A stretch of DNA of 64,000 nt, taken from Zygnema cylindricum. Lineage: Eukaryota; Streptophyta; Zygnematophyceae; Zygnematales; Zygnemataceae. Positions within the stretch are counted from its first letter, which is position 1, and each line of letters starts with the position of its first letter. Below are positions 1 to 64,000 of this stretch, piece after piece. The notes below the pieces were generated by a model, which was given only the letters and a program-made list of their open reading frames with translations, was not told where the DNA came from and ran no database searches. The position numbers and the translations under genes were made by a program. The DNA lies in assembly GCA_037447655.1 (NCBI GenBank), contig JBBHKE010002059.1:1-64000 (forward strand), written 5' to 3'.

Positions 1-470
1 AAATCCAACATCTTCCCCCCTTTGTATACATACTCCTTAATTTTCTGATCAGCAAATTGTTCTTGTTGAATTCTACCATTTCGGTACATCTCTATGAGAG
101 CCACCCAAAGATCTGATGCCCTCTCTACCTGCAAATAGGGAGATGCAAGCCCTTGAGTAAGATGGCGGAAGATGAAGTGCTTAGTCGCCATATTGCTGTA
201 ATCCCAAGTATTGATATCATTCTCCTCGTTCCTCGAGATAGGTGACATGAATGCCGAACCGGTTGTTATTGGTGTGACTGTTTCTTTCTCTTTTCTTTTG
301 TCCACCATCTCCCCTTCCTTTGTCTCCTTCGTTGAAGATGGATCTACATCTCTAGTGAATGTGCCTTCGTAAACCTTAGAGGTATCCCAAGACTTGATGG
401 ACGCCTCACTGTCCACTCGGTATTCCCCAAAAACGTTTCTCACATATAGCTCGTGTCATCATACTTTCCC
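1..470 (-). pseudogene. Ty1/copia gag fragment (UBN2-like)
   Basis: Reading the minus strand gives a copia-type gag stretch with the LTQGLASPYLQVERASDLW signature, closely similar to the gag at 32215-32904. Gag forms the virus-like particle of an LTR retrotransposon. The fragment runs off the left window edge, so the C-terminal part is not visible. Near its N-terminus (about 410-470) the frame is broken: the copy reads into a stop a few codons after the start region, where the 32.8-kb copy stays open. I therefore call it a pseudogene. The leader and an LTR of the same orientation lie to its right. Confidence 0.75.
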
Positions 471-480
471 AGCATATGAA

Positions 481-1556
481 GCAAGCTCCATTGAATATGG
501 GCACCCTAGATGGTGGGCCCTTAACCTGTAATTTCGAGACCTTCATAGGTCCTCAGAGTAGGCAGCTCACACGAAGCCTCTAAGATAACCGTGACCCCTT
601 TTTGTTTCAACAAGAATACCTGCCACCCTCGAAAATAAAAACTCTGACACGTTCATCCTTCTGAAGGCAAGACTCCCTTGAGTCGATAGTAAAAAGAATT
701 TGTGAATTTGCTCCTGTGAGTAGTAAGTTATGAAGAGTTAAAGTTGACCTTTTATATTGAAGCTCTTTGGGAGAGAGGGTCCAATCTATGAAATTTTTCT
801 AAGTCCTATCTCTCTCTAAAACTCTATCTACTGATGTACGCCACGAATCATATTGTTGTATTATACATAAAGGTAGAGGTGCCGGTGTACTTTCTGTACG
901 GCCATTGTATGACATGGCCAACAAGTCAACACATGTCATTTTTGGATTCGTTCCTGTAATCCCTGAAGATGCCGTATTCCAATATGGTTGTGCCACGTGT
1001 TATTTGATGTGACCTTGACCGCAAATCGCCAAAAAACTATTCCACGATCTTAACATGCTTCGCTACCGTCCGATTATAACGAATTTCAATCGTAGCCGTC
1101 ATAAATTCTTGCGCGATATTTGTTTCGCCTTCGAAACAAGTTGCGCGGTATCCATTTCGGATATTTTGTACAACGTACATTACAAACTGTTTTTATGTCC
1201 AAATATCCCGTTTAATAAAATAGCCTACGTGTACAAATTTATGTAATTATCAAACCCTATATCGTATAACCTTGATTCTAGTCTAATTGGCTAAGGCTAC
1301 CGACTACAAGCAACTTTGACAGACAGTAACCACGATCAAATCCTGGGTTCGTCAATACCTATTTTGGTAATCTACCAATCTAATGTTTGTCCCCGTCTAG
1401 ATAGCATAGGTGGCCATGGCTCTATCTCCCTCTCTAACTTTCAGTGATTGCGACAAGTGTGGGAGCCGAAGAGAGGAGTTAGAGGCAAACTACCTCTCCA
1501 ACTTTTTTGCATTTTACAAAACCTACAAAATAGCAAAATAGCCTTTAATTTCTACA
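481..1556 (-). mobile_element. copia LTR-A plus gag leader (minus orientation)
   Basis: This segment recurs with divergence at 3430-4511, 23470-24523, 27310-28199, 29570-30532, 32940-34116 and 59565-60583. On the minus strand it starts with TGTAGAAATTAA at 1556 and ends somewhere near 640-780; the inner LTR/leader boundary is not resolved because I find no clear canonical tRNA-iMet primer site. It contains an antisense tRNA-like stretch (about 1272-1355), a hairpin-forming CCATGGCTCTA/TTAGAGGCA region, and GTAC motifs. Its TG terminus joins RNase H sequence in the opposite orientation. Confidence 0.7.
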
Positions 1557-2032
1557 AGGATAACAGTGACATCACCACTTGGAGTGATGCTAGTTATGGG
1601 GATGCTCCTTTGAGGAGGTGTACTTCTTGATATGTGCTGTATGTGGCTTGTTGCTAAAGTAGTAAACAGCAAAAGGTCATAGCTCTGTCCACTATGGAGG
1701 TTGATTATATGGCCTCTTATTTTGCTAGAAAATAATTTATTTGGGTTAAGTCTTTGCTTGGTGAGCTTGGTCATCTTATAAGTGGTGTGCAAAAAATCTT
1801 TTGTGATAATCAGATAGCCACTGCTATTGCTGCCAATCCAAAACACCACTTCAAAGCCAAACATATGGATATTAGACTAAGTTTTGCTAGAGAGAAAGTA
1901 GAGAACAAAATAATTAATTTGGAGTATAGACCAGATAGTGTGATGGTAGCAGATATGATGACTAAACCTGTACCCTCTCCCAAGATAATTTTCTTTATGG
2001 AGAAGTCTGGTCTCAAATTAAAAATTGACTAG
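1557..2032 (+). pseudogene. Ty1/copia RNase H remnant
   Basis: The plus strand encodes the copia RNase H domain: ITTWSDASYGDAPLRRCTS, then after stops EVDYMAS, then FCDNQIATAIAANPKHHFKAKHMDIRLSF and the C-terminal MVADMMTKPVPSPK. RNase H removes the RNA strand of the RNA:DNA hybrid during retrotransposition. The first catalytic Asp (SDAS) and the CDN Asp remain, but the usual EAEYM Glu position reads EVDYM. There are in-frame stops at about 1628 and 1665, and near 1732. RT is absent; the fragment starts exactly at the terminus of an inverted LTR. Confidence 0.85.
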
Positions 2033-2240
2033 AAAATAAAGGGAATGAAGAAATTAGTGGTTTCAGTTAAGTATTTTTTATTTTGATATATGTAAAATAA
2101 AAGGCATCAATGAAGCAGAGGCAGCCTGCCTCTAACTCCTCTCTCAAGTCCCCACACTTGTTGCAATTATTGAAGACTAGAGAGGGAGTTAGAGCCATAG
2201 CTGTTGTTTTTAAGAAAGCTTTAGTCCTCTCTATGCCTCA
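2033..2240 (+). mobile_element. polypurine tract and truncated 3' LTR-A
   Basis: After the RNase H stop comes an A/G-rich polypurine tract (about 2033-2045), the usual plus-strand primer site. An LTR then starts TGAAGAAATTAG at 2046. Only the first ~190 bp match other LTR-A copies, including the CTGCCTCTAACTCC/GAGGGAGTTAGAGCC inverted motif; after about 2240 the similarity stops. Confidence 0.65.
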
Positions 2241-3429
2241 GGTGTGAGGGAGAGAGAGCTGTTCAGCACTTAAGTTATTTTTGGTTGAGTTCGGTTCAGT
2301 ACTTACCAAAATTAGTGTGACAGTGAAGTTGGGAGTTCACGGTTCATTCACACTAGGGACACACGTCGTCACTTGAGAGAAATGCGTGAGTATGTCCTCC
2401 GTGGATGTACGCAAATTCGGCAAGACCACACGAATTCGTGAAGTCAATTCTACGGTCCCAAATCCTCTAATCAGACGGTTGACAGCCGCCGCCAACAAAT
2501 ACTGACGAGGCGTGACTAGATCACTATCAGCAAGACTAGATCATTATCGGCGAGACTAGATCACTATCACTATCACTTTACGTTGTTTGAACTTCGGTGT
2601 AAATATTTGGTAGAACAAAATTTTGTATGTAGTGAATTAGTTGTTTAGTGTTGAGAATGTGGTTTATGATATACCTTCAGTACACAGGTATACTCATTGT
2701 ATTTGTTGTGTTAGTATGTTAGATGTACGGCTGGAATGCCTCCTTACAGCTTAGTGTAGTTTCGGTGTATAGAAGTAGGACTTAGTGAATTTGATTCATT
2801 ATGAACAAATGATATGAAAACTGTACACTCAGTTTTATGTAATTTCATTTCATGTAATTTCATTTCTTCATATCTCACAGATCTATGAGCGGAATCCATT
2901 GAAATTTTGTGTGTGTTCTTTTGTATATTATCTACATTGTGGAAAATTATCAGGACCATTGGACCGTTTTTCTGAAAGTTATAGTCTGTCAAAGTTTCTA
3001 TTCAGCCATCGGTATTTGTGGAAGCTTCCTCTTTTGATTTGTTATACGATGACTACTGCTGCATCTTCTTCATCTTCAGTGCTAGCTGTTGTCTCAGAAC
3101 AACAATAGCTACCTAGGCTGTCCAAAGAAAAGGAAGCAGCCCAAGATAGAGTTACCAAAAAGGATTGGACGGACCTAAGATTAGATCCTACTACCTCCTA
3201 TCCGTCAAGATAGCGGATAGCCGTTAGCGTTATCCTATAAGCTACGATTTGTGATGAGATGTCTAGGGTGTGATCCCTACTTAGTCATGTATCTGTAGAG
3301 AGTCCCATTTAAGTGAACAAACAGACTCTTGTGCATAGATTCATTTGTATATTTAGTGTGAATACGAGTACCACACGTAACAAATGTTTCGGACATTTGT
3401 TTTAACAGCTAGCATTTAAGCTGAATTGG
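2241..3429. other. intergenic DNA with short repeats and LTR scraps
   Basis: No gene is supported. About 2515-2570 holds three imperfect copies of a ~22-bp unit with the core GACTAGATCACTATC. About 3170-3245 (minus strand) resembles the tRNA-like segment of the LTRs. Short stretches near 2720-2760 resemble 6880-6910, indicating an older shared repeat. Confidence 0.4.
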
Positions 3430-4511
3430 ATCACTAGGTCATAATGCAAACAATGAAACTTTGAGACCTCTATTGGCCCTTTGAGTAGGCAACTCATTAC
3501 AAGCCTGTAGGATAACCCTGTCCCCTTAGAGTTTCCACAAGAACAACTGCCACCGTGACGAATAAATACTTGGACCAACTTCACCCCTTTGAAGACAAAT
3601 CTCCCTTTAGTTGATAGCAAAAAGAATCTTTAAATTTGCGCCCCTGAGCACTAAGTTATAAAGGGTCAAAGTTGACCTTTTCTATAGAATCTCTCTGGGA
3701 GAGAGGGTTCTACCTACCAAATTTTCCAAGTCCTAAATCCCTCTCTAAACCCTATACTACTATAGTATGGCACTAATTAGATTACTTGTGTCGTACAAAA
3801 AAGTGCAAGTGCAAATGTACTTTCTATACGGCATCGTAGGACATGGCGCAAATGTCATCCCTTGCCATATCTAGATTCGCTCCAGTATTCTCCGGAGATG
3901 TCGCAAGCCAATGTGATTGTGCCACGTGTCAATTGATGTGGCGATGACCACAAACCGCCAAAACACCTATTTCGCAATCTTGGCATCTATCCTAGTCATT
4001 TGATCAAGATCGGCTTTTAATTTTAGCCGTCAAAAATAAATGCGTGGTTTTGTTTCATCGTCAAAACAAATGCTCAGTATTAGTTTCGTGGAGTACAGTA
4101 CAGTGTACGTTTAAAAACCACATGTATATATGTCGAAAGATTGTTCGACCGTTAAATAATATTGTCTACGTTTACGTTTATAAATATTTATGAAACTCTA
4201 TATACCTCATCACTGATCCTAGACTAAGAGGATAAAGCTTTCCGCTATTGCTTGGCTTGACGGACGATAGGTACCAGGATTAAATCTTAGGTCCGTTTAG
4301 TTCCTCTTGGTAAACCTACCAAACTACTACCTGTCTCTCTCTAGACTGCGTGGGTAGCCATGGCTCTAGCTTCCTCTCCAACCTTTTCTGACTACGACAA
4401 GTGTGGAAGTTGGAGAGAGGAGTTAGAGGCACTATGCCTTTGCTTCTTTTTTGCTATTTATCTTTACATGTTTTACACTTGAAAATACAAATAAAACCTT
4501 AAGTTTCTATA
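3430..4511 (-). mobile_element. copia LTR-A (minus orientation)
   Basis: A full-length-looking divergent copy of LTR-A with the same landmarks in the same order: leader-like GAGACCTCTATTGGCCC at the left, a GTAC-rich stretch near 3810-3840, an antisense tRNA-like segment near 4212-4295 and the CCATGGCTCTAG hairpin region near 4360-4435. Its TG terminus (minus strand, about 4511) is not followed by a polypurine tract. It directly abuts the middle of a plus-oriented LTR-A. Confidence 0.65.
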
Positions 4512-5030
4512 AGCCGACATCTCTGAATGGCCGCTTTGTTGGTTTTCGCACATTACCACACCGGATAACAAGTGGCCCTTTCTTATTAGATCGCGGCATC
4601 TCCAGAGATCATCATAACAGGTCCAACTTTTTAGACGTCAACATATTTGCCATGCCGTACAATGGCTGGACAGAAAGTTATCCGGCACCAGTACCTTTGT
4701 GTACAGCACTGTCTTTTGATTGGTGTCGTATTTCATTAGAAGGGGGTTTAGAGAGAGTTTTGGGACTTAGACAATTCTAGGATAGCCACCTCTCTCTCAG
4801 AGAGCATGTGTACAAAAGGCCATCTTTGACCATTCATAACTCACTGCTCAAGGGAGCAAATTGCGTGATTTCTTTTGCCATTGACTCAAGGGATTCTTTT
4901 CTTCACAGAGGTGGATTTAGTTTAATATGTTGTCTTGTATGTTAAAATGGCAAACATTCTTGATCAAACACAAAGGGGTCAGGGTTATCTTAGATAGTGT
5001 AAGCTCCAAACTATGATGGCCTATGGAGGT
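4512..5030 (+). mobile_element. 3' part of LTR-A plus leader (plus orientation)
   Basis: Plus-strand sequence matches the second half of LTR-A (compare the reverse complement of 3430-4000), continuing through the conserved leader with CAAAGGGGTCAGGGTTATC and the GGAGGTCTCAGAA block. It then runs without a break into RNase H coding sequence. The same leader block is followed at 57935 by a short AGAGTTTTAAGACATTAT stretch that can also be read as the start of the RNase H region (RVLRHY). Confidence 0.55.
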
Positions 5031-5573
5031 CTCAGAATTACAATGAGATATTTGGTGAGCACAAGGAAATTATGGATGCATTTGGGAGGGGAGCAGAGTG
5101 GCATCACTACATGGATGGATTCCAATTATAGAGATGTGCCTTTAAGGCGATGCACAATTGGATATATATTACAAATTCGATTTGGTGCATGATGTTGGAT
5201 TAGCAAGCAACAAATAGTAGAAGTTGTGTCCACCATGGAGGCTGAGTACATGGCTTTTTGTGATGCCACTATAGAATTGATGTCAGTTAAATCTCTTGTT
5301 GAGGAACTTAGATTTATGAAGTTGGGAACTCATAATTTGTTTTGTGACAATTTAGGTGTTATCTTTATTGCAGCAAATCCAAATCATCACTTCAAAGCTA
5401 AGCATATAGATATAAGACTGAGTTTTGTTGGAGAGAAGGTTGAAATTAAAATTATAAAATTGGTTCATAAATCAGACACAAAAATGATTGCAGACCTGAT
5501 GACCATACTGGTACCTTCTATGAAACAATTTTTTTGCAAAGAGAATTTTGCGCTAAAATTAAAATGGGACTAG
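5031..5573 (+). pseudogene. Ty1/copia RNase H remnant
   Basis: The sequence encodes a connection/RNase H piece: LRYLVSTRKLWMHLGG, ITTWMDSNYRDVPLRRCT, an open frame from 5226 with STMEAEYMAFCDA, then LFCDNLGVIFIAANPNHHFKAKHIDIRLSF and a final LKLKWD. The Glu of EAEYM and the CDN Asp are retained; the first Asp appears as WMDSN. The frame is open for its last ~115 codons but lacks RT, integrase and gag, so it cannot act alone. A polypurine tract (AATTAAGAGGGAG) follows the stop. Confidence 0.8.
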
Positions 5574-5587
5574 AATTAAGAGGGAGT

Positions 5588-6240
5588 TGAAAAAGATAAT
5601 TCATAATCTCTTTTAGAATCTAAATACAGAGAGAGAGAGAGCTTAAGAGAGAAGGAAACCATGGCTGCCTTCTTGGTAGTCAAAGCTTGTAGAATTAGCC
5701 AGAGGACTGAAGTCTCCTCAACAAAAAAGGTGAACCGGACCAGATTTTAACCAGGGTCCTACAAAGGTAGCTTGCCGCTCTATCCATTAAGTCGTTGTAG
5801 AAACGTTACACATATAGTGGGTGTGATAAATTAATAAAGACTTACGCGGCAGCTTATCTATTTTATGGTACAAAACTGATGTAGCGACCTATGTGAACTG
5901 ACAGCATACGTTCACATTACAGGTGTGAATCGAGCCATGTAAATATATTTGATCGGACGGTCGGCGTTACAACCGCCAACTCGACATGAACTTTTTGGCA
6001 CATTTCAAAGCTAGCGTCACTTTATACCACGTGGTAACATATAATGGGATACCAGAGAAGACGGACAGAGAAATCATAGCTCCTAAGTTGACAAACGTTG
6101 CTGGAAGACCATGCCGTACAGTGGCATTATAATAAGTATATCGGCCACTATACCTTCTTGTACTTACAGTATTTTTATTGGCCTAGGGTTTAGTAGTAGA
6201 CGTTTGTGATAAGGTAGACTATGACTTAGGAAAATTTAGC
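5588..6240 (+). mobile_element. copia LTR-B (plus orientation)
   Basis: The LTR begins TGAAAAAGATAATTC after the polypurine tract and differs from LTR-A at its start. An inverted relative occupies about 57950-58540, sharing the GTGTGATAAATTAATAAAGAC region, GATCGGACGGTCGGCG and the tRNA-like block near 5735-5800. It has the family hallmarks: a (GA)n stretch, CCATGGCTGCC, and GTAC motifs. The right end is approximate. Confidence 0.55.
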
Positions 6241-6936
6241 CGCCTTTTGTTATTTTTAAAAAGTTAGTTTCATGCGTACGCGTCATTTCGTGCGTACACA
6301 ATGTTTCGTGAGTACAATATGCGATTTTAATGCGTATGCTATTTGGATTTACTGTGGAGGATCGAATGGATTTGCGGATTGGGGGAGTAATGGTACTTAT
6401 TCTTTTGGGACGTACGGAACTATTTGAGTGGCGCGAACAAACATATGAAAAGGTACGAAATGTGTAGGTCAAATGTACGGCGGATCGCGAAGCGATAGGA
6501 TTTGGAATGTTTTGAGAATATACAGCGCAGGTACGAATCATGATGATGACAAAAGGATTTCGAATTTGAAGTGGCGTGAGGGGCACTTATGGAAAAAAGA
6601 CGCCCGTGGTATGAATTAATTTGGATGAGATGACGTCATTTCGTCAAGTGGATTTTTTGTGACCACGGGACACAACATCAAGGATTCCGAAAAAGAGCTA
6701 CGGACGGCGGCGCTGTTAGTTTGGTCTTTTTGGTAAGGGACGCGAACTCGGGTCTATCACATGATTCGTTGGACTAAATTCGTAAGGTTTGTAAATATTT
6801 ACAACAATGCTTTGTCCTATGTGTATTAGGTATTAGTGTAGATCTATTCATTCTGACATATCACGAAGTATTCGGATTACGTACGGCTGGTATGCCTCCG
6901 TACATTTTGTAGTGAGCTCGTGTATATTTGTAGGAC
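6241..6936. other. no recognisable feature
   Basis: I see no gene or clear repeat boundary here. The reading frame at 6236-6586 (minus) lacks any recognisable domain and has the composition of non-coding DNA. Confidence 0.4.
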
Positions 6937-6939
6937 TTA

Positions 6940-7632
6940 GGGTACGTCCCCATGTAATCGGTACTTTGATAAAGTATTTTGGACTGTAGTAAAGATTCTG
7001 CGTACTACTTTGAAGAGCGTCCCTATGTTCGAAAATGAAATCAGAACTCTGAAATGTGACGGTTGTAGATGTAGGTACAACTTGTGACGATTGAAGAGGA
7101 TTACGAAACTTCCGACAATTTGTGACGCCAACAAAGACAGCGACAATTGTAGACGTCTAGATTTTTGTGAAATTGCAAATGTTTAGGGTTTGGTGACATT
7201 GTCACGTCACGCTCACTTGTGACAACGTTGACGTCACGGATTCAAGAACTTTCCGCCATGGTTTCCCGATTTCGCTTTTTCTACTTTTCTCACTCGATTT
7301 GCCATTAAATAAAAACTTAAAAAATTTCAAAAAAAAATATTTTTTAAAGATCTTTCATTTTATACCAATTTTGTCGTGTCTCATTCTAAAAATTGTGAGA
7401 TACAAGCGATAGTGTGAGTGGGAGAGAGGAGGTCCCGAGGGTCGAAAAGGGGAAAACGCCAAAATGCGTTCACATAATGACAAACACGTCGTACATCCAA
7501 AGTATGAATTAACGTTCACTTTACTTTGGTAAAAATGATTTTCTCGTACGGCTAAAGTTTTTTTCAAAGTTCCCTGAATTTTAGGGAAAAAAGACAGAGA
7601 AAGTATGTACTTTAATACATGGGGACGTACCC
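6940..7632. mobile_element. PIF/Harbinger-like MITE, terminal repeat GGGTACGTCCCCATGTA
   Basis: Terminal inverted repeats read GGGTACGTCCCCATGTA at 6940 and TACATGGGGACGTACCC ending at 7632. The flanks are TTA on the left and TAA on the right, fitting the TWA target preference of PIF/Harbinger-Tourist elements with one mutated base. It shares its interior (about 7190-7330, including the GACGTCACG and CCATGGTTTCCCGATTTCG stretches) with the elements at 38896 and 41130. No transposase is encoded. Confidence 0.75.
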
Positions 7633-8059
7633 TAAGTCGTTTTGGACTTAGGAACTTTTTGGACAAAAACTGTTTTTGCTCCTTTTTGGTAATTTTCATC
7701 TGAGTATTGCTCTCAAATCTATTGGCATAATTATCTAAAATTTTGCATGTGTGTTCCTCTTTGTATTTAAAATATTATGACATATTTTCAGACCAATTGT
7801 TTTCCTGGTTTTCCTGGGGACTCATTGTGAAGTTAGTCAGATTTATCAAAATTCTGGCAGACTGTTTTTCTGCAACTTTGACTGAGTGATGTGATAATTC
7901 TGTTTGGTACTTTTATATGAAAATTTGTGGGAATACTAAGTGGCCTAGAAAATATTAGTTCGTGTAGTTTCAGCCTTTTTTGTTAATTCTGTATAATTCT
8001 GAGTGGACTCAAAATAGGTTGTTTTCGGGGTAGTCTGTGGTGCTTCCGAGGGTAAATCT
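7633..8059. other. probable leader of the downstream gag
   Basis: No gene. The stretch leads directly into the copia gag start at 8060 and is probably LTR or leader sequence of that element. I cannot find a second LTR copy to fix its limits. Confidence 0.3.
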
Positions 8060-8980
8060 ATGGCTGAAAATGGCTATGGACAACAGGTTATGGGCCCACA
8101 CCCATGGATACCCATATTGGATGAATCAAACTTACCCATATTTGATGGATCGAAATATTACTATTGGAGGAGTATTATGGAGAGATACTTCAAGTCGGGG
8201 AAGCTAGTAAATGTGGTGGATGGAACATGTGTTGAATCATGGGTTGGATGGGAGGAGAAGAACAATGAGTGTTTACTGATTCTCAAGCTATCCTTGAACG
8301 AGGAACTTGTAATGAATCACCTTGGTATGGAAATTGCAGCTGAAGTATCGAAGTGCTTAGAACGTGTATATCAAAAGACTTTTGTGTATCACTAGATGAG
8401 TAATGTTACCAAAATAGTTGAGTATAAGTATGATGGAGGTAGTATGCTGAATAGTTGTAGTGAGTTACAAATATTTTTTGTAGAAAATGATATTGCAAAA
8501 AGGAAACTTCACAAATGCTCAAAAGGCTTTCCTGTTAATCAAATGATTACCTAAAGAATATAGGTGTGCTTAAGAAAGATTAAAACAAATTGATAATAGG
8601 GATAGGAACTTACCTTTAGCAATCAGGTGTGTTTTAGAGGAAGAGGTTAATAAAGAGGCTCTAAAGAATAGGGGGAAATATCAAAGTGTCAAATCACTGT
8701 TCCAAAAAAATAAGAAAAGTTGTAAGTCAGAAAATTGTTTTTATTGTAATGACTTAGGGCATACCAACAGGGTATGTGCGCTATATAAAAGAGCATGTGT
8801 CACACGAAATTTCAGAAAGAGATGGGATGACAATCAAGTTTGACCTCCTAAACGAACGGTTACACCTCCAATCGACAAATTTGTATACTTGCCGATTGTT
8901 GCTTTTCAAAAAATAGAAGATGAGGAGGGAAAAGAAAAAAAAATTGTCACCAAAAATGAAGTGGAGAAAGATGTCGAGCA
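8060..8980 (+). pseudogene. decayed Ty1/copia gag with CCHC zinc knuckle
   Basis: An open frame from ATG at 8060 encodes ~111 residues typical of copia gag, including FDGSKYYYWRSIMERYF (compare the FDGxNYxxWxxxM pattern of the family). It stops at about 8395. Downstream the coding trace continues with stops and frameshifts to a zinc knuckle near 8735-8780, CFYCNDLGHTNRVC, which fits CX2CX4HX4C exactly and would bind RNA. No protease, integrase or RT follows. The sequence then passes into the 285-bp repeat at 8976. Confidence 0.75.
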
Positions 8981-9265
8981 TGCATGATTAACGTGAGGGA
9001 AGGGCCCACAGCCCAGAGTCATTGGCATTCGAGTCCTGCAAATAAACCCCGAATGCGAATGCTTCCCAAAATGATGATCATGCCCATGGCTGCCCACATC
9101 CCTCCCATAGATATGCATGCAAAATAAGAGAGATGCTTGGACAATGAATAAGGATGAGCGAAAGGGAAAAGTGAAAGTTATCCCCTGCCCCTTCTTTTCC
9201 CCCCCCCTTGGCCAGGGAAAGGGATTTCAGTCTCGGTAATCGGGCTGATATCCCAATTTCAGTAC
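8976..9265. repeat. 285-bp direct repeat, copy 1
   Basis: This stretch is repeated at 10430-10715 in the same orientation with roughly 85-90% identity by eye, including AATAAACCCCGAATGCGAATG and a C-rich tract followed by CTCGGTAAT. Homology starts at CGAGCATGC and ends at ATATCCCAATTTC. It may be an LTR or part of one, because the gypsy element at 10.83-16.4 kb lies just to the right. Confidence 0.6.
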
Positions 9266-10429
9266 TGTGCTTTATCTACGAGAAGTCTATCACACTTGTA
9301 CCCTCAAAACCCACTGTCCTAATCCAGAAGGTTTCTATTTACTTCGGAACGGTCACTCCAAAGAAACGAGAACTCCAGGCGAAGACAAAAATGCACTGCC
9401 ACGTAGATATATATAAATAAATATGATTGGCTTTCTAGATTTAACAATATCACCTTGCACCAGAAAAGAGAATAAAAGATAGAAAATGTGAAACATACCC
9501 CAACAATCAACGATGACAATTAGAAAAAGGTGACCCCTCTCGCGATAGTATCGTCAAAAGGGTATGGTACTCCTGCAACCTTTAGTGTCCGTAGATCGGA
9601 ACCGACCAGACTCTTCATGGTTCCAAACAGCAAATAGTCCAAAATCACCCAAAAGGAAGATAGTGCCAACTACATGCCCGGACAATGATTTCCACAAAAG
9701 ACATATCCAAAACCAAGATAGCAATAAAGTCAAAACAACACAAAGATTTTTCAAAAAAAGGTTTGTTGGAATTTGTGAGGGTTTTCACATGAGACAGTAG
9801 TGAAAAGCAACCTGTCTTCTTTGACCCCAAGTGCCTTATACATCAAAGTTTGTCATATTGCAGGTCAAAAAGTCAAAGCTACGCTATTAATCAATGAGCG
9901 GCAAGCACATTTACTTGAATTGACATGAGACAAAATAATCCGTACTAAACTCGGGGAAAAAAGTTCTGTTCCAGATTGCGGCTAGATCCGCGGCAGGAAG
10001 GAATTATTTGGTCCACTGTTATAAGACAAAGTCCTAAAAGGGACACTAACTTGCCAAACTTTGACCTAACATAATTAATGGACAAAAAGTCAGCTGAGAC
10101 TGAACTAAATTCCTACCAATGGCTACCAGCATAATCTAAATGCAAATCCAGAAAGTTACGTGACAATCCACAATGTACCTTTCACGGGGGCTGTTAGAAG
10201 CTGGTCTCATTTAACGGAATTGAAATATTTGAGACAGTAGAACTTTGTCATCCGGCCTCTGTTAGGCGCCAAATGAAGTGCATTCCGCTCAGTTTAGGAA
10301 ATACTAGGATCTCATCCGGCTTGGTGCACTCACTCCTCTGTACTCTGAAGACCGTACAAGGTAAAAAGGGCCCGGAAATTCTTGGTGATATAAAGGTATG
10401 CCTAAAAAGCACATGAGCTTGACAACTTT
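9266..10429. other. spacer between the two 285-bp repeats
   Basis: About 1.16 kb without a recognisable gene. Frames here are short and unrelated to known families by eye. It may be the rest of an LTR, a leader or a third insertion. Confidence 0.3.
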
Positions 10430-10715
10430 CGAGCATGCTTGATTAACGTGAGGGAACGACCCACAGCCTGGAGTCATCGGCATTAGAGTCTTACAAATAA
10501 ACCCCGAATGCGAATGCTTCCCAAAATGATGATCATGCCCACGGCTGCCCATATCCCTTCCATAGATATGCATGCAAAATATGAGAGATACTTGGACATG
10601 GAATAGGAATGAGCGCAGGGGAAAAGCGCAAGTTTCCTTCTTCCTTTTACCCCCCCCTGGCCGGCTAATGGGATTTGAGTCTCGGTAATTGGGCTAATAT
10701 CCCAATTTCCCTCTT
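10430..10715. repeat. 285-bp direct repeat, copy 2
   Basis: Second copy of the repeat at 8976-9265, with shared ends. It lies about 115 bp beyond the last recognisable gypsy coding sequence (10831), where the 3' LTR of a minus-strand element would be expected. TG/CA termini and a target duplication could not be confirmed. Confidence 0.6.
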
Positions 10716-10830
10716 AGTCGGTATAAAAAAGTTACTGGCTCATTAGTTCCCTGAACGAAGAGGGTAGAGGGTGTGGCTTCAAGAGGAAGTCAGTTGAATG
10801 CCAACGCCCGGTGATTCCCAGACAATATGT

Positions 10831-11860
10831 CTATGACTTGGGAGGGCGGTGCAAGCTGATTAACGAAGGAGGATTGGCAAAAAAATTAAAGAAAGTGGGT
10901 TCGTCTTTAGCGAAAGATGGGAGGGAGCCACATTGATCGATTCTCTTTAATTGTCGACCATCCTTTCCCTCCAATGTAAGAACCCCTTTGTTGGAAACTT
11001 CAACCACTTTGAGAATTACTCTCCCGGCAAAAATATCCAGCGTGTCGTTCTTCTGTTGCATCTGATATACAAAGTCCCCCAGCATAAATCGTCGCTCCTA
11101 GTGCACATAATTCCCGCTCCGGCGTTGAGAATACCACAACTGATCTCGGTGTTGAGCCGCTTGCAAATTGCCCATGGCAAGAGGCATCTCTCGGTGGCAT
11201 ATCTTGGCTCTGACGGCTATCAGTTTTTTGACTGTCCCCTTGTCATCCATATCCAAACGACCACCGCTTGGGCCGATATAACCGTGGGCAAGATGGGGTG
11301 CCGTCCAAAAAAAATGAAATAAGGGCTAAAGGAGTGGAGAGAAGCTTGCTTGCTGAATTTGTAACCCATAGCAATCCAAAGCACTTTTTTGTCCCACTCC
11401 CCTAAATCTTCTTCAAGTGCATATTTTCGTAGTGACTCCTGCGCTTTCTGTACGCATCTTTCAGCCAAACCATCAACTTGAGGATTGTCACGGCTAATCA
11501 ACCGATGGTCCACTAGGCATTTTTCCAAGAGGTTGCAAAATTCTCTGGCAAATTTGGAGCCTTAGTCGGTTAGAACTTCCGCAGGCGCCCCGAATTGGGC
11601 TAAAACCCTCTGCCAAAAGGCATGTGCTATTGCATTCGACTCCTTCCGGGGCAAAACCACCAACTCGATCCACTTGGAAAAATGTTCTATCATGACCAGC
11701 ACAAAACGGTTCCCACGCCTCCTGGTTGGAAGAGGTCCCAAAATATCTAATGACCACTGATAAAACATCCCTCGGATAGGAAGCAAATGAAGCTCAGTCT
11801 CGCCGTTTTTGTCAAAAGCTGCTTCGACTCGATCGCATGAGTAGGAAGTCTGCACAATTT
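10831..11860 (-). pseudogene. Ty3/gypsy integrase remnant (element 1)
   Basis: Minus-strand frames give an integrase core: LLPIRGMFYQWSLDILGPLP (first Asp), FSKWIEL, FGAPAEVLTD (second Asp), then DNPQVDGLAERC (Glu), so the DDE triad is visible. It continues with SLHSFSPYFIFFGRHP and a C-terminal stretch GRVILKVVEVSNKGVLTLEG. Integrase inserts retroelement cDNA into the chromosome. The domain is split among frames at about 11560, 11500 and 11220-11085. No PHD finger or methyltransferase is visible in this element. Confidence 0.85.
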
Positions 11861-12480
11861 AGTTGACAAGGGTTCGCAACCCATGCCACCAATGAGAGCC
11901 TGTAACGAAGGAAGTGGTCCGCTTTTGCGCGAAGTGTCCACGTTGCCGATGGAGATTTGAAATCAGAGTTTTTCGGTGAGTGGGGGGAGGAACCACTTTC
12001 CTCGTGCCTTCTAACCATTTCCGAAGAAGAACGCCTCTGTCCCAATCAGACGTTACGATCTGGATTTTTACTCAGGATAATTGAATTCTAGCCAAGTGGG
12101 GAAGAGGCAAACCCTGCTAAATAGATTGGAGAGCATCGAGGTGGTTCCAAATGTCCTTCCGTCCGTCCCCAATGGGCGCTTGCCCCTCCACGTCGACCAA
12201 GAAAGTTGATATTTCCCTTTGTGATTGGGGAAGCCAGATGAAAGCGGAGGATGCTCGAATGATTCCTAGACTGATCTCAAGGTCATCATCATGTTAAGCG
12301 TGGTAAACTCCATAGTGGAGGGATCATGATTCCCGCTAAGTCCGTTGGCATTCCCATGAATTTCCCCTCCCCTATGAACCATGTCAAAATCATATTCTTG
12401 CAAGTTAAGGATCTATCTGGCGAGTTTGCCGGTTAACTTACTATTTTCCATGATCCATTTCACGAGTTGGTGATCCGTAA
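11861..12480 (-). pseudogene. gypsy element 1: integrase zinc region and RNase H-IN linker
   Basis: The frames are broken, but an HRQRGHF stretch near 11950-11970 fits the His half of the HHCC zinc motif that precedes gypsy integrases. The rest is linker with several stops. It connects the RNase H trace (12481-12750) with the integrase core. Confidence 0.5.
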
Positions 12481-12750
12481 TCAGTGTGAAATAGACTCCG
12501 TACAAATAAGGTCGGAAATGCTGGATGGCCCAAACCTCGACGAGTAACTCTCCGTGGTAACTGCAATAATTCCCCTCTTCTTTGTTATACTCCAGCTAGC
12601 GTAGGCCACCACATATTCAGCTTCGACATCATCGATTTGAGCCAAAACCGCTCCCAATCTTAACCTGCTCCAATCAGTATAAAGGAGGAAAGGTCTTTGG
12701 TGATCATGCATCCGGAGAACTCGGTGCTGCTTTACAACATCTTTCAAGAA
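12481..12750 (-). pseudogene. Ty3/gypsy RNase H remnant (element 1)
   Basis: The minus-strand product contains RPFLLYTDWSRLRLGAVLAQ and EYVVAYASWS, matching the start of gypsy RNase H. The catalytic Asp is in TDWS (TDAS in most relatives). The following Glu region is frame-shifted (TTESYSS) and the third motif TDHQ is read in another frame near 12470. Confidence 0.75.
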
Positions 12751-12798
12751 CTGGAAGGAGATCTGTTGTTCTATTTTTCAGCCCACTGGCACTCTTGG

Positions 12799-13444
12799 TC
12801 ATTCAGCCCAATGGCACTCTTTGTCATTTCGCAATAGCTGGTTATGGAGCTGGGCGTGACTATTGAACCCCGGAATAAACCGCCGATAGTAATTAGTCAG
12901 ACCTAGAAAGGTGCTGAGAGCCGAAATGTCATGTGGTGGGGGAAGAGCGTCAAGGGTTGCCACCTTGACCATGTGGGGACCCACAGTCTCGGGAGTCACC
13001 TCATGTCCGAGGTAAATGATTTTTTGTACCCCAAAAATACCTTTGCCTGGGTGACATGCAAGCGCGATGCTTGGAGTGTCGAAGAACGATCTGGACAAGC
13101 TCCAGGTGTTCGTTAAAAGTCTTTGAGAAAATTATAACATCATCAATATAGCACCGTGCACAATCGATTCCTCGGAGCGCTTTGTCCATTGCCAGTTAAA
13201 ATTTGGCCGGTGCATTCTTAAGCCCGAAGGGCATGTAAATCCATTTATAAAGTCTTAAACCAGCCCAAAATGTTGTTCTTTCCTTGTGCTTTGGTTCCAA
13301 GGCAATCTGGTGGAAAGTTTTCTTCATGTCTAGAGTAGAGTAGATAGTGGCGCCATTAAGAGAGTCGAATATATCTAGTGGGGTCGGCATGGGATACTGG
13401 TCGGAGATGGTGGTCGTGTTCAGCATGCAATACGTTTTACACAT
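12799..13444 (-). pseudogene. Ty3/gypsy reverse transcriptase remnant (element 1)
   Basis: Three overlapping frames make up an RT: DQYPMPTPLDIFDSLNGATIYSTLDMKK and YMPFGLKNAPAKF (13444-13196), CARCYIDDVIIFSKTFNEHLE with the catalytic YIDD box (13189-13001), and YLGHEVTPE through STFLGLTNYYRRFIPGF (13098-12799). RT copies the element RNA into cDNA. A stop and two frameshifts inactivate it. Confidence 0.9.
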
Positions 13445-13605
13445 CTAGAAATCTACAGTCTTCCAGGACGAGTCCTTCTTGGGAGGGAGAACTGTCAGAA
13501 AAGCGAACCCATGAAGTCTTATACTTTTCTAACCAATTCAGCTTCCATGAAAGTTTGGACTATAGCCCTGATGAATCCCTTTTGCTTGAAATTGGGAGGA
13601 TACTC

Positions 13606-14022
13606 CTACCAAACAGTAGCTCTCTCGTCGATCAAATCGATTTGGAAAGGTGTTCTTTTAAAAATACGGACATGTGTTTTTGACCATGAGAACATGTGTT
13701 TGTTTTCGGGCAATAGCTCGGAGAGCCGCGCCTTCTTCAGAGGATCTAACTCCTCCCCTTGTGTCGAATCCATTTTCTCTGGCTCTACAACAGCCCTAGC
13801 CTCCGGCGGTCTACCCCAGAGGTTAATGTCAAATTCCAATAGTATCGGTGGATCTGCCTCTTCTCCTCCAGCTAGGACGTTATTGCTGACAACTTCCGCT
13901 AAGTTGTTGCCATTTGAGCCACCGCCCCCCCCCACAGGGAAAACATTGAATGCTGAAATGTGATTTTTTCTTCTCCTTTCTCTTTCCCCCCCAAGTTGCA
14001 AAGTTGCCTGCATCGCTAACAA
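13606..14022 (-). pseudogene. gypsy element 1: region before RT
   Basis: An open frame of 138 codons holds a glycine run (VFPVGGGGGSNGN) and then KARLSELLPENKHMFSWSKTHVRIF, resembling the stretch that precedes RT in plant gypsy polyproteins. The frame ends before the first RT motif. Confidence 0.6.
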
Positions 14023-15437
14023 CTGAGGAGCTTAAAGGTAAAAAACCCTTGATTCCAGGGACTTGAGAGTGGAAAAGGCGAGTGCATGCTTCAGTACCCA
14101 TGTGATTGAATTCAAATCCATACTCTCCCCAATGAGGTTGCTCCTTTAAATGTTTGAAATACCTAGTGCTGCCGTGGTGCCTTTATGAAATCCCATCGCT
14201 TCTTCTCCTTTACAATCGTCAGTGTTGTCTTGATTCCCGCCTTACTCTCAAAAATCATTCCAATTGCTCCTTTCCGATAAGCGTGACTTTGAGGGAAAAA
14301 AACCAAAGTCAAGTGTGCTCTCCGTGGTAATCCCGATTTGTTGCACAGAAAGAAAAGAGAGCGGTATGGTGCTTCGGCACAAGGGTGGTATTCCGCTTCT
14401 AGTATTTGCTGCACCAAATTTTGCGGGTCGGGAATTTGCTTGTCCAATAGTCGTCTGAGTTCTAGAAGCGGGATCATATTGGATTAATATGCCCTTACTC
14501 TGTGTGCCCGCAATCCCATCTGTGCGGGGTCGAAATTTAAGTGAGCTCATAAAATCCGAGTAACGTGATTCTAGATGTCTGCAACTTGTTTCCTTTTATC
14601 ATCTCCCAGGTTTACATTTTCCAGAACGTACCCCACTAGTGTGTCCTGGAGCTGTTGAAGCCACGTGATTAATTCAATCATCTTGTGAAATGTTTTATTT
14701 CTATGATCTTGATGCCCTTTTCCTTATCTCGCTAGGGATTATCCCTAATAAGGCCAGCCTGCCATCACCAAATCCACTTTTCCCAAACTAGCTAGATGGT
14801 GCGCCATGATGTTTTCTACATTTTGGGGAAGACTTCAGTGAGCTTTGGAAAAGGCTGTCATTGGAAGCTCTTGAGGATATAGGTTATGAAGTTGTTGGAG
14901 GCGGTGTTCGCTGACAACCTGCGCCTCAAGTGATATTTCCATGGGTGCGTATGACTCCACCAGATATCATGTTTTCAAAACCGCTTCCAAATCAGCTTCC
15001 TTAAATGTTAAGGCCGAAAATGCCTTATCCACTCCCCGCCAGAGTTTTTCTACCTGCACTAATCTTTTCTTATATTCCTTTTCCCACAACTTGGAAATTG
15101 GGAATTGCTAGATTTCTTTGGCGATATCTGTAGAACTGCCAAATAGTTCCGTCAAAGATGATGTAGTATACACCGCGTAGCAACCAAACACTGGGACATT
15201 TGTTTTCCCCCGGTTCCATAAATCCAAAGGAACCACCACTTTGGTTCCTTCCGAATTTCCGGGGTCACGAACGGTACATTGTTCTTTCCACACGCTCAAA
15301 CTCATATTGAGCTGGGTCCAAGTGGTCATTCCCTATAGAATTTCGAATAGAGTCCCTTCCACCACCAAGAAGGGAAGCTCAATTTTCATCCGTTGGCCTC
15401 CATCATTAGAAAACTCGATTTCCATGGCCTTCATTAT
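14023..15437 (-). pseudogene. gypsy element 1: protease-RT interval, decayed
   Basis: Several short minus-strand frames (14163-14477, 15108-15329) probably belong to the polyprotein between protease and RT, because they lie in order and orientation. I do not recognise a domain. In particular I see no methyltransferase motif such as FAGIGT or an ENV/ENI box here, unlike the interval of element 2. Confidence 0.45.
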
Positions 15438-16011
15438 TCAATGGACAGGTTGACTGCCACTGCTTACGGTGCATAAGCAGATATTCCTTAGGCAAATTTC
15501 GGGCCGGAGTTCCTCGGGTATTTTCTGGAAAGCGGAGGTGGTGATGAGGTTAGGGAGCGCTCCGGTGTCGACCACAGCGTCCTGGTATCCACCGTACCCG
15601 TTGAGCTTGAAGTTGCCAGTTCGGTTCAGTATAAGAGCCACTGATAAGGCTTTGTAGTCCCTGTCCACTATAGGTGTTTTCGGATCGGTGGACAAAAATA
15701 CTACGGTCCGCAGAGTTGTCCTGTTGATCCCCCCCCTTTCTAGAGTGGATCTCCTCTCCCGATGCCTGAATGAGGATGTCTTTTAGAAGGTTGTGGGAGG
15801 ATACCAGAGCTTTCACGTGTGTGAGGGCATATGGCATGAGGTGCCGGACTAGCATTACAGCCGGTTTCGAGGAAGGTAGGGTATCCTTCAGTGAAGGTTG
15901 GGAAGAATTCGGTTCCTGCATATCCTGATCTTGTCCTTCTCTCTCACTTTCGGATTTGGAATCTACGACTAGAGGTGTTTGGGGAGTGTCATTCTCCAGC
16001 CATTCTGCCAT
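15438..16011 (-). pseudogene. gypsy element 1: gag end and retropepsin-like protease
   Basis: The 15438-15695 frame carries YQDAVVDTGALPNLITTSAF, a retropepsin DTGA active site. The 15550-16011 frame supplies the upstream gag/linker (MAEWLENDTPQTP onward) but shifts frame before the protease. The protease would cleave the polyprotein. Confidence 0.75.
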
Positions 16012-16050
16012 GTATCTCTCAAACCAGTCCTGATTGACCTTTTTTTCTCG

Positions 16051-16405
16051 TTAAAGTGACTCCTTCTCCCGCTGCAGTTTCTCGTTCTGGTAGTTTTCGA
16101 AACCGGGAGGTAATTTAGGTGTGGAAGGAAGAGATGGCCAGTGAATTGGTTTGATTCCTATGCGGATGTTGCTATTCAACATTTTTGCCCTGGGAGTAAA
16201 TGACAAAGGCCCGATAGCTTTCCGGTTGTGATCCCTCTGACCCATTTTCTACCTGTCCTGTCTTTTTATCGAGGTGGAATTGCGGAGTTGGCATCGGCTC
16301 TCTCCCACCTACCGCTTCAGCCATCGCAGCAGAAGCTCTCAACATAGTGGATCGAACTATACACGAGGCACACCGCGTAAAAGAACGCTTGTGCATTCTA
16401 TCCAT
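16051..16405 (-). pseudogene. gypsy element 1: gag C-terminal trace
   Basis: Two overlapping minus-strand frames (16051-16245 and 16172-16405) carry a proline-rich stretch (WPSLPSTPKLPPGFENYQ) that continues into the 16011 frame, so they look like gag of element 1. No clear zinc knuckle is seen. The 5' part and LTR are missing because the oppositely oriented element 2 begins here. Confidence 0.45.
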
Positions 16406-17086
16406 TATGATTTCAGATTCACCAAAAATCTCCCCTATCTCTTTTACGTCCGATAGCTCAGCTGCAGCTGCCGCGTTACAAGCACTTCAGCTGCACAGAA
16501 ATCTGGCTGCTATTTAGCCTATTTCCCTAGAGGAGCAAAATTTCCTCGATCCTCACATCAGCTTTTTGGATAATGGGAAGGGCGCATTGTTAATCAATGG
16601 TATAGCCCCTTCTCGCCCCTCATGGATACAGGTGCAAAGCCGGTGATATTGGGCTCTAGCTTTGCACTCGAGCTTGGTTTGACTTCGGACAAGCTTCGGT
16701 CCACTTCTACTCGGTTGTTAACATCAGCGGGTACAACCGAGCCAGTCCTAGGAATCACTAAGGAACCGCTCGTTTTCAGGTTCCAGAACGGAACGGCCAC
16801 AGACTTTGCTGAGATCTCGGTTCACGCTCTGGTCACTAAATGTAGTGACTATGAATGCCTAGTGAGACAGGACTTTATATTTCGTGTTGGGGTTGGAGTT
16901 GACATACATGATCAAACATTTTCTTATAGGCCCACTAACTTCCCAGAACGCAAAATCTGCATTCCGCTAATTTCCGCCAAGAAGCCCATGCCTGTTATGG
17001 CAAATTCGGCTACATCCATACCTGCATTTTCAGAGAATTCAGTGGGGGCCGAAATATTTCATTCATTGTCAGCAGAAGAAATTTAG
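16406..17086 (+). pseudogene. Ty3/gypsy element 2: gag end and retropepsin-like protease
   Basis: The plus strand shows an alanine-rich gag tail (SSAAAAALQALQLH, about 16450-16500, followed by a stop) and an open frame from 16622 starting MDTGAKPVILGSSFALELGL, a retropepsin active site. The downstream SDYECLVRQDFIFRVGVGVD resembles the distal flap/ILG region of gypsy proteases. It ends at 17086. The 5' LTR and most of gag are absent, so the element is 5'-truncated or was cut by a rearrangement with element 1. Confidence 0.75.
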
Positions 17087-17247
17087 CCAGATAGTTCTTA
17101 CCTACCATAAATTTTGAGTGACCTGGGTTTTCTTATTGATACGAAGGAATTTGACCGAATCTATAACCAAACCTTGTCAATTCCACTTTCTCCGGTCTCT
17201 CCTACAATTCTAGTCCCTATAGACTCTTATGGGTTTCTTCCCATTAA
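17087..17247 (+). other. linker between protease and methyltransferase
   Basis: Short stretch with stops. Frame 17100-17247 can be read as polyprotein linker ending close to the methyltransferase motif I. Confidence 0.4.
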
Positions 17248-18281
17248 GTGGAATCCGGTCGAATTGAACCTCATCCAAATGGACTTGTGATTTTGGACCT
17301 CTTCGCTGGGATAGGCACTTCCCTTCTTGCATGTTTGCGGAATGGATTATTAATCCGATTTTATTATTCGGTTGAGATTGATCCGTTAGCACGGAAAGCA
17401 CAATTACATCATTGTAATCTGTTGCATTCCCAATAACCGCATTTATTACCAAAATCTGCATACGAGCATATGCATACGAGCATATGCATACTGCTCTCCC
17501 ACAAGACATACGGATTGTGGGCAACCATCACTTACAGGATATTGGTCCAATCTATCTAGTTTTTGGCGGATGGGAGTGCCAAGGAATGTCTCGTGCTGGA
17601 AAAGGTCTCGGATTAGCTGATCCCTGCACCAAATTATTTTTTGAATTGGTTGGCATTCTGCATTTTCTACAAACTTTAGATCATCCTATGGGGTATATCT
17701 TAGAAAATATCGCAGCCTATAATGATCCAAGACCTACGGTTTTGGCTGATTATCAACTGATTGAAAAATTAATTGGTCCGCCTCTTATTATTGACGCGGC
17801 TGGCCATGGCTCACTACCACACTGAGTTCGCTCCAAATGGACGAACCTGATTGATATTGGTAGACTCCGTGAGGCCAACTTGTTAGTTCGTCCTCCTCCT
17901 ACAGACATTCAGGCTGCCCTTTTTCCTTTCCATAAGGTGCAGAATTGCATTCAAAAAGACTCTACCCCAAATTTCACTGTCAATGTCCTGGGTCAACCTC
18001 TCAAGGTGCTTCCTACCTTAGTTTCTTACCCACATTCACATGCATTCTCTAATGACGGTCATGGCATGCTCCAAAACATTCATACCGATGAGCTCGAAGA
18101 GCCTACCTCTACGGAACGAGAACACCTCATGCATTTCATTCATAGCACTACAGCAGCTACTGGACTTACAGAACGCCAAAGATGCACTTTATTAGGTCGT
18201 GTCATGGACCCTCAGTCTTTGTCTTTTTTTTTAGGTCTTGGGTTTGCAGCTGGTCGCCACTCTCAAGCACATCCGTCTTAA
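17248..18281 (+). pseudogene. C5-cytosine DNA methyltransferase domain inside gypsy element 2
   Basis: The order of C5-methyltransferase motifs is clear: motif I LDLFAGIGTSLLACLRNGL (SAM binding), motif II-like YYSVEIDPLARKA, motif IV GGWECQGMSRAGKG with the catalytic Cys, motif VI YILENIAAY, a motif VIII-like GHGSLPH-stop-VRSKWTNL, and the C-terminal LPTLVSYPHSHAFS, TEREHLMHF and RCTLLGRVMDP blocks (motif IX/X area). Such enzymes methylate cytosine in DNA. Length (~340 residues) fits a full catalytic domain. Breaks: a stop at 17434-17436, a frameshift matching a 14-bp tandem duplication at about 17460-17487, and TGA at 17823-17825. Motif IV has Glu where Pro is usual. The domain lies between protease and RT, so it is element cargo, not a host gene. 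Confidence 0.88.
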
Positions 18282-18467
18282 CTAGCTGGGGGGGGCGAAT
18301 GCATCAAGAAAATCTTTCCGTCCCACTCTCCAAGGGACCACATTTCATTTTTTCCTCTTTCCTTCTCCAATTCCACCAGTTTCGGAAATCTCTATCTAGG
18401 ATTTCCTCAATCCTAGCCATATGTCCTGGTCTACCCTGCATACACAGCTGTCCAGTCTGCAAGTTTC
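18282..18467 (+). other. methyltransferase-RT interval with G8 tract
   Basis: The stop of the methyltransferase frame is followed by AGCTGGGGGGGGCGAATG (about 18284-18301), resembling a polypurine tract. The rest has no recognisable domain and leads into the RT region at 18468. Confidence 0.4.
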
Positions 18468-20741
18468 ATGCATATTCCACCCACTCCTCGTTGGAGTGCT
18501 GCTTTTCGAACACGTAGTTGGAATCATTCGGTTGATTGCCTTAAACAGTCACCTGTAGCTTACGAGTTAGGTCAATCGCTTATCGCAGATGAGCAGTTAG
18601 CGTTTGCACAAGTTATGGAAGCTATGACAACCGAAAACCTCGATGCTCCTAAATGGAAATTCGGCACCAATCTAACAAAGGCCGAACTAGAGTTACTGAA
18701 TGACGTAGATTTACGAAATTTCGATGCCTTTGCCTTTTCTATGAACGATTTGGGTCGTCACACCGCTTATAAGATGTCGATAGATCTCGAAGATGATCGC
18801 CTGATATTTAAACCGAAACATACTTTGTCAGAAATTGAATGGGAAATGGTAGACAAGCGATGTGCTGAACTAGAGGAAGCTGGCCTAATCTATCGGTCAG
18901 ACTCCACATTTGCAGCTCTCACTGTCATGCCTTAGAAAAAGGATTTCGAGGGTAATTTTACTAAACGTCGAATGTGTGGTGACTATCGTGAACTAAATGC
19001 TAGAACAGTTCAAGATCGTCATCCCATGCCTCTTGCTGAAGAAATATTTGATCACGTAGGCGGAGCAAAGTATTTTACTATCCTTGACCTCCGTCAGGGA
19101 TTCAATCAAATTGAGATAGAGGAAAAAGACCGGCATAAAACTGCCTTTTGGGGTAGCGACGGCCGATGGGAATGGGTCGTGATGCCATTCAGACTAAAAA
19201 ATGCTCCGGCAATATGTCAAAAGGTCATGGATTCCGTTCTCAGAGGTTGTAAGTTTGCTAGATGTTACATTGATGACCTCATCATTGCCTCGGCTACTAT
19301 CGAAAAGCACGCTGCTCACATCGAATGGGTATTGACTGAATTAAAAAAGGTCAGATTAAAATGTCATCCAGCGAAATGCACCTTTGGAGCCGAGGGAGTG
19401 CCTTACCTCGGCCATTTGATCTCGGCTGAGGGGATCAGTCCTCTCGAAGCAAAGGTAGAGGCAATCAGTAAATTGCCTGCTCCCACGGACCTCACAAGTC
19501 TGCGAGCCTTTCTCGGCCTTGCTAATTATTATCGCAGGTTTGTATCTAATTTTAGCACCATCGCATCTCCGTTAAACGACCTTCTGAAGAAGGAAGTGGC
19601 GTTTATATGGGGTCCCGCTCAGATTTCCGCATTTCAAAAATTAAATACCGCCTTATTGAGTGCTCAAATTCTCCGTCCTCCCAATCACAAACTTCCGTTT
19701 TGTCTCCAAACAAATTTTGGGAAACCCGCAATCGGTGCCATCTTGACACAAAGAGAGTTGAGCGGAGAGGAATACGTGGTTGCTTACGCGAGTAGAAGCA
19801 ATAATCGAGCTGAATCAAATTATAGTAGCTATAAAGGAGAGTGTCTAGCCGCAGTTTGGGGAGTGGTTCACTTCCACCATTATTTGTACGAAAAACCTTT
19901 CACACTCCTAACTGACTATCAGCCCTTAAATTGGTTGATGACGAACGATAAGCTTTCCGGGAAGCTAGCCCAATGGGCTTTAATCTTACAAGAATATGAC
20001 GTTGAAATAATTCACCGACCTGGTCTGCTTAGTCTAAACGCAGACAAAATTTCCCGAAACCCTTTGCCCCGAACAACAGATAACGGAGTTCGACAGGATT
20101 TTGATGACGACGATGTTCCTGTCATGTCAATGGGTTCTTATCATACTTATTGCCTAAGGTCTATTTCGAACCACCGACCCGCCACAGATCCTTGGCGTGA
20201 CGGGCCTCTCATTCTTTTCCTATCCTCCCAGACCTTCAGGTCCGGCACTACCTCTGATGAAGAAGACCGAGTAAAAAAAAGGGCAAAAAGTAACCTTTGG
20301 CTCGGGGGATCTATAGTTTGGTTGTTGGCAGACGGAAGCCATAGGCACGTTCCACGGCCTACCGAGCGTCTTTCTCTCATTGAGCAGATTCACACTGAGC
20401 TTGGTCACTACGGTACCAAGCGAACGTTAAGTCTAGTTCAGGCACGGTATTGGTGGTCAAGAATGCAAGCTGATGTCGCTGCTATTCTACACAAGTGTGC
20501 CACTTACAACCGTCTCCAACCTTCTTTCTCTAACCGGCAGACTACGCTCCAACTTCTACCTATTAGGGGTTTATTCTATCGATGGTCGGTCGATCTGGCC
20601 GGACCTTTTCCCATCTCACGTAGAGGGAAACAATATAACATGATTATGATCAAAAATTTCAGTAAGTGGGTAGAAGTCGTAGCATTTCCTCATAAGACAG
20701 CTAAGTTAACCACCGAGCTTTTAAGGAACATGTCCTTATGA
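18468..20741 (+). pseudogene. Ty3/gypsy element 2 RT, RNase H and integrase N-terminal part
   Basis: One reading frame, interrupted only by TAG at 18933-18935, covers RT (MCGDYRELNARTVQDRHPMP, ILDLRQGFNQIEI, VMPFRLKNAPA, catalytic CYIDDLIIAS, YLGHLISAEGI, FLGLANYYRRF), RNase H (LQTNFGKPAIGAIL, KGECLAAVWGV, LLTDYQPLNWL, NADKISR) and the start of integrase (LGHYGTKRT zinc region, FYRWSVDLAGPFP with the first catalytic Asp). The first RNase H Asp is replaced by Asn (TNF for TDA/TDF), which should impair activity. The frame shifts near 20735. This is the least damaged pol in the window and shares family features with element 1 while being clearly a different lineage. Confidence 0.93.
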
Positions 20742-21091
20742 GATACGGTGCCCCAGCCGAGGTCCTTACGGATCAAGGTACAGAATTTCGGGGAGAATTT
20801 CAAGAGATGCTTGATGAGGCTCTCATCGATCATTGTCGTACTAGTCGGGATCACCCCCAGGCCGATGGCCTGGCTGAATGAACAATCCAGACATTTAAGC
20901 GTGCCTTGCGTATGCATTGCTTAGAGAAACACATTTCGGTTTGGGACAAGTCCCTCGGCTACATTACCATGGGATATCACATGTCAGTTCAAGCTAGTCT
21001 AACTAATTTTAGCCCCTATTATGTTTTATTTGGGCGACAACCGTTGCTCGGTCGCAATGTTTAGAAAGCTGCAAGCTCTCCACTTCCGCTA
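20742..21091 (+). pseudogene. gypsy element 2 integrase core, second half
   Basis: After the frameshift the coding trace continues with GAPAEVLTDQGTEFRGEF (second Asp) and HPQADGLAE followed directly by TGA at about 20878; the Glu of the DDE triad is the residue before the stop. It goes on with ASLTNFSPYYVLFGRQP, then another stop near 21062. Confidence 0.85.
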
Positions 21092-21661
21092 ATGTCTGAC
21101 ACTATTTTTTTGGAAGAACTCACTCGTCGTGCTTTGCTTTTTGCCCGTGAAATGCCCATGGCTTTTGATAACGTGCAGATTGCCCAGCATCGGGACACAC
21201 TTCGGTTTGCCACCACTCGCAGCGGCAGTTACAGGCCGCAACAGAAGCCCTATCGGGTGGGAGACTATGTTTATCTTCGGAGACAATCTTTCGACACTTT
21301 GGACACTGATGTTTCTTCACACATCCTACTGATTATCGAGGTGGATCCGAACGGAATGTTGGGATTACAAGGAGCGGACACTCAGACTTTTCGAGAGCAC
21401 TCCAAGAATTCTGCTCCATGTTACTTACCAGATTTGTCGGAGGATATGGATCCTATGCGGATGCCTATTAGGGAGGCGACGGCATGTACCTTTTGTCATC
21501 GATCGGACGGGGAAACTACCATGTTACTTTGTGATCATTGCAATCAGGGGTTTTACATGGAGTGTTTGGTGCCACCATTGTTGGCAGTTCCAGATGGTCA
21601 CTGGTTTTGCCACGGATGTCGCGAGCTTCCGGTCGTGTTGGCCAGCTCCTCTGCCAGCTAG
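21092..21661 (+). pseudogene. gypsy element 2 integrase C-terminal domain and PHD-like zinc finger
   Basis: An open frame of 189 codons. The first half carries the gypsy integrase tail with the GPY/F-like KPYRVGDYVYLRRQSFD and LLIIEVDPNGMLGLQG. Residues ~131-180 form a PHD-like finger: CTFC, then LLCDHCNQGFYMECL, PPLLAVPDGHWFCHGC. PHD fingers read histone tails, so it could target insertion or tether the element to chromatin, as chromodomains do in chromoviruses. The usual His of the C4HC3 set (GYHxxC) is Tyr here (GFYMEC), so one zinc ligand is missing. The start ATG is arbitrary; in a live element this would be part of the polyprotein. Confidence 0.85.
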
Positions 21662-23282
21662 AGAGCGAGGGGGGGAATAAACCGACCTAACCATAACCAG
21701 CTAAGTCGTTGACCTTTCTTTTTCTTCCACCTTGCCTGTTGCGGTATTTATCCATTTTTACTTTTCTGTTTTATTTCATTTACGATATCTCGCTATCATT
21801 TGAGTTTAAGTTGAGCACACCTGATGATATTGCATGCACCTTCATGTTATTTGACACATGCACGACAGCACTCATGCCGCATGTCATCGGACATTTTAGT
21901 TGTTTATATTTAGGCGTTAAGACAGACAGCCGCTACACTAATTTGTATTTGGGTGTTATTTAAGTTTCGCAGGACAATACGACGTGTACCGTACGACCTA
22001 CATTCTCCGTAATTTTCGGGATGATGATTCGGACCGTACCCGCGGTCCTACCGTACTATGTATATTTTCCGCGATTTTTGCCGACGGTGGATTTGATTAT
22101 TTTGCGTCGACCGTACGACTTACGCCGACCGGTATTCCCGCGGCCACGACTTACCGTACCATAGATAGCTTACGCGATTTCCGCCGACGGTGGATTCGAT
22201 TATTTTACGTCAACCGTAGGACTTACATTACCCGGAATTCCCGCGACTACAAATTGGACCGTACCTTCGGTCCTAACATACCTACTTTCATTTCCTGAAA
22301 TCCCGGCCGACGACAATTTTTAATCGTTTTGCGTAAAGTAGCATCGCGACCGTCGACGGTGATTATGTAATTTTCGTAATTTCGCATCTAGACCGTCGAC
22401 GCAAATGACAAACAAATCCGCTGTCAGTTCTGACGAAGCTACGCTATTGGACTATTTTAAGTCGTGAACCATTTGGAGGTTCATGCGTTCACATGTAGAT
22501 AGGAAGGGTTTTAATCCGTAGGTTATAGATTCTGTAACGTAGGGCATAGGATTTCGGCCTCCTATTGGCCGAATCCAAACTAGACGCAAATACTTACATA
22601 GCACGCTGTACTCTGATTTGCCTATTTTCACTAGGCGTAGTTTTGGTTACTTAGTTCATTTCAGATCATTGCTTGCACACAATTTTCAAGTGCAGGAATT
22701 ATTCATTTAATTTATTTTCAGTATAGAGGATTTTCTGCAGCCATCTTTTTATTTGTAAAATTGTCCGGACAGCTTAAAGGTGATTTTCACCCTTCGCGTG
22801 AAACGTCTAGTTTTCCATTAAATTATCAATATCTTATCAAGCCTTATATATTAATCTATACGGCTTCGGCCAAGACCTACACGGTTTCCCTTCAGTTTTC
22901 TCGTCCTTTTGAGTGGATTTTGACCGCGATCTCACAACACAAACTTCTTTCCCCAGCTGTGGCTAAATTTTAATTAATGTGGAAGTTGCATGTTGGAATT
23001 ATTGATTTGTTGTTTTATTTCTTGAGATTGTGTATTTATTTCCATTTCGCTTTTGCGCATCTTTTGAGTTTGGTTATCTCAAACCTCATCAGTGTCGAGC
23101 ATATTGTCATTTTCAGTTTTTATTTATCTTTCTCGGTTGTTTATGTTTTGATTCCTTTTATTTAATTATAAATTCAGATTATTCTCGATAAAGATAACCT
23201 CTGCAAGGAATATAAATAGACCGTGGGGCCTAGTGGTCATCCATTGGCTTAGTATTCCACCGAAGGGGAAATTCCGAAGGGG
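21662..23282 (+). mobile_element. polypurine tract and candidate 3' LTR of gypsy element 2
   Basis: The PHD frame ends in a stop followed by GAGCGAGGGGGGGAA (21662-21678), a good polypurine tract. The sequence after it, AATAAACCGACCTAACC, recurs at 23276-23475, so the segment between (~1.6 kb) may be one LTR unit joined to a partial second one. Within it, about 21980-22430 holds internally similar blocks with CGGACCGTACC and GCCGACGGTGGATTCGA. Canonical TG/CA termini were not identified. Confidence 0.5.
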
Positions 23283-23475
23283 AATAAACCGACCTAACTA
23301 TAACCAGCTAAGTTGTTGACCTTTCTTTTTCTTCCACCTTGCCTGTTGCGGTATTTATCCATTTTTACATTTCTATTTTATTTCATTTACGATATGTCGC
23401 TATCATTTGAGTTTAAGTTGAGCATAGCTGATGATATTGCATGCACCTTCATGTTATTTGACACATGCACGACAC
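23276..23475 (+). repeat. partial second copy of gypsy element 2 LTR start
   Basis: About 195 bp repeat 21670-21866 with few differences, starting at a GGGGAATAAACCGACC junction. It breaks off at about 23475 where LTR-A sequence (CAGCTCACACGAGGCCCC) takes over. Confidence 0.65.
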
Positions 23476-24523
23476 AGCTCACACGAGGCCCCTATTATAA
23501 CCCTGACCTCTTTGTGTTTCAGAAACAATAACTGCCACCTTGGCAAACAAAAACTCTAATCACCTTCAACCTTGTGAGTAAAAGACTCCCTTGAGTCGAT
23601 AACAAAAAGAATCTTTGAATTTGTTCCCCTGAGCAATAAGTTATGAAGGGTCAAAGTTTACCTTTTGTAGACAAGCACTCTAGGCGGAAGAGGCATCTAC
23701 CTACCAAATTTTCTACGTCTTACACCCCTCTCTAAACCCTCTACTACTAAAGTATGGCAACAATCACAAGACTGTGTCGTACATAAAGGTTCAGGTGCCG
23801 ATGAACTTTCTGTATGGCCATCGTACGGCATGGCTGAAATGTTGACGCTTGCCATATCTGGATTAGTTCCCATATTCTTTGAAGATGGCGCAAGCTAATG
23901 ATGTCGTGCCACGTGGCGCTTGACTTGGCGCTGACTACAAAACCACCAAATTGCCTATTTCGCTATCTTAACACCTATCGTGGCCGTTCAATCAAAACTG
24001 ACTTTTGATTCTAGCCGTCGAAATTCTATGCGTGGTATTTGTTTTTCCGCAAAAATAAATGCGTGGTATTTGTTTCGCGAAGTACCGAAAGTCGTACGTA
24101 TACTATAGCTGTGTCTATGTTTCGCGCTGTTAAATGAATTTATATAAACGTGCATCTTTAGATACCTATCAAACCCTATATAACTCAGCAATGGTCATAG
24201 ACTATAGGATAAAGTTGCCGGCTATTGTTGACCTGACAAACAGTACGTACCAGGATCAAATCCTGGGTCCGTCGAGTATATTTTGGTAAACCTACCAAAA
24301 TCTACCACCTGTCTCTCTCTCTCTAGACAGCATAGGGAGCCATGGCTCTAGCTCCCTCTCTAACCTTCAGTGACTGCAACAAATGTGGGAGCTGAAGAGA
24401 GGAGTAAGAGGCAACAAATGTGGGAGCTGAAGAGAGGAGTAAGAGGCAGACTGCCTTTGCTTTTTTTTTCTGAATTTAATTTTAGACCTATAAAATACTA
24501 AAAAATAACCATTAATTTCTACA
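23476..24523 (-). mobile_element. copia LTR-A (minus), joined to integrase sequence
   Basis: A divergent LTR-A copy: leader-like left end, antisense tRNA-like stretch at about 24190-24272, hairpin region near 24340-24440 with a ~35-bp tandem duplication (GGGAGCTGAAGAGAGGAGTA twice). On the minus strand its TG terminus lies at about 24523 and follows integrase coding sequence directly, with no RT, RNase H or polypurine tract between. Confidence 0.7.
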
Positions 24524-25100
24524 ATTGTGGCACTTTCATTTAAAGTCATATTCAACCTCACGGCTACACCATTTTGTTCAAGATTTTTTGAAACTGTCTT
24601 TTGATGTTGTACTCCATCTTCTCTCAAAAAAATCTCAAACTAGTTTGAGGTATACTCTCCCCCATTATCACTCTTCACTCTCTTGATTGGGGTTTCACGG
24701 AGTTTCTCACTCCATGCCTTGTATTGCTTAAATCATTCTGGTGCTTTTGATTTATTTTTCAAAAAATTTACTTTTGAATACCGAGACCAATCATCAATGA
24801 TGGTCATCATAAACCTCTTACCTCCGGGTGACGACACTTTTGCTAGTCCTAAGATATTTGTGTGTATCAAATCTAGAACTCTTTCTCTTTTATAAGGTGG
24901 TTGCTTTTGGGAAGGGTAACTTGTGTGCCATACCTTGAGCACACCACTACAGTCACTTAGATTCTCACTTCCTCCAAACTTAATCCCTTCCACTACTCCC
25001 ATCTTTTTCATTTCTTTTAACTTATCTAAGTGCACATGCCCAAGCCTCTTATGCCACAACATTATATCATGAACACCAGCATAATAAAGTTTTTCTTTTC
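24524..25100 (-). pseudogene. Ty1/copia integrase remnant
   Basis: The minus strand encodes MLWHKRLGHVHLDKL (GAG-pre-integrase zinc region), ERVLDLIHTNILGLAKVSSPGG (catalytic Asp region, reading HTN in place of HSD/HTD), MMTIIDDWSRYSKVNFLK, then in another frame NLEQNGVAVRLNMTLNESAT with the integrase Glu position altered. The C-terminal part is lost at the LTR junction. Confidence 0.8.
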
Positions 25101-25127
25101 ATTGCGTAAAATCAGCCTAAACATCCA

Positions 25128-25547
25128 TTAGCTACCCTTTTTTGCAGTGAAATAAACTTCTTCTTCAAAGTTAGCAATAAATACTCCTTTCTTAGTGTTA
25201 GTTTCAAAACCCTTATCATCTAACACAGATGTTGAGATGAGATTTTTTTTCAACTCAGGAATAAACAACACATCAGAGAATGTCAATATGGATGTTTTTC
25301 CTTCCAGTAATACTTCTAGACCTACCGATCCTACCAAAGTGGTAGTGACTACCCTCTTATCTTGATACTCTTTCTCTACAGTGGGAATCTTTCTTATTTT
25401 TGAGAACATGAGTTTATTCTTACACATGTACATAGAAGCACCCAAATCCATAATCCAGCCTGCTTCACATGTCAATCCTCCGAAAGCACATTTTTGCTTT
25501 TGTGGAATTTCGACCTCGGTTTTCACCTCCATCTCCTCACCCAACAA
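25128..25547 (-). pseudogene. Ty1/copia protease remnant
   Basis: The 139-codon frame contains GWIMDLGASMYMCKNKLMFS, the copia protease active site, where the family has D-S/T-G-A; here it reads DLGA. It continues with VLFIPELKKNLISTSVLDDKGF, a conserved stretch of this region in copia elements. The zinc knuckle and gag lie to the right. Confidence 0.8.
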
Positions 25548-25851
25548 GAGCTCATCATCCTAGGACTCCTCAGGAACCTGCGTCACAAGTGCCTTCTTCT
25601 TCCCTTTGGGAGGTCCACTCGTCTGCCTTTTCATTTAGTCGAAGCTCAGTTAGCTTAGAACACTCCGCCATGTAGTGCCCTGGTTTCTTACAAAAGTGAC
25701 AAAGCCCCTTAGAAACCCTCGGTTTGGACTCACCGGACTAATTGTTTTGTCCCCCTCCTCCATAACTTCCGAAAGGTTTTTTTGAGTCCCTATTCCTCCA
25801 ATCGGTCTCGGCAGTCAAGGCTTGTCCACTCTTTCCTTCCCTTCGGATCTT
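25548..25851 (-). pseudogene. copia gag C-terminal part with CCHC zinc knuckle
   Basis: The minus strand reads GLCHFCKKPGHYMAECSKL near 25650-25715, an intact CX2CX4HX4C knuckle, with stops on either side. Gag is split here by the LTR inserted at 25857. Confidence 0.75.
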
Positions 25852-25856
25852 TATGG

Positions 25857-26643
25857 TGTTGAGAAAGTAATCCTAAGTTAGTTCAGAAGATAGTGCATTA
25901 AAGGGAGAGAGCGCAGTGGCGCAATGGAGAAGCACAGTGCAGAAGTGCAAAGTGGAATAACTTTCTTGTTAAATGGTTAAATCGAGCACGCGACCAAACG
26001 ATCTTTATCTACAGAGAAAGAGCTTTCGAACGAGCTATAGAGAGCAAGATTTGGATACGTAGATCAAAAGTTACAGGCGTGCAAAGCAGAAGCTTCTAGA
26101 AGGTTCCACAGGAAACGGTATGGACTTTTCCGAGGTGGTTCCTAAGTGTTTCCTTGGAGTTTCGGGGACATGTCTAGTAGGTTCTTGTGACGTGGAGAGC
26201 CACGAGTTTCGGGGACATGTCTAGTAGGTTCTTGTGACGTGGAGAGCCACGAGAAGGACACTTGTCAATAAGTTAGAGCTAGAAATGTCTAGAATGTCTA
26301 GAAGGGTAGAGTAGAAAAGAGTATATATGAAGTAGGAGAAGTAGACAAATCAATACAATTGGAGAATTGGTTGTGACCATAGTTGAAGAGATAGTAAGAG
26401 TCCCTATAGTGAGAAAGCATTGTAACTCTGTGTGAGTTGAGATACAAAGATAAGTGAAGCCTTGTAAAGAGAACTTGGAGATAATAAAGTGATTCTTCTT
26501 GTGAGGAAAATTTGAGCAAGTGTGCTTCTACTTTGTGAGTGAATTCTTTGTGGCTTCGAAAGATTCTTGAGTGACCAGTGAGAGAGTTTTTGCTTTGTGA
26601 AGCTAGATTGTTGCAAGATGAGTGAGGCCCACAAAATTCAACA
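25857..26643 (+). mobile_element. solo LTR nested in copia gag
   Basis: Ends TGTTGAGAAAG and AATTCAACA form the TG...CA termini with TGTTGA/TCAACA inverted ends. It is flanked by a perfect 5-bp target duplication, TATGG (25852-25856 and 26644-26648). The uninterrupted homologue is at 32205-32250. A TATA-like AGTATATATGAAG lies near 26318 and an AATAAA at about 26484, suggesting plus orientation. About 46 bp (TTTCGGGGACATGTC onward) are duplicated in tandem at 26160-26252. No internal domain remains, so it is a solo LTR left by recombination. Confidence 0.92.
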
Positions 26644-26648
26644 TATGG

Positions 26649-27309
26649 TATTCTCTCGGACAAGAATTATCCCTACCACAAAATTCCAGGTCCACTTAGA
26701 GTCTGGTAGGTCTTGTACACGATTAACTATGTTCTAATACTCATCTTGTAGCTTCATGAGTAAGCAATTAACGTTTTCCATTTTAGTTTCTACTTTTCAA
26801 GCACTCTCTAACTCCATAAAGAGTGTTGTTTGCTCATTGCAAAAATCTAGCAACTTCCCCCCTTTGTAGACATATGCGTCTATTTTTTGATATGCCAACT
26901 GTTGTTGTTCAATAGTACCACTTCGGTATATATCTATGAGTGTGACCCATAGATCCGATGCTCTTTCAACTAGGAAATGAGGAGATGCAATTCCCTAAGT
27001 GAGATGTTGGAGAATGCAATGCTTTGATGCCATATTATTATACTCCCAAGTATCAATATCATTCTCCTCGTTTCTCGGAACCGCTAACAAAAATGCCGAA
27101 CCGCTTGCTATTGGTGTGGATATCTCTTTCTCCTTTTATTTGTCTACCACCTCCCTTTCTTTTGTCTCCTGCGATGGAGTTCGATGTGCATCTCTGGTAA
27201 ATCTGCTCCCTCTAAACCTTAGAGGGATGCCTAGACTGGATGGATGCCTTACCCATCCACTCACTATTTCCCAAAACCATTTCTATCATAGAGCTCCTCT
27301 CATCATACT
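26649..27309 (-). pseudogene. copia gag N-terminal part
   Basis: The minus strand matches the gag of the 32.2-32.9-kb element, with the trace of SPHFLVERASDLWVTLIDIYRSG, SAFLLAVPRNEENDIDTWEYNNMASK and upstream VRHPSSLGIPLRFRGSRFTR. Several frame breaks and stops. It continues 25548-25851 once the solo LTR is set aside. Confidence 0.75.
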
Positions 27310-28199
27310 CTCCCAGTATATGAAGCCAGTTCCATTAAAAATGGGCACCTTAGAGGGTGGGCCCAAAACGTGAAACTCTGAGGCCTCTATAGGCCCTCAG
27401 AATATGTAGCTTATTCTAAGCGTTTAGGATAACCTTGACCCCCTTTGGTTTCACCCAGAATAACTGCCACCTTGACAGGCAATGACTCTAACCAACCTCA
27501 CCTAGTTCAAGACAAAACATCCCTGAGTCAATAGCAAAAAAAAAATAAGTGATTTACTCCCTTGAGCAGTAAATTATGGATGGTCAAAAATGACCTTTTG
27601 TACAAGAGCACTCTAAAGAGAGGCGGCTACCTAAAAATATGTCTAAGTTCTAAACCCTTCTTTAAGCCCTTTACTACTAGGATATGGCACCAATCAGAAC
27701 ACGGTACAGTACAGAAAGGTATTGGTGTCGGAGTACTTTGTGTACAACTACCGTACGACATAAACAAGGAGTTAACGCTTGTCACATCCAGACTTGTTTT
27801 GGTCCTCTCCGGAAATGCTGCAAGCAAATGAGATATCCCCACGTGTCCCTTGGTGTGTCTGTGGTCAAACAACGCCAAAGTGCCCATTCTGCGATGTCCA
27901 CTTTCACTATGACCGTTCGATCCAAACCGGCTTTTACATTAGCCGTCGAAACAAATGTGCGGTATATTTGTTTCGTGGGGTACCCTTGTCCGTAGTATCT
28001 GTATAACTGTGACTGTGTGTTAGAAGTCCGTCTTCTCAGTTAAATGAATTTCTCTAAGGGTATCATATTAAATAGTAATCGAACCCTTTATATCTCATTA
28101 CAATTCCTAGGCTATAGGACAACGCTAACGGCTATGGGCTAGTTTGACGAACGGTGGGTACCAGGATCAAATACAGGGTCCGGCAAGCCCGTTTTGGTA
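27310..28199 (-). mobile_element. copia leader and LTR-A (5' LTR of the 24.5-27.3-kb element), truncated
   Basis: The same landmarks as other LTR-A copies: CCTCAGAATATGTAGCTTATTC leader region, a GTAC cluster at about 27693-27757, and the tRNA-like segment near 28095-28180. The outer ~350 bp, including the TG terminus, are missing; a TA-flanked MITE lies at the break. Confidence 0.65.
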
Positions 28200-28682
28200 C
28201 AAAAAAATAATGAAAAAAATAGAGTTATTAACAGAAATTGTGTAATCATTTTTTTTTTAAAACAAATTTTACTATAATTTATCAATATCTCTAATATGGA
28301 TTTCTGTCTGTACTGGTTATTCGCGCTGACATCTTTACTGTAAATTAGGTAAGGTAAACTTAGAGAATCTGACAAAACATATAGTTTCACGTCATAATGA
28401 CACATGCATTACACGGTTTGTGAAAACGGAGTTACATAATAACAACTTGTATGAAATCATTTTTTGTACTTTTTTAGTTAATAAATTACAATTCTACACG
28501 GTCAAACACCGACCGTACGCCACACTATTTAAAACAGAACTATATTAGAGTTGTTAACGCTGATTCCAAAAGTACCTTAAATAATGTAAAAAATATTTTA
28601 TAATTTACTCCATTTAGGGTGATAAAGTCAAAATTTGGGGCCACGAAATTAGCGTATATGACGCAAATTACGATTCGCGGTG
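28200..28682. mobile_element. TA-flanked MITE (CACCGCGAATCG family), 5' end degraded
   Basis: The right end TACGATTCGCGGTG is followed by TA (28683-28684), as in the related MITEs at 45180 and 50799. The left end retains AAAAAAATAATGAAAAAAATAGAG, matching the family's subterminal sequence after ~20 lost bases. TA flanks suggest a Tc1/mariner (Stowaway-like) mechanism. No protein encoded. Confidence 0.6.
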
Positions 28683-28954
28683 TACTTTTGTTTTGATAGG
28701 TTTCGTTTCAATTTGCGTCTAAGTTCAATGTAACGCTTAGACGATTAAATTTCAATTTTGCGGCTAAGTTAATATCCAACATGTGCTCTCACCGTGGAGC
28801 TCACGTAAAGACAAAAAGTGACTGTGCGCAACAATTTTATTTACATGTGGTTGCCGCAAATTTGTTATTTAAACCTTCGGCAGCCGTGTGAATTTCTAAT
28901 TTTATTATGACGGTAGACGTTCGCAAACGCGGAAATTTTTTAAGCGGCTGTAAT
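28683..28954. other. no recognisable feature
   Basis: Short AT-rich segment between the MITE and an LTR; no gene or repeat recognised. Confidence 0.4.
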
Positions 28955-29569
28955 TGTACAAATTAATGGTTTTTTTAGTATTTTCTAGGTCTAAACTGAA
29001 ATGTAGAAATGAAGCCGAGGCTGTCTGCCTCTAACTCCTATCTTCAGCTCCCACACTTGTCGCAGTCCTTGAAGGTTGAAGAGGGAGTTAGAGCCATGGC
29101 TGCCTGTGCTGTTAAAAGAGAGATAAGTAGTTGTTGTTGAAAAGAGGTTATTAATATTTCACTCCTCTATTTTGGTTATACTTTAAAAAGAGAGAGAGAG
29201 GATCAAAGGCACGCCATGGCTGCCGCCAAATGTAGAAAGTGGCAGTTTTTGAAGTAGAGGATATTTTACCAAAATGTTGCCTAAGTTCGGATTTGAACCT
29301 GCAACCTCTGGATTCTACATAGTCGAGCACCTTAACCATTAAGGAGCTACGAAACGATACACGTGACGGATTTCAAAGATATCTAAATATTAACGCAACG
29401 GCTAATTAACACCAAACTAACGAAGAGGAACAATTCATGCACGTACGCGTGTAAAATACGCTTTGATCGGACGGCCAGCATTGTAGCCGCCACCCGAAGT
29501 GAGATTTTGGCGTCATTCGAAAATAGCATCAAGCTGCAATTATGTGTCCTCCATTGGACTACAGAATAC
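28955..29569 (+). mobile_element. LTR mosaic (LTR-A start, then LTR-C)
   Basis: It begins TGTACAAATTAATGG at 28955 like LTR-A (plus). Near 29140 it switches to sequence shared with the LTR at 41784-42700, including AACACCAAACTAACGAAGAGGAACAATTCATGC. The join suggests nested or recombined LTRs. A tRNA-like segment lies at 29281-29350 on the minus strand. Confidence 0.55.
29281..29350 (-). repeat. tRNA-like segment within an LTR
   Basis: The minus strand reads AGCTCCTTAATGGTTAAGG (A-box-like D arm) and GAGGTTGCAGGTTCAAATCC (B-box-like T arm) at tRNA spacing. The T-arm half is very tRNA-like; the anticodon stem does not pair well, so this is a tRNA-derived relic or internal Pol III promoter, not a working tRNA gene. 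It is antisense to the surrounding LTR. Confidence 0.55.
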
Positions 29570-30532
29570 AGGAAGCCTCTAGATAGTATTTAACTAACCC
29601 ACTTTAAGCCACGACCAATGCTGCCCAAGAAGGCAAACTGACAATTTGACTGCACCCCTATGCAGCCTGGACTCCCCTAAGTCCGTAGCAAAAAGAATCA
29701 CTGAAAACGGCCAACCAGCCGATAAGTTATGAGTCGGCAAAAATGCCAAGTTTATACAAACTCTCAAAGAGAGGTTCCTATCTACCAAAATTCTCTAAGT
29801 CCTAAATCCCTCTCACAAACCCTATCTATTGAAGTACGAACCAATCGGATCACTGTAGAGTACAGAAAAGTACTATGGCCGATGTACTTTCTGTACGGCC
29901 CATGTACGGCAATGCCATTAAGTGGACGCGTGTCCACTTTTCACTTGTCCTTATGTTCGCCAGAATTCCTGCGACCAAATGTCATCCCTTCGTGTGGCGC
30001 CACATCACGCCACGTCCATAAACGCCAAAAGTGACCATTCCGTGATCTCGGCATTGATGTACGCCGTCGGATCAGATTCGATATTAAATGTCCGCCGTCG
30101 AAAACAAATATCCAATTCATTTGTTTGCATGCGAGATAATGTTCGCACTATATAAAACTTGGTTCCATGTTCTTTCGTTCGTAATTGCGTTAATCGAATT
30201 CATAGACGTAACATTGTTTAAGTAAATATCAAACCTAATATATGCTAACGGACTTCTACGACAGACTGGTTAGAGCTAACGGCTAAGCCGCGCTCTACCG
30301 GTCGGAGGTTCGAGTCTTGCCGGACTCAACCTTTTGTTGAGAGTGACATAAGTCACTCTTTAGCCCTGCCTGCTTAAGCTAGGACAGCCATGGCTCAGCC
30401 ACCCTCTCTATCCCTCAGTGACTACGTCAAGTATGGTGGGAAGAGACAGGAGGCGGAGGCAGGCTGTCCACCTTTTCTATTTTGTACTAAGTTCAGACCT
30501 AGAAAATACCATATAAAAATAACAATTTCAAC
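29570..30532 (-). mobile_element. copia LTR-A (3' LTR, minus orientation)
   Basis: On the minus strand it starts TGTTGAAATTG at 30532, directly after the polypurine tract (complement of TTCCCCTTATTTTCTAG). It holds a six-fold GTAC cluster at about 29834-29910 and a tRNA-like segment at 30247-30330. It belongs to the element whose RNase H lies to the right. Confidence 0.7.
30247..30330 (+). repeat. tRNA-like segment, antisense to the LTR
   Basis: ACTGGTTAGAGCTAACGGC fits an A box, GGAGGTTCGAGTCTTGCCGG fits a B box and T arm. It is the best-preserved of the LTR tRNA-like segments. The extra-arm region is long and the acceptor stem weak, so I do not call a functional tRNA gene. Confidence 0.5.
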
Positions 30533-30544
30533 ATTCCCCTTATT

Positions 30545-30962
30545 TTCTAGTCTAATTTAAATTTCATTTTTAATCCACACTTTTCTTTGCATTATTTTAA
30601 CTTGGGAGAAGGCACCGGTTTTGTCATCATATCAGCTACCATTTCCTCATCAGATCTATATACAAGATTCACTATTTTATTCTCAACTTTTTCTCTTACA
30701 AAACTTAATCTTATGTCCATATGTTTAGCCTTAAAATGATGTTTTGGATTGGCTGCAATTGCAATGGCAGCTTGATTATCACAAAACACTTCATGCACTC
30801 CCTCCTTGATATACCCCAGTTCTTGCATAAAAGATTTGACCCACATCAACTCTTTCACAGCACAACAAGAGGCCATGTACTCAGCCTCCATAGTAGATTG
30901 AGCAACCACCTTTTGTTGCTTACTGCTCCAACAGCAAGCCCCTTCCCCAACATACAACACAT
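30545..30962 (-). pseudogene. Ty1/copia RNase H, cut by assembly gap
   Basis: From the gap leftwards the minus strand encodes VLYVGEGACCWSSKQQKVVA, STMEAEYMASCCAVKELMWVK, EVFCDNQAAIAIAANPKHHF and MVADMMTKPVPSPK. The Glu of EAEYM and Asp of CDN are intact and no stop occurs up to about 30592, making it the best RNase H end in the window. The N-terminal half, with the first Asp, is lost at the run of N. Confidence 0.88.
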
Positions 30963-30972
30963 NNNNNNNNNN
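30963..30972. other. assembly gap (10 N)
   Basis: Ten N bases. The retroelement coding order is interrupted here: RNase H lies left, protease right, and RT plus integrase are missing. Confidence 1.
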
Positions 30973-31273
30973 AGACACAATCTACTATTCCCAAAATTTT
31001 GATCGTGATCCTTTTCTAAGAAACGTCGATCAAAACTCCTCCTTCAAATAAAGTGACGGCATTTCCCATCGGTTCCTTACAAATCCGACTAAAAATCGTT
31101 ACTTTTCTTCTTTGAAATAATACGGTCACAAGTACTATAATACAACACCGTAGTCAACGAAGTTGTACACGTAAATCTATTTAATATTCTATACTTTTTC
31201 TACCCTCATCACCTTCCCTAAGTCAAACCTCTTTCACTCGTAGACTCACTGCCATCACCCACACGAGTTGCAG
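30973..31273. other. exact mirror image (reversed, not complemented) of 31310-31610
   Basis: Read right to left without complementing, these 301 bases are identical to 31310-31610, which I checked line by line. It begins at the first base after the N gap. It has no coding sense as it stands, whereas its mirror partner encodes copia protease. It is most likely a data-processing artefact rather than DNA present in the organism. Confidence 0.97.
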
Positions 31274-31870
31274 TAGTGGTTGTTTTTGGGAAGGGTAACC
31301 TGTGTGCCTGACGTTGAGCACACCCACTACCGTCACTCAGATGCTCACTTTCTCCAAACTGAATCCCTTCCACTACTCCCATCTTTTTCATATCTTATAA
31401 TTTATCTAAATGCACATGTTGAAGCAACTGATGCCACAACATAATATCATGAACACTGGCATAATAAAGTTTCTTCTTTTCATTGCTAAAAATCAGCCTA
31501 AACATTCCTTGGCTACCCTTTACGGCAGTGAAATAAACTTCCTCCTCAAAACTAGCTGCAAAGAATCTTTTCCTAGTGCTAGTTTTAAAACCCTTATCAT
31601 CTAACACAGATGTTGAGATGAGATTTATGTTCAACTCAAGGATAAACAATCTATCAGAGAATGTAACTATGGGTGTTTTTCCTTCCACTAATACTTTCAT
31701 ATCTACTGATTTCACTAAAGTAGTAGTGACTACCCTCCCATCCCAATACTCTTTCTCTACGGTGGGAATCTTTCTCATTTTAGTGAATATGTGTTTATCC
31801 TTAGACATGTGTATAAATGCTCTTGAATCCACAATCCAACCTCCTTCAACTGTCAATCCCCTAAAGGCAC
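31274..31870 (-). pseudogene. Ty1/copia protease and GAG-pre-integrase remnant
   Basis: The 153-codon minus frame (31395-31856) reads GGWIVDSRAFIHMSKDKHIF, the protease active site with Arg for the Gly of DSGA, then RLFILELNINLISTSVLDDKGF and, at the integrase start, IMLWHQLLQHVHLDKL, where a His position of the zinc region is retained. The frame continues degraded to about 31274. RT and the rest of integrase are missing. Confidence 0.82.
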
Positions 31871-32214
31871 ATTTCTATTTTTGTGGAATTTCGACCTTGG
31901 TTTTCACCTCCATCTGCTTATCCAACAAAAGCTAATCGTCCTCAGGTTCCTCCTCAAGTACTTGTGTCACAAGGTCCTTGTTCTTTCCTTTCGTAGGTCT
32001 AATTTGCCCATTTTTCAACCAAAGATTAGTTGGTTTAGAGCAGTGAGTCATGCATTGCCTTGATTTTTTTTTAAAATGACACAATCTTTGTGAAACCCTT
32101 GGTCCAGACTCATTGGACTGATTTTTGTGTTTCTTCCTCCTCTATAGCCTCCAAACGGTTTCCTTGAATCCTTCTTCCTCCAATCGGTCCTGGCTGCCTA
32201 CTCTAACCTCCTCT
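31871..32214 (-). pseudogene. copia gag C-terminal part, zinc knuckle degraded
   Basis: The minus strand corresponds to the zinc-knuckle segment at 25548-25851. Here the motif reads LCHFKKKSRQCMTHC, so the second Cys and the His are changed and zinc binding is unlikely. Stops occur near 31934 and elsewhere. Confidence 0.65.
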
Positions 32215-32904
32215 CTAGATCTCTATCGTATTCTCTCGGACGAGAATCATCCCTACTACCGAGTTCCAGGTCCACCAAGAATCCAATAGGTCTTGTACAC
32301 AATTAACTATATTCTCATAATTATCGGGTAACTTCATGAGTAGACAGTTAACCTTCAACTTTTCAGTTTCTACCTGTCCAGCACTCTCTAACTTAATAAA
32401 AAGTGTCGCAAGCTCATTACATAAATTTAGTATCTTCCCCTTTTTGTATGAATATGCATCAATTTTACAATTTGCCAACTGTTGTTGCTGAATTGTACCA
32501 ATTCGGTACATTTCTATGAGTGTTACCCATAGATCCGTTGCCCTTTCCACTTGCAAATGAGGAGATGCAAGCCCTTGAGTGAGATGGTGGATAATGAAAT
32601 GCGTTGCCGCCATATTACCATAGTATCATGTGTCAATATCATTCTCATCGTCCCTTGGAATAGTTGACATGAATGCTGACCCGGTTGCTATCGGTGTTGC
32701 TATCGGTGTGATTGTCTCCCCTTTTTTCCCCTTTTCCATCTCAATGCTTTCCCTATCCTTATTCTCCTCGAGTGGAGCTGGATTTGCTTTTCTGGTAAAC
32801 TTGGTCCTTGCAAACACTAAAGGAATGCCCACACTGGATGGACGCCTCACTCGTCCACTCACTATGCCCCAATACCTTTTTTCGCAGAGAGCTCCTGTCT
32901 TCAT
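32215..32904 (-). pseudogene. Ty1/copia gag
   Basis: Two nearly contiguous frames cover most of gag: 32904-32626 (WGIVSGRVRRPSSVGIPLVF, GSAFMSTIPRDDENDIDT) and 32613-32215 (MAATHFIIHHLTQGLASPHL, ATDLWVTLIEMYRIGTIQQQ, VNCLLMKLPDNYENIVNCVQ). The LTQGLASP and LPDNYENIV stretches fit UBN2/retrotran_gag domains. A stop near 32623 separates them. The protein would build the particle. Confidence 0.82.
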
Positions 32905-34116
32905 ACTCTCCTAGTATATAAAGCCATTCTGTTAAAGATGGGCACCCTAGAGGGTGGGCCCATAACCTACAACCTCGAGACCTCCATTGGTCCTCAGAGT
33001 AGGCAGCTCACTAGAAGCCCCTAGGATAGCCTTTACCCCTTTGAGTTTGAACAAGAGTGATCGTCACTTGACACCAGACTCAACTAATTTTACCCCTGTG
33101 AAGACAAGACTCCTTGGAGTATACTGCAAAAAGAATCACTTAATTTGCTCCCTTAAGCAATCAACTATTGGTGGTCAAAGTTGACCTTTTGTACAGATGC
33201 ATTCTTAGAGAGAGGCGTCTACCTTAGAATTGTTTAAGTCCTATTCCCCTCTTTGAACCCCTTTCTACTAAAGTACGACACCAATCAATTGACTATGCGG
33301 TACGAAAAGGTTCTGGTGTCGGAGTACTTTCTGTACGACCATTGTACGACATGGCCGAAAAGTGCACGCCCGTCATATCCGGACTCGTTCTGGTGTACTC
33401 TGGAAATGCCTTGAGCCAATATGATAACGCCACGTGTAATTGGTGAGGCGGAAATCGAAAGCCCCCAAAACGGCCATTTCGTGATGTCGGCTCGTACCAT
33501 GGCCGTCCAATCTAATCGGCTTTTAATATAAGTAGGTGAAACCATTGTTCGCATCGATTGTTTCGTGCGGTATTTATCGTACAACGTAATACATGCTATA
33601 GGAAGTTAGTTCTATCAATTAAATGAATTTCGCTACTTGTACATGTTTATGTTATTGTCGCACCCTATATTAATTTCAGAACTGGTTGTAGACTATAGGA
33701 CCAAGCTAACGGCTACTGACTACTCTCACGGACAGTTGGTACCAGGATCAAATCCTGGTTTCAGCAGCCATTTTGGTAAGTCTGACCTGATTTGCTCTTT
33801 TTCTCCTTAGGCTTCTTTGTCTCCTTAGGAAGCCTAGGCAGCCATGGCTCTAACTCCCTCTCCAGTCTTTAGTGACTGCCACAAGTGTGGGGACTTGAGA
33901 GTGGGGACTTGAGAGTGGAGTAAAGTGTGGGGACTTGAGAGTGGGGACTTGAGAGTGGAGTAAGAGGCAGGCTGCCTTTGCTTCTTTATTGTTTTATTAG
34001 TGTGGGGACTTCAGAGCGGAGTGAGAGGCAGGCTGCTTTTGCTTCTTTATTGTTTTATTTTACACGAATCAGACCTAGAAAATACCGAACATAAATCATT
34101 AATTTCTGCACTTTGA
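32905..34116 (-). mobile_element. copia leader and 5' LTR-A
   Basis: On the minus strand the LTR starts TGCAGAAATTAATG at 34116 and runs to about 33080, followed by the leader into gag. GTAC cluster at 33262-33345, tRNA-like segment near 33690-33770. At 33890-34030 a ~40-bp unit (GTGTGGGGACTTGAGAG) is duplicated in tandem, expanding the hairpin region. Paired with the 3' LTR at 29570-30532, but the two are too diverged to be a recent insertion. Confidence 0.72.
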
Positions 34117-35464
34117 ATGGCACTTTTGGCGATTTCCGCCAAAACCACCATAGATTGATACGTGGCAACGTCCTATAGGATGTCGAGAGTAGCAGACAAT
34201 ACTATGACATGACGTCGGATATGCCAGGTGGCAAGCAAAGAGTGGTGCCGTATAGAAATTATGGCGACTTTAGGGGCGTACTGTGTTTTATTTGTATATT
34301 TGTACATAACAATCGTTTTTATTCATAGAGGGTTTAGCAAATAGCTCGTGGGTAGGTTTTTTGGACTTAAGAAGTTTTTGATACCCTCAAACCAAACTGA
34401 AATGCAGCTACAACTAGATTTATACATTGAAATCCTAACACGAACATAGAAGGGGAGAAGTACAACGGCCGCAAAGAACATTCTGCTCGCCGTCGGAATT
34501 GGACGGACGACATTGGTCCGGAGAATGTGAGCGGATGGCCTGCGGGAGACTTTTGGCCAATCGTTTATTTTATTTATGTGCTTAAGGTGTAATTTTTATT
34601 TACATTCCCTTCAAAAAGGAGCACACAAGCTGCGATACATATTGATGGATTAAAAACAAAGATAAGATGCACAAATACAAGCGGAAGCAATAATTAAAAT
34701 CACCACAAGGAAAGGAAGCCATCTAGCAAAGGTCCATGATATTCACTCAAACAAAAATCTTCCAAATACAAAGTAAACGATTCTCTTCCTTCACTCTGAA
34801 GCTGTAAGCATAAGTTCAAGTTTACCGTTTTTTGTAAGCGCACAAAAATGACAACATGTGCGCAAAATGTGCGCGTCAACCATGCGACGCCAACAAACGA
34901 AGTAGAATAAACGATTCACACACCAAGTTGAGATAGTCACTAAATGAAACTTTCAACTTTCAATATCAAACCCGTTACAAAACTGGTGGTTCTCTAAAGC
35001 ACAAAAGCACGCCCGAATCTACAATGCACCTAACATAAAAAAATATATATATATGTGAAGGTCAGGTTATCTCGCATGTTTTAAGTTCACATTCTCATCT
35101 AATTTCAACCAGCATCACCTTCTATTCAATTTCACAGCCATTGTTTTGTCTTTTACTTTCTTTTCCTTTATTTAGTTTTTCTTATATCAATTATTTTCTA
35201 CTTCTTTTTACATTTTTCTCTTTCATTATTAATATTATTAAAAGTAAAGTTATTGTCATTTTTTCTTTTAAATTTTAATGCTATCATTATTGCTGTTATT
35301 CTTTCCATTGTTTTTCCCTCTTTTGGTACTAATATTATTATGTTGTAATTATTTTTACTATTTTGATAACTATTATTATTTCTTTCCATTTTCCATGTAA
35401 AAACTATTTATATTTCCAAGTTTCGTATCCATGCCAGTTGTAAAAAATAAAATAAAAATATGGC
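34117..35464. other. intergenic DNA, 3' side of the F-box gene
   Basis: The first part (34340-34450) resembles 59000-59080, probably a relic LTR. 35041-35056 is a short (TA)n. 35150-35420 is T-rich on the plus strand. A TTTATT at about 35168 gives AATAAA on the minus strand, a possible polyadenylation signal ~295 bp beyond the F-box gene stop. No gene seen. Confidence 0.45.
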
Positions 35465-36616
35465 TCACACTATTTGTCGGACAACGATAGAGTCCAGCAG
35501 AAGACCCGATTTCCAATTACATTCTTCTTTCAAATGTACCTTAAACTCTAACAAAATCAATTCATCTCCTCCGTTTCCCTCTCCCTCCACTTCCACTTCT
35601 CCCACTTCCACTTCTTGCCACACTATTTCTCTGTCCATATCAATGTCTTCCGTCCCAGGGAAATCGCTAGCCAACGCCGCCCGAATATCTTCAGTCGCCT
35701 GCCTAATTCTCCGAGAAGTTCTCTCACTCTCTCCTTTTTGCTCCATCTCCCTCTCCCACTCTCTCTCCCACTCTCTCTCCCGCTCTCTCTCCCGCTCTCT
35801 CTCTCGCTCTCTCTCCCGCTCTCTCTCTGTCCCGCCTCTGGAGTTCCCACGTGACAAGAAAGCCCTCAACCGATTGAACCGCATTTTAAGCCGGTTCTTG
35901 AATCTTCCGGAGTGATAAACCTCTCTAATTCCCTCTCCCTCCTCTTCCTCCTCCACCCCATAATCATAAAGATCAACAAAATTCTGGACGTTCCCTGATG
36001 GGATTCCAAAAGTTACATTTTTTGTCGTTACGTTCCCATTTTCAAAAGTTGTATCCATAGTTAAATCGAAGGAATTATAGAGCCCAGCGTCCGGATCAAC
36101 AGCCATTCGCCAGAAAACTTTGTATTTTCCAGGTGCCACGTGGCATTTGATATCTCCACCAGCTTCCAGCCAACAGACCTTAATAAGTGCCGGAGTCTTT
36201 TCAAAAATGGCGCCGGAAACTCTCTCTTTTTTTGTCCAGTAGCGCGCGTCATCTCCCCACACGATCCACAGATTCTCCGCTGCTGCCACGTGGACTACCA
36301 AAAAACCTGTCAGCCAATCAGATTGCCAGAAAAGCTTTTTGTCGGCGCTGAAAATTCCTTTTTTGAATTGGCGCAAAAGTTCGATGGAATTCATATTCTT
36401 CAGAAGCTCCGGATTGGCCGAATGGCTGCAGAACCAATCAGAACGGGCAGGAAGAAATTTTTTCCAGACTACATCTGACGTGGCAGCTTCTCGAAAGAAT
36501 TTGGAGACGGTTGCGAGTCGAGAGACATCGGAGACGGAGGTGAGGGAGAGAATGGTCTCGAGGGAGGAGAGGTCGAGGGAGTCGAAGGAAGAGAGGGCGG
36601 AAAGGGAGTGAGACAT
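35465..36616 (-). CDS. F-box/PP2-like protein
   Basis: An uninterrupted 383-residue frame from ATG (36614-36616) to TGA. Residues ~13-57 form an F-box (ETILSLTSVSDVSRLATVSK, VWKKFLP), which binds Skp1 in SCF ubiquitin ligases. Residues ~95-220 plus 331-383 form a PP2 (phloem protein 2) domain: FWRMAVDPDAGLYNSFDL and the C-terminal WQEVEVGEVEVEGE ... WKSGLLLDSIVVR, a lectin-like substrate-binding part in family members. Between them sits a ~105-residue charged insert: an acidic run (~222-229), a basic stretch, and an ER/WERE repeat at 264-290 made by a CT/GA microsatellite. No intron is needed. It is the only host-type gene in the window. Expression is unproven. Confidence 0.85.
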   Translation of the reverse strand: MSHSLSALSSFDSLDLSSLETILSLTSVSDVSRLATVSKFFREAATSDVVWKKFLPARSDWFCSHSANPELLKNMNSIELLRQFKKGIFSADKKLFWQSDWLTGFLVVHVAAAENLWIVWGDDARYWTKKERVSGAIFEKTPALIKVCWLEAGGDIKCHVAPGKYKVFWRMAVDPDAGLYNSFDLTMDTTFENGNVTTKNVTFGIPSGNVQNFVDLYDYGVEEEEEGEGIREVYHSGRFKNRLKMRFNRLRAFLSRGNSRGGTEREREREREREREREREREWEREWEREMEQKGESERTSRRIRQATEDIRAALASDFPGTEDIDMDREIVWQEVEVGEVEVEGEGNGGDELILLEFKVHLKEECNWKSGLLLDSIVVRQIV

Positions 36617-37119
36617 GGTTCGGAGAGAGAGGAGGGAGAAGAGGAGAGGAGGTTGAGGAAGAGAGGAGAAGAGGAGGAGATGAGGAGGAGGAGAGGAGTA
36701 AAGGCAGGCGAGGGAAGACGGTAGAGAGGTTGCAGAAAAGGATGGGAGGATAGGGAAGAAGAGTTGGGAGGTAGAAATGAAGGGACAGGAGGGAAGGCGG
36801 GCCCGGAGGGAGAGGAGTGAGAATAGGGAGAGGTAGAGAGAATGGGGAAGAGAGACGGAAGTGGGCTTCTAAGGCAAGGTAGAGGTAGAGAAGAACTAGA
36901 GAGGAAATTATAGGAGAGAGAGAGGTAAAGAAGACATAGAGGTGATTGAAAGGAGATTTGTCTGACATGTTTGAGATCAAGAGGGATACTTTTGATTGGT
37001 AGAAGATGGACGTGAACCGCGTTGAAAAGGAACGGATATTCGTTTTTGTTTGTTTGGTCTACACGTTTTTGTGAAAAAGTCAACGCGTCAAAAAAATAAG
37101 ACAGCAGGTTTTTGGCAGG
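36617..37119 (-). promoter_or_regulatory. pyrimidine-rich 5' flank of the F-box gene
   Basis: On the gene's strand this is a ~350-bp CT-rich tract (GA-rich on plus, 36617-36960), typical of plant 5' UTRs and core promoters with (CT)n. A CCAAT lies near 36995 and a CTATAAT-like element near 36905. A transcription start cannot be placed from sequence alone. Confidence 0.4.
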
Positions 37120-37127
37120 GTTGGCAG

Positions 37128-37519
37128 TAGTGTTGGGTATCGGGTAGTTTCATATCGCGATAATTTCGATATTCAATATATCGAATATCGATCGAGCAGA
37201 TTCCTCGATATATCGTACCGGGACCAACATAAATCATCGCGATATATATCGCAAAAATTGCATATCCGTACAGTCAGAGTACGGAATATCGTACGAAAAA
37301 GAGTACGGAGAATCGTACGGATAAGCGAGGGGGGGGGTTTTGAAAAAAATTGTAAAATTTTCATTTTCGATATATCGTCAATACGATATATTGGCGATAT
37401 ATCGGCAATGCATCGCGATAATTTGAAATTCGATATATGGAAGCGATATATTGAATATCGGGTACATGAAATTCGATATATATCGAATATCGGAAATGGG
37501 TCCTCGATACCCAACACTA
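37128..37519. mobile_element. hAT-like MITE with GATATATCG palindromes (copy 1)
   Basis: Terminal 15-bp inverted repeats and an interior built from many TATCG/CGATA dyads, such as TTCGATATATCGTCAATACG and GCGATATATATCGC. A G9 tract lies at 37327-37335. Its own flanks do not match each other, consistent with being part of the larger composite. Confidence 0.8.
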
Positions 37520-38271
37520 CTAATTGTATTCGCAATACGTGTCAAATACAGTAAGCTCCCATGCCGTACACTTCTCATGGCCGTGATCGGCAGACGGTTT
37601 GGCGTCAGATGTGAAGTCGTATCCTGATTGGTCATTGTAACGGCAGCGAAGACGGTTAATTGCAAGCGGAATATTCAAGCTGCCACCGACATTTTCAGTT
37701 CAGGGAGGCAGGGAGCTCAACCGTTGATGGCAAGTTGCTCACATTAAATAAACTTTACGGGCTACTCCATACTGTACTGAATCTTGCAACTTTTACTGTA
37801 GCATGGATATTGTCGTTCTAATCCGAAGGCGATGCCACATAATATGACGATTTCAATGCCTCACATGTACGGAATCTGGCACTTCTTGAGAATCGCTAGT
37901 ATTTTCATGGTACGGTATTAGAAGATGGTACGGCAACTGAATAACCTCTAGGCGATTCAGAAACCAACAGACAGAGGTCGCAAACGGTTAACCGAAACCG
38001 TGACCGACCGTTAACCGACCGCCCGCGCCGGATCCGGAACGGATTCGGTTGCCAAATTTTGGGGGTCGGGCGGGGGGGGGGGGGGGGGGGGTTTTGAAAA
38101 AAAAAAAAAAAATTATTTTCGATATATCGTCGATACGATATATCCGCGATGTATCCGAGATGTATCGCGATATTTCGATAATCGATATATATAAGCGATA
38201 TATCGATTATCGGGTACCTAAAATTCGGTACATATCAAATATCGGCAAGTGGTCCTCGATACCCAACACTA
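37128..38271. mobile_element. composite hAT-like element with 8-bp target duplication
   Basis: Outer ends TAGTGTTGGGTATCG (37128) and CGATACCCAACACTA (ending 38271) are flanked by identical GTTGGCAG (37120-37127 and 38272-38279), the 8-bp duplication typical of hAT transposons. Inside, 37128-37519 is a complete MITE copy with its own right end, 37520-38050 is unrelated spacer (its last part resembles 55235-55345), and 38060-38271 is the right half of a second copy. No transposase. Confidence 0.8.
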
Positions 38272-38279
38272 GTTGGCAG

Positions 38280-38895
38280 TGGGGAGGGGAGGGTGGGGGG
38301 AGATGAATATATGAATGGAGTTCACGTTTTTGTCAAAGTCAAAGGAATACAGATTAGGTGTGTACGGTAGGCGTTTAGCCGTTTCGGTAAAACGGTGAGC
38401 GGATTTAGCAAGAACCAGACTACACGACAGAAAGACACAAACCAAGCGCAGCAGTCCAGCATTTGACACGTCAATACGTTGTTTTCACGTCGAAACGTAC
38501 GGCTAGTACGACTTTTTAGCATTTTAACAAATGAACAGTGGGTCGTGAATTAAGTGTAGTCGTGATACAGTCCGTTAAAACAGTCGGCGCGTGTTTCGTA
38601 TGGAAACTCAACGTGAGTTTCACTTCGATCGAAGTGCGTGTTTTACTGCTTTGCCCTTTGCATTCGTCTCTGGTGACAACGATGATTGATCGTCGGTTAT
38701 GTTTGTGTAACATCGTCAGCCGTTGAGTGATTTGAGTTTTGATTGGCTTTGTCATGTTACAATTTTGATGTAATTAAAAGATACACGTGGTACAATCTTA
38801 TATGTTGTATTTCGCGTGGTTGTAATGGTATGATAAACGGCCAGACAAATTCGACGTCACGCCAAAATGTCGTCTTAACAATACCGGTAGAGTAA
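38280..38895. other. no recognisable gene
   Basis: No coding sequence or clear repeat; short frames on both strands overlap each other and lack domain similarity. Confidence 0.4.
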
Positions 38896-39869
38896 GGGTA
38901 CTCTCGCATGTGCTAAAGTTACAGTTATTTTCTGTCGTTTTCCTCCACAACTTGGAAAAAAACGAGAAAATCCGCAACCGTACCAAAAAAATGAAATTAA
39001 CACCTTACAAGTTGCGTTACCTTACAACTTTATATGAACTACAGTTTGTCGTCTAGCGTGAAGCAATTTGTCGTCTAGCGCATTTCAACCCACTTTCGTG
39101 TCCTTCCAGCTCATCTTCAAACTTTATGTAAAATCAACTCGCGAAGTGATTTTAAATAAAGTTCCATGAGGTAAACGAATAGGCAGATGTTGTCGCACGT
39201 GCATGATGTTTCATACAATTTTTGAGCGTGTAGTACCAAAAAAAGCACCCACCGCACGTTTACAGTCTGTGCGTGACTTTTTTTGCGCTGACTCAGTGCG
39301 CTTTTTTCCGCACAGGGGCCGTGGAGGGGGTTTCGACCAACGGACGCCATTTCGCAAAAGCGAAGTCTGTGAAAGCGCCCCTCTCTCTCTCCCTCTCCCA
39401 CTAACGCGTCTATCTCACAATTCTTGCAATGAAAAAAGGCAAGAAAGGTATCAAATGAAAGATCTATAAAAAATATTTTGTTTGGATGTCTTTAAGCTCA
39501 TTTTGGTGGCAAGTAGAGTGAGAAAGGACGAAAAAACAAAATCGGGAAACCATGGCGAAATGTTTTGGAATTAGTGACGTCGACGCTATCATAATTTGAG
39601 CGTGACGTCAAAATGTCACAAACCCTACACATCTACAATGTCACAAGTAGCTAGACGTCTACAACCGTCCTTATTTTGTAAACGTCATCAATTGTCGCGA
39701 GTTTTGTACTCGTCTACAATCGTCACAAATTACACCCACCTCTACATCCGTCACAATCTAAAGTTACGATATCATTTCTTTACATACAAATGCTTTGAAA
39801 GTTGTACGGAGAATATTCGCTAAAAAGCAAAGTAACAAGACTAAGTTTCAGTTACATGCAAAAATACCC
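38896..39869. mobile_element. PIF/Harbinger-like MITE, inverted interior
   Basis: Ends GGGTACTCTCGCATG and CATGCAAAAATACCC are flanked by TAA on both sides (38893-38895 and 39870-39872). The interior around 39380-39760 is the reverse complement of the MITE interiors at 6940 and 41130, e.g. AAAATCGGGAAACCATGGCG. No transposase. Confidence 0.65.
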
Positions 39870-39872
39870 TAA

Positions 39873-40180
39873 CGTGCAGTATCGTAATTTTAATTTTGCG
39901 CGTGCGATCCTGTCACATCACGCCACGTTGTCATTTTTTCAATATACATACATTACCGTAATTTCAGTGTTGACGTCACGTACGATGTTCGTATATGGTA
40001 GACACTCTACTATCGCATTGTACATGGTATTGTACCATATTGTACCCGAAATCATTAACGATTGGTTTGAAAAGCGTCACGGTAGCACAATTACAAAAAA
40101 AGGAGAAACTATTAACGTTTTACATAACGGCCGACACTATTAAACGTCGCGAATGTTAAATTTCAATCCGACGGCAGAAA
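39873..40180. other. shared repeat segment between MITEs
   Basis: Resembles 52290-52330 and 53835-53935 (TAATTTCAGTGNTGNCG and CTATCGCATTNTANATGGT stretches). It is probably part of an older, longer element into which the MITEs inserted. No gene. Confidence 0.4.
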
Positions 40181-40183
40181 TAA

Positions 40184-41023
40184 GGGTGCGTCTCTATGTT
40201 CCAAAGTAAAGGCTTTTTTTCTGTCGTTTACTTGTAAACATTAAAGCCGTACCGCGTAAGTTTCAACCATACAAAAAAATAGAAAAAAGGAAAAGTACAT
40301 TTTGAGTCATCATCGAATTTAAGATGTACTACATGTTGTCTTTTGCGTTCTTCGACCCACGGCCACGGCAAAAAACGTCATCTTCAAGTTTTCTTTAAAA
40401 CACAGGGCCGATGTGATATAAAACAAAGTATTTTTGAAAAACAAATAGGAACACGTATTCGCACGTGTAAATTTATTTACAAAAATTACAAACGAATTCA
40501 AGCAACATCGAAAGGTACACAATTCGTTATGTTTTGTCCATTTGCGTCCGTCAAAGTACACAATTTGTTTTGTTTTGTCGCGTTTTGTTTAGTACGGATT
40601 TTTCCATTCGAAGGGTCTGAAAATTTCGATGCCATTTGACAAAATCGTGGGAAATCTCTGAGGGCGCCCCAAAAAGTTGCACACTTCGCCTCTTCCACTC
40701 ACATTACAAATGTCACGCAAGGTTATGCGACGTTCCAAGCAATTTTTTACAATTTGGTGCGTCATCACGCCGCCTCCGTCATGCACTCTACAAATGTCAC
40801 GCAGGGTTATAAAACGTTCCAGGCATTTTTTTACAATTTGGTGCGTCATCACAGATTGTACACTGTCGAAGCTGTAACGGGCATTGTCGACGTATACAAT
40901 CGTCACCCCCTTAAGTGACAACTTCGTTTGGTACACATAGGGACACCCAAAACCTGGGTCCGCCAAATCTGCGCTAAAAAACAAAGGAAGTTCTCTAAGT
41001 TTAAAGTACATAGAGACGTACCC
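40184..41023. mobile_element. PIF/Harbinger-like MITE with internal duplication
   Basis: Ends GGGTGCGTCTCTATG and CATAGAGACGTACCC, flanked by TAA on both sides (40181-40183 and 41024-41026). Inside, a ~65-bp block with TACAAATGTCACGC and TTTACAATTTGGTGCGTCATC occurs twice (about 40704-40768 and 40788-40852). No transposase. Confidence 0.75.
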
Positions 41024-41129
41024 TAAATCATTGTATATAATTTATGAACCCAATGCAAAATAATAATAGAATATGTAACGCGTAAATAAATTGAAATGAC
41101 AGAAACAAATAAGGCATGAACCGAAATTA

Positions 41130-42730
41130 GGGTACGTCCGCATGTAATCGGTACTTTGATAAAGTATTTTGGACTGTAGTGAAGATTTGCCGTACTACTT
41201 TGAAGAGCGTCCCAATGTGCGAAAATGAAAATCGGAACTTTGACATGTGAGAGTTGTAGGCGCAGGTACAACTTGTGACGATTGAAGACGACTACGAAAC
41301 TTTCGACGATTGGTGACGCCAACAAAAACAACGTCTAGATTTTTGTGAAATTGCAGATGTTTAGGGTTTGGTGACATTGTGACGTCACGCTCACTTGTGA
41401 CAACGCCGACGTCACAGATTCAAAAACTTTTCGCCATGGTATCCCGATTTCGCTTTTTTTACTTTTCTCACTCGACTTGCCATTAAATAAAAACCTAAAA
41501 AAAATCAAAAAAGAAAAATCAATGATCTTTCATTTTTTACCAATATTGTCATGTCTCATCCTAAAAATTGTGAAATACAAGCGATAGTGTGAGAGGGAGC
41601 GAAGAGAGGCGACAACGGCGAAAAAATATGCAAAGGACCCATGAATGCAAGTGGAAGTCCGAGACCCCTGCAAAATTTTTTCCGTACATAGCGCGTGACG
41701 GGCACGGAGAAAAATAGCGAGTACTCTCCCTCGTCCAAAAAATTTACAAACCGTGTGGGGCGTGAGTCGTTCGTTTTTCATTCTGTTGAAATTTATGTAT
41801 TTTCTAGGTCTGTATTCGAAAAATAAATAGAGTAAGTCAGCAAAGGCAACTTGTTTCTCGCTCAACTCTCTCCGGTCCCCATACTTGTTGCAGTCACTGA
41901 AGACCAGAGAGAGAGCTAGAGCCATGGTTGTCTAAAGAGGATAGGCTAATTCGTAGTTTATACCAAAATGAATAGTACCTTCATCCTATAAACAGTTAGC
42001 TATAGCCTATAGCTTAGAGTCAACGATGGCATATGTAGGGTACAATAGGTATTTATAAACGTAGAAGTAGAGAATTCTAACAAACTAACAAATAACCAAA
42101 AACTGCTCTAGACCAGATTTGAACCAGGGTCTATGATTATGTTAAAGGTGGTCAGCCTTAACCAAAAACGCTAACGAAACGATACACGTATCGGGTTTCA
42201 AAAGTACATAAACCTTAACGCAAAGGCTACTTAACACCAGACTAACGAAGAGGAACAATTCATGCATGTACGCGAATCTGAACCGTGTAAAACATGTTTT
42301 GATCTGACGGCCGGCATTGTAGCCGCCACGCAAAGTGAGCTTTTGGTGGCATTCGGAGATATCGTCACGCGGTGCCACATGGCGCCACGTTATTTGATAC
42401 CAGAGAAGATAGGAGGAGGAACCATGGCTCCCGATTTGACAGCTGTCACCTTGTAGACCATGTCGTACAATATCCGTACAATAAGTACATCGCCCTTTGT
42501 ACCTTCTTGTATTATAAAGTGTTCCTATTGGACTAGGGTTTAGTAGTAGGTAGTCGTGAGTAGGCAGACCAAGACTTAGTGAGATTTAGGTACCTCTCTC
42601 TAAGAGAGCTTGTAACTATAAAGGTCATCTTTGACCAGCCATAACTTAATGCTCGGGTGAGCAAATTCTGTGATTTTTTTTGCTGCGGACTCAGGGGAAC
42701 GTAGATACTTTAATACATGGGGATGTACCC
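41130..42730. mobile_element. PIF/Harbinger-like MITE split by an LTR
   Basis: Ends GGGTACGTCCGCATGTA and TACATGGGGATGTACCC with TTA on both sides (41127-41129 and 42731-42733). The first ~650 bp match the MITE at 6940. An LTR of copia type (starting at 41784) interrupts it before the right terminal repeat. Confidence 0.78.
41784..42700 (+). mobile_element. copia LTR-C (solo) nested in MITE
   Basis: Starts TGTTGAAATTTATG and carries the family landmarks: CTAACTCT/AGAGAGAGAGCTAGAGCC region, a minus-strand tRNA-like block at 42105-42175 with GGTTCAAATCT, and GTAC motifs at 42460-42520. It ends with the LTR-A-like TAACTTAATGCTCGGGTGAGC stretch. Both sides are MITE sequence and no internal coding region is present. 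The exact right end and target duplication are not resolved. Confidence 0.65.
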
Positions 42731-42733
42731 TTA

Positions 42734-43479
42734 CACCGTACAAATCCGCTAATAAATGTAGTTGAAACGACACTTTGTCAATGATAGTCAACAGTCAATT
42801 GAAAAAAAGAAAATGTATGATAAATGAAAACCATATGGGGGCACAATCGTCCACTGAAACGACACGAAGAAACGAAACGACAGACTAAATCGTATCACGC
42901 GACAGAAGTTAACATCTAATAGATATATTTCATGAAAAAGACAAAATTTTACTCTAAATACTCGTATGTTATGGGTTTATTAATTATTTGCATCAAAATC
43001 GATGGCGGAAAGGTTGATGTATGTAGAAGAAGATGACGAAGCCAAGTGGATGGTCTAATTCGCGTTTCGTTCATGTAGGGGGTTGGATTAAGCGTAAAAA
43101 TTTCACATTAATTTGAGCGTTCGATATCAATCTAATGAACGATTTGAATGAATGGACTGAATATAAAATGTAGCATTAAATACTTTAATGTTAAATCTGG
43201 AATACACATTAAACCATTAGCATTATTCAACTATTATTCGTTTAAACAGGATACTAATGGTTTTTGTTTATTTTATTTTAAGGTGTTGCATATTTATTTT
43301 CTATATGTTTTTTATCAATACATAATATAACAAAAGAAGAAAACAAAGAAAAACAAACAAAATATATAACCACAATACAACCTTGATCACATAACAAAAA
43401 CGAAAGAAACAAATGTAAACACAACAAAGAAAATAATGAGATAAAAAGAAAAAACATCAAGCTTAACTAGGGTTCAACC
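42734..43479. other. AT-rich intergenic DNA
   Basis: No gene. About 42885-42960 is similar to 51890-51965 (GACAGAAGTTAACATCTAAT), marking another dispersed repeat. Confidence 0.4.
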
Positions 43480-44130
43480 AACTTAGTCCAAAAACTGAAA
43501 AGGTTGGAACAACATCATTATCAGCTCGATGGTTGACTAATACTACAAACAAGTAATTTAAAAAAAAAAAAAATTATGGTTAGAATATGTTGATTACTTC
43601 AAGTATTTTTTTTTTCAATCAAACAACTTAGTCAAAGACCCAGATGGTTGCATAAGCATCATTATCAGCTCAAAGGCTGACTAACGTCACAATCATTTAA
43701 TATTTATTAATTTTCATTGTTTATTTTAGTAGATTGATTTCTGTGAGTACTTTGTTTTTTTTTTCTTTTTTTGTGATCAACCAACTTAGTCCTAAGACTT
43801 AGAAGGTTGCATATACATCACTATCAACTCCGAGGCTGACCAACATTACAAATGCTTATTTTCATTCATAATATTTGTTTGTTAGATCACATTGTTACTT
43901 AGAATATTTTTATTTTTTTTGTTTTTTCAATCAACCAACTTAGTCGAAAGAACAAGAAAGTTGTTCAACATCATTATCAGCTCAAAGGTTGACCAACATT
44001 ACAAACATTGGCATATATATTTTTTTTTAAATACAACACAAATACTTTGACTACTTTGTTTCAGTGATACTTGATTATTTTGTTTTTTTTATGTGACCAA
44101 TATTACAGACACTGGTTTTTTTTTCTTTTT
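43480..44130 (+). repeat. ~150-bp degenerate tandem repeat, 4-5 copies
   Basis: Each unit has a CAACCAACTTAGTC start, then ~25 bp, CATCATTATCAGCTC, GGTTGACTAACATTACAAA and an AT-rich tail with a T run. Units start near 43483, 43622, 43780 and 43931, with a partial one at about 44090. Copies differ by many substitutions, so the array is old. Confidence 0.75.
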
Positions 44131-45177
44131 TAATACAATACAAATGCTTTGAATACTTTGTTTTGGTGTTACTTTGTTTTTTTTTTTTTTTAAATGATGT
44201 TACTTGCAAGCAAGCAAGTATTACAGATATCTTTGTTTATGTCGAAAAACATGACAAAAACTTTGTTTTTTAAAGCCTAAAAAAAATTTAGTGACAAAAA
44301 AAATTTATAGAACCCTAAATTCGGTATTAATCAAACCCCTATAAACCTTTAATCACGTAATGATAATATTCTAATCAAGCCCCTAAAACCCCTACACACG
44401 TATATTTGAGAAAAATAATATATATTTATATATATAAATATATAAAAATATGAAAAACTATATATATATAAAAAAACAAAAAAAAAGTTTGTCGTCTTAA
44501 TTCTAGAAAACAATAACACTCTAATGATATCGACACTTGTTGAAATTGGACTCTTTTAAGTTATTTTTTTTTTGTCAGATTAAGTTGAGTCGTTGCTTTC
44601 AATCTATATAAAAAGAAAAACCAAAGTTAAGATTTTGTATATGTTGCTAAAAAAACCAAAGCTAGGCGTCTGTATGTATAACTGTTCTAACAACATGAGT
44701 TTCACAAGACAAATACATAGCTATTATCCTTTTAAAAAAAATGAAACACAAGTTTATTAATTTTTTATTTTTGAAAGTGTAATTGTTCAAAAAAGTATAA
44801 TTTATAAACATAGTTGATCAACTTGTCTATTGAAGTTAGATAGAACAACATCCATTAAAACATCATAATGAACACCAATGAAATATAAAGAAAGACCATC
44901 ATCAGCCCATCTTTCACTAGGAACAGACAATGCTCTAGAAAAATTAGAATTTCAAATATGAAAAACAATATCAAAGTTTATTGCAGCAACACGAACTTAA
45001 ACACAACTGCCCCAAACTTTATCAACAGACATATACGTTTGATAATGATTAGAGTCTATAAATTGAATTCCTTGTCCACAACTAATAAAAATAGCATGCT
45101 CGTCCTAATGAAAAAATAAATAACTAATAATTACTTTTTTTACATATTAATATTTAGACTCACAACCAAACAATATA
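44131..45177. other. AT-rich DNA without genes
   Basis: Very AT-rich, with (TA)n at 44420-44470 and homopolymer A/T runs. I see no coding sequence. Confidence 0.5.
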
Positions 45178-45179
45178 TA

Positions 45180-45376
45180 CCGCGAATTGTTATTAGCGTT
45201 GAGAAATTATTAGAGCAAAGAAAAAATTAGCGTCATTCATTCTAATTTGGTGCCTTGAAACGTGGCAGATTATGGTCCACGTCTTTAAATAGTGTACTTT
45301 ATTCTATTTGAGGTATCGATGTCAAAATTTGGGGGCGCCGATATAGAGATCATAACGCTAATAACGATTCGCGGTG
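45180..45376. mobile_element. TA-flanked MITE (~197 bp)
   Basis: Ends CCGCGAATTGTTATTAGCG and CTAATAACGATTCGCGGTG with TA on both sides (45178-45179 and 45377-45378). Same family as 50799-51415. No protein. Confidence 0.75.
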
Positions 45377-45378
45377 TA

Positions 45379-45931
45379 CACTACCCCCTCAATCGCTATT
45401 AGAGTATATAACGCCAATTCGGTGCCCTTTTTTCAAAAAAAAATAACCCGAAATACAATCTATAATTTTATTTTTTTCATTATTCTAATTAGGATATTTT
45501 TTCAATTAGCGTTAATAAGGAAAGTACATTGCAATGGAAATAGTGTGGCGTACGGACAGGGAATCTCCGTACGAAATGGTATTTTTTGATATACAAAGGC
45601 ATAAAAAGACACTTAACATTATTGCGCACACATGTGAATGTGCACTGGAAGAAAGAGACGAAAACTCGTCGACAAAAATCACGTTCTCATATGTTCGTCC
45701 GTCGACCGTGTGAACAGCGCGACGGCGTACGAATTGTCAGATTTTTTACGGATACACAGATTACTATAGACATCGAAAGGGCGGGTATTTGTTATTTAGG
45801 ACAACCCAAATTACATTTAGGGATTAATTAATATATATTTTTTTTTTCAAAAAAAAAATTTCCCGATTAGTGTTAATAACACTAGATTTTTTACGCTATT
45901 TATTCCTTTACTCTAATAGCGATTGACGGTG
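45379..45931. mobile_element. TA-flanked MITE (~553 bp), abutting the previous one
   Basis: Left end CACTACCCCCTCAATCGC, right end GCGATTGACGGTG followed by TA (45932-45933). It shares one TA with the MITE to its left. The interior (45510-45840) is an inverted copy of 52445-52780. Confidence 0.7.
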
Positions 45932-45933
45932 TA

Positions 45934-46481
45934 CAGTACAACGACGAAAACAAAATGATCGCGACTGCTGACCGTGGCCGACGACGTCAAGGTGGCCACG
46001 ACAGGTACTAGTGCGTGGTTCACACTGGGAAAAATAGGAAAACGATGTCATAAATTTTGGGATCTGTACGCCAAATTTTATAAAATGACAAAAAACGCGG
46101 CGGTGACGGCTGGGACGGTAGGTTTCGACCATTTTGGAGCGTAGCGGCGTAAAAAAAATGCAGTTTTAAGCGTCAAAACTTGACAGCTGCGAATACCTAA
46201 CAGCAACTGCCGTCCGCCATCGGACATCATGTTCGGAATGCATTTTTTTGTTTTTGAAGAATTACAAAACGAAGCGCACGGACGTGAACCGTACAAGATA
46301 TTATTACCTCGCAAACTTATGAACAAACTAGACGACCAATCAGGTAAGAGAACACGTAATGTCAAAAAAAAGAAAAATATACCGATGGAAAAAAAAAATA
46401 CAAGCTAATAAATGTTCTAAACTTCTAATACTAATAACCGTGTTAATACTAATTTAACACTATTAATAACTGTACTAACAC
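45934..46481. other. repeat-derived DNA, no gene
   Basis: Parts (about 45975-46045) are the inverted counterpart of 49810-49860 around GTGCGTGGTTCACACT/GTGTGAACCACGCAT. The minus-strand frames at 45908-46365 have no recognisable domain. Confidence 0.4.
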
Positions 46482-46483
46482 TA

Positions 46484-47151
46484 CACCGTCAATCGTATTT
46501 AGCGTGTAGAAATTATTAGTGTGTAATATAACTAAGTGTCATGTACACTAGTTTTGACTTATAAAAATTTCGAAAAAATAGTTATACACTAATTTTTCAA
46601 CGAACTCCAAAATGGGAACAGCTGATTTGTCGAGAGGATATTAACAGTAATGTAGGTAAAATTATAAACTCTGAAAATGCGTACACCGTCGCATACTTTC
46701 ACTTTAATTAGATCCTAACTCTAATTTCGGTTTTTTGGGGGTGTAGGCAATACGCGACAAATAAATGTACGCTAAAACAGGTACAATTACGCAATCTTTT
46801 AAATCGAACACCAAATCGTGAGTGTATCCTAGTTAGGATTAACTCCCATTTGGGTATATTTTTGGCAAACTCGTTTTTACTTTAATTCACAGGGCAATTT
46901 TTCGCTTGATAGCAAATATTTTATTAAAATATCCGTACTTATATAATAAAAAAGTGAATTTTTATACGCACCAACACGTTCCGTACTCCAGACTAATCAA
47001 AAAATACATAAATTAAAATGGTGTACACTAATTGTTCTTCTCGAAATTAGAGTACAAAAAAAAAAAGTATCATTTAACCTATTTTAAGTAAAACCCTCAA
47101 AATTTAGGGGCGCCGAATTAGTGTTCAACACGCTAAATACGATCGATGGTG
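46484..47151. mobile_element. TA-family MITE (~668 bp)
   Basis: Left end CACCGTCAATCGTATTTAGCG preceded by TA (46482-46483); right end CGCTAAATACGATCGATGGTG followed by TC, so the right TA is mutated. No protein. Confidence 0.65.
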
Positions 47152-47154
47152 TCA

Positions 47155-48969
47155 TTATACAGATTAATAACTGAACCAATACTGGTTATACAAACTACTA
47201 ACTATAAAACACTAAATATACATACTAAAACTTGTACTAACACTTATTATACAAAATCATAATTGTACTAATACTAAATTTATAGAATAATAATTGTACC
47301 AAAACTAATGATACAAACTCATAACTGTACTCACATACTAATAACTTTACTAATACTGATTATACGTACTATTAGCTTTACTAATACTGACAGTACTAAT
47401 ACAGATTCTATGTACTAATAGTTGGACTAATGCAGATAATACACAAATAATTAGTATGAATATGTAGTATAAGTACAGTTAGCAGTCTGTATGATTATTA
47501 ATTAAAACAATTGTTGGCTTTTATATTTAGTATTAATATAGTGATTAACTTGCATATCTAGTAGTAATAAAGTGCTTAATTTATATATTAAGTATTAATA
47601 TCATTTGTAGTCTCCATAATTAGGATTATTATTAGGATTAGTGCAGTTATTAGTAATGTAGAATTAGTATTAGGATAGTTATTAGTAATGCATAATTAGT
47701 AATAATACTGTTATTAGTAAGTTTAATCAGTATCATTATAATTATAAGTATTCATAATACGTATTAGTACACCTATTAGTCTGTATACTTAATATGAGTC
47801 AATAATATGAGTCCAGTTATGAGTTTGTTTAATCAGTATTGGTACACTTGTTAGTCGGTGTAGTTAGGATTCGTAGAGTTACTAGTCTGTATACTTAGTG
47901 TTAGTACAATTATTAGTAATGTTTAATTAGTATTAGGACATTCAATGTATCCTAGCTACGAGCACTTATACTAATTAAATAATAAATGTACTACCACTAA
48001 TTATTCAGACTAATAACTGTAAAAATACTTATTATACAAAATGTACTTATACTAATTGCATGAACTAATAATGTGCTAATACTAATTATAAAGACAAATA
48101 ACTGTGTTGACATACTAATCGTATATACTAATAACTATGCTAGTACTAATTATACATACTAAAAACTGTACTGGTACGAATTGTACATACTAATAACTAT
48201 AGTATTACTAATTATACAGACTAATAACTGTTAGTATTAATGATACAAACGAATAGTAGGACTACTACCAAGTATACATTACTTAAAACTGCTCATTTTA
48301 TATTACTTACCATTGTACCAACACTAATTTTACATTACTGATAACTGCACTAACACTAATTACACAACACTAATTACACAGAGTAATAACTGTATTAGCA
48401 CCAATTATAAAGACTAGTAACAGTACCTATACTAATTATTTATACAAATAAGCATACCAGTACTAGTTATACATACTAGTAACTGTGCTAATACTAATTA
48501 TATAGACTAATAACTGTACAAATACTGATTACACTAACTCATTAGTGTACTAATACAAATTCTACATATTAATAACTGTACTTATACTATTTATACTAAT
48601 TATAGAGACAAAAAACCGAGTTAATACTAATTATACGGACGGATAACTGTAGAAGTAATTATTATATAACGATTGTCCTAATACTAATTATACATAACTA
48701 AAAATTGTCGTTTAGACTAATTATACAGTATTAAAAGTGCACTAATACTAATTGTATAGACTAATAACTGTGTTCACGCTAATTACACAACCTAAAATTT
48801 GTTAAGACTAATTATACAAACTAATAACTGTTATAATACTAGTTATAGAAACACTAATTATTTAGAAGTATAATTGTCTTAATACCGATTATACAGACAA
48901 ATAACAATACTAATACTCATTATACATTACTAATATTTTTAGTAACTAAATTTATACAGACAAATTGTA
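47155..48969. repeat. ~31-bp minisatellite with an internal orientation switch
   Basis: Unit approximates ACTAATAACTGTACTAAT plus ACTAATTATACAG. About 47155-47430 and 47960-48969 read this way; about 47440-47955 read as the reverse complement (TTAGTATTAGGACAGTTATTAGT-like). More than 50 units in all, strongly diverged. The array continues after the MITE at 49434 to about 49555. Confidence 0.8.
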
Positions 48970-48977
48970 CTAATACC

Positions 48978-49198
48978 TAGTGTTGGGTATCGAGGACCTT
49001 TTGCCGATATTCGATATATATTGAATTTCAGCTACCCGATAATCGATATATCGCTTCGATATATTGAAAACCAAATTATCGCGATATATCGCCAATATAT
49101 CGTCGATATATCGTATCGACGATATATCGAGAATGAAAATATTCAATTTTTTTTCAGAAACACCCCCCCCCCCCCCCCCCCCCCCCCCCCCGCTCAGT

Positions 49199-49230
<32 letters not shown>

Positions 49231-49433
49231 GTTTAATTATCCGTACGATTATCCCTACGATTTTTCGTATGGTTTTCCGTACTCTGCCTGTACGGACACC
49301 CATTTTTTGCGATATATATCGCGATAATTTATGTTGGTCCCGGTACGATATATCAAGGAAACTGCTCGATCGATATTCGATATATCGAATATCGAGATTA
49401 TCGCGATATGAAATTACCCGATACCCAACACTA
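48978..49433. mobile_element. hAT-like MITE with C29/G31 arms
   Basis: Ends TAGTGTTGGGTATCG and CGATACCCAACACTA, flanked by a perfect 8-bp duplication CTAATACC (48970-48977 and 49434-49441). Centre: 29 C (49163-49191), GCTCAGT, 31 G (49199-49229). It is inserted into the minisatellite. Confidence 0.92.
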
Positions 49434-49555
49434 CTAATACCAATAAAACAGACTAAAAACTGTACCAATACTAATTTTACACACTTATAACTGTTCCAAT
49501 ACTAATTTTACAATAACGTTCAAAATACGTATTTTATACTAAAAACTGAACTGAA
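49434..49555. repeat. minisatellite, remaining part
   Basis: Continuation of the 31-bp array after the hAT-like MITE, with decaying units. Confidence 0.65.
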
Positions 49556-50024
49556 ACTAAGTTTTTTTTTTCGGGCGCCCGTGGTTTTTTTTTTGGGCTT
49601 GTTACAAGTTACTCCGGGTTTATTTGCGGTCTGTACAAACGCTTGCGTGGCAGTACAATTTGTTTTGGAAGGCGTCGTACATATCATGTCCGCAAAGCGT
49701 TTCCTTTTTCGTACGGGCAAGTGGCTCGTATCACGACACGCTAGTTGACGTAGGCTAGCGTCACGTGCCAGTTCACGGTGGACAAAAAAAAGTACCGTTT
49801 TCATACCATACCGTTTCCTATTTTTCAAGTGTGAACCACGCATAGGATGTCGTCGATGCGAGTTAATCGTACCAAGTGTGTGAAATGATATCGCAGAGAC
49901 GGCGACGAGAACAGGCAACTGCGACAGCAACGACGAAAGCGACGGCACAAACGAAAATTAATGTAATTTTTGGAAACCGCATACGGCGCCGTCGATGCGG
50001 ACACGAAGACATGAAACGACGTGC
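49556..50024. other. repeat-derived DNA, no gene
   Basis: Contains CCGTTTCCTATTTTTCAAGTG and GTGTGAACCACGCAT, shared in inverted orientation with 45975-46045. The arginine/alanine-rich frames on both strands (49863-50132 minus, 49876-50091 plus) have no recognisable domain and look like composition artefacts of GACGGC-type repeats. Confidence 0.4.
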
Positions 50025-50281
50025 TAAGGGTGAAGTTCCATTAGGACATTCTGTAATTGTACGGCCAACAATACAGAATGCTACAATTTGAACGAAGTTC
50101 CATTGCGCAGAGTCTGTAATCCACTTGTTCACAATTGAGTGGTACCACGTGAGTTAAGATCGGATATTGAAAATCGTCAATGATTTTCACACCGACCAAA
50201 AATCTTCATTTGCGTACCATGTACGTGCGTACCAAGTCATCGTGCAACATAACTCCTGTACTCTTTGTAGACATCTGTCAG

Positions 50282-50497
50282 TAGTGTTGGGTATCGGGTA
50301 GTTTCATATCGCGATAATTTCGATATTCGATATATCGAATATCGATCGAGCAGTTTCCTTGATATATCGTACCGGGACCAACATAAATTATCGCGATATA
50401 TATCGCAAAAATTGCGTGTCCGTACAGTCAGAGTACGGAAAACCGTACGAAAAAGCGTACGGAGAATCGTACGAAAAAATCGTACGGATTTTTTGCC

Positions 50498-50532
<35 letters not shown>

Positions 50533-50546
50533 ACTGAGCGCTCAGT

Positions 50547-50591
<45 letters not shown>

Positions 50592-50798
50592 TGAAAAAAA
50601 AAATTTAAAATTTTCATATTCGATATATCGTCGATACGATATATCGGCGATATATCGACGATATATCGGCGATAATTCGAAATTCGATATATCGCGATAA
50701 TTTGAAATTCGATATATCGAAGCAATATATCGAATATCGGGTACATGAAATTCGATATATATCGAATATCGGCAATGGGTCCTCGAAACCCAACACTA
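50282..50798. mobile_element. hAT-like MITE with C34/G43 hairpin arms
   Basis: Terminal repeats as in the other copies. The centre is 34 C (50499-50532), the perfect palindrome ACTGAGCGCTCAGT, then 43 G (50547-50589). The target duplication TCTGTCAG (50274-50281) and CCTGTCAG (51418-51425) is seen only after skipping the next MITE, showing that the latter came second. Confidence 0.9.
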
Positions 50799-51415
50799 CA
50801 CCGCGAATCGTAATTAGAGTAATGAAAAAATTAGAGTAAAAAAGCCAGAAAAAACAATTAGAGTAATTGACGCTAATTTATGTGATAGAGCTTTTCAAAC
50901 TATGAAGTTTACTCTAATTTATTTAGTTATTCTATATTGGGTTATGTCGGCAATAATTATGTGCGCGATAATTATGAACACTAAATTACGTAGATGTACA
51001 AAATGTGTCAGTCCAGTATAGTATTGACGTCATTATGACGCTAATAATATTTGTCGCATTGAATGTCAGTAAATGTTCACACTGACGACGATGCTGTCGA
51101 CGGACGAGAGTTATGCGAACGACTTTTTTTCGATGTGATTGATATTTTGTTTAGTGCGATTTCACGTGCTAGCGCGATTCTATTAAATCATTATTTGTAC
51201 CTTTTTACTTATAAAAGTACAATTTTGCACGGTCAGACGTCATCCGTACTCCACACTATTTAAAAATAAACTATATTAGAATATTTTACGCTAATTAAAC
51301 CTCACCTAAATTAGAATAATGAAAAAATTAGAATCGATTACTCTATTTGATGTGATAGAGTCGAAATTTCGAGCGACCGAATTAGAGTAATTTACTCTAA
51401 TTACGATTCGCGGTG
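50799..51415. mobile_element. TA-flanked MITE inserted in the last TA of the hAT-like MITE
   Basis: Ends CACCGCGAATCGTAATTAGAG and CTCTAATTACGATTCGCGGTG. The left TA (50797-50798) is the end of the hAT-like MITE; the right TA is 51416-51417. 617 bp, no transposase; the interior carries a GCACGGTCAGACGTCATCC stretch also seen near 28495. Confidence 0.88.
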
Positions 51416-51886
51416 TACCTGTCAGATGCCACCTCATTGTTTTAGGGTTTTTGTATTTTGAGTGAAGAATGAGCGTTTTTAGAAATAGTGTGACGAATGG
51501 GTGCTAACACAAATAGCGTGACGAAAGTACGTTACGACATTTTGTTTGTATTTTTTGTTGGATTTTTGAATTCGTATATCGTGTGCGATATTTTTTTGAT
51601 TTCCGTTGGTTGTCATTTTGACACGTATGCTCATTATCCAACGTGTCGCGGCTCAAAAAAATCTGTAATTGGTGATGTACCTCGCCAATTACAGAAACTT
51701 TCGAAGCGAATGCTTTGCGAATAAACATCCAACGGTCATAGTTAACTCCCAGACTTTTGGAGAAGATTCGCAAGATTCACTATAATGTTGTTTTCCGTAT
51801 AAAAACAAAATAATAAGTACGGCGTAGTACGGAGAGGTCCAAATTTCTGTAAACAACCTCACTTTTCGTCTAATGGAACTTCGCCC

Positions 51887-52334
51887 TTAAATCAAACACG
51901 CAACAAAAGTTAACATCTTATAAATATATTTTATGAAAACGACAAAATTCAACAAATCGCGACAAGTGTAAACATCCCTATTTTTTCGGTAATCGTTTTA
52001 GATTATGAGGTATATGGTGCGTCAGAAAGTCAACCAGGCGTCGACGCGTTTAATCGAGTTACGATTCGTCACGTGAATCTCGCCGGCAATGATTTATTCT
52101 TTCATAACACGTGGGTATGGGTGTGTCCCCATGTGCATAAGTAAGGGTTTTTTCCTGTCGTTTTGCTGTAAAACTTAGCGCCGTACTGCCTAAGTTGCAA
52201 CCGTACGAAGGAATCGCAAATTTGTAGAGTACAATTTGGCTTGAAGTTTGGATTCCCAAACAAAATTGTCGGAGCGGGTAGTGCTGTCGCGTCACACCAT
52301 GCCAGGTTGTCGTGTTCTCAAAATCCATACAGTA
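51887..52334. other. part of a longer shared element, no gene
   Basis: 52110-52330 shares GGGTGTGTCCCCATG and TTTTCCTGTCGTTTT stretches with 38896-38940 and 40184-40250, so it may be the left part of another Harbinger-like element interrupted by the next MITEs and resumed at 53835. Confidence 0.45.
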
Positions 52335-53614
52335 CACCGTCAATCGGTATTAGAGTAAAGGAATAAAAATCGTAAAAAAAAAATTAGTGTTATTAACACT
52401 AATCGGGATTTTTTTTTTTTTTGAAAAAAAATATATATACTTATTAATCCTTTACTGTAATTTTGGTTGTCCTGAATAATAAATTCTGGCCCTTTCGATG
52501 TCTACAGTAATCTGTGTATCCGTACATATTCTGACAATTCGTACACCGTTGCGTTGTTCACACGGTCGACGGACGAACATATGAGAACGTGATTTTCGTC
52601 GACGAGTTTGAGTCTCTTTCTTCCAGTGCACATCCACATGTGTGCGCAATAATGTTAAGTGTCTTTTTATGCCTTTGTGTATCAAAAAGTATCATTTTGT
52701 ACAGAGATTCCCTGTCCGTACGCCACACTATTTCCATCGCAGTGTACTTTCTTTATTAACGCTAATTGAAAAAAAAAACTAATTAGGGTGAAGTTCCATT
52801 AGGACATTTTGTAATTGTACAGCCAACATTACAGAATGCTAGATTTTGAACGAAGTTCCATTGCGCAGAGTCTGTAATCCACGTGTTAGCACAAGAGTGG
52901 TGCCACGTAACTTTAGATTTGATATTTAAAATCGTCAATGATTTTCACACCGACTGAAAATCTTCATTTGCGTACTATGTACGTGCGTACCAGGTCATCG
53001 TGCAACACAACTTTTGTACTCTTGGCTGACGCTGTCAGGTACAAGCTCATTTTTTAGGGTTCCTGTTATTTCGCGTGATGAATGAGCGTTGACAAAAATA
53101 GTGTGACGAATGGGCGCTAGCAAAAATAGCAAGACAAAAGTGCATTACGAGACTTCGTTTGTATTTTTTGTTGTATTTTTGAATGCATATATCGTGTGCA
53201 AAATTTTTTGATTTCCGTTGGTTGCCATCTTGACATGTATGCTCATTATCCGACGTGTTGCGGCTCAATTTTTTTTGTAATTGGTGATGTACCTCGCGTA
53301 GTACATCACCAATTACATAAGCTTTTGAAGCGAATGCTTCCCAGAAAAATATCCAACGGTCATTGCTTACTCCCAGAATTTTAGAGAATACTGGCAAGAT
53401 TCTCTCTAATGTTGTTTTCCGCATAAAAACAAAGAAAAAGGTACGCCATCGTACGGAGTGGTCCGAATTTCTGTAAAGAACCTCACTTTTTGTGTAATGG
53501 AACTTCACCCTTAGAAAAATGGAAAAAATAAAATTATGGATTGTATTTCGGGTTTTTTTTTTTGAAAAAAAGGCACCGAATTGGCGATGTATACTCTAAT
53601 AGCGATTGACGGTG
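52335..53614. mobile_element. TA-flanked MITE containing a nested Harbinger-like MITE
   Basis: Ends CACCGTCAATCGGTATTAGAG and CTCTAATAGCGATTGACGGTG with TA both sides (52333-52334 and 53615-53616). The part at 52445-52780 is an inverted copy of 45510-45840. The nested element occupies 52786-53510. Confidence 0.82.
52786..53510. mobile_element. PIF/Harbinger-like MITE (725 bp)
   Basis: Ends GGGTGAAGTTCCATTAGGAC and GTAATGGAACTTCACCC with TTA on both sides (52783-52785 and 53511-53513). Near 53275-53320 it holds a short hairpin around TTGGTGATGTACCTCGCG. No transposase. Confidence 0.85.
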
Positions 53615-53616
53615 TA

Positions 53617-53832
53617 CACCGCCTATCGCTACTAGCGTAGTGAACGCTAATTCGTTCTCGCTTTTTTTTTCTTAAGTTCTCAAATAGAATTATCGATACT
53701 ATTTAAAAAAACCCTAATTCCTAATTAGACTAAACGATTTCTTCGAGAATTTCCAAATTCCCAATTACCGTTAATAACGATAATTATTCGTATACACTAA
53801 AAAAACTTCTACGCTAATAGCGATTGGCGGTG
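53617..53832. mobile_element. TA-flanked MITE (216 bp), abutting the previous one
   Basis: Ends CACCGCCTATCGCTACTAGCG and CGCTAATAGCGATTGGCGGTG. It shares the TA at 53615-53616 with the element to its left and is followed by TA (53833-53834). Confidence 0.82.
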
Positions 53833-53834
53833 TA

Positions 53835-54288
53835 CCGTGCAGAACCATAATTTCAGTGATGGCGTCTCGTAAATTGTTCGTACATAATAGGTACTTACTA
53901 TCGCATTATATATGGTGCTGTACAAAAACGAAAGGCCCTTGGCAAACAAAGGGCAAAGCACGAGGTCGCTCGCGACTATTATATTTTTTGCCCCCCCAAT
54001 TTGATTTTTTAGAAAAAGTACGATTCGTGACGGTTGATTTCACGCAATAAAGAAGTACATTGGTTTTTACGCGTGCGAACTCATATATTCAGCTTATAAG
54101 TACTGGCCCGCCCGCCAAAAGGCTCATTAAAGACGTTGTTTTTTTCGAATGAAATTTGTGGCAAGCGAATTCGACTGTCCGTCCAATGGGAAGCGAGACA
54201 TTCTCACATCTGTTCGCTCTTACATCTGTTTGATTTACTTGTTGGCTTGAATCGGAGGGCTTGCAAGAATAACTACACGGTAACATTT
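53835..54288. other. repeat-derived DNA, no gene
   Basis: The first 100 bp resemble 39960-40050, the rest is unassigned. No gene supported. Confidence 0.4.
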
Positions 54289-55104
54289 CACCGTGTATCG
54301 TTATTAGTAGTGTTGGGTATCGGGTGAAATCATATCGCGATAATTTCGATATTCGATATATCGAATATCGATCGGTCAGGGTCCTCAATATATCGTACCG
54401 AGAACAACATAAATTATCGCGATATATTTGGTAAAAAATGTTTGTCCGTACAGATACAGTACGAAATTTTGCACGGAATTTTGTACAAAATATCGTACGA
54501 AACCCCCCCCCCCCCCCTTAGCGTCCGCCACGGGAGAGGGGGGGGTGGGGTTTTGAAAAAAATTTGGAGAAAAAGTAAAAATAAATAAAAAAATATTTAT
54601 TTATATAAAAAAAAATATCGCGATATGTAGCTTCTCAATATATAGAAGCGATATATCAAATATCGGGTATCTGAAATTCGATAAATATTGAATATCGACA
54701 ATAGGTCTTCGATACCCAACACTAGCTATTAGTGTTAATTGTTTTTTCGCCACTTAAAACATTTTTTAAAACACATGTCTGAATTTCAATTTGGGACCGC
54801 CAATCGGAAGCTGAAAAACCTTACATTTCATTCCCAACCGTCAGATCCACAAGTGTGTACGGAGAAAAGTTCTTTTAGACGACCAGAAAAACATTAACAT
54901 CAATACCCAGCCCATCGTTGTCAATGTTAATAACACTAATTCTGTCGCAAATTTTTTTGGCCAAAATTCACAAAATAGAGTTAACAACATTATTTAACGA
55001 AGTGGACCGTAATCTGCCACGTCACCTTGCACTAAATTAGTATTATTGGATCTATTTTCGCATTTGCACTAAATTTTTGTTAACCCTAATAACGATGGGC
55101 GGTG
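54289..55104. mobile_element. TA-family MITE split by a hAT-like MITE
   Basis: Left end CACCGTGTATCGTTATTAG (54289), right end CCTAATAACGATGGGCGGTG (to 55104) followed by TA. The hAT-like MITE at 54308-54724 sits 19 bp inside the left end. Confidence 0.75.
54308..54724. mobile_element. hAT-like MITE (copy 4)
   Basis: Ends TAGTGTTGGGTATCG and CGATACCCAACACTA. The 8-bp flanks GTTATTAG and GCTATTAG match at 7 of 8. C17 and G tracts flank a short loop near 54504-54550. Interior more degraded than in the other copies. Confidence 0.85.
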
Positions 55105-55106
55105 TA

Positions 55107-55461
55107 GCGATACACAGTGTAATGTACTGTAATATTGGTTATTGGGAAGTTCTCATTGCCATAAAGCCGATGGGTGCCAATATATCGCTCCGGAATCAAT
55201 AAAACTAATAGTCGATAGTATCGGTTTCGCGGGGGTGGTCAAAGTCAGAGGTCGTAATCTACTACCTGAATCTGTACTCGACCGTTACCCGCCCGCCCAC
55301 GTTACATCCGAAATGGATTCAGGTGCCAAATTTTGGGGGCCGATTGGATTCGGGCGGGTGATTCACAAAAAAAAAACGGGAAATGTAGGGTAAGCCAAAA
55401 ACGAAAAAAAAATGAAGGTTTTGTACTATCTATACTATATAACACTTTTGTACTTTGTACT
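55107..55461. other. repeat-derived DNA with GCCAAATTTTGGGGG box
   Basis: About 55235-55345 resembles 37965-38075 (CCGTTACCCGCCCGCC and GGTGCCAAATTTTGGGGG). No gene; the 83-codon frame at 55142-55393 is not supported by any domain. Confidence 0.4.
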
Positions 55462-55940
55462 CTTGGTATCGTGGAAGGAATATGGGAGATGTACCACTAA
55501 TTTTGTACTTATTCAGGTATGGGCGGGTACGGGTAGTCGCGAGAAAACAAGTTTCGGTTAACTTTTATTTTTATAAACGCATATCGAGTAATGGGTAACA
55601 AGTTAGGAGCGCGACATAACCAAGTTCGGTATCGAGTATTCAAATTTCGAAAAAAAAAATGTCGATTTTGGAGATATGAAATTTTGACTTTTGCAACCTT
55701 AGAGGTCCCAAAAGTCAAAATTTCTTAGACTCGAATATGACATTTTTATTTTTTCAAAATTTGAACACCCAAAAATCAGCCCACATTATGGCACTTCCCT
55801 AAATTGTTACTTGGTACTCGATACGCGTTTACAAAAGAACAAGTTAACCAAGACTCGATTTCTCGCGACTACTCGTACCTGCTCGTACCCGAATAAGTAC
55901 AAAATTAATGGTATATCTCCCTCATACTTCCGACGATACT
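55462..55940. mobile_element. foldback (long inverted repeat) element
   Basis: About 110 bp at each end are imperfect inverted repeats: left 55462-55575 with CTTGGTATCGTGGAAGG and TTTTGTACTTATTCAGG, right 55833-55940 with CCGAATAAGTACAAAA and CGACGATACTAAG. The inner part (CGCGACTAC/GTAGTCGCG) continues the pairing. No coding sequence. Confidence 0.7.
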
Positions 55941-56262
55941 AAGTGAAATTCTGTGGCCTCTATTGGCACACATAATGTGCAGCCTATGTAAAGTCTCAAA
56001 GATAATGTTTCCTTTTTTGACTTTCCCACTGAATAATTGCCACCCAGACACACAAATATTCTAACCACCCTCACCCTGTGAGCGCCCGACTACCTTGAGT
56101 CAGACGCAAAAAGAATCATTGAGTTTGCTCATGGTCAAAGATAGTCTATATACATGCAAGCTATCTCTGAGAGAGGCGGCTGATTTTCACTAAAACCTAG
56201 TCCACCTACGTACAACTGCCTACTACTAAACCCTAAACCATTAGAAAGATTATACAGTAAAA
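55941..56262 (-). mobile_element. LTR fragment (minus orientation)
   Basis: Matches the leader side of LTR-A (GTGGCCTCTATTGGCAC, TTGAGTCAGACGCAAAAAGAATC, CTGAGAGAGGCGGCTG). It is cut off after ~320 bp and joined to RNase H coding sequence of opposite orientation. Confidence 0.6.
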
Positions 56263-56270
56263 AAGGTACA

Positions 56271-56954
56271 ATGGCTGTGCAGACTATTCCTTACAGGCAA
56301 GTAATGGGAAGCCTTATCTATTTTATAATTTGTATCCGTCCGCGTTTGGCTGCAGCGGTAGGAATGCTGAGTAGAAGTCTGAATGCTCCCACTAAGAGAG
56401 ATTGGGAGGCAGCTAAGAGAGTCCTCACGTATTTGATAGGAACTAGGGATCCATGGTTGCATTTGGGTGGAGGGAATTCTGACATCACTACCTGGAGTGA
56501 TGCCAGTTATGGTGATGCTCCGATGAGGAGATGTACTTCTGGATATGTATTGTATGTGGGTGATGGAGCTTGTTGCTGGAGTAGCAAACAACAAAAGGTT
56601 ATTGCTCAGTCCACCATGGAGGCTGAGTATATGGCCTATTGCTCTGCTGTAAAAGAGTTGATGTGGGTCAAGTCTTTGCTTGGTGAGCTTGGTCACCTTA
56701 AGAGTGGTGTACATAATTTTTTTTGTGATAATGAGGTAGCAATTACTATTGCAGCCAATCCTAAACATCATTTTAAAGCCAAACACATGGACATTAGACT
56801 CAGCTTTGTTAGAGAGAAGGTGGAAAAAAAAAGAATCAGTTTAGAGTACAGACCAGATAGCGAGATGGTACCAGATATGATGACCAAACATGTGCCTTCC
56901 CCTAAGCTAATTTTCTGCAAGGAGAAGTGTGGTCTGAAATTAAAAAGTGACTAG
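56271..56954 (+). pseudogene. Ty1/copia RNase H domain with open frame (no RT)
   Basis: The 227-residue frame begins at the RT-RNase H connection (PYRQVMGSLIYFIICIRPRL, AAKRVLTYLIGTRD) and holds the complete RNase H: ITTWSDASYGDAPMRRCTSG, CCWSSKQQKVIAQSTMEAEY, FFCDNEVAITIAANPKHHFK, ending LIFCKEKCGLKLKSD. All three visible acidic positions (SDAS, EAEY, CDN) are kept and there is no stop, unlike most copies here. It lacks RT, integrase, protease and gag, so it is a fragment. A polypurine tract and an LTR follow. Confidence 0.88.
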
Positions 56955-57945
56955 AAAATAAGGGGATTGTATAAATTAATGGTTTTTTTTTAGTATTTTC
57001 TAGATCTAACATGAAATACAGAAAAAAAGCCGAGGCAGTCTGCCTCTAACTTCTCTCTTCAGCTCCCACACTTGTCCCAGTAACTGATGGTTGAAGAGGG
57101 AGCTAGAGCCATGGCTGCCTATGCTGATAAGAGACAGAGTTACGGATGTTAGATTTTGGTAGATTTACCAAATTAGACATTGACAGACCCAAGATTTAAA
57201 CCTGGTACCTGCCGTCCGTTAGGGTAGCCGGTAGCCTTAGCCAATTAGTATAATATAAAGGTTGAAGATATAAGTTATTTATGTGTTTACACGTAGGTTG
57301 TTTCATTTAACGAGATATTTAGATATAAATACAATTTGTAATGTACGGCGTACGAAACATCCGAAACGGATACCGCGCATATTGCGCAAGTATTTATGAC
57401 GGCCACGATTGTAATCCGGCTTAATCGGACGGCCATGAAGCATGTCAAGATCACAGAACTGTTTGCGGTCGACGTCACATTAATTGCCATGTGGTTAGGA
57501 CATCTTTGGGGATTCCAGGAACGAATCCTAAAATGACATGTGTCGACTAGTTGGCCATGTCGTACAATTGCCGTACAAAAAGAACATCGACACCTGTACC
57601 TTTATGTACGATACACTATTATGATTGGTGCCGTACTTCACTAGATAGAGTTTTAGAGAGAGAAAGGACTTAGAAAAATTAGATAGATTGGACCCTCTCT
57701 CCCAAAGAGCTTCTGTACAAAATGTCAACTTTGACCCTTCATAACTTACTGCTCAAGGGAGCAAATTCAGAGATTCTTTTTTCTACAAACTTAGGGGAGT
57801 CTTGTCTTCACATGGGTGAAGTTGGCCAGTGTTTTTATTTGTCAAGGTGGCAGTTATTCTTGTGGAAACACAAAGCGGTCAGGGTTATCCAATGGGCTTC
57901 GAGTGAGCTGCCTACTCTGAGGGCCAATGGAGGTCTCAGAGTTTT
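56955..57945 (+). mobile_element. polypurine tract, LTR-A and leader (plus orientation)
   Basis: AAAATAAGGGGAT precedes TGTATAAATTAATGG at 56968. The LTR carries a minus-strand tRNA-like block (57165-57250), TATA-like GATATAAATAC near 57320, and five GTAC motifs at 57555-57630. It passes into the gag leader (GGTCAGGGTTATCC, GGAGGTCTCAGAG) and breaks off at about 57945. Confidence 0.72.
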
Positions 57946-57949
57946 AAGA

Positions 57950-58540
57950 CATTATAGTACAAGAAGGTACACTAGCCGATGTACTTTTTGTATGACCATT
58001 GTACAGCATGGCCTTTTAGGCGACGCTTGCCAACTCGAGAGCCATGTTTCCTCCTCCCTTCTATTTCAGTATCCCATTATATGCCGCCACGTGGCATCGT
58101 GTGACGCTACCTCTAAAAGCCGCCAAAATGCTCATTTAGGGTTAGCGACTGAAACGCCAACTGTCCGATCAAATATATTTACATGGCTCGATTCGCGCTG
58201 GTAATGTGAACGCATGTAGTTGGTTCACATGCGTCGCTACGTCAGTTTTGCACCGTACATGAATTAGCCGCCGAATAAGTCTTTATTAATATATCACACC
58301 CATTACATGTAATGATTTTACAAATAATTTTTTGATAGTGCGGTAGGCTGACTTGAACTATATAGTACCCTGGTCCAAATCCGGTTCGGTTCACCCTTTT
58401 TGTTGAGAAGACTTTTGTCCACTATCTAAGTCTACCAGCTTTGACTACCAAGAAGGCAGCCATGGTTTCCTTCTCTTTTAAGCTCTCTCTCTCTCTCTAT
58501 CAAGAGTTTGAAGGAGAGTGCAAATTATCCTTTTCAACAT
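57950..58540 (-). mobile_element. copia LTR-B (minus orientation)
   Basis: Inverted relative of 5588-6240. On the minus strand it starts TGTTGAAAAGGATAA near 58540, followed by the (GA)n stretch, the tRNA-like block (about 58335-58400) and GATCGGACAGTTGGCG. No coding region adjacent. Confidence 0.6.
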
Positions 58541-59100
58541 GTTTAGATATCAAAACAATTTTAGAAGAATTTTAGAATCACATATAAGAATGGAAATCAA
58601 CTATCTAGAAAAATATATGGAGGCGAATTTTTACATCTATTTTTCTTTCTGAACTTTATTTTTTTTTAAATATAAAAAGCTACTCTACACTCCTCGTGGA
58701 AAAAGATCTCCCTGACAATAGAAAACAACCTACAAAAACGTTCTCTGAAAGGCAATAAAAAAGAAGTCAAAGGGGTCGCAAACAACAAATGAAACGTGTG
58801 TCATACAAGACACTTTGGCGCGGAGAACAGTTTATACTACGCATAACAAAACACAAGCTCATCGAAACTCTAACCGAACGATAAATGTGCATACCGACCT
58901 AAAATGTTCTACGCACTAAATAATTGCGAGACCGTAGAGGACCAAAAAAAAGGTACATAGACGAAACAAAACAGAAATCAAACTAGACTCGACAAAGATT
59001 CACCAAAACGTTAATTGAACAGCAGTGTTACCAAACTGGACTGAAACGTAACTACAATTAGATTTATGCATTAAATACCAAAAATCCCCCTTTTCAATGT
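58541..59100. other. probable relic LTR (family D), no gene
   Basis: AT-rich. Its right end (TTAGATTTATGCATTAAATACC, before a CCCCCTTTTC polypurine complement at 59084-59095) suits the start of a minus-strand 3' LTR for the RNase H trace that follows. A relative is near 34380-34440. Confidence 0.4.
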
Positions 59101-59560
59101 GTAAATCAAAAATTATTATAGTAACTCCAATTTAGGTCATCCTCTGAATAGTACATCTGCAACTGACGCCTTCGTCAACATATATGCGAATTATTCCAAG
59201 GTAGAAATGTATTGAAATTCAATTTCTTTTTGTGCGATTAAGTCACGCACAAAAATCCTTTCCATGCGAATGATTTTCATACGTTTATGAAACATAAGAT
59301 TTTTAACTAATGCCATAAAACTCATACTGTATTTAAGAATCGTTATAGATCCAATGCGAACCTTTAATTCAAATTACATCTCTTTCAACCAAATAAACCC
59401 TTTTGCAACATGGCAAGCCGCCATATACTCAACTTTTGTTGACCTTAACGCGACGGTTGGTTGAAGTCGTGAACTCCACCTAACTGTCGCTCCACTCAAA
59501 ACAAAAGAGTATCCCGAGGTTGACTTTTCGTAGTCGAAATTGCCTCTCCAATCCGTGCAA
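59101..59560 (-). pseudogene. RNase H remnant of a second copia lineage
   Basis: The minus strand, with breaks, reads DWRGNFDYEKSTSGYSFVLS, RWSSRLQPTVALRSTKVEYM, CHVAKGFIWLKEM and a C-terminal KASVADVLF. The pattern QPTVALSTTEAEYMA of typical copia RNase H is recognisable but differs from the QKVIAQSTMEAEYMA type of the other copies, so this is another family. Stops and lost Glu (KVEYM) show decay. Confidence 0.7.
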
Positions 59561-59564
59561 CTCT

Positions 59565-60583
59565 GAAACTTCCGTAGGTCCTCAGAATAAGCAGCTCACT
59601 TAAAGAATCTAGGATAGCACTTACCCAATTGTGTTTGAAAAAGACTGTTTGACACCTTTATACACAAAAGACTAACCTGACTTCACCCTAGTGAAGGCAA
59701 GACTCCCATGAGTTTGTTAGAGAAAGAATCAAGAAATTTGCTCACCTGAGCAGTAAGTTATGGATGGTCAAAGATGACCTTTTCTATAGAAGCACTCTAG
59801 GAGAGAGGCGGCTACCTAAGATTTGGCTAAGTCCTAAGCCCCTCTCTAAGCCCTCAACTTACTTCTAGTGTACGGCACCAACCAGATCACTGTACAGTAC
59901 AGAAAGGTACTGGTGCCAAAGTACTTTATGTACGACCATTGTACGGCATGGCTAAGGAGTCGCTTGTCATATCCAAGCTTATTTTAATGGCCTCTTGAAA
60001 TTCCGCAAGCTAATAAAAAGCCCCACGTGTCACCTAATGTGGTTGTGACCAAAAATCGTCAAAGCGGCCATTCCCCAATGTCGGCTTGCTTCATGGCCGT
60101 CCGAATTAAACCAACTTTCCATATTAGACGTTGAAATAAATATTCATACTATTTAATGTGTGCGGTACCTCAGGCCGTACTATAGCTACGACTGAATCTT
60201 TGCTCTAAAATCCGTTCATTTAGTTAAATGGAACTCTTTATTTGTACATCTTTAAATAGTTGTCATACCCTATATATGCCAGCACAGTTCGTAGACCATA
60301 GGTCAAAGCTAACGGCTACAGTCTAGTTTGACGGACGGTAGGTATAAGGATCAAAACTTGGGTCCATGAAGCCTTTTTGGTAAAACTATTAAAAACCCCT
60401 CCTTGTCTCCTTTAGACAACATAGACAACCATGGCTCTAACTCCCTCTCCAGTCTTCAATGACTACGACAATTGTAGGGACTGAAAGAGAAGTTAGAGGC
60501 AGACTGTATGACCTTCTTTTCTACCATTTGTCTTACATTCTTTAGACCTAGAAAATACTCAAAGAAAACTACTAATTTTGACA
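59565..60583 (-). mobile_element. copia LTR-A (3' LTR, minus orientation)
   Basis: Minus-strand start TGTCAAAATTAG at 60583 follows the polypurine complement CTCCGCTTAATTTCTAG. Holds seven GTAC motifs within about 80 bp (59868-59945), the tRNA-like segment (60290-60370), and the CCATGGCTCTAACTCC hairpin region (60430-60500). Confidence 0.72.
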
Positions 60584-60599
60584 CTCCGCTTAATTTCTA

Positions 60600-61050
60600 G
60601 GCCCTTTTTAATTTGAGACCACACTACTCCTTACTGAAAATTAACTTGGGAGAGAGTACAGGTTTAGTCATCATATCTGCTACCATTTCACAATCTGGTT
60701 TATACTCTAAACTAATTATCTTGTTTTCTACCTTCTCCCCAATGAAGGTAAGCCTAATGACTATGTGTTTGGCTTTGAAGTGGTGTTTGGGATTGGCTGC
60801 AACAACAATTGCTGCCTGATTATCACAATAGATTTTTTGCACACCACTTTAAAGATGACCAAGCTCACCACATAATGCCTTGACCCACAATAATTTTTCT
60901 ACGGTAAAGGAAGAGGCTATATACTCAGCCTCCATGGTGGAATGAGCAATAACCTTTTGCTGTTTACGGCTCCAACAACAAGCCCCATCTCCCACATACA
61001 ATTTATATACGGAACTTTACCTCCTTATAGGAGCATCTGTTGATTTGAGG
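60600..61050 (-). pseudogene. Ty1/copia RNase H remnant
   Basis: The minus strand encodes DAPIRR at its right end, then a small deletion, LYVGDGACCW, KVIAHSTMEAEYIAS, a frame break, and IYCDNQAAIVVAANPKHHFK through EMVADMMTKPVLSPKLIFS. Only the part from DAPIRR onward exists; what lies to the right is unrelated. Confidence 0.8.
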
Positions 61051-61828
61051 CAGCTGGTGCCCCTGAAGAAGAAAAAAAAGAAGAAGCAGCAGCAGCAGTT
61101 GCCATAATGACAATCAAAGTACAAAGAGGAAACTCTCACGAATACCCACAAATGACCAACTTCACAATGAAGTTCCAAGCAATCCAGACAAAAACTAGAT
61201 CTGAAAATTTGCCACGTAAAGAAAATACACCAAAGAAAACACATGCAGAATTTCACAAAGTTCTGCCAAAAAATCACAATGATCTTACAATTCAAAAACC
61301 CCAAAAACTGCTTCGCATTTTTCATACAAGGAATTCCTAACTTCCAAAATATTCTAAGTCCTACATATGCAAGTGAGCCTACAGCTGATCTAAACCGTAC
61401 CACAATTAGCGTGGTCCACCGGTACACTAAATCTTTACCAAACTAAACCTTCACCGTCTGCCGTACAAAGTATTTACATCAATCTTTAACTGTAGCCGCC
61501 GCTAAAGTGCGCAATCAAAGTTCGTTCACCGAAATGACGGCTCAGTCAATATTTCTCTTCCAATAATGACTGCGAACTTCGTCCGCCGTCCACGCATTCA
61601 TTCCCCACTGAATATGAACCTCCACGTGCGAATCCGGTCCCCAAATGAGTTTGTACTTCGTCGTCCAGATCAACCAACCTTAACTCCCTACCAACCTTAA
61701 CTCCCTCATGAACCGACACGTGTGCCTGAGGTGTACCAAGTCTGTGTACTCTCTTTAGAGTTACATACAACACTAAATCTTGTCTATGAAAATTCATCCT
61801 TCACACAAACTGCTATGGCTGCGGTAAT
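61051..61828. other. no gene; short microsatellite
   Basis: 61064-61101 is an AAG/CAG-type triplet stretch. The rest contains no recognisable domain; frames on both strands overlap. About 61670-61700 has a short ACCAACCTTAACTCCCT duplication. Confidence 0.4.
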
Positions 61829-62401
61829 CTACCAGCGCAACGGTGATGTTTTAGAGCAGCGCAACCGTTGACGCAACCGTTTCAGATTCCACTGACGTGG
61901 AGCCTGCTTCAGTTCGTACAAGGATTTCAACAGCTTACAGACCAAATTTTCTTTTCCGGTCTGTGCATATATTTCAGGCTGCTTCATATAGATCACTTCC
62001 TTTAAATCTCCATGCAAAAAAGTCGTCTTAACATCTAAATGATGTAATTCCATATTCTCAATGGCTGCTAAAGACAAAAGAATTCTGACAGTTGGAAACC
62101 GGACAACCGGAGAGGTCTCCTCATAGTCAATTCCCTCCTTCTGACTATACCCCTTTGCAACAAGCCTAGCCTTATATCTTTGAATAGAATTATCCGAATT
62201 CAGCTTAACTTTAAAAACCCACTTACACCCGATGGCTTTCCGATCCGGTGGAAGCTCCACAAGTTCCCAAGTTTGAGCCTCCATTATCGATCGCATTTCG
62301 TCATTCGCCACGGAAATCCATTGATCCTTTTTCAGAGCTGAAAAAGCTTCCTGTATGGTGACCGGCTCCATCGTGGTGGCAGAAAATAGAGCATGCTCCA
62401 C
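61829..62401 (-). pseudogene. Ty1/copia reverse transcriptase, N-terminal half
   Basis: The 190-codon frame reads ALKKDQWISVANDEMRSIME, TWELVELPPDRKAIGCKWVF, RYKARLVAKGYSQKEGIDY, ETSPVVRFPTVRILLSLAA, LHHLDVKTTFLHGDLKEVIY and LCKLLKSLYELKQAPRQW-like (VCKLLKSLYELKQAPRQWN) blocks of copia RT. It ends at about 61890, just after the APRQW motif and before the YVDD active site, and continues as unrelated residues. Without YVDD it cannot be active. Confidence 0.9.
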
Positions 62402-62855
62402 CTATTCACTTCGCAGCCTAGCAACTTCGCAGCTTTGCAACGCAGCTTTGCAGCCTCTCAGCCAGGTGCTTTTCTCCTGCTCACTTCGCAGCCTCGCAGC
62501 TTCGCTGCTTTGCAACGCAGCTTCGTAGCCTCGCAGCCTGCAGCTTTGCCTTTTTCCCCTCGGAAAATCTGAGGCTGGAACTGTTGGAGCCAATCGTGTC
62601 CTCCGAGGAGGAGGAGGAGGAGGAGGTGGAGGAGGAGGAGGACGAGTAGGTTCTACCGGTTGAACCACCGGAATGGTTGGAGTATGGATAGGAGATGAGT
62701 CTCCTTCGACATATGAGGAAGAATTTGTCGCGGATTGAACAGGAACATTTTCAAAAATTACATATTCTTGAATTTTGGCACTTTTCACAGAAATCTGTCA
62801 TGCCAAAGACATCAACCGAGTGACTTTCTTCCTTAACCTGAATGTTTCTAGCAAC
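62402..62855 (-). pseudogene. copia pol linker with proline run and LRSE repeats
   Basis: This integrase-RT linker has a run of 12 prolines encoded by a GGA/CCT microsatellite (about 62604-62645), then two repeats of ~25 residues built on WLRGCKAALQS and ARLRSE (62402-62530). It is open for 128 codons but ends in a stop before the RT frame; the repeats look like an in-frame expansion or foreign insertion. Confidence 0.65.
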
Positions 62856-64000
62856 CTAAAGATTTTTTCTATCCCTATTGTATACTCTATAGCCTACGGA
62901 ATCATCATCATATCCCATAAAAATTCTGGGAACCGATTTCGGATGAAGCTTAGAAATAGGAAGATTATCTAAAATAAAGCATTTGCTACCAAAAACCAGG
63001 AAGTGACTCACATTGGGTTTCCTTCCGGTCCACACTTCATAGGGTGTTTTATCTTTTACGGCTCTAGTTTCAATTCTATTCCTAATATAAGATGCACAAG
63101 AGAAAGCTTCACCCCAAAATTTAAAATCTATCCCTTTATCTAACATCATAGATTTTGCACTTTCCGTTAAAGTTCGGTTAAGTCTTTCCGATACTCCGTT
63201 TTGCTCCGGAGTATAGGGAACCGTAAATTGACGAGAGATATCATTTTCTTTTAAATAATCTAAAAATGCATTATAAATGTATTCTCCTCCGTTGTTGGAC
63301 CGAAGGGAGAGAATCGACTTCTCGTGAAGTTTTTCCGCCCAAAGCCGAAAGTGCTTGAAGTGAGTAAACACTTCACTCTTCTCCTTCATAAAGTAAACCT
63401 TGCTGTATCGAGAGAAATCATCTGTAAAGGAAACCAAAAACCGGTTGCCACTAAGGGAAGGAACTTTTGACGGCCCCCACACATCCGAATGAATTATTTG
63501 CAGCAAATCCGTGGCTTGGTCATCCGCGGTGTGAGGTAGGGGCAGCTTGTGAAGCTTGCCCAAAGCACAACCATCACATACATGAGAATCTTTTTGTCCT
63601 AATTTGACACCATCTATCATATTTTGCTTTACCATTTTATCAAGCCTTTCATGATGAACATGACCGAGCCTCTTATGCCACAAACCATTTTCTGGAAGGA
63701 CACTAGAGTATGCAAAGTCAATTTCATTAGCCAAGTCCATCTGGTATAACAAGTTTGGGCCTCTAGTTTCTACCAAGGCTACTCTCCCATCTTGGCTTAC
63801 TACCTTTTTCCCATTCTTTTGCAAAATTTCAAATCCTTTCATTTCAGCTGCCGATGTGGAAAACAAAATTTTCTTAAATTTTGGGATATAGAGAACATCA
63901 TGTAAGGTTCTCTTTACAATCTGATCATTGATGTCACATGCTAACTTCACGCTTCCCTTCGCCGTAGCCTCCACACCGCTGTCATCCGCATAATAAATCT
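62856..64000 (-). pseudogene. Ty1/copia protease end, GAG-pre-integrase and integrase (runs off the window)
   Basis: A 372-codon frame. From its N-terminus: the end of protease (LHDVLYIPKFKKILFSTSA), the GAG-pre-integrase zinc region (LWHKRLGHVHHERL and CDGCALGK), integrase core (IIHSDVWGPSKVPSL with the first Asp; SLRSNNGGEYIYNAF; PYTPEQNGVSERLNRTL with the Glu). The second catalytic Asp is Asn here (RSNNGG where RSDNGG is usual), so strand transfer should fail. The best-preserved copia integrase in the window; the 5' part lies beyond 64000. Confidence 0.93.

Follow-up and report, generated by a model that had tools for sequence, protein, structure and literature searches.

The window analysed here is a stretch of 64,000 nucleotides from the alga Zygnema cylindricum (assembly GCA_037447655.1, contig JBBHKE010002059.1, positions 1 to 64,000) whose only run of N, exactly 10 N at 30963-30972, interrupts copia-type retrotransposon sequence. 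The contig to the right of this gap carries the 5' part of a copia element, gag to pol, on the minus strand (31275-33000), as established by BLAST against a second copy in the window and seven copies elsewhere in the genome (L002-L008; L001-L048 are labels of stretches fetched from the assembly) and by Pfam matches to Retrotran_gag_2 in ORF 32215-32613(-) and to Pol_BBD in ORF 31395-31856(-), where residues 7-90 correspond to about 31587-31838. The contig to the left carries the 3' part of a copia-type pol, likewise on the minus strand (30592-30962). This sequence keeps its normal orientation up to the gap, as it matches other copies at 70-74% identity in that orientation with the best match reaching the last base before the gap, and its reversed form had no match in the sampled loci. 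A comparison of 30592-30962 with Pfam returned 0 families, and we take this segment to be RNase H-like from its motif. A search of the window against Rfam gave no match.

Immediately to the right of the gap lies an exact mirror repeat, in which bases 30973-31274 are the reverse, without complementing, of bases 31309-31610 (302 of 302 positions) around a 34-base spacer at 31275-31308. The first-pass annotation had described a 301-base mirror with a 36-base spacer; all 301 of those positions do match, but the maximal mirror is one base longer on each arm and the spacer correspondingly shorter. It had also placed the start of the mirrored arm at the first base past the 10 N, which is where the arm is directly observed to begin. 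Both arms are composed of mixed sequence with all four bases, and neither is a polypurine-polypyrimidine tract. The window mirror thus shares its symmetry with the natural mirror repeats that form H-DNA, but those are polypurine-polypyrimidine tracts, according to PMC9171763, while this one is 302 bases of mixed sequence. The axis of the mirror falls inside a ten-base natural mirror, TGGGAAGGGT at 31287-31296, which is located within the genuine spacer and which we attribute to chance.

Comparison with normal copies of the element separates the parts of this structure by origin. The right-hand contig is 80% identical to the window copy at 24897-25807 with the alignment ending at 31276, and homology to the seven copies elsewhere ends at 31276 in six of them and at 31282 in L003, so these normal copies lack the anomaly. 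Since homology ends at about 31276, the spacer is genuine contig sequence and the foreign part runs from 31274 toward the gap. Consistent with this, 32 of the 34 spacer bases (copia pol, minus strand, the first genuine bases of the right-hand contig) match one normal copy forward at 97%, and the far arm at 31309-31610, also copia pol on the minus strand, matches the 39 other best copies scored at 87-88% in the forward direction. The near-gap arm as written had no forward match to normal copies among the sampled loci, and when reversed it matches many normal copies from those loci at about 88%. It was previously proposed that the right arm is genuine, encodes copia protease and has a homologue at 24.9-25.3 kb. 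The copia pol origin and the homologue stand, but the protease assignment needs correcting, as Pol_BBD covers about 31587-31838 and most of the far arm is therefore downstream of the Pol_BBD match; that downstream part has its homologous counterpart in the gag-pre-integrase region at 24.7-25.1 kb. The window mirror is almost certainly a gap-filling artefact, with the near-gap arm at 30973-31274 representing an overhang that was written reversed without complementing and that is not genomic as it stands.

The background frequency of such mirrors was measured in a control sample of 22 stretches (the window and L009-L029; 264,321 bases, partly chosen for copia content), each of which was scanned within itself. 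Only three exact mirrors of at least 18 bases with non-trivial composition were recovered: the one in the window, one in L018, and a 24-base echo in which the left arm of the window is mirrored in the related copy at 25.2 kb. Mirrors are so rare in these sampled bases that chance is excluded as the source of the window mirror. The sample holds two N runs and both are mirrored, while its four arbitrarily placed stretches (L026-L029, two of them with copia relatives) contain no N runs and no mirrors. Additionally, when L001-L029 and the window were reversed and compared by BLAST with their own original sequences, 170 matches resulted, and among those longer than 60 bases all involve the gap region of the window or of L018 except two. 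These two are overlapping, imperfect self-mirror matches at L010:8039-8132, with 78-82% identity over about 80 bases in a stretch without an N run, and perhaps reflect a simple repeat.

The L018 gap was met while sampling 10-kb stretches around 14 other copia copies, where it is the sole other gap. It consists of 10 N at positions 669-678 and is followed directly by a perfect 242-base mirror with a spacer of 149 bases. When L018:679-1311 was compared with the assembly (40 scored of 3910 candidates), it matched itself and 39 other copies, and all 39 match only from base 243-245, that is, past the 242-base arm. Normal copies compared with either location lack the mirrored segment.

The first-pass annotation had suggested looking for reversed matches beside N runs across the assembly, and the mirrored arm of the window was used as a DNA query against it (352,776,454 bases in 2689 contigs). 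Apart from itself, the query recovered a further 18 places, all 19 candidates having been scored, at identities of 67-86% and E values from 6.5e-53 to 9.9e-8. Once fetched, every one of the 18 places was observed to have a mirror to the right of an N run, and in 15 no base separates the two. At L040 (570-1096) the mirror reaches the gap with one mismatch in 527 bases, the only mismatched arm among those followed to the gap, and at L045 and L047 the mirrors are truncated where the fetched stretch stops, such that 15 and 33 gap-side bases, respectively, could not be compared. As these 18 cases come from one query, they constitute a sample of one copia region; together with L018 they establish that the anomaly recurs at other gaps in unrelated places of the same assembly. 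The gap measures exactly 10 N in 13 of the 20 cases (the window, L018 and the 18 matches), and the remaining seven have N runs of 373 or more that extend beyond the fetched stretch. Mirrors also abut the gap from the opposite side in three of 13 visible left flanks, a count in which L046-L048 are represented by left flanks of just 335-359 bases. These left-edge mirrors measure 32 bases at L032:456-784, a backwards LTR stretch, 69 bases at L038:727-795 and 342 bases at L043:529-870.

This recurrence bears on the possibility that the window contains a genuine biological mirror repeat, produced by a process that copies DNA in parallel orientation. The sole point in its favour is that the bases do stand in the assembly. 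The mirror lies to the right of an N run at all 20 of 20 places, however, and is shown to reach the gap at 18 of them, and the 22 sampled stretches contain no other exact, non-repetitive mirror of at least 18 bases save the 24-base echo. Furthermore, the arms are exact while differing from their matched normal copies by about 4-20%, so a biological origin would need 20 recent events, all of them at contig ends. We regard this explanation as next to impossible.

The origin of arms and spacers was examined by comparing 19 arms (from the window, L018 and L030-L043, both sides where present) against normal copies with the gap regions of the window and L018 masked. The left arm of L038 has no relative; in all 18 others, which make up the testable arms, normal copies are matched by the near-gap arm only when it is reversed and by the far arm only as it is written. 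The spacer matches forward in 11 arms and reversed in seven (L032 left, L034, L035, L036, L039, L040 and L041). In at least one normal copy each of these seven reversed spacers directly adjoins the far arm, with no bases between them; this support comes from one pair of matches for L036, one for L041 and 21-33 pairs for each of the other five. Between 51 and 268 pairs were compared per case with segment ends projected without allowing for indels, and the rest of the pairs, which often came from separate copies located on the same stretch, gave different distances. The reversed spacers of L039 and L041 are short, at 18 and 31 bases. The full span L of arm, spacer and arm is 137-787 bases in the 17 arms tabulated, with overlaps of 32-400; L040 is the longest unit, with L of about 1702 and, assuming that its arm extends to the gap despite the mismatch, 527 bases of overlap. 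A fixed span, which was suggested by the first two cases (638 in the window and 633 in L018), was dropped on account of these values.

These observations are best explained by an error in gap filling. A piece of length L, which for the window would be 638 bases, would share 336 bases with the right-hand contig at its left edge and overhang that edge by 302 bases into the gap, and it is this overhang that should have been added to the contig. Instead the program would have used the piece turned round without complementing and taken the first 302 bases of that copy, with the outcome that the far end of the piece, backwards, was joined to the contig edge. The rest of the gap would then have been written as 10 N, a number that probably represents a minimum gap size. 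Reversing without complementing and complementing without reversing are the same operation viewed from opposite strands. The pieces would be reads or local contigs, and one program step is probably responsible for all cases. Such a model predicts two classes of spacer. When the overhang is shorter than L/2 the spacer would be contig sequence, and when it is longer than L/2 the middle would be backwards sequence from beyond the contig edge. Both classes occur, with 11 forward and seven backwards spacers. Seven of the 18 testable arms have a backwards piece that includes, in reversed order, bases lying past the edge of the contig. As the simplest reading of the window, it had already been put forward that scaffolding or gap filling reversed a sequence without complementing it, and the recurrence at 18 of 18 places and the overhang geometry both support that proposal. 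The mismatch in L040 (1 in 527) suggests a read or some other sequence distinct from the contig as the source of the backwards copy. A reversal of the contig in place was also considered, and it was dropped because of this mismatch and because seven spacers consist of backwards bases that lie outside the contig. The simple overhang model does not explain the asymmetry between right-edge mirrors, found at 18 of 18 query matches, and left-edge mirrors, found at 3 of 13 visible flanks.

Two technical alternatives start from an inverted repeat. In one, a fold-back chimera formed during library construction, or a missed hairpin adapter, would have generated an inverted complemented repeat that software subsequently turned into a mirror. 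Such chimeras have a similar geometry of arm, spacer and arm, but in seven of seven cases with a long overhang the backwards spacer is what follows the contig sequence in a normal copy, an arrangement that a fold-back would not produce, and a single software step accounts for everything that the chimera was invoked to explain. We consider this origin highly improbable. In the second, a slip in colour-space decoding would have turned an inverted repeat into a mirror. With two-base encoding a sequence looks alike whether it is reversed or reverse complemented, and in colour space the mirror is a palindrome as this encoding requires; roughly half of the other spacer positions match as well, the central ones owing to the ten-base natural mirror. 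A real inverted repeat would still be needed at every gap, however, and the spacer is not fully palindromic in colours, which leaves a decoding origin unsupported and, in our estimation, just as improbable as the chimera.

The preferred reading, an overhang written backwards at the gap edge, places the window within a general class of assembly error, the gap-edge misassembly that arises from partial gap filling or contig extension. The shared feature is the presence of wrong bases immediately beside an N run in a contig that otherwise looks sound, and here the affected gaps are located in high-copy retrotransposons. The usual gap-edge error involves the wrong repeat copy or a reverse-complement orientation, whereas in the present case the sequence is reversed without complementing. 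A search of titles and abstract openings in the literature found no description of a gap-filling error that is backwards and uncomplemented; passages of PMC9635638 concern ordinary reverse complementing and have no bearing on this error. We judge the chances to be evenly balanced that this is a systematic, undescribed software error that has left perhaps hundreds of such segments in this assembly and similar ones in assemblies made with the same program, where "hundreds" is guesswork based on the two N runs, each with a mirror, in a sample of 264,321 bases that was selected in part for copia content. If so, backwards segments in other assemblies would pose as orphan DNA or as false unique sequence. 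Because standard aligners compare just the forward strand and its reverse complement, backwards DNA looks unique and without homologues. Such segments slip past ordinary checks, and a scan for exact reverse-not-complement matches beside N runs would provide a simple test of assembly quality. The artefact reading also removes the claim that the window contains impossible DNA.

Two further features of the window were noted. Long G or C homopolymers occur near each other at 50499-50589 and 49199-49231, with runs of up to 43 G and 34 C, and possibly represent a simple repeat or noise from the sequencing or the assembly. Additionally, ORF 35465-36616(-), of 383 amino acids, contains a Phloem protein 2 domain, which together with the copia elements makes a plant genome likely, and an F-box-like match that falls just under the Pfam cut-off.
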